This document shows positions 1 to 34,288 of a stretch of 34,288 nucleotides of DNA, one piece after another. Origin of the DNA: Acidobacteriota bacterium (lineage in GTDB: Bacteria; Acidobacteriota; Terriglobia; Terriglobales; SCQP01); contig DAIDIF010000057.1 of NCBI GenBank assembly GCA_027451805.1, positions 1 through 34,288 on the forward strand, read 5' to 3'. The position numbers and the translations under genes were made by a program. Numbering within the stretch: the first letter of the stretch is position 1; each line of letters begins with the position of its first letter. The notes beneath the pieces were generated by a model. That model had not been told where the DNA came from and ran no database searches. It saw nothing but the letters and a program-made list of their open reading frames with translations.

Positions 1-1
1 C

Positions 2-223
2 AAACTCAACGGCCACGTCGAGCGCGCCAACCGCACCCATACCGAGGAGTTCCATGAGATCACCCCCACCGATTGGCGCCTCCCCGCTCTCAACCGCGAG
101 CTGCGCGTTTGGGAGCGCATCTACAACACCGTCCGCCCCCATCAGGCGCTCGGCTACCGCACTCCGCTGGAGTTCCTTACGGAACTCCAGCGGAGTGCCC
201 CAACCAAGGGACCCGGACTGTAA
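2..223 (+). mobile_element. 3' end of an integrase-core transposase (IS481/IS3-like), 5' truncated by window edge
   Basis: The frame is open from base 2 and ends in TAA at 221-223, giving 73 C-terminal residues of a DDE integrase-type transposase. Visible motifs are [27 protein letters not shown] and the closing [16 protein letters not shown]. This is the classic end of the rve domain in IS481/IS3-like elements, including the catalytic-Glu region (NGHVER). The N-terminal part lies outside the window, so intactness cannot be judged. A perfect 18-bp inverted repeat (159-198) sits inside the last codons. No obvious terminal inverted repeat or target duplication was found between the stop and nuoB at 285. 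Family-level assignment is secure; the exact IS family is inferred. Confidence 0.8.
159..198. repeat. Perfect 18-bp inverted repeat with 4-nt loop
   Basis: Arms 159-176 (GCACTCCGCTGGAGTTCC) and 181-198 are exact reverse complements separated by TTAC. They lie within the last codons of the transposase frame. A hairpin this long is unlikely by chance. There is no U-tract on either side, so it is not a typical intrinsic terminator. Confidence 0.85.
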
Positions 224-284
224 CGCATCTACTGGACGAGTACACCGCCTTGCAAATCCGGCCCGCCTGGACGAAGATAAAGCC

Positions 285-848
285 ATGGCCTCCGGCCGCG
301 AGCGCTACCTCAACCTGGACCCGCATGACAGCGGGCGCGAGGCCTTCTACGGCCAGACCACGCCCGACGGCATCCTCTTGGCCTCGCTCGACAAGGCGGT
401 CAACTGGGTGCGCAAGAACTCGATCTGGCCGATGACGTTCGGCCTCGCCTGCTGCGCCATCGAGATGATGTCCATGTCGGCGGCGCGTTTCGACATCGCG
501 CGCTTCGGGGCCGAGGTGTTCCGCCCCTCGCCCCGGCAGTCCGATTTGATGATCATCGCCGGCCGCGTCTCGCAGAAGATGGCGCCGGTGATCCGCCAGC
601 TCTATGAGCAGATGCCCGAGCCCAAGTACGCCATCTCCATGGGTGCCTGCGCCACCTCGGGCGGGGTGTTCAATAACTACGCCCTGGTGCAGGGCGTCAA
701 CCAGGTGATCCCGATCGACGTCTACGTGCCCGGCTGTCCCCCGCGCCCCGAGCAGCTCATCTACGCCATCATGATGCTGCAGAAGAAGATCGAAAGCGAG
801 CGCGGCACCTTCAAGGACGCGCTCAACCTCACCCCCATCCCGGCCTGA
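285..848 (+). CDS. nuoB: NADH-quinone oxidoreductase subunit B (NuoB)
   Basis: This 187-aa protein is a subunit of the peripheral arm of respiratory complex I. It binds the terminal 4Fe-4S cluster N2 and passes electrons to quinone at the cytoplasmic face of the inner membrane. The family ligands are present: the adjacent Cys pair in LACCAIEMM, the Cys of MGACATSGG and the Cys of [10 protein letters not shown]. Length and domain match full-length NuoB. The ATG at 285 follows a weak purine-rich stretch; the frame stays open upstream, but that part has no NuoB similarity. No nuoA lies upstream (a transposase end does) and no nuoC downstream (an HD hydrolase does), so the gene is separated from a canonical nuo operon. 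It may be a second copy or an operon split by transposition. Confidence 0.93.
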
Positions 849-855
849 GCCCAGC

Positions 856-1419
856 ATGAGCGAGGTCCCCACCCGCGCCGAGGCGCTGGCCCTGCTGCAC
901 GAGTACACGCAATCGGAAAGCCTGCGCAAGCACGCGCTGGCGGTCGAAGCCTGCTGCCTGGCCTACGCTCCCGCCGATGCGGAGGAGCGCCATCTCTGGG
1001 GCCTGGCCGGACTGCTTCACGACTTCGATTACGAGCGCTGGCCGAACCTCCCCGATCACCCCCTCCAAGGCAACAAGATCCTGGCCGAACGCGGCTACCC
1101 CGAGTCCGTCCGCCACGCCATTCTCGCCCATTGCGAGCAGACCGGCGCCAAGCGCGCATCGCCGCTCGACCGGACGCTGTTCGCCTGCGACGAGCTTGCC
1201 GGCTTCCTCACCGCCTGCGCCCTGGTCAAGCCCGGCAAGTCGCTGGCCGAAGTCGAACCCGCCGGCGTGCGCCGCAAGCTCAAGGACAAGGCCTTCGCCC
1301 GCTCCGTCAGCCGTGCCGACATCGAGCAGGGCGCGGCCGAACTCGGCCAGCCGCTCGACCAGCACATCGCCCGCTGCCTGCAGGCGATGCAGGCCATCGC
1401 TTCCGCCCTCGGGTTATAG
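856..1419 (+). CDS. HD-domain (HDIG-type) metal-dependent phosphohydrolase
   Basis: This 187-aa predicted cytoplasmic hydrolase has a single HD domain. Metal-binding signatures are an early His (LRKHALAVE), the HD pair in GLLHDFDYERW, and later His residues in DHPLQGNKIL and ILAHCEQTG. This matches the HDIG family of small stand-alone HD proteins, whose substrate is generally unknown. It begins 7 nt after the nuoB stop, so the two are probably co-transcribed. Its stop overlaps the stop of the convergent regulator gene by 6 nt. No nucleotide-specificity motif can be read, so only the general phosphohydrolase class is assigned. Confidence 0.85.
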   Translation: MSEVPTRAEALALLHEYTQSESLRKHALAVEACCLAYAPADAEERHLWGLAGLLHDFDYERWPNLPDHPLQGNKILAERGYPESVRHAILAHCEQTGAKRASPLDRTLFACDELAGFLTACALVKPGKSLAEVEPAGVRRKLKDKAFARSVSRADIEQGAAELGQPLDQHIARCLQAMQAIASALGL

Positions 1420-2334
1420 CCCCGGGCGCATCTCCAGCGCACAGCCCGCGCCGTAGATGGTGGCGATTAATCCGTCCCCCAGCTTGTCGCGCAACTGGAC
1501 CAGCACGTACTCCAGGGACTTTTCCGACTTCAGATGCGCCGCCCCCGCCAGTTCCGCCCGCGAGACCACGCGGCCGCCGGCTTCGCTCAGCGCGCGTAAC
1601 ACCGCCTCCTCCGCCGGCGAGAGCCGGATGCGGCGCTGGCTGAGCCGCGCAGAGCCTTCGCTCAGCGACAGCGGCCCGAGGGCGGTCTCGACCGACACCT
1701 CCAGCAGGACGGCCTCGGCCATCAACTGGTCCAGGTCCAATCCGGCGCTACGCGCGACTTCCAGAACATTCGACACCGCCGGGTTGCGCACCAGCACCTG
1801 CCCCCCGGCGCCGATATGCACCGCTTTGCCCACCGGCACCAGCAAAATCTCGTTGGCGCCGGCCGTTCGCTCGTTCACCCGCGCTTCCCCGCGTAGCACG
1901 AAGAGCCGCCCCGTCCCCGGCCCCGACCACTTGAGGCGCATGGGCCGGTACACTTCCACCGTCGCCAGCGTGCTGCCGCCGAGGGCGCGGTCGAGCCGCC
2001 GCTTGACGCCGTATTCGCCCGTCAGCGCCACTGCCTGCTCGAGAGGGCTGCAAAATTGCAGCAGCTCCGCCGGCGTCGTCCCTAGCGCCGCGGCGAAATC
2101 CCCCGCCGTCGCGCGCAACAGCATCGCCGTCAGGCGAGCGAGCTCAGGCCGCACCTCGGCTTCCGAACGCTGCGGCCGGGCCTGGTAAATCTCACCCGTG
2201 CGCCGCCGCACTTCTGCCTGCGGCGCCAGCAACAGCAAGGCCGCCAACTCGAGCAGTCCCGGGCTCCAGACTGGATCCGGGGGACAAGCCGCCACGGCAC
2301 GTTGACTCCGCCGCGTAGTCCCCATCGAAGGCAT
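1414..2334 (-). CDS. Winged-helix (OmpR/PhoB-type C-terminal) transcriptional regulator with unusual N-terminus
   Basis: The protein is 306 aa from the chosen start. The last ~70 residues form an OmpR/PhoB-type winged helix (RIRLSPAEEAVLRAL, VVSRAEL, KSLEYVLVQLRDKLG, IATIYGAGCALE). The rest lacks a response-regulator receiver: no acidic pocket or phospho-Asp is visible. A helical part (~20-100) is followed by a beta-rich stretch (~130-190, GRLFVLRGEARVNERTAGAN) that looks cupin- or cyclic-nucleotide-sensor-like; this is inference. ATG 2334 is preferred because GAGG lies about 7 nt upstream. A start at 2355 or 2325 is possible. It faces the HD gene convergently, and its target is unknown. Confidence 0.7.
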   Translation of the reverse strand: MPSMGTTRRSQRAVAACPPDPVWSPGLLELAALLLLAPQAEVRRRTGEIYQARPQRSEAEVRPELARLTAMLLRATAGDFAAALGTTPAELLQFCSPLEQAVALTGEYGVKRRLDRALGGSTLATVEVYRPMRLKWSGPGTGRLFVLRGEARVNERTAGANEILLVPVGKAVHIGAGGQVLVRNPAVSNVLEVARSAGLDLDQLMAEAVLLEVSVETALGPLSLSEGSARLSQRRIRLSPAEEAVLRALSEAGGRVVSRAELAGAAHLKSEKSLEYVLVQLRDKLGDGLIATIYGAGCALEMRPGL

Positions 2335-2386
2335 AATGCGCCTCAGCGACCGCACTATAGCGCAACTAACCCTGCACTACAAACCC

Positions 2387-2404
2387 CCCACCCGTTCGGG
2401 TGGG
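2387..2404. repeat. 7-bp perfect hairpin CCCACCC-GTTC-GGGTGGG
   Basis: This perfect stem-loop lies in the spacer between the regulator start and tRNA-Ala. Read on the minus strand it is followed by GGGTTTG, so it could be a weak terminator for the leftward tRNA transcript. Further right the spacer holds a second hairpin (GCCCCAG/CTGGGGC, 2431-2450) and a tandem 10-mer GGGGCGGCTC (2471-2490). No gene is visible in 2356-2569. Confidence 0.5.
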
Positions 2405-2569
2405 TTCGGTCGCTCCGGCGGATATGTCGCGCCCCAGGGTCAGCTGGGGCTCGTCGTAACTCTACAGAGGGGGGCGGCTCGGGGCGGCTCGGGCGGATCC
2501 GGCGCGGCCTCGCCCGTAGGGAGCAGCGGGTGTCGTGGCGCAGCCACGCCCGGCCCCGGACTCAATCAA

Positions 2570-2645
2570 TGGTGGAGCTGAGGGGGTTCGAACCCCTGAC
2601 CTCTTCCATGCCATGGAAGCGCGCTCCCAACTGCGCCACAGCCCC
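2570..2645 (-). tRNA. tRNA-Ala (anticodon GGC)
   Basis: The reverse complement folds as a complete 76-nt tRNA with an encoded CCA end. The acceptor is GGGGCTG paired with CAGCTCC, giving the G3:U70 wobble that is the alanine identity element. The anticodon stem is CTTCC/GGAAG with loop ATGGCAT (anticodon GGC). The T arm is AGGGG-TTCGAAC-CCCCT, with discriminator A73. It is transcribed leftward, divergent from pyrG, whose start lies only 35 bp from the tRNA 5' end. Confidence 0.97.
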
Positions 2646-2674
2646 ACTCTCCAGCGGATTCAATTGTGCCATAA

Positions 2675-5083
<2,409 letters not shown>

Positions 5084-5103
<20 letters not shown>

Positions 5104-5296
5104 CGTTTTCCGCCTGCGGGCCCTTCTTGCCGTCGGTGATGTCGAACTCTACTTCGTCGCCCTCCTGCAGCGACTTGTAGCCTTCCTGGCTGATGGCCGA
5201 GTAGTGGACGAAGACGTCGTCTCCCCCCTCGCGTCCGATGAAGCCATAGCCCTTGACGTTATTGAACCACTTCACCTTGCCGCGGATCCGTGCCAA
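5084..5296 (-). CDS. cspA: Cold-shock-domain RNA chaperone (CspA family)
   Basis: This 70-aa single cold-shock domain is a nucleic-acid-binding beta-barrel. RNP1 (KGYGFIG) and RNP2 (VFVHYSAI) are intact, preceded by GKVKWFN, with the usual acidic [21 protein letters not shown] end. The start is taken as TTG at 5296, since a strong GGGGGAGGAAG Shine-Dalgarno lies just upstream and the product then has canonical length. A longer frame from 5368 would add a low-complexity leader without family support. It lies 58 bp downstream of gatA on the same strand and converges on kdsA, overlapping it by 20 bp. Paralogue identity (A/B/C) cannot be decided. Confidence 0.93.
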
Positions 5297-5354
5297 TGCT
5301 CTTCCTCCCCCTCTGTGCGCCGCTCCGGCCGGCGCCGCCGCCGGAGCCGTGCCT

Positions 5355-6833
5355 TCAGCGCATCGCATTGTGACAATTCTGGAAGAAGTGCTGTGCCAAT
5401 TGCAAGAGCCGCTCTTCCTGAAAGGCGGGCGCGATGAGCTGCAGCCCGATCGGCAAGCCCTCCGCCTCGCCGCAGGGGACGGAGATGGCGGGCACGCCGG
5501 CCAGGTCCGCCGGCACGGTGAAGATGTCCGCCAGATACAGCTCCAGCGGGCTGGCCGCCTTTTCGCCCAGGCGGAAGGCGGGGGTGGGCGCGGTCGGGGT
5601 GCAGATCAGGTCCACGTCGGCGAAGGCGCGCGCGAAGTCGCGCGCCAGCAGCGAGCGCACCTGCTGCGCCTTGCGGTAATAGGCGTCGTAGTAGCCGGCG
5701 CTGAGCACGTAGGTGCCGAGCAGGATGCGGCGTTTTACCTCCGCCCCCAAGCCGCGGTCGCGGGTCTTGCGGTACAGCTCCGCCAGCGTGTCCGCCGCCG
5801 CGCGCTGCCCGTAGCGCACGCCGTCTTAGCGCGCCAGGTTGCTGCTCGCCTCCGCGGTGGCGAGCACATAGTAGACCGCGATGGCGGCGTCGTTCAGCGG
5901 CAGGCTGATCTCGCGCAGGTCGCAGCCGGCCGCGCCCAGCGCCGCGACGCCCGCCTGCACCCGCTCGCGCACCGCCGGCGCCAGCCCGGGGTGGGCGAAG
6001 GCTTCGCGCGGCAGCCCGATCCGCAGCCCGCGCACCGGCCGGCCCAGCCCGGCCGCATAGTCGGGCACCGGTTCGGTGGCGCTGGTGGCGTCCAGCGGGT
6101 CGTAACCGGCGATCGCCCCCAGCAACAACGCCGCGTCGTGGGGGGTGCGGGTCAGCGGGCCCACGTGGTCGAGCGAGGAGGCGAACGCCGCCAGCCCGTA
6201 GCGCGACACCCGCCCGTAGGTCGGCAGCAGCCCCACCACGCCGCAAAACGCCGCCGGCTGGCGGATGCTCCCGCCGGTGTCGGTGCCCAGCGCCGCCAGC
6301 GCCTGCCCGGCCGCCACCGCCGCCGCCGAGCCCCCGCTGGAGCCCCCGGGCACGCGCTCCAGGTCGTGCGGATTGCGCGTCGGCCCGTAGGCGGAGTTCT
6401 CCGTGCTGGAGCCCATGGCGAACTCGTCGCAGTTGGTCTTGCCCAGAATCACCGCGCCCGCCGCCTCCAGCCGCTCGACCGCGGTGGCGTCGTAGGGGGG
6501 CAGGTAGCCCGCCAGAATCTTGGAGCCGCAGGTGGTGGCCACGCCCCGGGTGGAGAGCACGTCCTTCACCGCGACCGGCGCGCCCGCCAGCGGTGGCAGC
6601 GGATCGCCGCGCTCCGCCAGCGCGTCCACGCGCGCCGCCTGGGCCAGCGCCCGTTCCCGGCTCAGCGCCAGGAAGGCGTGCACGCTGCGCGCGCCCGCGG
6701 CGGCATCGCGCGCGATGGCCGCGAAGCAGGCTTCCGCCACCGCCGTTGCCGTCGTCCGGCGCTCGGCGATGGCGGCGCGCAGGGCGCCGATGGACTCCCA
6801 CGCGGGCGCGGGGGGCGGGTTCGGGTTCGCCAT
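5355..6833 (-). pseudogene. gatA: gatA, Glu/Asp-tRNA amidotransferase subunit A, interrupted by an in-frame TAA
   Basis: This is the amidase subunit of GatCAB, which releases ammonia from Gln/Asn to convert Glu-tRNA(Gln) and Asp-tRNA(Asn). Read through, the frame gives 492 codons, the normal family length. The catalytic Lys-Ser-Ser triad is present: K90 ([12 protein letters not shown]), S165 (PGGSSGGSA) and S189 ([15 protein letters not shown]). Codon 336 is TAA (5828-5826) in the very conserved NLARYDGVRYG, where Tyr is expected; the same frame then continues without a shift to TGA at 5357-5355. A single C-to-A change of TAC explains it. As read, the first part ends after 335 aa, and GTG 5819 could restart a 154-aa remainder. 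Its ATG follows the gatC stop with no gap. Nonsense mutation, sequence error or recoding are all possible. Confidence 0.85.
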
Positions 6834-7112
6834 CTAACCGCGCTCCAAGATCTTCGGCACCGCGAACATGCCGTGCGCCGCCTCCGGCGCGTTCGCCAGC
6901 GCTTCGGCCTGGGTGAAGCCGGCCCGCGCCGTGTCCTCCCGCAGCGGCGTCGCCGCCACGATCGCCTGCGCCATCGGTTCCACGCCGGCGGTGTCGATCC
7001 GGTTGAGCTGGCCGACGTAGTCCAAAATCGCCTCCAAATCCCGCCGCAGTGCCGCGGCCTCCTCCGCCGTCAGGTCCAACTGCGCCAACTGGGCTGTTGC
7101 TTCGATGTTCAT
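6834..7112 (-). CDS. gatC: Glu/Asp-tRNA amidotransferase subunit C
   Basis: This 92-aa small subunit stabilises the GatA-GatB complex of the tRNA-dependent transamidation pathway. Family features are an early helix (ATAQLAQLDLTAEEAAALRR), LEAILDYVGQLNRIDTAGVEP and the C-terminal MFAVPKILE, equivalent to the FFxVPRVIE tail. ATG 7112 overlaps the upstream dciA-like stop as ATGA, supporting this start; ATG 7121, three codons earlier, is possible. The stop TAG touches the gatA ATG with zero spacing, so the three genes look translationally coupled. gatB is not in the window. Confidence 0.93.
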   Translation of the reverse strand: MNIEATAQLAQLDLTAEEAAALRRDLEAILDYVGQLNRIDTAGVEPMAQAIVAATPLREDTARAGFTQAEALANAPEAAHGMFAVPKILERG

Positions 7113-7381
7113 AGGCTGCATCGCACCTGCCGCACGCGTTCCGCGCCCAGCATCCGGTTCATCGCTTTCCCGACCTCCGCCCCCACGCTGGCGATCTGCC
7201 GCGCCGTCGCCGCGTCCTCGGCCTGCAAGTGCAGCACGCCGTGCTGCACTCCCAGGCAGCGGGCCCGCCCCGCCAGCTCCGGCCCCGCCGCCAACGACCA
7301 CGCCAGCGCGAGCGCCGGCTCGGACGGCAGTTCCGCCTCGATTCCCGGCAGCTTGGCCAGTATGTCGCGCAGCGCGTCCAT
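7109..7381 (-). CDS. DUF721/DciA-like protein
   Basis: This 90-aa protein has the DUF721 pattern: a helical start (MDALRDILAKLPGIEAEL), the conserved W-x-x-x-x-G region (LAWSLAAGPELAGRARCLGV), a beta segment GVLHLQAEDAATARQI, and the closing MNRMLGAERVRQVRC. DciA proteins of this family load or help the DnaB helicase at replication initiation where DnaC/DnaI are absent. Here only the small core domain is present, so the replication role is inferred. It is the first gene of the dciA-gatC-gatA cluster and overlaps gatC by 4 nt. The 190-bp spacer to the divergent gene at 7574 holds possible promoters, but no convincing -35/-10 pair was found. Confidence 0.62.
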   Translation of the reverse strand: MDALRDILAKLPGIEAELPSEPALALAWSLAAGPELAGRARCLGVQHGVLHLQAEDAATARQIASVGAEVGKAMNRMLGAERVRQVRCSL

Positions 7382-7573
7382 GGTCGTTGCCGGCCGCCGC
7401 GCCCGCGCGGGGACCTAGTCTATGGTACCGCTCCGGACCGGTGCCGCCCGCGCGACGCGGCGGCGGGCGGAGAAAAACGGATGCGAAGGGGCGGGACGCG
7501 AGCCGCGCGGGCGGGACGCGCCGAGGGGCCCGTGCCGGAGGGGGCCGCAATGCGCTATCCTGAAGACACAACA

Positions 7574-8302
7574 ATGCCGCCACAGCTTGCCACCTTGCTC
7601 GAGATTCAAGCCATCGAGCAGCGCCTGCGTGAGGTGGATGCGGAAATTGCCGCGTTGCCGCGTCGCGTGGCCGAGATCGAGGCCGGCCTGGCCGGCGCGC
7701 AGAAGGCCCGCGACCAAGTCCGCGCTGCCCAGGCGGGCAATGCCAGCGAGCGCCGCTCGGTGGACAGCGAAATTGAGACCCTGCGCTCCAAAATCGCCAA
7801 AATTCGCGGGCACTCCATCGACGTCAAGACGAATCAGGAGTACAAGGCGCTGCTGGATGAGATCGCCTTTGCCGAGGCCCAGATCGGCAAGCACGAGGAG
7901 CGGCTGCTCGAAATCATGGAGGAAACCGAAACCCTCGACCGCCAGGCGGCCGCCGCCAGTCAGGAGTTCGACCGCCAGCAGGCCGAGGTGGCGCGCGAAA
8001 GCGCCGCGGCCGCCGAGCGCACCGCCGCCGACCGCGCCCTGCGCCAGCAGTTGGTGGCTGAGCGCGACCGCCTGCGCGCCCGCGCCGACGAGCGCTGGCT
8101 GCGGCGCTTCGACCAGGTGCTGCGCATCCGCGGCCACGCCCTCGCCGCCGTGGACCGCGCCGCCTGCTCCGGCTGCCGGGTCCGCCTCCGGCCCCAGTTC
8201 CTGCAGGAGATGAGCGTGGACACCGAGCGCCTCTTCGTCTGCGAGAGCTGCGGCCGCATCCTGTACCTCGAGTCCGAGACGGTCGCCACCCCCCAGCCTT
8301 GA
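7574..8302 (+). CDS. Coiled-coil protein with C-terminal C4 zinc ribbon (DUF164/zf-RING_7 family)
   Basis: This 242-aa protein has a long coiled coil over residues ~5-170 (heptad-rich, Glu/Arg/Ala-rich, with the family segment HSIDVKTNQEYKALLDEI). A C4 zinc ribbon closes it: CSGC at ~197 and CESCGRILYL near the end. The family is widespread and thought to act in nucleic-acid binding or translation quality control, but its exact role is not established. ATG 7574 matches usual homologue N-termini. ATG 7550 in the same frame has a better GGAGG and would add 8 residues. It is translationally coupled to the RNase H gene through a TTGA overlap at 8299-8302. Confidence 0.85.
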   Translation: MPPQLATLLEIQAIEQRLREVDAEIAALPRRVAEIEAGLAGAQKARDQVRAAQAGNASERRSVDSEIETLRSKIAKIRGHSIDVKTNQEYKALLDEIAFAEAQIGKHEERLLEIMEETETLDRQAAAASQEFDRQQAEVARESAAAAERTAADRALRQQLVAERDRLRARADERWLRRFDQVLRIRGHALAAVDRAACSGCRVRLRPQFLQEMSVDTERLFVCESCGRILYLESETVATPQP

Positions 8303-8715
8303 CGCTGCACCTCCACGTGGACGGCGGCTCGCGCGGCAACCCCGGTCCCGCCGGCTACGGCGTATTGGTCACCAACCCGGAAGGCGAGGTGCTCGATCGC
8401 CTCCAGGGCGCGCTGGGCGTGCAGACCAACAACTACGCCGAGTACCGCGGTCTCATCGCCGCCCTCGAGCACGCCCGCAGCCGCGGCGGCGAGGAGGTGC
8501 GCGTGTTTTCCGACTCTCTCCTCATGGTGCGGCAGATGCAGGGCCGCTACGCCGTCAAGAGCCCCAATCTGGCACCCCTGCACCGCCAGGCCCGGGCGCT
8601 GGCGCAGGGCTTCCGCCGCTTTGCCATCGAGCACGTGCGCCGCGAGCGCAACCGCGAGGCCGACGCCCTGGCGAACCAGGCCATGGACGGCGCCCCCGCC
8701 TCTCCGCGGGCCTAG
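8299..8715 (+). CDS. RNase HI-like ribonuclease (RVT_3 type)
   Basis: This 138-aa cytoplasmic enzyme is predicted to cleave RNA in RNA-DNA hybrids. The RNase H catalytic set is visible: D8 (HVDGGSRGNPGPAGYG), E48 (NNYAEYRGL), D72 (FSDSLLMVRQM) and D122 (NREADALAN). The compact form without a basic-protrusion loop resembles the archaeal/Bacillus YpdQ-like RNase HI clade rather than E. coli RnhA. TTG 8299 is the start; it overlaps the TGA of the zinc-ribbon gene by 4 nt and places VDGGS at the usual position. rsmI follows after 13 nt. Confidence 0.88.
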   Translation: MTLHLHVDGGSRGNPGPAGYGVLVTNPEGEVLDRLQGALGVQTNNYAEYRGLIAALEHARSRGGEEVRVFSDSLLMVRQMQGRYAVKSPNLAPLHRQARALAQGFRRFAIEHVRRERNREADALANQAMDGAPASPRA

Positions 8716-8728
8716 CTGCCGCCGTTGC

Positions 8729-9532
8729 ATGCCCGGCACGCTCTACCTCGTCGCCTCGCCCATCGGCAACCTGGAGGATCTGAGCCACCGTGCCGCCCGC
8801 GTGCTGCGCGAAGTTGCCCTCATCGCCTGCGAAGACACCCGCCACAGCCGCCGCCTGCTCGAACACTACGGCATCCAGCGCCCCACGCTGAGCTACCACC
8901 GCTTGAACGAGGCTGCGCGCGCCGCCCCCATCCTCGCCCGCCTGCAGGCCGGCGACGACGTCGCCCTGCTCTCCGACGCCGGCGCGCCGGTGCTCTCCGA
9001 CCCGGGCGCGCGCCTGGTCGGCGCCGCCGCCGCCGCCGGCCTGCGCGTGGTTCCGCTGCCCGGCCCCGCCGCCGCCGTCACCGCCCTCATGGGCGCCGGC
9101 GTGGAAGAGCCGGCGGCGCTGGTTGGGTTTGTCCCCGCCCGCTCCGGCGCGCGCCGCCGCTGGCTGCAGCAATGGGCCGCGTGGCCGGGCGCGCTGGTGG
9201 CGTTTGAGGCGCCGCACCGGCTGGCGGCCGCGCTGGCCGACATGGAGGAAGTGCTCGGCCCCGACCGCCCGCTGGTGGTGGCGCGCGAGCTGACCAAGCA
9301 GCACGAGGAGTTCCTGCGCGGCACCATTGCCAGCGCCCGCGCCCATTTCGCCGTCCATCCGCCGCGCGGCGAGTTCACCCTCATTCTCGGTCCCGGCGCC
9401 GCCGCCGCCCCGGTTGCGGAACCCGATGCCCCTCCCGCCGAGTTTACCCGCGAGCAGCTCAAACTATGGGCCCGCGCCCGCGGCCTGTCGCGCAGCGAAG
9501 CCTACCGCCGCTGGCAGCAATCCCGACGCTGA
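8729..9532 (+). CDS. rsmI: 16S rRNA (cytidine1402-2'-O)-methyltransferase
   Basis: This 267-aa SAM-dependent tetrapyrrole-methylase-fold enzyme methylates the ribose of C1402 in the 30S decoding centre. Signatures are [73 protein letters not shown] and the later RELTKQHEEFLRGT and GEFTLILGP. ATG 8729 gives the canonical N-terminus. The C-terminal ~50 residues form a small helical tail (FTREQLKLWARARGLSRSEAYR). It is the last gene of a three-gene unit with the zinc-ribbon and RNase H genes; rpsU follows after 148 bp. Confidence 0.95.
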   Translation: MPGTLYLVASPIGNLEDLSHRAARVLREVALIACEDTRHSRRLLEHYGIQRPTLSYHRLNEAARAAPILARLQAGDDVALLSDAGAPVLSDPGARLVGAAAAAGLRVVPLPGPAAAVTALMGAGVEEPAALVGFVPARSGARRRWLQQWAAWPGALVAFEAPHRLAAALADMEEVLGPDRPLVVARELTKQHEEFLRGTIASARAHFAVHPPRGEFTLILGPGAAAAPVAEPDAPPAEFTREQLKLWARARGLSRSEAYRRWQQSRR

Positions 9533-9567
9533 GCCGCCGCCGGGTTACACTAGAACCGGTCCCATCG

Positions 9568-9584
9568 CGGGTGCGCCGCACCCG
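9568..9584 (+). promoter_or_regulatory. Structured leader hairpin upstream of rpsU
   Basis: A perfect 7-bp stem (CGGGTGC/GCACCCG, loop GCC) lies 97 nt before the rpsU start. A -10-like TACACT occurs at 9546-9551, so a leader of ~120 nt is possible. There is no U-tract, so it is not an intrinsic terminator for rsmI. An autoregulatory role is only a hypothesis. Confidence 0.35.
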
Positions 9585-9680
9585 GCTCGGTGTCCGGTCT
9601 GCGGCTGGTCTTCAAAAACAGCCGCCCGCATTGCCCCGGGATGAGACAGGTTCGAGAAGCCGGAAAGGAGGTGACGCATC

Positions 9681-9881
9681 ATGGCTGAAGTCCGCCTGCA
9701 GGAAGGGGAATCGCTCGAAAACGCCTTGCGCCGCTTCAAACGCAAGGTGCAGCAGGAAGACATCATCAAGGAAGTCAAGCGCCACTCCTACTACTTGAAG
9801 CCGGGAGAGAAGATGCGCCTCAAGCAAGCGCTGGCGCGCAAGCGCAACCGTAAGAAGGCGCGCCGCGAAAGCGGCGAGTAG
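9681..9881 (+). CDS. rpsU: 30S ribosomal protein S21
   Basis: This 66-aa basic ribosomal protein of the small-subunit platform helps mRNA engagement near the anti-Shine-Dalgarno region. Diagnostic features are the N-terminal VRLQEGESLENALRRFKRKVQQE, the Tyr-rich centre VKRHSYYLKPGEKMRLK and the highly basic tail ARKRNRKKARRE. Length is normal. The start is fixed by a near-perfect Shine-Dalgarno, AAGGAGGTGA (9665-9674), about 6 nt before the ATG. The gene stands alone behind a 148-bp spacer after rsmI and is followed by a convergent small gene. Confidence 0.96.
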   Translation: MAEVRLQEGESLENALRRFKRKVQQEDIIKEVKRHSYYLKPGEKMRLKQALARKRNRKKARRESGE

Positions 9882-9921
9882 CCGCTTTTCGATGGGCGCG
9901 GCGCTTCCGCCGCGCCCTCGC

Positions 9922-10149
9922 TTAATTGCTGGCGCTGACGTCCGCCAGCGCCGCAGCAATCGATTCCAGCGAGCAGCCGCGCCGCCCGAACTCCACCGCG
10001 GCATGGCGTGCCCGCTCCGGCGAGACGCCGTAGCCGTGGCCGGAGAGGAAGGCGCGGATCACCTCGCTGGTGCCGCAGTAGTCCGGGCCCATCTCCAGCA
10101 AGTGCCCGCGCAGCGCCTCCAACTCTTCGCGATCCAGTTCCACCGCCAT
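9922..10149 (-). CDS. Small conserved-looking hypothetical protein (75 aa)
   Basis: This acidic helical protein of 75 aa was not recognised as a named family. It starts MAVELDREELEALRGHLLEM, contains DYCGTSEVIRAFLSGHGYGVSPERARHAAVEFGRRGCSLESI and ends with an Ala-rich helix. ATG 10149 is chosen because AGGAGG lies 6 nt upstream, which is strong support that it is real. An upstream in-frame GTG at 10167 lacks this. Codon use matches its neighbours. It has two Cys, no signal peptide and no membrane segment. It diverges from hslV across an 88-bp spacer, so shared regulation is possible. Function unknown. Confidence 0.7.
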   Translation of the reverse strand: MAVELDREELEALRGHLLEMGPDYCGTSEVIRAFLSGHGYGVSPERARHAAVEFGRRGCSLESIAAALADVSASN

Positions 10150-10218
10150 CGCTCCTCCTGTGCTCAATAGATTCCTCTGTCCTTAACTACGTTTCAAAAC
10201 CCTGGAGGGTTGCCGCGC

Positions 10219-10224
10219 TATACT
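10219..10224 (+). promoter_or_regulatory. Possible -10 element of hslV
   Basis: TATACT is a good match to the housekeeping -10 consensus and sits 13 nt before the hslV ATG. No clear -35 at 16-18 bp exists; TTTCAA (10192-10197) is 21 bp away. A small inverted repeat, AACCC-TGGA-GGGTT (10199-10212), lies between and could be an operator or activator site. Confidence 0.4.
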
Positions 10225-10237
10225 GAAGCCGCCCCTG

Positions 10238-10846
10238 ATGCCGCGCTCAACGTCCCGCCGACCCGCCCCTATCCGCATCCGGTCCACCACCGTCCTCAGC
10301 GTCCGCACCCGCGGCAGCGTGGTGCTCGCCGGCGACGGCCAGGTCACGCTGGACCACTCGGTGATCAAGCACCACGCCCGTAAGATTCGCCGCCTCTACA
10401 ACCAGAAGGTGTTGGCCGGCTTTGCCGGTTCCACCGCCGACGCTTTTTCCCTCTTCGGCCGTTTTGAGACCAAGCTGGAGCAGTTTCACGGCAATCTCAG
10501 CCGCGCCGCCGTCGAGCTGGCCAAAGACTGGCGCACCGACCGCGCCCTGCGCCACCTGGAGGCGCTGCTGGTGGTCTCCGACGCCACCGACACCTTCCTG
10601 CTCAGCGGCCAGGGCGACGTCATCGAGCCCGATGACGGCGTCTGCGCCATCGGCTCCGGCGGTCCCTATGCCTTGGCCGCCGCCCGCGCCCTGCTCCGCC
10701 ACACCGAGCTCCCCGCCCGGGAGCTGGCGGAAGAGGCGCTCCGCATCGCCGCCGACATCTGCATCTATACCAATCACGACCTGACCGTCGAGGAGCTCCC
10801 CTCCACCCGTCCCGAGCCCGCCGCGCCGCCGCAAGCGGCACAATAG
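10238..10846 (+). CDS. hslV: ATP-dependent protease subunit HslV (ClpQ)
   Basis: This 202-aa proteolytic subunit of the HslUV protease is a dodecameric proteasome-like Ntn hydrolase. The core [22 protein letters not shown] matches the mature family N-terminus. Further motifs are [42 protein letters not shown] and [20 protein letters not shown]. The catalytic Thr would be T17: 16 residues (mostly Arg/Pro/Ser) precede it. No ATG, GTG or TTG occurs closer in frame, so this propeptide must be removed to expose the nucleophile. In E. coli only Met is removed. hslU starts 4 nt downstream. Confidence 0.95.
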
Positions 10847-10850
10847 AGTC

Positions 10851-12317
<1,467 letters not shown>

Positions 12318-13391
12318 ATGCGGCGCGCTCTGGTCCCGGCGGGTGTGGGTGCGGCGGTCTGCGCGGTGTTGATCGGCTGCGCCCAAGTTGGCCCGGTGCA
12401 GCCGCCCAGTGCCCATTTGCCCCGTCCGGTGGGCGATTTTTCCGCCATCCGCCGCGGCCCGCTCATCCGTCTCGCGTGGACGCCGCCGGACGCCACCAGC
12501 GATGGGGTCGTCTGGCGCGGCCTGATGGGCTATCACCTTTGCGCTTGGCCCGGCACCGAGCGCGGCCGCCCGCGCCCGCGGGTGCACCCCTCCTCCGCCG
12601 CCCCCGCCCAGGTGCCCTCGCCCCCGCCCGCCAACCTCGGCGTCGACCAGACCCCGTCCGGCGCCATCATGCCCCCCTGCCCGCGCCTGCTGGTCCTCAC
12701 CGCGCCCCAGGTGCGGCTCGCCGCGCTGGCGGTGCCCGCCTCCGCCGGCTTTGCCACCCTGGCGCTATTCGCCGTGAACGGCGAAGGCCAGGGCGCGGGC
12801 TGGTCCAATCCTGTGGTGGTGCCGCTGACCCCGGTGGCGCCGCCGCCGCGCCGGCTCACCGCCGCGCCCACGGCTGACGGCGTCGCGCTGCATTGGCAAG
12901 CGCCCGCGCCGCCGCCGCCGGCCGTCCACCTCTACCGTAACGGAGCGCTGCTCGCCGCCTTGCCCGGCGCCGCATCTCAATACCTCGACCGTTCCGCCGC
13001 CTGGAACCAGCGCTACGCCTACTTCCTGCGCAGCGCCGCTGGTACCGGCCCCGCCGCGGTCGAAAGCGCCGCCTCCCCCCTCGCCTCCGTCTTCACCGCC
13101 GCTGTTCCCCCGTCCGCGCCCACCGGCCTCGAGGTGGTCGCCGCACCCGCCGCCGGCGGTGTGGACCTCTCCTGGAATCCGGTCACTGCCGCCGATCTTG
13201 CCGGCTATGACGTCTATCGCCGTCTCCCCGGCGCCACCGTCTGGCAGCGCCGCAATTCCATTCCGGTCCTGACCCCCGTGTTTCACGACGCGCCCGCTCC
13301 CGCCGGCACCGGCTATGCCGTCACCGCCGTCTCCACCTCCGGCGCCCAAAGCCCGCGCAGCGCGAGCGTCGCCCTCCCACCCCAACCCTAA
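12318..13391 (+). CDS. Predicted lipoprotein with fibronectin type III-like domains
   Basis: This 357-aa protein has a lipoprotein signal (MRRALVPAGVGAAVCAVLIGC) whose lipobox LIGC puts the lipidated Cys at residue 21. The body is Pro/Ala-rich with Fn3-like beta repeats. The clearest one is at ~275-355 (PSAPTGLEVVAAPAAGGVDL, then NPVTAADLAGYDVYR); others lie at ~45-170 and ~180-270. It is predicted to be anchored to the inner or outer membrane. ATG 12318 abuts the hslU stop (TAAATG), so it is probably translated with hslVU. A link to envelope protein quality control is suggested by position only. No catalytic motif is visible. Confidence 0.8.
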   Translation: MRRALVPAGVGAAVCAVLIGCAQVGPVQPPSAHLPRPVGDFSAIRRGPLIRLAWTPPDATSDGVVWRGLMGYHLCAWPGTERGRPRPRVHPSSAAPAQVPSPPPANLGVDQTPSGAIMPPCPRLLVLTAPQVRLAALAVPASAGFATLALFAVNGEGQGAGWSNPVVVPLTPVAPPPRRLTAAPTADGVALHWQAPAPPPPAVHLYRNGALLAALPGAASQYLDRSAAWNQRYAYFLRSAAGTGPAAVESAASPLASVFTAAVPPSAPTGLEVVAAPAAGGVDLSWNPVTAADLAGYDVYRRLPGATVWQRRNSIPVLTPVFHDAPAPAGTGYAVTAVSTSGAQSPRSASVALPPQP

Positions 13392-13478
13392 AGTGGCATC
13401 CCGGGCGGGTTACCGGCGGTTGTGAGGCGGGCGGGCCGCCACCGGGCCGGCGCTGCGCGTGGCCGTTGACTGGTCGCG

Positions 13479-13712
13479 CTAGCTTTGGGCGCGAATCCGG
13501 CGGCGCACCCGCCGCAGCGCCGGAGGGGGCGATTCGCCATGCTCTTCCAGCTCGTCGTCGGTGACCAGCACGGCAATCTCATGCAGGGCCAGCCGCGCCG
13601 CCGCCGCAATCTCGCGCTGCCGCGGATGGTGGCACGTCTGATCCAGCGTGGTGATCGCCAGCATGATCGCGTTCAAGCGTTCCCGCACGGCGCGTGCATC
13701 CAGGTGTTCCAT
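13479..13712 (-). CDS. Small hypothetical protein (77 aa)
   Basis: This predicted cytoplasmic helical protein (start MEHLDARAVRERLNAIMLAI) is followed by TCHHPRQREIAAAARLALHEIAVLV and a charged tail rich in Asp/Glu then Arg. It is not recognised as a named family. Strong G/C third-position bias, a position exactly filling the gap between the lipoprotein gene and dprA, and a divergent start 72 bp from dprA favour a real gene. The Shine-Dalgarno is weak (CTGGA). The frame stays open upstream across dprA, so the start is a judgement based on layout. Confidence 0.5.
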   Translation of the reverse strand: MEHLDARAVRERLNAIMLAITTLDQTCHHPRQREIAAAARLALHEIAVLVTDDELEEHGESPPPALRRVRRRIRAQS

Positions 13713-13784
13713 TCCAGCCAGTCTACCCCCCCACCCGTTGGCGGGGGATTGACCCGGATTCGAAAACCCTCCATAAACACCTCC

Positions 13785-14897
13785 ATGGACAATGCTCCAC
13801 TCTGGCTTGGCCTGATCCTGACCCCCGGCCTCGGCCAGCGTGGTGCACAGCGATTGCTCCAGGCGTTCCGTTCCCCCGAAGCCATCTACGCCGCCTCGCT
13901 TACCGAACTCGAGGCCTGCCACATCGCCGCCGAGGCCGCCCAATGGCTGCACAGCGGCCGCTCCGCCGAGGCGGGTGCGCTCGAGGCCGCCCGTGCGCAA
14001 GGGCAGGGAATTGCGCTCGTCGGCTTGGGCGAACGTGGCTACCCCGAACTGCTGCGCGAAATCTACGATCCGCCCCTGGTGCTGTACGTCCGCGGCAGGC
14101 TGGCGGCGCTCGATAGTTTCGGTGTCGCCCTCGTCGGCACCCGCCATCCCTCCGTCTACGGCCGCATCATGACCGAGCGCCTCGGCGGGGAGCTCGCGCA
14201 TTGGGGCCTGACCATCTTCAGCGGCCTCGCCCGCGGCGTGGACGGCATCGGCCAGAAAGCCTGCGTGGAGGCCGGCGGCGCCACCGTCGCCGTGCTCGGC
14301 ACGGGCGCCGATGTGATCTATCCCGCCGAAAATCGCGGCTTGGCGGACGCCATCGTGAATGCTGGCGGCGCGATTATTTCGGAGTTTCCCTTGGGCACCA
14401 TCCCCGCCGCGCAGAACTTCCCCATCCGCAATCGTGTCATCAGCGGTCTGTCGCTCGGCGTGGTGGTCGTGGAAGGCGGCGAGTACAGCGGTTCTCGCAT
14501 CACCGCCCGCATGGCGCTGGAGCAGAATCGCGAGGTTTTTGCCGTCCCCGGCCAGGTGACGCAAAAGCAGGCGTGGCTGCCCAACGCTCTGCTCAAGCAA
14601 GGCGCCAAGCTGGTAACCGAGGTCGCCGATATCGTTGAGGAACTGCCCAGCGCCGTTCGCGCCCGTCTCCAGCCGCCGGCGACCGCCGCCGGCGCGCCTG
14701 CCGAGGCTACGGCGGATGGGCCGCAAGTGTTGATTCTAAATGCATTACCAACGGATGCGGCACTTCACGTTGACGAAATCGTGAATCGGCTGGAGAATAG
14801 GTTCTCCGCGCCTGAGACCCTGGCTTTGCTCTTTGACCTCGAGCTAGGGGGCAGAATCCGCCAGCTCCCCGGCAAAAAATATTTGCGGGTAAGCTAG
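13785..14897 (+). CDS. dprA: DNA processing protein DprA (Smf)
   Basis: This 370-aa cytoplasmic protein binds incoming single-stranded DNA and loads RecA during natural transformation. The N-terminal helical region (~1-70) is followed by the Rossmann-like DprA domain: VALVGTRHPSVYGR, FSGLARGVDGIGQKACVEAGG, AVLGTGADVIYPAENRGLAD, ISEFPLGTIPAAQNFPIRNRVISG, VVEGGEYSGSRITARMALEQ and VFAVPGQV. A C-terminal winged helix (~310-370, LHVDEIVNRL, LALLFDLELGGRIRQLPG) is present, as in many non-Streptococcus DprAs. The ATG at 13785 is preceded by CCTCC rather than a Shine-Dalgarno. topA follows after 42 bp, a common dprA-topA pairing. Confidence 0.95.
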   Translation: MDNAPLWLGLILTPGLGQRGAQRLLQAFRSPEAIYAASLTELEACHIAAEAAQWLHSGRSAEAGALEAARAQGQGIALVGLGERGYPELLREIYDPPLVLYVRGRLAALDSFGVALVGTRHPSVYGRIMTERLGGELAHWGLTIFSGLARGVDGIGQKACVEAGGATVAVLGTGADVIYPAENRGLADAIVNAGGAIISEFPLGTIPAAQNFPIRNRVISGLSLGVVVVEGGEYSGSRITARMALEQNREVFAVPGQVTQKQAWLPNALLKQGAKLVTEVADIVEELPSAVRARLQPPATAAGAPAEATADGPQVLILNALPTDAALHVDEIVNRLENRFSAPETLALLFDLELGGRIRQLPGKKYLRVS

Positions 14898-14939
14898 AAG
14901 TGGCCGCTACCCTCGGCGCGTGCTCACTCCTCGACCCCA

Positions 14940-17396
14940 ATGGCCAAATCCATCGTAATTGTCGAATCGCCTGCCAAGGCGAAGACCATCTCCAAGTATC
15001 TCGGCCCCGACTACGAAGTCCTCGCCTCTCTCGGCCATGTCATGGACCTGCCCAAGCGCGACCTGGGCGTCGACATCGAACATCACTTCGAGCCCACCTA
15101 CGTCGTCATCCCCGGCAAGGAGAAGGTCCTCGCCCACCTGAAGAAAGAGGCCAAGAAGGCCAAGGCGATCTTTCTTGCCGCCGACCCCGACCGCGAAGGC
15201 GAGGCCATCTGCTTCCATTTGGCGCATGAACTCAACGGCGCTGAGGACTCGCGTAAGCCCATGCAGCGCGTCGCCTTCAACGAGATCACCAAAAAAGGCG
15301 TGCAGGAGGGCTTTGCCCATCCCGGTTCCATTGACCAGAACCTGGTGGACGCTTACCAGGCGCGCCGCGCTCTCGATCGCATTGTCGGCTACCAGATCTC
15401 GCCCCTGCTCTGGGACCGGGTGCGCCGCGGCATCTCCGCCGGCCGCGTCCAAACTCCGGCGCTGCGCCTCGTGGTCGAGCGCGAGGCCCAGATCAAAGCC
15501 TTCGTCAAGCGCGAGTACTGGACGCTCGACGCCCACTTGTCCACCGGCAAGGCCCCCTTCTTTGACGCCCGCCTCGCCCGCCGCTACGCCGACGGCAACG
15601 TCCTGCCCAAGGACGAGCTGGAAGTCGCCAACGGCGAGCAGGCCGACGCCTTGCGCGCCGCGCTGGAGGCGTCGGTTTACACCGTCACGTCGGTGGAGAC
15701 CAAGGAGCGCCGCCGCAACCCCCTCCCGCCCTTCATCACCAGCAAGCTGCAGCAGGACGCCAGCCGCAAGCTCCGCTTCAGCGTCAAGCGCACCATGATG
15801 ATCGCCCAGCGCCTCTACGAAGGCATCGAGCTCGGCGCCGAGGGTTTAGTCGGCCTCATTACGTACATGCGGACCGACTCCACCCGCGTCGCCGAAGACG
15901 CCCTCAGCGACGCTCGCGGCTTCATCCAGACTCAGTTCGGTGCCCCCTATCTGCCCGCCCAGCCCAACCGCTTCGCCAGCAAGAAGGGCGCTCAGGACGC
16001 GCATGAGGCCATCCGTCCCAGCTCGGTGCAGCGCGATCCGGAGTCCATCCGAAAGTTCCTGGGCGAGGACGAATACAAGGTCTACAAGCTCATCTGGCAG
16101 CGCTTCGTCGCCTCCCAGATGCCCCCCGCGGTCTTCGACCAGACGGCGGTGGACATCCTCGCCGAGGCTGGCGCCCAGGGCCGCTATCAGCTGCGCGCCT
16201 CGGGTTCGGTATTGAAGTTCGATGGCTTCCTCAAGGTGTACGAGGAAAGCAAAGATAAGGAAGATGAAGAGGAAGAGGCGCTCAAGCGCAAGCTTCCCCT
16301 GCTCCAGTCCGGCCAGACGCTCAAGCTGCTCTCCGTGAAAAGCGAGCAGCACTTCACCGAGCCCCCGCCGCGCTACACCGAAGCCTCCCTGGTCAAGGAA
16401 CTCGAGGACAAAGGCATCGGCCGTCCCTCGACCTACGCCGCGATTCTCAGCACCATCCAGGACCGCGGCTACGTCACCAAGGTCGGCGGCAAGTTCCATC
16501 CCACCGAGCTCGGCACCGTGGTCAACGACCTGCTCACCACCAACTTCAAGGATATCTTCGAGCTCCAGTACACCGCCCGCATGGAGGAGAAGCTGGATGA
16601 GATCGAAGAGGGCCGCGAAAAGTGGACCGATACGCTGGCTGATTTCTACCGGCGCTTTTCGGAAAACTTGGAATATGCCGAAAAGCACATGCCGGATTAC
16701 AAGCGCATGGAGCGGCCTACCGAGCTGGTGTGCGAGAAGTGCGGTCGCCCCATGGTCATCCGCTGGGGCAAGCACGGTTCCTTTTTAGCCTGTAGCGGCT
16801 ACCCCGAGTGCACCAACACGCGCGAAATCGCCCTTGATCTCCCCGACCTGGACTCCGCCGACGCCAGCCAGGAAAAGGAGGAGTTTTGCGAAAACTGCGG
16901 CCGTCCCATGGTCTTGAAGCGCGGGCGCTTCGGCCAGTTCTGGGCCTGCACCGGCTATCCCGACTGCAAGACCACCCGCCGGCTGGACGCCCAGCAAAAG
17001 CAGCCCGACCGCAAGCTGGATGAGGTCTGCCCGCAATGCGGCAAGAGCCTGGTGCTCAAGCACGGCCGCTTTGGCGAGTTCACCGCGTGCAGCGGCTATC
17101 CCGAGTGCAAGTACATCAAACAGAACCTCGTCCCCGGCTTCAAATGCCCCAAGTGCAAGATCGGCGACGTGGCCGAAAAGCGCTCCAAGCGCGGCAAAAC
17201 CTTCTACAGTTGCACCCGCTACCCCGATTGTGACTTCAGCCTTTGGCAGCGTCCGGTGCCAGAGCCCTGTCCCAACTGCCACCACCCCTATCTCGTGAAA
17301 AAGTTCCTCAAGGCCGGGCCGGTGATCGCCTGTCCCCAGGAGGGTTGTGGCTACTCCCGGGAAGCGGAGCCGGAACCGGTCGCCGAAAAAGTGTGA
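14940..17396 (+). CDS. topA: DNA topoisomerase I with five C-terminal zinc ribbons
   Basis: This 818-aa type IA topoisomerase relaxes negative supercoils. The TOPRIM domain opens with KSIVIVESPAKAKTISKYLG and carries AADPDREGEAICFHL. The central domain has GRVQTPALRLVVERE, and the active-site Tyr is Y309 in GLITYMRTDSTRVAE. GIGRPSTYAAILSTIQDRGYV is also conserved. Five C-terminal ribbons follow (~590-805), each of CxxC...C form: CEKCGRPMVIRWG, CENCGRPMVLKRG, CPQCGKSLVLKHG, CPKCKIGDVAEK and CPNCHHPYLVKKF. These aid single-strand binding. The first three are near-duplicates, pointing to internal tandem duplication. It starts 42 bp after dprA. Confidence 0.97.
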   Translation: MAKSIVIVESPAKAKTISKYLGPDYEVLASLGHVMDLPKRDLGVDIEHHFEPTYVVIPGKEKVLAHLKKEAKKAKAIFLAADPDREGEAICFHLAHELNGAEDSRKPMQRVAFNEITKKGVQEGFAHPGSIDQNLVDAYQARRALDRIVGYQISPLLWDRVRRGISAGRVQTPALRLVVEREAQIKAFVKREYWTLDAHLSTGKAPFFDARLARRYADGNVLPKDELEVANGEQADALRAALEASVYTVTSVETKERRRNPLPPFITSKLQQDASRKLRFSVKRTMMIAQRLYEGIELGAEGLVGLITYMRTDSTRVAEDALSDARGFIQTQFGAPYLPAQPNRFASKKGAQDAHEAIRPSSVQRDPESIRKFLGEDEYKVYKLIWQRFVASQMPPAVFDQTAVDILAEAGAQGRYQLRASGSVLKFDGFLKVYEESKDKEDEEEEALKRKLPLLQSGQTLKLLSVKSEQHFTEPPPRYTEASLVKELEDKGIGRPSTYAAILSTIQDRGYVTKVGGKFHPTELGTVVNDLLTTNFKDIFELQYTARMEEKLDEIEEGREKWTDTLADFYRRFSENLEYAEKHMPDYKRMERPTELVCEKCGRPMVIRWGKHGSFLACSGYPECTNTREIALDLPDLDSADASQEKEEFCENCGRPMVLKRGRFGQFWACTGYPDCKTTRRLDAQQKQPDRKLDEVCPQCGKSLVLKHGRFGEFTACSGYPECKYIKQNLVPGFKCPKCKIGDVAEKRSKRGKTFYSCTRYPDCDFSLWQRPVPEPCPNCHHPYLVKKFLKAGPVIACPQEGCGYSREAEPEPVAEKV

Positions 17397-17458
17397 CCTC
17401 AGCCGTCGCGGCACATCCTACGCAAGTAAAGGCCGGACTGTGGTTGTATGATGGCCTT

Positions 17459-17481
17459 TGGTCTGCTCCCAGATCAGACCA
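17459..17481. repeat. 7-bp inverted repeat TGGTCTG/CAGACCA
   Basis: Arms 17459-17465 and 17475-17481 are perfect complements around a 9-nt spacer. They lie between a -10-like TATGAT (17447-17452) and the Shine-Dalgarno of the small secreted protein gene. The position suits either a 5'-UTR hairpin or an operator. Confidence 0.45.
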
Positions 17482-17506
17482 TTTCGGATATAAGGAGATT
17501 CGCTGC

Positions 17507-17863
17507 ATGAAAAAAGTATTCAGCCTGGCGACGTTGGTCGCTTCCTTCGGTTTCTTCACGCTCTTGTTCGCGGCTCCGACCACCGTCCGGGGCTACGTCA
17601 TGGACTCCAGGTGCGCCGCCGGCGCCCACAAGATGGCGATGAAGGGCAATGCGCAGTGCGCCAAGAACTGCATGTCCCGCGGCGCCAAGGCCGTCCTGGT
17701 CGAGGACGGCAGCGCCGGCACCGTGCTCAAGATCGCCAATGAGAGCAAAGTCAAGGCTTTGGCCGGCCGCCATGTCCGCCTCACCGGCACCGTTGCCGAT
17801 GGCGTCATGACCGTGACCAGCGCCCGGGCCATGCCCGCGCGCATGGGCAAGATGGGCAAGTAA
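17507..17863 (+). CDS. Small secreted protein with conserved Cys (acidobacterial type, unknown function)
   Basis: This 118-aa precursor has a Sec signal peptide (MKKVFSLATLVASFGFFTLLFA, cleavage near AAPTT). The mature part starts RGYVMDSRCAAGAHKMAMKG and continues with NAQCAKNCMSRGAKAVLVEDG, a beta-rich TVLKIANESKVKALAGRHVRLTG segment and a Met/Arg-rich tail. Three Cys in the pattern C-x(15)-C-x3-C could bind metal or form disulfides. Similar short exported proteins are common in Acidobacteria; I know no proven function. ATG 17507 has AAGGAG at 8 nt. It stands alone, with a strong terminator directly after it. Confidence 0.8.
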   Translation: MKKVFSLATLVASFGFFTLLFAAPTTVRGYVMDSRCAAGAHKMAMKGNAQCAKNCMSRGAKAVLVEDGSAGTVLKIANESKVKALAGRHVRLTGTVADGVMTVTSARAMPARMGKMGK

Positions 17864-17883
17864 GCTATCCGCCCAGCGGATTC

Positions 17884-17913
17884 GGGGCGGGGCGCGTGCG
17901 CCCCGCCCTTTTT
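17884..17913 (+). terminator. Intrinsic (Rho-independent) terminator
   Basis: A GC-only stem (17885-17908, at least 9 bp and up to 11 bp) is followed by five T residues (17909-17913). It lies 21 bp after the stop of the small secreted protein. This is the clearest terminator in the window. Confidence 0.9.
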
Positions 17914-17987
17914 CTATGGCGGGCCCTGCGCCGGGCTCCCGCGGCCACGGGCTCCGGCAGGGTCGTGCCCGGGGTTGGCCGCGCCGC

Positions 17988-18461
17988 TCAGTGCCGGATG
18001 TCGTTGATCTCGATCTGCGTCATCCCCTGCTGCGGAATGGCCTTGATCGTGATCGTGTCGCGACCGCTGAACTGCACCAGCGTGCTCTCCTTCGCGGTCA
18101 GCTTCACCGCCGCGTCCGGGAAGCGGATGTGATAGAAGTGGATGACGTAGCGCGGCGGCGCCTTGGTGCGGAAGATCATCGAGGCTATCGTCTCGGTCGG
18201 CAGTTCCGCCTGCGTGCCCTTCACGCCGATGGCGCCGGGATAGACGTCAATGCCCAGCGTGTTCGCCAGTTGCGCCGGCTTGTCGTTGCTGGTCACGACG
18301 CCGAAGGGGGCTTCCACCCGTGCGCTGTTGGGATTGGAGGTGACGATCGTGGTGTGGCGGATGAAGTACAGAATCAGTCCGAAAAAGGCCAGCGCCAGCG
18401 CCACCACCACCGCCAGAAAGGCCACCACCACCCGGCGGCCCCGCCATCGCGGGGCCGGCAT
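17988..18461 (-). CDS. Membrane-anchored protein, probably the main part of a zinc-ribbon membrane protein cut by TGA
   Basis: The 157-aa open part has a basic N-terminus, one transmembrane helix (VVVAFLAVVVALALAFFGLI, ~11-31) and an extracytoplasmic beta-rich domain (~40-157) with VEAPFGVVTSNDKPAQLA, GIDVYPGAIG and RYVIHFYHI. The domain resembles unnamed acidobacterial membrane proteins; function unknown. The same frame continues upstream to ATG 18524, encoding a zinc-ribbon-like start broken by TGA at 18476-18474 (separate entry). That upstream ATG is only 12 nt after the ychF stop, as expected for the original operon start. The start at 18461 given here may serve only as a restart. Confidence 0.65.
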   Translation of the reverse strand: MPAPRWRGRRVVVAFLAVVVALALAFFGLILYFIRHTTIVTSNPNSARVEAPFGVVTSNDKPAQLANTLGIDVYPGAIGVKGTQAELPTETIASMIFRTKAPPRYVIHFYHIRFPDAAVKLTAKESTLVQFSGRDTITIKAIPQQGMTQIEINDIRH

Positions 18462-18524
18462 CGCGCAGGCCGCTCACCGCGTCCCGGCTTCGATCTCTGC
18501 CCCGCATTGTTCGCAATGCTCCAT
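18462..18524 (-). other. In-frame upstream zinc-ribbon segment ending in TGA
   Basis: From ATG 18524 the frame reads MEHCEQCGAEIEAGTR, then TGA (18476-18474), then AACA, joining in frame to the Met at 18461. CxxC-G at the N-terminus followed by a second CxxC is the usual zinc-ribbon plan of such membrane proteins. If TGA were TGC the second pair would be C-A-A-C. One C-to-A change therefore restores a 178-aa zinc-ribbon protein. Confidence 0.6.
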
Positions 18525-18536
18525 GCCTGAGTGCGC

Positions 18537-19586
18537 CTATCCGGAATGGCGGATGTGCATCACCTCGCCATCCTGCACAATATAGTCCTTCCCCTCCAAG
18601 CGCAACTTGCCTTGCGCCCGCGCCGCCGCCTCCGAGCCCAACTGCAGCAGCTCTTCCCATCCGATCACCTCGGCGCGAATGAAATGCTTCGACAGATCGG
18701 TGTGGATCGCGCCCGCCGCCGCCACCGCCGGCGTGCCTTCCGCCACCGTCCAGGCGCGGCATTCGTCCTCGCCCGCGGTGAAAAACGAGATCTGCCCCAG
18801 CAGCCGGTAGATGGCGCGCGCCAGCCGCGCCACTCCCGGTTCCCGCAGTCCGTAGCCCGCCAGAAACTCCGCCGTTTCCGCCGGCGCCAGGCCTGCCAGT
18901 TCCGCCTCCAGACTGGCGCAGATCGCGCTCGCCCCGGTGCGTGGCGCCTGCAGCGCCGCTTCCAGCCCGTGCCGTTGCACCGCTCCCTCCATGGCGCCGG
19001 CTTCGGCTTCGCTGAGGTTGAGCACGTACAGGATCGGCTTCTGGCTCAGAAACTGAAAGCCGCGCGTTTGTTTCTCCTCCTCCGCGCTCAGCGCCAGCGC
19101 CCGCAGCGGCTGTTCCGCCTCCAGGTGGCCCTGCATCCGCTCCAGAATGGCCGCTTCCTCCAGCAGCGCCGCCGTACGCTGTTTCTTTAAGTCCTTCGCC
19201 ACCCGCTCGCGCCGCTTCTCCACCTGCCCCAAGTCGCTCACGATCAGGTCAAACTCGAGATTGCGCACGTCGCGCGCCGGGTCGTTCCCCTCCGCATCGA
19301 AGGCGCGCAGCACCTCCACCAGCGCGTCCACCGTGCGCAACTGCGCGATCCCGCTGCCATCGCGCAGCGACTCCGGCGTCAGCGTGCCCAATTCGGCCAA
19401 TTCCAGCGTGGCGTGCGTCAGCTTGCGGGGGTGGAACAGCTCCGCCAGCCGGTCGAGTCGGTCGTCCGGCACTTCCACCACGCCCAGCCGGTCCTCCCGC
19501 CGCGCCAAATTGACATCGGCGCGCGTCAGCATACGAAACAACGAGGTCTTTCCCACTTGGGGAAGACCGACAATGCCAGCTTTCAT
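18537..19586 (-). CDS. ychF: Redox-regulated/ribosome-binding P-loop ATPase YchF
   Basis: This 349-aa cytoplasmic Obg-like ATPase is the YchF/OLA1 type. G1 is GLPQVGKTS (residues 7-15). The G4 position reads VLNLSEAE; YchF proteins lack the GTP-specific NKxD and prefer ATP. A coiled-coil insert (~115-165) precedes the C-terminal TGS-like domain with ISFFTAGEDECRAWTV, AAGAIHTDLSKHFIRAEVI and the terminal GKDYIVQDGEVMHIRHS. Length is slightly short of the usual ~363 aa, with normal ends. ATG 19586 lacks a clear Shine-Dalgarno. It is probably co-transcribed with the zinc-ribbon membrane protein 12 nt downstream. Confidence 0.95.
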   Translation of the reverse strand: MKAGIVGLPQVGKTSLFRMLTRADVNLARREDRLGVVEVPDDRLDRLAELFHPRKLTHATLELAELGTLTPESLRDGSGIAQLRTVDALVEVLRAFDAEGNDPARDVRNLEFDLIVSDLGQVEKRRERVAKDLKKQRTAALLEEAAILERMQGHLEAEQPLRALALSAEEEKQTRGFQFLSQKPILYVLNLSEAEAGAMEGAVQRHGLEAALQAPRTGASAICASLEAELAGLAPAETAEFLAGYGLREPGVARLARAIYRLLGQISFFTAGEDECRAWTVAEGTPAVAAAGAIHTDLSKHFIRAEVIGWEELLQLGSEAAARAQGKLRLEGKDYIVQDGEVMHIRHSG

Positions 19587-19746
19587 AAATCGGAGAGCCG
19601 TTCGCCCGCCCGGCTGCGTCCCCCATTCAGGGGATGGTTGGACTGCCCAAGTTCAGCATAGCATGCGATATTCCCCGCCCCTTTTGGGGGCAACCCGGCT
19701 TGTTCATGCCCGCGTCAAAGGGAGTAGCTGATCTTCCATTGCGGAG

Positions 19747-20403
19747 GTGATCATTCTGAACCAACAAGCAGCGGCCACCGAGTCCTGGAGCGAAGCGGAA
19801 GCCATTGCCTTAGCCAAGCGCGGAAGCGCCGAGGCCTTCGAGTTCCTCTACCACCTCCACAAACGGCGGGTCTACTCGCTTTGCCTGCGCATGACCGGCA
19901 ACACCGCGGAAGCCGAAGATCTGGCGCAGGAGGCGTTCCTGCAGCTCTTCCGCAAAATCGGCACCTTCCGGGGCGAAAGCGCCTTCTCCACCTGGTTGCA
20001 CCGGCTTTCCGTCAATGTGGTGCTCATGCACCTGCGGCGCAAGAACCTCCCGGAAACCCCGCTGGAGGAGTGCACCGAGCCCAGCCAGGAGGACGGGCCG
20101 CGGCGCGAGATCGGCGCCCGCGACCAGAACCTCGCCGGCTCCATTGACCGCGTCAATCTCGAACGTGCCATTGAGCGCCTGCCGCCCGGCTATCGCACCA
20201 TTTTCATCCTGCATGATATGGAAGGCTATGAACACAACGAGATCGCCACGATGATGAGCTGTTCCATCGGCAACTCCAAATCGCAGTTGCACAAGGCGCG
20301 CATGAAGCTGCGGGATCTGCTGCAACTGGCGCGTTCCGGCCGCCGCGTTGGTTCCGGCGGTGCCGATGCCGAGGTGGCGATTGAGGCGATTCGCGAGGTT
20401 TGA
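19747..20403 (+). CDS. ECF (sigma-70 family, RpoE-like) sigma factor
   Basis: This ~218-aa alternative sigma factor has region 2 at ~35-105 (AFEFLYHLHKRRVYSLCLRM, EAEDLAQEAFLQLFRKIGTF, GESAFSTWLHRLSVNVVLMH) and region 4 at ~140-200 (ERAIERLPPGYRTIFILHDM, EGYEHNEIATMMSCSIGNSK). It would direct polymerase to a stress or envelope regulon. The start is uncertain: the best Shine-Dalgarno, GGAGGTGA (19743-19750), overlaps GTG 19747, which is too close. Properly spaced codons are ATT 19753 or CTG 19756, so a rare start is possible. A putative anti-sigma gene begins 27 bp after the stop. Confidence 0.9.
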   Translation: MIILNQQAAATESWSEAEAIALAKRGSAEAFEFLYHLHKRRVYSLCLRMTGNTAEAEDLAQEAFLQLFRKIGTFRGESAFSTWLHRLSVNVVLMHLRRKNLPETPLEECTEPSQEDGPRREIGARDQNLAGSIDRVNLERAIERLPPGYRTIFILHDMEGYEHNEIATMMSCSIGNSKSQLHKARMKLRDLLQLARSGRRVGSGGADAEVAIEAIREV

Positions 20404-20430
20404 CCCTAGGCGTCCACCAAGGAACTCCCC

Positions 20431-20808
20431 ATGATTACGTCCCCTGCCGCTCCTCCCGTTTCCATGTCGGGCAGCACTGAGATGCCCACCGCCACCATCA
20501 CCTGCTGCCAGTTCGAGCGCCAATTGGCCGAGTCGCTCACCCGCGCCCAACTCCCGTCCGCCGCGCGCCGCCATCTCGCCGTCTGCTCCGCCTGCGCCGC
20601 GCTGCTGGAGGATTTCGAGCTGATCGCGCAGCGGGTGCGCTCCCTGCCCGCGGTCGAGTCTGAGCCCGTGCCGAACAACTGGCCGCGAATCCGCGAGGTT
20701 CTGCTGCGCGAGGGGGTCATCCACGCCAACGGCCAGGAGTGCGCTTCCACTCCGGCCCGGCGCTCTCCCCGCCTGGTCCACCGCTCCACCTCGCCCCACC
20801 GACGCTGA
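20431..20808 (+). CDS. Putative zinc-finger anti-sigma factor
   Basis: This 125-aa protein has an anti-sigma zinc-finger pattern in the middle: CCQFERQLAESLTRAQLPSA, then RRHLAVCSACAALLEDFE, giving the H-x3-C-x2-C motif (HLAVCSAC) typical of zf-HC2/ZAS proteins. No transmembrane helix follows; the C-terminal half is charged and Arg/Ser-rich, so it would be a soluble, possibly redox- or metal-responsive regulator of the sigma factor just upstream. The start is one of several ATGs: 20431 is taken, and 20464 or 20482 would still keep the finger. Pairing with the ECF gene supports the role; similarity is limited to the motif. Confidence 0.7.
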   Translation: MITSPAAPPVSMSGSTEMPTATITCCQFERQLAESLTRAQLPSAARRHLAVCSACAALLEDFELIAQRVRSLPAVESEPVPNNWPRIREVLLREGVIHANGQECASTPARRSPRLVHRSTSPHRR

Positions 20809-20825
20809 GCCGCGGCGCGCGCGCG

Positions 20826-21377
20826 TCAGTGTTCGCCGGCGGGCGCACGCGGCCCGCGGCTGACCGCCTCCACAATCCGCTCGGCCACCGCCGCCGGCTC
20901 CCCCGCCGCGTCCACCGTCCACGCCGCCTGCCGATAAAAGGGCAGTCGCTGCTCGTACAGCGCCCGGAAACTATGCGCATCGCGGAACAGCGGCCGGTTG
21001 GCGATGCCGGCGCAGCGCTGCAGCAGCAGCTCGATCGGCACCTCCAGAAACACCGTGCTTCCGCCCGCCGCGCGGATCGGTTCCCGGTTCGCCGGCTGCG
21101 CGAACGTGCCCCCGCCCAGCGCCAGCACCGTGCGCCGGGTGCGCGCCGCGCCCAGCGCCTGCACCAGTTCCTGGTGCTCCAGCCCGCGGTAGGCGGCCTC
21201 GCCCCGTTGCGCGAAGATGGCGGCGATGGTCGTGCCCGCCGCCGCCTCGATGCGTTCGTCCAGGTCGCAGAACCGCCAGCCCAGCCGCTGCGCCAGCAGC
21301 CGGCCCACGGTGGTCTTGCCGCTGCCCATGAAGCCCGCCAGCACCAGCGGCGAAGGGATCAACTCGCGTTCCGCCAT
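20826..21377 (-). CDS. aroK: Shikimate kinase
   Basis: This 183-aa cytoplasmic kinase phosphorylates shikimate at the 3-OH in the chorismate pathway. Walker A is GFMGSGKTT (~15-23). Substrate-binding residues are seen in FCDLDERIE and in the GEAAYRGLE region, where FR is the usual pair and YR is found here. The Gly triplet ALGGGTF and the lid Arg (NRPLFRD) are present. The start is ATG 21377, 4 nt after the stop of the upstream ABC exporter gene, so it is the last gene of the glycosidase-exporter transcription unit. That is an unusual neighbourhood for an aro gene. Confidence 0.95.
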   Translation of the reverse strand: MAERELIPSPLVLAGFMGSGKTTVGRLLAQRLGWRFCDLDERIEAAAGTTIAAIFAQRGEAAYRGLEHQELVQALGAARTRRTVLALGGGTFAQPANREPIRAAGGSTVFLEVPIELLLQRCAGIANRPLFRDAHSFRALYEQRLPFYRQAAWTVDAAGEPAAVAERIVEAVSRGPRAPAGEH

Positions 21378-21381
21378 CGCG

Positions 21382-23262
21382 CTAGCTCGGCGCCGGCTCG
21401 CGCACCGCCTCCAGTTTGCGCGCTCCGCCCGGCCGCGCTTCCTGATCTTTGTACTGCAGCCGGTACAGGCGCCAATAGATCCCCTGTTGCCGCAGCAGCT
21501 CCTGATGCGTGCCCCGCTCGCGCAGCACGCCCTTGTGCATCACCAGAATCTGGTCGGCGCGCTGCACCGTGGACAGCCGGTGCGCGATCAGGATGCTGGT
21601 CCGTCCGGCCAGCATCCGCTCCAGCGCCTCGCGGATCTTCAGCTCCGTGTCCGTATCCACGCTCGCCGTGGCTTCGTCCAGAATCAGGATGGAGGGCCGT
21701 GCCGCCAGCGCCCGGGCGAAGTTCACCAACTGTTTCTGCCCGGTTGACAGTCCGCTGCCGCGCTCGCGCAGCGGCGTGGCGTCGCCCAGCGGCAGCGTGG
21801 CCAGAAAATCCGTCAGGTTGGCCTGCCGCTCCGCTTCGCGCACCACCTCCGCCGGCATGCGGTCGTCGTCCATGCGCACGTTGTCGGCGATGGTGCCGGT
21901 GGAGAGGTACGGGTCCTGCAGCACGATGCCGAAACGGCGGCGGAGCGCATGCACGTCCCAGGCGCGCAAATCCACGCCGTCCAGCAGGATGCGCCCCTTC
22001 TGCACGTCGTAGAAGCGCAGCAGCAGGCTGATCATGGTCGTCTTGCCCGCGCCGGTGTGGCCCACGATCGCGACGCTCTCGCCCGGCTCCGCCGCAAAAC
22101 TCACGTCGCGCAAAATCCAGTCCTCGCCTTTATAGGCGAACCAGACGTGGTCGAACTCGATCCGCCCCGGCGCCGCCGCCGGGGCCGCGCCCGCTTCCGC
22201 CGCACCCTCGGGCGCCGCGGTCGCGTCCACCGGCGTGTCCAGCAGCCTGAAGATCCGTTCCGAACTCGCCATCGCCGACTGCAGCGTGTTGTACTTGTCG
22301 CTCAGGTCCTGGATGGGCCGGAAGAACCGCTGCGCGTACTGGATGAAGGCGAAGACGATGCCGATCGTCAACTCGCCATGCATCACCCGCAGCCCGCCGA
22401 ACCACAGGATCAGCGTCACCGCCAGGATGCTCAGGAACTCCACCGCCGGGTAATAGACCGCATAGGCGAAGACCGCGCTGATCCAGGCGTGCAGGTGCTC
22501 GCGGTTGATGTCATGGAACTCCGCCAGCGCCCGCCGCTCGCGGTTGAACGCCTGCACCACCGCCATGCCGGTGATGTGCTCCTGCAGGAACACGTTGATC
22601 TGGGCGACGTAGATCCGGATGCGGCGGTAGCTCTCCCGCACCGCCGTACGGAAAAAGTGGGTCGCCAGGAAGATCAGCGGCACCACCCCCAGCGTGATCA
22701 GCGACAGCCGCCAGTTGAAGCGGATCATGATCGCGATGATCATCACCAGCACGAACATGTCGTCGAACAGCGCCACCAGCGCGGTGGAGATGGTGTCGTT
22801 CAGCGTCTCCACGTCGTTGGTCACCCGGGTCACCAGCCGTCCCGCCGGGTTGCGGTCGAAGAAGGAGATCGGCAGCCGCTGCAGGTGATGGAACACCTCC
22901 CGCCGCAGGTCGTACATTGTGTACTGGCCCACCCACTGCATGGCGTAGGTCTGGCCGAAGTCGAGCACGAACCCCACCACCAGCACCGACAAGTAAATGA
23001 CGCCCAGCTCGGTCACCCCGCGCAGGGCGTTGTGGGGCAAGATCCCCGCCAGCAGGCTGCCGCGCCCCGCCGGGGTGGGGAAGAGATAGCGGTCGATCAC
23101 CACCTTGTTGAGATAGGGGCCCACCACCTGCGTCGCCGATTGCAGCGCCGCCGCCACCGTCGCCGCCACCACCGTCCAGCGGTAGGGGCGCAGGTAGCCC
23201 AGCAGGCGCCGTACCAGCCGCCCGTCGACCGCTTTGCCTAGGCTTTCCTCTTCCTGCGGCAT
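21382..23262 (-). CDS. ABC exporter half-transporter, catalytic-Glu subunit of a heterodimer (YheH-like)
   Basis: This 626-aa half transporter has six predicted membrane helices (~25-330; for example VLVMIIAIMI, LSILAVTLILWFGGL) fused to an ATPase domain (~370-610). Walker A is GHTGAGKTT, Walker B LILDEATASVD with the catalytic Glu, and the H-loop His is in IAHRLST. The ABC signature is degenerate, LSTGQKQ rather than LSGGQ. This pattern is that of the second partner in heterodimeric multidrug/lipid exporters such as YheI/YheH, LmrCD and TM287/288. A Pro/Ala/Glu-rich linker of ~30 residues separates membrane and ATPase domains. It starts 15 bp after its partner's stop. Confidence 0.93.
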   Translation of the reverse strand: MPQEEESLGKAVDGRLVRRLLGYLRPYRWTVVAATVAAALQSATQVVGPYLNKVVIDRYLFPTPAGRGSLLAGILPHNALRGVTELGVIYLSVLVVGFVLDFGQTYAMQWVGQYTMYDLRREVFHHLQRLPISFFDRNPAGRLVTRVTNDVETLNDTISTALVALFDDMFVLVMIIAIMIRFNWRLSLITLGVVPLIFLATHFFRTAVRESYRRIRIYVAQINVFLQEHITGMAVVQAFNRERRALAEFHDINREHLHAWISAVFAYAVYYPAVEFLSILAVTLILWFGGLRVMHGELTIGIVFAFIQYAQRFFRPIQDLSDKYNTLQSAMASSERIFRLLDTPVDATAAPEGAAEAGAAPAAAPGRIEFDHVWFAYKGEDWILRDVSFAAEPGESVAIVGHTGAGKTTMISLLLRFYDVQKGRILLDGVDLRAWDVHALRRRFGIVLQDPYLSTGTIADNVRMDDDRMPAEVVREAERQANLTDFLATLPLGDATPLRERGSGLSTGQKQLVNFARALAARPSILILDEATASVDTDTELKIREALERMLAGRTSILIAHRLSTVQRADQILVMHKGVLRERGTHQELLRQQGIYWRLYRLQYKDQEARPGGARKLEAVREPAPS

Positions 23263-23277
23263 CTCCGCTGGCGTGGC

Positions 23278-25026
23278 CTACTCGACCTGCGCCAGTTCCT
23301 CCTCCAGCAGTTGTTTCTCGTAGAGCGCGGCGTAGGTGCCGCCCCGCCCGATCAGCTCCGCGTGCGTGCCGGCCTCGGTGATGTGGCCATCCTGCAGCAC
23401 CGCGATCTGGTCGGCGCTGCGGACGGTCGAGATGCGGTGGCTGATGAGCAGCGTGGTGCGGCCCCGCCGCGCCTGTTCCAGCCCCTCGAGAATGCGCTCC
23501 TCGGTCAGCGTGTCCACACTCGCCAGCGCATCGTCCAGAATCAGGATGCGCGGGTTGCGCAGCAGCGCCCGGGCCAGCGCGGTGCGCTGCTTCTGCCCGC
23601 CCGACAGCGTCAGTCCGCGCTCGCCCACGCGCGTGGCGTAGCCTTCGGGAAAGTCGGCCACGTCCAGGCTCAGCCCGGCGCGCTCGGCCGGCTCGCGCAC
23701 CTCCGCCTCGTCCGCCTCCGGCCGGCCAAAGGCGATGTTGGCGCCAAGCGTGTCGCTGAACAGGAACGTTTCCTGCGGCACCCAGCCGATGTTCTGCCGC
23801 AGCACGTCCAGCGGAATTTCCCGGATCGGCCGCCCGTCCACCAGCACCATCCCCGGGGCCGCCTCCAGCAGCCGCGGGATCAGCCCCACCAGCGTGCTCT
23901 TGCCCGCCCCCGTCGGCCCCACCAGCGCCAGGGTCCGGCCCGCCGGGATGTGCAGGTTCAGGTCGCGCAGCACCGCGATCCCGTCGTAGTCGAAATTCAG
24001 ATGGCGGAACTCGATCTCGCCCGCCAGGGCGGTGACGCTGGGGTCGGTCGCCGGACCGTCGGCGATCTGCGGCGTCTGCTGCAACAGCTCCTGCAGCCGC
24101 GCCCAGGAGGCGGCGCCGCGCTGCACCAGGTTGATCACATAGCCCATGGCGATCATGGGAAACGCCATCTGCGCCATGTACAGGTTGAAGGCGGCGTAGC
24201 CGCCCAGCGTGATGCGGTGCTCCAGCACCGCCCGCCCGCCGAACCACAGCACCAGCACGTAGGCCACGCCCAGCAGGAACTGCAGCAGCGGCTGGAAGGC
24301 GCCCGACAGCAGCACCAGCCGCAGGTTGCGCTGCACGTACTCCCGGTTCAGCCGCTCGAACTTCGCCTCTTCCTGGGCCTCGCGCGCATAGGCCCGCACC
24401 AGCCGCAATCCGCTCAGGTTCTCCTCCACCCGCGTCGCCAGGCTGCTGAACATGCTTTGAATGCGCTCGAAACGCTCGTGGATGCGTTTGCCGAACCACT
24501 GCACCGCCAGCGTCACGATCGGCGCCGGCACGAACGCGATCAGCGTCAGCCGCGGGTCCAGGCGCCACAGGATGGCGAGCACATAGGCGAACAGCACCAC
24601 CGCCTGCGCCGAGTACATGATCCCCGGCCCCAGCATGTTCCGCACCGCCGACAGGTCATTCACCGAGCGCGCCATCAGATCGCCGGTGCGGTACTGCTGG
24701 AAGAATCCGCCCGACATCGTCTCCAGCTTGGCCAGCAGGTCGTTGCGCAGGTCGAACTCGAGCCGGCGCGAAACCGTGATCAAGATCAGCCGCTGCAGGT
24801 AATTCAGCACCGCCCGCGCCGACACCGCCGCCATCAGCAGCGCGCAGTACTTCAGCAGCTTCGCCCCGCTGATCCCTCCGCCCAGGTCGTTGATCGCCAG
24901 GTCAATGATGTAGGGGATGGACACCAACACCGCGGTGTTCAGCAGCAGGATCCCCAGCCCGAGCGCCAGCCGCCCGCGATACCGCCGCAGGTAGGGCCAC
25001 AGCGTTGTCAGCAGTTCCCAGCGCAT
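23278..25026 (-). CDS. ABC exporter half-transporter, degenerate Walker B subunit of a heterodimer (YheI-like)
   Basis: This 582-aa half transporter has six predicted membrane helices (~18-300; for example LALGLGILLLNTAVLVSI) and a C-terminal ATPase domain. Walker A is GPTGAGKST and the signature LSGGQKQR is canonical. Walker B reads LILDDALASVD, with Asp in place of the catalytic Glu, and the H-loop is ISHRIST. Asp at this place together with LSTGQ in the partner places both defects in one composite nucleotide site, the hallmark of asymmetric heterodimeric exporters. Substrate unknown. Its ATG is 3 nt after the TPR-like gene's stop. Confidence 0.93.
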   Translation of the reverse strand: MRWELLTTLWPYLRRYRGRLALGLGILLLNTAVLVSIPYIIDLAINDLGGGISGAKLLKYCALLMAAVSARAVLNYLQRLILITVSRRLEFDLRNDLLAKLETMSGGFFQQYRTGDLMARSVNDLSAVRNMLGPGIMYSAQAVVLFAYVLAILWRLDPRLTLIAFVPAPIVTLAVQWFGKRIHERFERIQSMFSSLATRVEENLSGLRLVRAYAREAQEEAKFERLNREYVQRNLRLVLLSGAFQPLLQFLLGVAYVLVLWFGGRAVLEHRITLGGYAAFNLYMAQMAFPMIAMGYVINLVQRGAASWARLQELLQQTPQIADGPATDPSVTALAGEIEFRHLNFDYDGIAVLRDLNLHIPAGRTLALVGPTGAGKSTLVGLIPRLLEAAPGMVLVDGRPIREIPLDVLRQNIGWVPQETFLFSDTLGANIAFGRPEADEAEVREPAERAGLSLDVADFPEGYATRVGERGLTLSGGQKQRTALARALLRNPRILILDDALASVDTLTEERILEGLEQARRGRTTLLISHRISTVRSADQIAVLQDGHITEAGTHAELIGRGGTYAALYEKQLLEEELAQVE

Positions 25027-25029
25027 CGC

Positions 25030-25500
25030 TCAGCGGCCCGTGCGCGACCTGGCCAGCTTGGCCAGCGCCCGGCGCGCGTGCTTGGCCCACTTGCCACTCT
25101 CCGCCGCCTGCAGGCAGTGCTGCCAGTCTACCTTGGCGGGCAGGGCGTGCTTGAGCTTCCGCTCCGTGTCGCCGGCGCGGCAGTATGCCTCGGCCGAGTG
25201 CGGATCGTTGTAAATCGCGTCTTCAAACCGCGCCAGCGCGCCCACGTAAGCGCCGCGGTTGTAGTAAAACGTGCCCACGCGCAGATCGTGCACCGCCACC
25301 AGCGGGTCGGGCGTGGGCGGCGGGGCCAGGGGCGGCAATTGCGGCTTCTGCACCGCCGGCGGCGCCGTCCGGCGTGCGGGCGCCGGATGCGCCGCCTGGC
25401 TGCGATCCGGCCCGGGGGCCGGAGGCTCGTAGATGCGCTGCGCCGCGCAGAGCGAGACCAGCATCACCAGCAGTCCCGCTGCCGCCACGCCACGCCCCAT
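25030..25500 (-). CDS. Secreted Pro-rich protein with TPR-like C-terminus
   Basis: This 156-aa precursor has a signal peptide (MGRGVAAAGLLVMLVSLCAA, predicted cleavage before QRIYEPP). A Pro/Ala-rich linker (~22-65, AVQKPQLPPLAPPPTPDP) leads to helical TPR-like segments (~70-150): VGTFYYNRGAYVGALARFEDAI with YNDPHSAEAYCRAGDTERKL resembles one TPR unit. It is predicted to be periplasmic or cell-wall spanning, perhaps a scaffold for the exporter or glycosidases it is transcribed with. The gaps are 3 bp on each side. No known family name could be assigned. Confidence 0.75.
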   Translation of the reverse strand: MGRGVAAAGLLVMLVSLCAAQRIYEPPAPGPDRSQAAHPAPARRTAPPAVQKPQLPPLAPPPTPDPLVAVHDLRVGTFYYNRGAYVGALARFEDAIYNDPHSAEAYCRAGDTERKLKHALPAKVDWQHCLQAAESGKWAKHARRALAKLARSRTGR

Positions 25501-25503
25501 GCC

Positions 25504-27921
25504 CTATGGTAGCGTGAACTCCAGCTCCCGGCCCGAGGCCAGCGCCGCCGCCGGGAGGCGGTGCGCCAGGGCCGCTCCCCGCGGCGGGTGCACGTGGACC
25601 ACTACCGCGGCCGCCCACCCCGGCGTTGCCCGAATCCGCACCCGCCAGCGCGTGTCGCTTTCCGCCTCCGTGGTCCAGTCCAGCCGCCCGAAGCGCGTCG
25701 GGCAGCGTTCCACCGCGATCCGCTGCCCGCGGCCGAACCAGTGCTTGGACGCCGCCTTCTGGAGGTGCACCTCGTCCCGGTTCCAGTCCTCCCAGCACAG
25801 CAGCCAGCGCAGCCCCATCGCCGGCTGCAGCGTGCTGTTCACCACCGCCGACCACGCATACGGGCTCCCTTCGCCGGGATAGTTGCCCGGCAGGAGCGCG
25901 TCCTCGGGCGCGTAGCGCGAACCGCTGTCCATGGCGAAGCACAGGTTGCCGTACAGCGCCAGCAGGAACGGCCGGTAATCGGCCTGCCGGATGCGCCCCG
26001 CCAGCGTGCCGTGCTCCATGAAGTTGGACGTGCGCGGATAGTCGCCGTCGGTATTCATCCCCAGCATTTGCTCGCCCGCCAGCGCCCGGTGCCGGAAATG
26101 CCCCTCGTCCAGCGCCGCATCGCCCCATTCGCACGTCCACCAATCCATCATGTAACGGTGGTTCTCGTAGCTGGTCAGTTGTTTGGGATCGCGGGCTACG
26201 TCGCCGGTCGTGAAGGGCGTGATCCCAGCCTCCCGCATGGCCGTGTTCCGCCGCCCCAGCGTCAGCTTCAGGCTGCGCTCGATGTCGCCCCGCAGCTCCG
26301 CCGCCGCCTGGCCGGCTGCTGCCGCCTCCTGCGTCAGCCCCGCCTTCGCCAGGCAGCGCGCGTGTTCGTGCAGGCCGCGCCAGATCCAGGCGCTGTTCTG
26401 AAAATAGTAGGGATGGGCGGTCGGCGTGTTGTTGCGCGGGTCGCCTTTATCCGCTTCCGGCGAACCCCAGATCAGCCCGTGCCGCGCATCGCCGGCAGGG
26501 AATTGCTGCCGGGTGTACGCCCGGCGCGCCTCCACCAGCCCGATCATGCGCCGCAGCACCGGCAGGCGCCGCTCCAGCGCCGCCCGGTCGCCGGTGTAGT
26601 CGAAGTGCCGTGCGGAGTTGGCCAGAAACACACCCGCGTTCAGCGGCGCCTCGACCTGATCCTGGGTGTTGTAGGTGAAGTCGCCGTCCGGGAGGATGTA
26701 ATGCTTCAAGTAGTGCTCGAAGTACGGCTCGGCTTCCGCCGCCAAACCCCAGACTTGCTGCGCCCAAACGAATTCGTAGTGCGCCACCGGAAAGAGCGCG
26801 TGGCTGCGTTCGGGGATCTTGGTATAGGCGCCCTCGCCCACCTGATAGGTCGGCTCCAGTCCGCGGTAGCTGCACCGTGTCATCACGATCCCGGCGCGCG
26901 CCGCATCGGCCAGCCAGGGGTCGGGAATGTCGGCCTGCATCGCGTTGGCGAAGAACCCGCTCCAGCGCCGCCAGATCGCCAGCAGTGCGCTGAAGAAGGC
27001 CGCTCCGTCCCCGTTCCAGTACCGGTCGGCTTCGCCCGCCGCCACCGCCGCCGCGCCCGCGCCGCTGTCGCCGGCGGGAATCAGCCCCTTGGTTTCCGCC
27101 GGCAGCAGCGCCCGCACCCGCGCCAGCGGCTGCGCCTGCTCGCCCTCCGGCAGCACCATCATCACTTCGTAGCCCAGTTGGTAGCGCGGATTCCACACCC
27201 CGATATCCGCCGCCGGCAACCAGCCGCCCAACAGCGTGCGCTTGCTGTATCCCGGCACCGCGTCGTAGAGATATTCCGACGGCAGCAAGCGCCGCGGGTC
27301 GAACTTCCGTCCGGTCATGTCCGGCGCCCAGAGCGACTGCGGATTGCCGCCGAACTGCCGCGACGTCCCATCCGCCTCCAGCCAGAGCGAGCCCTGCGGC
27401 CCCGCCTGCTCGTTCGCCACCAGCGTCCAGCCGATGAGCTCTGCGCCCAAGGCGGCAACGTTCTCATAGCAGGGGTCTTCGTTCGATCCCAGCACGTACT
27501 CGCCGCCCGCATCCGGCCCGGCGGTGTAGCGGGCCGGGCGTTGTACGCGCGCGGGGTCCGGATTCACCGGCCGCGGCCGGATGCTGGCCAGTTGCCCGAT
27601 GCCTTTGGGGATGCGCGCCACCTCGTCGCCCGATGCGTTGACGTACACCAGTACGCCGCGATGCGTGGCGTGCTTTTCGTAAACCGAGGTTCCGTCGTCG
27701 AGCGTCGCCAGCTTGCGCCACCCCCGCGCTCCCGCGCCGAGCGGCGCTTCGGCCAGCGCCTCGCGTTCGCCCGGCAGGAGCCGGGAGTATTCGTTGTCGA
27801 TCCGTGCCGGCGTGTAGCCGGGCGAGGTTTCCCGCAGCCGCGCCATCGCCTTGCCGACCCGGGCGATCTCGCTGCCGGCGGGAACCGCCGCCGCTGCTTT
27901 CAGAAAGGTTCGTCGCCGCAT
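25504..27921 (-). CDS. Tat-exported (alpha/alpha)6-barrel, six-hairpin-glycosidase-like protein
   Basis: This 805-aa protein opens with a twin-arginine-like signal (MRRRTFLKAAAAVPAG). An N-terminal beta-rich region (~30-320) is followed by a helical toroid-like region (~330-740) with Trp/Tyr-rich repeats such as HYEFVWAQQVWGLAAEAEPY, HPYYFQNSAWIWRGLHEHAR and ENHRYMMDWWTCEWGD. A small beta domain closes it. This plan fits six-hairpin glycosidases acting on polysaccharides in the periplasm or outside. The family and catalytic acids cannot be named from motifs alone. ATG 27921 is chosen because it starts the signal; the frame is open further upstream without homology. The next gene is 3 nt away. 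Confidence 0.7.
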   Translation of the reverse strand: MRRRTFLKAAAAVPAGSEIARVGKAMARLRETSPGYTPARIDNEYSRLLPGEREALAEAPLGAGARGWRKLATLDDGTSVYEKHATHRGVLVYVNASGDEVARIPKGIGQLASIRPRPVNPDPARVQRPARYTAGPDAGGEYVLGSNEDPCYENVAALGAELIGWTLVANEQAGPQGSLWLEADGTSRQFGGNPQSLWAPDMTGRKFDPRRLLPSEYLYDAVPGYSKRTLLGGWLPAADIGVWNPRYQLGYEVMMVLPEGEQAQPLARVRALLPAETKGLIPAGDSGAGAAAVAAGEADRYWNGDGAAFFSALLAIWRRWSGFFANAMQADIPDPWLADAARAGIVMTRCSYRGLEPTYQVGEGAYTKIPERSHALFPVAHYEFVWAQQVWGLAAEAEPYFEHYLKHYILPDGDFTYNTQDQVEAPLNAGVFLANSARHFDYTGDRAALERRLPVLRRMIGLVEARRAYTRQQFPAGDARHGLIWGSPEADKGDPRNNTPTAHPYYFQNSAWIWRGLHEHARCLAKAGLTQEAAAAGQAAAELRGDIERSLKLTLGRRNTAMREAGITPFTTGDVARDPKQLTSYENHRYMMDWWTCEWGDAALDEGHFRHRALAGEQMLGMNTDGDYPRTSNFMEHGTLAGRIRQADYRPFLLALYGNLCFAMDSGSRYAPEDALLPGNYPGEGSPYAWSAVVNSTLQPAMGLRWLLCWEDWNRDEVHLQKAASKHWFGRGQRIAVERCPTRFGRLDWTTEAESDTRWRVRIRATPGWAAAVVVHVHPPRGAALAHRLPAAALASGRELEFTLP

Positions 27922-27977
27922 CCGGCTCACTCTAGCATGCCGTGCCAGGACCCGCGGGCGCGCAGGCGGCTGCCCGC

Positions 27978-30344
27978 CTACCGCTGGAGCCGTACCACCA
28001 ACCGGCTTCCGTTCTCCACCGTTGCCGCGAACCGTTGCCCGGCGCGGCGCAGCGGCGTCGGCGACGAGGAGACGCAGCGCGTCCCCCCCCGCCATTCGCC
28101 TTCCACGTCGATCTTGCCGTCCGTCCGCACTGTGTGGCTAAGCCGCAGCCAATCGTCCCCATACTGCAGGTTGGCGATGGCGTAGCGCTGGCCCGGCCGC
28201 ATCAGCCGCTCGGGAATCGCCGGGCTCAGCTCCAGCGTGAGCGGATCGCCGGTCTCGCGGAATCCAGCGATGCTGCGGATGATATGCGCCACCAGCGTCG
28301 CCCCCCAGCCGTACCCCTCGCCGCCCACCGCGCCCTGCAGGCCCCACATCTCGCAGCTCACCCCCGGCCATCCCAATCCCTGCGTTCCCGGTTCACGCCG
28401 GTCGGTGGAGCGGTAAATGCGCTCGGCGATGTCGGCGGTGACCTCGCCTGCCAGCCGCCGCTCGCCCGCCACCCAGAGCGACTCCAGGTAGGGCAGCACC
28501 AGCGACGCCCACTCCAGGTAATACGCCGGATGCGCGCGGTACTGGCGCAGCCAGGGCAGCATGGCCCGCATCTGCGCCGGCGTCGCCACGCCCAAAAAGA
28601 TCGGCGCCGCCTGTCCGACCTCCCGCCGCAGTTGGCCGTCCTTCGGCGGCGGCGGCACGATGGTCGCGTTGCGCCGCGTATCGAAATCCTGAAACCAGTC
28701 GCGCCCGTTCCACAGGCTCTGCGTCTTGGCGGCGTAGCGCCGCTCCAAGTCGCGCCAACTCGCCTCGCCCGCCGCGTCCTGGAGCTGCCGGCTCCAATCC
28801 GCGAGCACGCCGCAGGCGTGCGCCGTCGCCGCCTGCAGCTCGACGATGCGGATGAAGTCGATCAGCTCGGCTCCGGTCGGCTGCTGGATCTGAAACCGGC
28901 TGGAGGCGTCCATGCCGGTCTCCCAACTGCATTTGCCCACCACGTAGCCGGCGCTGTCGGTGCGGTGCTCCAGCGTCCAGCGCACGAAGCGCGCCACCTG
29001 GGCCGCGAGCTGCGGCAGCCACGGCACGCCCGCGATCCGCCGCGCCACAGACTGCAGGCAGAAGATCGGGTAGCACCATCCGATGGAGGTGCCGCACGCG
29101 CTGCCGTCCGCCGCCACCATGTTCATCTCGCCGTCTTCCCGCATGCACGGCACGTTGCTATCGAGCGCGTCCAGGAACTGGCCCAGCATCACCGCGGTGG
29201 CGTTGCCGGGATCGGCGTAGCTCAGCGCCCACATGTCGATCGAGGTCTCCGCCAGCACGTTGCGCGGCGCCTGGATCTGCATCGCATCCCAGGGATGGCG
29301 GTAATCGCCGATCGGGCGCCGCACCATCGTGCGCAGCGTCTCCAAGTCGTAGACCCAACCGCGCCGCCAATGCACCGGCCAGTCGCCTTCGAGCGTCGCC
29401 GCCCGCCCCCAGAACACGCGATCCTGAAGCTGTTTCCGCTGCAGCTCCGCCGTCGCCGCCGCCTTGGCCTGGCGCTGCGCTGCCGCCGCCCCGCGCGTGT
29501 GCGTGGCGCGCGTCAGCCAGACGCTCACGGTCTTTCGTCCGCCCGCCGGGATCGCCAGCTCGCCCGCCAAGGCAGCAAACAGCGGGGCGGGATAGTAGCT
29601 CACCGCCTCGCCGTCGCCACTCGTGCCCGCCAGCAGCGCCCGCGGCGCGCCTCCGTTCGTGCTGATTGCATGCCGCGCGGACGCCTGGCTCAGGCTCAGC
29701 CGGAACGCCGTGCCCGCCGCGAACCCGCGCGTCGTCGCGGCGTCGCCGGAGGCTTCATACCGGCCCGCGATCCCGTCCCGACCCCACCATTTCGCCGCGC
29801 CCAGGTGATATTCGTGCGCCGCCAGCAGCCCGACGCTGGCCGCGGCGCCGCCTGGATTCGACACTTCGACCTCCGCCGTCAGCGTGTCCTCGCCCACCTG
29901 GTAGAACGTCGCCGCGATCTCGCACCCGTCCGCGGCAAAGCGGTAGGTGAACACCAGGTGGCTGTGATGGCTGGCGTAGAGCTGCCCCGGCGCGAAGTCG
30001 CCGCGGTCGAAGTAGAGTTTCCCGTTAACCGCGAACCCCAGCCGCAACAGCCCGGCATACTTCGCCTCTTCCGCGTAGTCGAAATACCCGCCCGGTCCGG
30101 CCGGGAAGTAGAAGCCGAACCCGATCGCCGCTACCGAGCGCAGCACCCCGCTGCGATGCAGATTCCAGGTATGAAACGGATTGTCCAGGTACCCGTAAGG
30201 CGTGTACCGGCCGGCAGGAAACTCGCCCATCGGGGCCGGCATCGCCGCGGTCGGATTCGCCTCCGTTGCGCCCGCCGCCCCGGGCAGCACCAGTCCCGCC
30301 GCCCCCGCTCCTGCGACTCCAGCCATGAATTCCCGTCGGTGCAT
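27978..30344 (-). CDS. Tat-exported GH63/MGH1-like glycosidase
   Basis: This 788-aa protein has a Tat-like signal (HRREFMAGVAGAGAAGLVLP), an N-terminal beta-sandwich (~40-320) and an (alpha/alpha)6 barrel (~330-720). KCSWETGMDASSRF resembles the G/S-W-E-x-G-x-D motif of GH63/MGH1-type inverting glycosidases, whose Asp acts as general acid. The region AYYLEWASLVLPYLESLWVA and GYGWGATLVAHIIRSIAG near the end are typical barrel helices. ATG 30344 is preferred, with GGAGAGG 3-4 nt upstream; ATG 30359 has AGGAGG but with only 1 nt of spacing. It is the first gene of a six-gene minus-strand run and 56 bp upstream of a second glycosidase-like gene. Confidence 0.75.
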   Translation of the reverse strand: MHRREFMAGVAGAGAAGLVLPGAAGATEANPTAAMPAPMGEFPAGRYTPYGYLDNPFHTWNLHRSGVLRSVAAIGFGFYFPAGPGGYFDYAEEAKYAGLLRLGFAVNGKLYFDRGDFAPGQLYASHHSHLVFTYRFAADGCEIAATFYQVGEDTLTAEVEVSNPGGAAASVGLLAAHEYHLGAAKWWGRDGIAGRYEASGDAATTRGFAAGTAFRLSLSQASARHAISTNGGAPRALLAGTSGDGEAVSYYPAPLFAALAGELAIPAGGRKTVSVWLTRATHTRGAAAAQRQAKAAATAELQRKQLQDRVFWGRAATLEGDWPVHWRRGWVYDLETLRTMVRRPIGDYRHPWDAMQIQAPRNVLAETSIDMWALSYADPGNATAVMLGQFLDALDSNVPCMREDGEMNMVAADGSACGTSIGWCYPIFCLQSVARRIAGVPWLPQLAAQVARFVRWTLEHRTDSAGYVVGKCSWETGMDASSRFQIQQPTGAELIDFIRIVELQAATAHACGVLADWSRQLQDAAGEASWRDLERRYAAKTQSLWNGRDWFQDFDTRRNATIVPPPPKDGQLRREVGQAAPIFLGVATPAQMRAMLPWLRQYRAHPAYYLEWASLVLPYLESLWVAGERRLAGEVTADIAERIYRSTDRREPGTQGLGWPGVSCEMWGLQGAVGGEGYGWGATLVAHIIRSIAGFRETGDPLTLELSPAIPERLMRPGQRYAIANLQYGDDWLRLSHTVRTDGKIDVEGEWRGGTRCVSSSPTPLRRAGQRFAATVENGSRLVVRLQR

Positions 30345-30384
30345 TGTCCTCTCCGTCATGCCTCCTGCCGAGCCTACAGGTTTT

Positions 30385-30439
30385 TGCGCATTCCGTACAG
30401 CGCCCAGCGGGTTCCCGTGGTGCGCATCCGCTTGCGCAT
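30385..30439. repeat. Three copies of TGCGCAT in the divergent spacer
   Basis: TGCGCAT occurs at 30385-30391, 30421-30427 and 30433-30439. Start-to-start spacings are 36 and 12 bp. Each core TGCGCA is itself palindromic. They lie 59-113 bp upstream of the sigma-54 element, the usual range for enhancer-binding-protein sites. Confidence 0.55.
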
Positions 30440-30497
30440 CACCGCCGGACGTTCGTATGCAAGCGGCGTGTTTTCAATCGCGCACCGAAGCCGGAGA

Positions 30498-30512
30498 TGG
30501 CATCCGGATTGC
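30498..30512 (+). promoter_or_regulatory. Sigma-54 (RpoN) promoter
   Basis: TGGCAT-N5-TTGC carries GG (-24) and GC (-12) at exactly the consensus distance and matches TGGCAC-N5-TTGC at all but one specified base. Transcription would start near 30524, ~12 nt before the PEP-CTERM gene ATG, close to the AGGG Shine-Dalgarno (30525-30528). PEP-CTERM genes are RpoN/PrsK-PrsR controlled in some bacteria, which fits. Confidence 0.7.
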
Positions 30513-30535
30513 GTGGTGATTTACAGGGTTGAACT

Positions 30536-31231
30536 ATGAAAGTGAACTGTACGGCCCTCTCGCTTGCCGCCACCGCCGCTGTGCTCGCACTGGCGCTTGC
30601 GTCCCCCCAAGCAGCTCGGGCCGACTCGCTCACCTACCAAGGCGTCGTCTACACGATGTCCTATTTTCAGACCGGAGTTCAGGTCGGCACGTACGACTAC
30701 ACCATCCAGTTGACGGTGGACGCCTCAGGTTTGAATACCGCCCCCTCTGCCTACCTTGCTTCGGTGGCCCCCGGGATCACCGGCGCGGTCGGCCCTAATG
30801 GCCTGGCCACCACCCCTGCCGACTTGATCGCCGCGCCCGGCGGCGTCGGCGGCTGGACCACCACGGTCGGCGGCCTCAACGCCAACGGCTGCAGCGGGAC
30901 GGGCAACTTCTTCTGTTCCAGCGCCAACAGCGACGGTACTTTCAACCTCAACACCAGCTCCAGCGCGTCTTCGCCCTTCCTTTTCCAGTGGGTGATTTAC
31001 GACTCGTCGCTGCCCACCGGCGTGGATGGCATCGCACTGAAATCGGAATTTGTGAACGCAGCCGGCAGCAAGGTTGGCGGTCTGCTCTCGCAGGACTTGA
31101 CGCTCACCCCATTGACGCCGGTCCCCGAGCCCGGCACCTGGGTCTTGATGGCGTCGGGCCTGCTCGCCCTCGTGGGTTTTGCCTTCCACCGCAAGCGCGC
31201 ATGGCTTCCCCCCGCCTCCAGCCGGATCTGA
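30536..31231 (+). CDS. PEP-CTERM sorting-domain protein
   Basis: This 231-aa exported protein has a signal peptide (MKVNCTALSLAATAAVLALALAS, predicted cleavage after QAARA). The low-complexity Gly/Ser/Thr/Asn-rich body (~30-190) contains two Cys. At ~196-222 sits the tripartite sorting signal: VPEPGTW, a hydrophobic helix VLMASGLLALVGFAF and a basic HRKR cluster. Such proteins are processed by exosortase/EpsH and are tied to exopolysaccharide or biofilm formation. Ten residues after the Arg cluster (AWLPPASSRI) are atypical. It is divergent from the glycosidase operon with a 190-bp spacer that holds a sigma-54 promoter. No exosortase gene is in the window. Confidence 0.92.
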   Translation: MKVNCTALSLAATAAVLALALASPQAARADSLTYQGVVYTMSYFQTGVQVGTYDYTIQLTVDASGLNTAPSAYLASVAPGITGAVGPNGLATTPADLIAAPGGVGGWTTTVGGLNANGCSGTGNFFCSSANSDGTFNLNTSSSASSPFLFQWVIYDSSLPTGVDGIALKSEFVNAAGSKVGGLLSQDLTLTPLTPVPEPGTWVLMASGLLALVGFAFHRKRAWLPPASSRI

Positions 31232-31371
31232 TCCTCGCGCCTGACGCCCCCGCGCCCCGCGATGCCCGCGCAGTTGCCGAACGCGGGTGGGCCGCGGCTG
31301 CGCCGGAACTCGACCGCCGCGTGCGCCAGTTGGCGGTCGAGATGTACCGTCTGGTGGACTCGCTCGCCTAG
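31201..31371 (+). CDS. Possible small protein (56 aa)
   Basis: The frame runs from ATG 31201, overlapping the PEP-CTERM gene end by 31 bp, to TAG at 31369-31371, ending exactly one base before the convergent yacG stop. The product starts MASPRLQPDLILAPDAPAPR and ends with a helix, APELDRRVRQLAVEMYRLVDSLA. G/C third-position bias is strong and the end fits the gap. There is no good Shine-Dalgarno and no recognised family. It is kept as a low-confidence candidate. Confidence 0.35.
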   Translation: MASPRLQPDLILAPDAPAPRDARAVAERGWAAAAPELDRRVRQLAVEMYRLVDSLA

Positions 31372-31542
31372 CTAGCTGCCGTCGTCCTCGTCCTGGTCCG
31401 GCTTGACCGGCACGCGGTAGATGCCGCTCGCCCAGTTGGCCAGATCGCGCGTGCGACAGCGCGGGCTGCAGAAGGGAAATTCCGGCGCGCCCGATTCCAC
31501 CGCGCGCCCGCAGATCGGGCAGCGCCGTTGCTTCTCGCTCAT
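31372..31542 (-). CDS. yacG: DNA gyrase inhibitor-like zinc protein YacG
   Basis: This 56-aa protein is a small treble-clef-like zinc binder of the YacG family. The four zinc Cys are in RRCPICGRAV and FPFCSPRCRTRDL. The family block RCRTRDLANWASGIYRVPVK is complete and an acidic tail DQDEDDGS closes it. In E. coli YacG binds GyrB and inhibits gyrase. ATG 31542 is preceded by GAGG 5 nt upstream and lies 15 nt after the rimO stop, so it is the last gene of the dnaX-ybaB-recR-rimO-yacG run. Its shortness makes it easy to miss. Confidence 0.9.
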   Translation of the reverse strand: MSEKQRRCPICGRAVESGAPEFPFCSPRCRTRDLANWASGIYRVPVKPDQDEDDGS

Positions 31543-31557
31543 CCCGCCCTCGCGCTC

Positions 31558-32958
31558 CTACACCAGCCGCCCAATCAGATCGTAATCCTGCGCTGCCGTG
31601 ATCTCCACCGTGGCGAACGTGCCGGCACGCAGCCGATCCGGCTCGGCGGCGTCATTGATCAGCACCTTGCCGTCGATCTCCGGCGCCTGCGTCTCGAGCC
31701 GGCCCTGCCACAGCAGTTCGCTCTCTTCCGCCGGCCCTTCCACCAGGATCGGCAGCCGCGCCCCGACTTGCCGCTTCCGTTTGCGCCGGGAAATCGCCTT
31801 CTGTGTCCGCATCAGCGTATCCCGCCGCCGCGCGATCACCGCCGGTGCGACCTTGGCTTCGAGCCTGGACGCCGCGTTGGTGCTCTCGTCCGAATAGCCG
31901 AATACGCCCAGCCAGTCCAGCTCCGCCGCCTCCACGAACTGCCGCAGCTCCTCGAACTCGGCCTCGGTCTCGCCCGGAAAGCCGACGATGAAGGTGCTGC
32001 GCAGCGCGACGCCCGGCACCGTGGCGCGGATGCGCTCCAACAGGCGCAGGAACGCCGCGCCGCTGCCGCCGCGCTTCATCCGCTTCAGCACCGCGGCGCT
32101 GGCGTGCTGCAGCGGCATGTCCACGTATTTGCACAGCGCCGGATGCGCGGCGACCGTGTCCAGCAGCGCCTGGTTCACGCGATTGGGATAGAAATACAGC
32201 GTCCGGATCCAGCGCAGGGTTTCGCTCTCTTCCGCCACCGCCGCCAGGCGCCCGAGCAGCCCCGCCAGCCCGTTCCGAAGGCCGAGATCGTCGCCGTAAC
32301 AGGTCGTGTCCTGCCCGATCAGCACCAGCTCCCGCGCACCCTCCTGCGCCAGGCGCCGCGCCTCCGCTTCCACCGATGCCAGCCGCCGGCTGCGGAACGC
32401 GCCGCGATACTGCGGGATCACGCAAAACGTGCAGGGGTGGTCGCAGCCCTCGGCGATCTTCACGTAGGCGCTGTGCGCCGCCGTCGCCCGCAGCCGCGGC
32501 GTCAGCTCGTCGTAGAGGTAGGGCGCGCTCGGCCGTGGGTCGAAAAAATCGCCGGGCAGAACCGGCAGCACGCCGCCGGCCGCCGGCAGGCCCGCGCCGC
32601 CGCTCACCGCCGCCCCGATCTGCTGCAACTCGTTGGTCCCGATCAGCGCGTCCACCTCCGGCAGCTCGCGCCCCATCTCCTCGCGGAACCGCTCCACCAT
32701 GCAGCCGGCGACGATCAGCCGCTTCGCCTGCCCGTGCTTCTTCCGCTCCGCCAGTTCCAGAATCGTGTCCACCGACTCCCGCTGCGCCGACTCGATGAAG
32801 GCGCAGGTGTTCACCACCAGCACCTCGGCCGCCTCCGCGTCAGCGGTGATCTCGTATCCCTGGCGCTGCAGCAGACCCATCATGACTTCCGAGTCCACCA
32901 GGTTCTTCGGGCATCCCAGGCTGACGAACCCCACTTTGGGCTTTGCGGTCTCCGGCAT
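31558..32958 (-). CDS. rimO: Ribosomal protein S12 methylthiotransferase RimO
   Basis: This 466-aa radical-SAM enzyme methylthiolates the conserved Asp of ribosomal protein S12. The N-terminal MTTase domain has VGFVSLGCPKNLVDSE, VVNTCAFIESAQRESVDTI and VAGCMVERF, the three Cys of the auxiliary 4Fe-4S cluster. The radical-SAM core has CDHPCTFC (CxxxCxxC) in KIAEGCDHPCTFCVIPQYRG, then YVDMPLQHAS and TFIVGFPGETEAEF. The C-terminal TRAM domain includes LPILVEGPAEESELLWQGR and DGKVLIN. The SLGCPKNLVDSE opening distinguishes RimO from the tRNA enzyme MiaB. Its ATG overlaps the recR stop by 1 nt (TAATG). Confidence 0.94.
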   Translation of the reverse strand: MPETAKPKVGFVSLGCPKNLVDSEVMMGLLQRQGYEITADAEAAEVLVVNTCAFIESAQRESVDTILELAERKKHGQAKRLIVAGCMVERFREEMGRELPEVDALIGTNELQQIGAAVSGGAGLPAAGGVLPVLPGDFFDPRPSAPYLYDELTPRLRATAAHSAYVKIAEGCDHPCTFCVIPQYRGAFRSRRLASVEAEARRLAQEGARELVLIGQDTTCYGDDLGLRNGLAGLLGRLAAVAEESETLRWIRTLYFYPNRVNQALLDTVAAHPALCKYVDMPLQHASAAVLKRMKRGGSGAAFLRLLERIRATVPGVALRSTFIVGFPGETEAEFEELRQFVEAAELDWLGVFGYSDESTNAASRLEAKVAPAVIARRRDTLMRTQKAISRRKRKRQVGARLPILVEGPAEESELLWQGRLETQAPEIDGKVLINDAAEPDRLRAGTFATVEITAAQDYDLIGRLV

Positions 32959-33572
32959 TACAGTTCCCGCCGCCCTTCCAGCGCCTTGGTCATGGTCACC
33001 TCGTCGGCGTACTCGATCTCGCTGCCCACCGGGATTCCCATCCCGATGCGGCTCACTTTCACCCCCAGCGGCTTCAGCAGCCGCGCCAGGTAGAGCGCGG
33101 TGGCTTCGCCCTCAGCGTTCGGATCGGTCGCCAGGATGATCTCGCGCACGACCGGCTGCCCGTCGGGACTCTCCGCCCGCAGCCGCGCCAGCAGCGAGGG
33201 AATCTTCAACTGCTCCGGCCCTACCCCCTGCAGCGGCGCAATCGCCCCGCCCAGCACGTGGTACATGCCGTCGTACTGCCGCGATTTTTCCACCGCCAGG
33301 ATGTTGTGCGGCTCCTCCACCACGCACACCAGCGCCGGGTTACGTTGCGGATTGCTGCAGTAATGGCAGGGATCCTGCTCGGTGATGTTGTTGCACACCG
33401 AGCAGAAGCGCAACTGCTCCTTCACCCCGGCCAGCGCCGCGCCCAGTTCGGCCGCCTCGGCGCTATCGGCGCGCAGGATGTGAAAGGCGATCCGCTGCGC
33501 CGACTTCTGTCCGATGCCGGGCAGGCGGCGCAGCGCATCAATCAGCCGGGTGAGCGGAGGCGCAAGGTCCAT
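32958..33572 (-). CDS. recR: Recombination protein RecR
   Basis: This 204-aa cytoplasmic protein works with RecO and RecF to load RecA on gapped DNA. It has an N-terminal helix-hairpin-helix ([20 protein letters not shown]), a C4 zinc motif ([17 protein letters not shown]) and a Toprim domain ([34 protein letters not shown]). The closing Walker-like segment [20 protein letters not shown] is canonical. Its ATG follows the ybaB stop without a gap and its stop shares a base with the rimO ATG, so translational coupling is likely. The dnaX-ybaB-recR order is conserved in many bacteria. Confidence 0.97.
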
Positions 33573-33890
33573 TTAGAACAGTCCCGGCAGCCCCGCGCCG
33601 AACCCGCCCAGCGTCGAGCCCAATTCCTGCCGCAGCAGCTCGTCCACTCTCCGGCTGGCTTCGTTCACCGCCGCCTTGATCAGGTCCGGCAGCATTTCCG
33701 GCTCCGACTTCACCACCTCCGGATCCAAACGGACCTCCTGCACCTGCTTGTCGCCGCTCATCTTCACCCACACCATGCCCGCGCCCGCGGTGGCCTCCAC
33801 GCTCACGCGCGCCATCTTGGTGCGCACCTCCTCATATTGGCGCTTCGCCTGGCCCAGCAGCGACTGCATTTGTTGCATGTCAAATCCCAT
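33573..33890 (-). CDS. ybaB: Nucleoid-associated protein, YbaB/EbfC family
   Basis: This 105-aa dimeric DNA-binding protein shows the family pattern: a Met/Gln-rich first helix (MQQMQSLLGQAKRQYEEV), VSVEATAGAGMVWVKMSGDK and LDPEVVKSEPEMLPDLIKAA, then a final helix and Gly-rich tail. It is thought to organise the nucleoid or regulate transcription and, by its conserved place, to relate to DNA-repair genes. ATG 33890 has GAGG 6 nt upstream; the GAGG overlaps the dnaX stop codon. recR begins directly after its stop. Confidence 0.95.
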   Translation of the reverse strand: MGFDMQQMQSLLGQAKRQYEEVRTKMARVSVEATAGAGMVWVKMSGDKQVQEVRLDPEVVKSEPEMLPDLIKAAVNEASRRVDELLRQELGSTLGGFGAGLPGLF

Positions 33891-33899
33891 TGCGTGTCC

Positions 33900-34288
33900 T
33901 CATCCCAGCGGCCGCGTTGCCAGCACGTGTCCGGGAACCTGCTCCTTCAGCAGCCGCAACAGGGGATGCCGTTGCGCCCGCGCCTCGGGGGTATCGCCGG
34001 CGTCTGGCGCCTCGCCCTTGGCGGCCGGATCCCGGGGGGCCGGGGCCGCTGTTGCGCTGGTCGCCAACGTGATCTCCGGGCTGCGCCCCACCGCCGCCAG
34101 GCAAGCCGCCGCCAACGCCTTGCGCGTATCCGGCAGCGCCGCCAGCGCCGCCAGGTCGGCGTGTTCGGGCGCGAACGCCAGCTCCAGCTTGGCTCCCTCC
34201 CAGCGCCACTCCGCCGCCGCCGCGATGCTGTGCAGCGACTCCTTGCCCCTGGCCTCGAGCGCCGCCAATACCTGCTGACGGGGATCGG
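33900..34288 (-). CDS. dnaX: C-terminal part of DNA polymerase III subunit gamma/tau, truncated by window edge
   Basis: The frame is open to the right edge and ends in TGA at 33902-33900, giving 129 residues of a C-terminus beginning DPRQQVLAALEARGKESL. The visible part has AAAEWRWEGAKLELAFAPEH and LPDTRKALAAACLAAVGRSP, an Ala/Pro-rich linker, and a final RHPLLRLLKEQVPGHVLATR. This resembles the C-terminal domain of acidobacterial gamma/tau subunits of the clamp loader. No ATPase motifs are inside the window, so the call rests on this similarity plus the dnaX-ybaB-recR gene order. ybaB starts 9 nt downstream. Confidence 0.75.
   Translation of the reverse strand, partial: DPRQQVLAALEARGKESLHSIAAAAEWRWEGAKLELAFAPEHADLAALAALPDTRKALAAACLAAVGRSPEITLATSATAAPAPRDPAAKGEAPDAGDTPEARAQRHPLLRLLKEQVPGHVLATRPLG

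Follow-up and report, generated by a model that had tools for sequence, protein, structure and literature searches.

A candidate sigma-54 promoter with a TGCGCA dyad upstream of PEP-CTERM genes in Acidobacteriota

Sigma-54 control of PEP-CTERM genes was described in Proteobacteria only, as a motif ending in TTTACA, a spacer of ~63 nt and a sigma-54 motif, together with the pair PrsK/PrsR (Haft 2006; PMC1569441). The 17-nt proteobacterial motif 1 that ends in TTTACA lies 32-92 nt before the sigma-54 motif (PMC1569441). RpoN dependence was shown for pepA of Aquincola (PMC9850573), and DVUA0057 of Desulfovibrio vulgaris, a predicted PEP-CTERM regulator, bound five such targets (PMC3333781). A search of the open literature on PEP-CTERM with Acidobacteria and with sigma-54/RpoN returned no description of the system reported here.

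The window analyzed, a stretch of 34,288 nucleotides, is contig C57 of a draft genome of an Acidobacteriota bacterium (G000; 3.16 Mb, 305 contigs, 95% complete). The product of the gene at 30536-31231 was assigned as a PEP-CTERM protein by PF07589 (27.6 bits, cut-off 20.7) and TIGR02595, and the same locus is found in a sister species (G001) with 79% protein identity. The genome encodes an exosortase on contig C7 (PF09721, 243.7 bits), accompanied by EpsI, and PEP-CTERM genes were found at nine places by Pfam, with one more on C64; it thus combines an exosortase with several PEP-CTERM proteins, as is characteristic of an exosortase/PEP-CTERM system. An rpoN gene is also present (C71:7230-7703; PF04552, 198 bits). 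No Rfam element was found within 30200-30700. Beyond the PEP-CTERM gene, a small minus-strand frame (31372-31542) with paired cysteines is zinc-ribbon-like and, by eye, YacG-like.

Architecture of the promoter

The preliminary description had recognized an ideal −24/−12 site in front of the PEP-CTERM gene. Its coordinates were confirmed: the site ends 23 nt upstream of the gene and has GG at −24 and GC at −12 with the correct spacing, both dinucleotides being kept in the sister species. Exact matches to TGGCAY-N5-TTGC number one in the window, versus 0.18 expected from shuffles, and 14 in the whole 3.16-Mb genome, the window site included. We infer that transcription would start from this promoter at about 30524. 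The features of the locus are collected in the table.

Features of the PEP-CTERM locus and its intergenic region (window coordinates)
Feature	Position	Strand	Remarks
Divergent gene	27978..30359	-	793 aa; sigma-54 site absent from the facing strand
TTTGCGCATTCCGTACAGCGCCCA, block unchanged in the sister species	30383..30406		holds the first TGCGCAT; outside the shared promoter
TGCGCATCCGCTTGCGCA, dyad TGCGCA-N6-TGCGCA	30421..30438		18 bp; proposed upstream activator site of an enhancer-binding protein; centred near -94 relative to the predicted start
CAAGCGGCGTGTTTTCAAT, further conserved element (YAA followed by TTTTCA)	30460..30478	+	TTTTCA aligned in 8 of 10 promoters; TTTTCAAT kept in G001
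TGGCATCCGGATTGC, sigma-54 -24/-12 element	30498..30512	+	match to TGGCAY-N5-TTGC; predicted transcription start ~30524
AGGG, likely Shine-Dalgarno	30525..30528	+	within the predicted 12-nt leader; read from the sequence
PEP-CTERM gene	30536..31231	+	231 aa; N-terminal signal-peptide-like stretch; C-terminal VPEPGTWVLMASGLLALVGFAFHRKR; PF07589 and TIGR02595 above cut-off

The word TGCGCAT occurs three times in the intergenic region (30385, 30421 and 30433), and all three copies had been taken as the site of an enhancer-binding protein (EBP). As a single word, TGCGCAT occurs about as often as expected by chance (11 in the window versus 9.4 in shuffles), so that three copies alone prove nothing. 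The part of the proposal that held concerns the second and third copies, which form a recurring dyad, whereas the first copy lies outside it; the three-fold cluster was thus rejected as a unit, the shared element being the dyad only. This dyad would serve as an upstream activator site (UAS), and an EBP carrying the GAFTGA motif is encoded in the genome.

In the alignment with the sister species, TTTTCAAT is kept within a diverged intergenic region. All three TGCGCA cores, this segment and TGGC-N7-TTGC are retained, while the DNA in between has changed; the dyad reads TGCGCAGGCGCTTGCGCA in the sister species, and the islands of identity include 24 nt surrounding the first TGCGCAT. A further element, TTTTCA, lies in the window 50 nt after the start of the dyad and 27 nt before the −24 T. 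It could be aligned in 8 of 10 promoters, at 50-51 nt past the dyad start, or 41 nt in two promoters of G003, and its distance to TGG is 17 nt in most promoters and 27 in the window and its orthologue. Judged from these alignments, the TTTTCA element is part of the promoter, and the preliminary description had missed it. IHF was considered as its ligand and set aside, the consensus being poorly matched with two to three mismatches in most promoters.

The start of the dyad and the −24 T are separated by 58, 67-70, 77-78 or 87-88 nt, values that differ in steps of about 10 bp or one helical turn. The Rayleigh test at period 10 gave p ~1e-4, a figure that is indicative only because some weaker dyads were placed by profile or by eye. 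Enhancer sites of the NtrC type, bound by a Fis-type HTH, are inverted repeats of about 17-18 bp, found on one helical face some 95 bp before the start. The dyad resembles them in its length, upstream distance and fixed helical face but differs in its half-site, and the regulator here is not NtrC (357.9 bits versus a cut-off of 558.6).

The divergent gene

The preliminary description proposed that one regulator drives both sides of the intergenic region, as an exopolysaccharide-surface module including a divergent glycosidase. The strand facing this gene carries no sigma-54 site in the window species or in G001, the best score being 3.3 bits versus 12.6 bits on the PEP-CTERM side, with approximate sigma-54 weights. 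The repeats were not found before the orthologues of the divergent gene in G004, G009, G002, G081 and G055. Since the facing site is missing and the orthologues lack the repeats, the joint module is not supported. Control of the divergent gene through the same dyad was rejected, as a match to a sigma-70 promoter is also missing on that side. The name glycosidase itself finds no support in Pfam, NCBIfam or PDB sequences.

Two large adjoining proteins with Tat-like N-termini are encoded at 25504-30359 on the minus strand; neither matches Pfam or NCBIfam, and the first has no match to a PDB sequence. A short minus-strand frame, MRKRMRTTGTRWALYGMRKNL (30374-30439), ends just before the divergent gene and has a similar counterpart in the sister species; none of the other genomes searched contained its core. 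The conserved block at 30383-30406 may be part of the divergent gene or of this short frame, which could explain it.

Recurrence of the promoter before PEP-CTERM genes

The dyad was derived from the window promoter and then tested before other PEP-CTERM genes. Exact copies of TGCGCA-N6-TGCGCA number six in the 3.16-Mb genome, two of which precede PEP-CTERM genes (window and C246); at the other four (C82, C98, C210 and C216) no PEP-CTERM gene was noticed, each site either overlapping a long open frame or lying next to one. Upstream of the PEP-CTERM genes of C175 and C245 the dyad is found within one mismatch, and upstream of the C7 gene, beside the exosortase, with two. Among the seven PEP-CTERM genes not used for the derivation, at least three carry the dyad within one mismatch (binomial p ~9e-6). 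Taking G000, G001 and a third related species, G003, together, the dyad within one mismatch precedes 11 PEP-CTERM genes, and in a control with gaps of 0 to 15 nt any spacing other than N6 retrieved 0-2. In G007, a dyad close to the EBP falls within the coding frame of that EBP and was excluded from the count. In G003 (loci L080, L088 and L096), one PEP-CTERM gene is preceded by a pair of dyads roughly 60 bp from each other, which suggests tandem activator sites.

A profile relying on sequence only was built from ten promoters and run over 11 genomes. The ten training sites score by construction, so the evidence lies in places outside the training set. At E up to 0.1, 8 of the 13 distinct non-training places in the three related genomes precede PEP-CTERM genes, three of them at E <1e-5: the match on G001:C233 (E 2e-13), before the orthologue of the C245 gene, and two matches on G003:C85 (E 2e-6 and 6e-6). 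The further ones are G001:C435, G003:C93, G001:C427, G003:C115 and G000:C64. The last (L198) is a PEP-CTERM gene with the C-terminus TTTTPEPPSLVLMGTALLGLFGLGLRRKR, absent from the Pfam list and located through its promoter. The genomes beyond these three gave no match better than E 0.002.

Of the ten PEP-CTERM genes of the window's genome, five have a clear promoter and two (C64 and C272) a weaker one whose spacing keeps the same phase. The upstream region of the C168 gene is cut by the contig end, and the promoter is present in the sister species (C435). The C76 and C295 genes have no such promoter, the former seeming to lie within an operon. The same predicted three-part switch precedes most PEP-CTERM genes in the three related species. 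The idea that the PEP-CTERM gene is preceded by a sigma-54 promoter and a site for an enhancer-binding protein is therefore supported by the rpoN gene, the footprint and the recurrence of both elements; the exosortase proposed with them is present as well.

In three other genomes (G011, G006 and G013), orthologous PEP-CTERM promoters (L078, L079 and L105, respectively) carry TTTTCA 18 nt upstream of the sigma-54 site TGGAATTAAAATTGC and have no TGCGCA dyad. These promoters probably respond to a different activator, or the orthologous EBP uses a different operator there.

Candidate regulator and alternative readings

On contigs G001:C427 and G003:C85, a PEP-CTERM gene, a histidine kinase gene and an EBP gene follow one another in the same orientation, and the dyad precedes the first of them. 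This operon adjoins the exosortase and EpsI genes, with rmlB/C/A also there in G001; in the window's genome its parts are split over C246 and C7, the contig ends overlapping inside the EBP gene. The EBP comprises a receiver domain, an AAA+ sigma-54 activation domain with GAFTGA and a Fis-type HTH, and the kinase is short, with HisKA and HATPase domains only. The EBP orthologues reach 94% in G001 and 76% in G003, both of which have the dyad, while two members of the same genus, G002 and G004, have no orthologue that close and PEP-CTERM genes without the dyad. The regulator is likely the sigma-54 response regulator of this operon, which has the same promoter and stands beside the exosortase, and its EBP would bind the dyad.

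We estimate at about 0.78 the probability that positions 30421-30536 constitute a sigma-54 promoter belonging to an acidobacterial PEP-CTERM regulon, worked by the NtrC-type EBP of the operon through the dyad. In the mechanism proposed, the small histidine kinase of the same operon would phosphorylate the NtrC-type response regulator, which would bind TGCGCA-N6-TGCGCA, always on the same face of the helix and some 95 bp ahead of the start, and remodel the RpoN polymerase at the −24/−12 site. The PEP-CTERM surface proteins would be switched on together, including that of the regulator's own operon, which would amount to positive autoregulation.

The promoter and the dyad could also be real but bound by another EBP, the exosortase-linked one being a mere neighbour. 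About a dozen EBP-like matches were counted in the genome, and in four genomes of other genera (G006, G009, G011 and G013) the EBP orthologues, at about 60%, keep the same recognition helix SYKALLYK with no such dyad before the PEP-CTERM genes, so that we infer the pairing of EBP and dyad. That this dyad precedes the operon encoding the exosortase-linked EBP in three species, and that within the genus an EBP orthology of at least 76% tracks it, nevertheless makes another binder unlikely. Much less probable is a reading of the TGCGCAT copies as codons, MR(K/T) in the minus-strand frame MRKRMRTTGTRWALYGMRKNL, with conservation reflecting the peptide. The dyad recurs at unrelated PEP-CTERM genes at a fixed distance to sigma-54 sites, and the frame is missing before the other orthologues of the divergent gene, although the three copies do share one frame (spacings 36 and 12) with a counterpart in the sister species. 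As for chance matches in GC-rich DNA, the frequency of single TGCGCAT words in shuffles is the point in their favour; for the dyad and the sigma-54 site, the sister-species footprint, the gap-length control, the phased spacing and the non-training profile matches at PEP-CTERM genes refute this explanation, to which we give almost no weight.

Control by a true PrsK/PrsR pair, that is, a plain proteobacterial circuit, would account for a similar layout of UAS, short spacer, sigma-54 site and PEP-CTERM gene (PMC1569441), and a regulator such as PrsR had been suggested for this locus. Neither protein was found in the genome above the family cut-offs, the best matches reaching 430.9 bits for PrsR (TIGR02915, cut-off 502.6) and 83.2 bits for PrsK (TIGR02916, cut-off 300). 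The full-length G001 orthologue of the candidate EBP scores 318.2 bits against TIGR02915, below the cut-off, and the operon kinase is unmatched by TIGR02916 at E 1e-30. The dyad differs from the proteobacterial motif, for which the end only was compared: TTTACA is absent from 30400-30498, and the nearest copy, at 30520, is downstream of the −12 element. Such a circuit is thus highly improbable here.

The system advanced here, with the operon EBP acting at the dyad, shares with PrsK/PrsR a two-component EBP tied to an exopolysaccharide/exosortase locus, and a UAS placed about 50-60 nt from a sigma-54 site before many scattered PEP-CTERM genes. It differs in its UAS, in an EBP and a short kinase whose scores do not reach the family cut-offs, in an operon whose first gene encodes a PEP-CTERM protein, in the extra TTTTCA element, and in its host, a phylum outside the coverage of Haft 2006 (PMC1569441). 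It is probably a variant of the known sigma-54/PEP-CTERM regulon with a regulator other than PrsK/PrsR. PrsR-like circuits are already known; the novelty lies in the operator, the regulator and the phylum. On balance, we lean toward the view that PEP-CTERM control in Acidobacteriota relies on a non-PrsK/PrsR sigma-54 two-component system with its own operator, in which TTTTCA would be bound by an additional factor.

The analysis yields a candidate regulator, an 18-bp operator, a gene list and a promoter profile, which picked up one PEP-CTERM gene that the Pfam search had not. Where the cis motif of Haft 2006 was confined to Proteobacteria and to one regulator pair, the same logic appears here in a different phylum, through a different operator and a different regulator. 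If this is true, sigma-54 control of PEP-CTERM proteins would have evolved around different regulators from one phylum to another.
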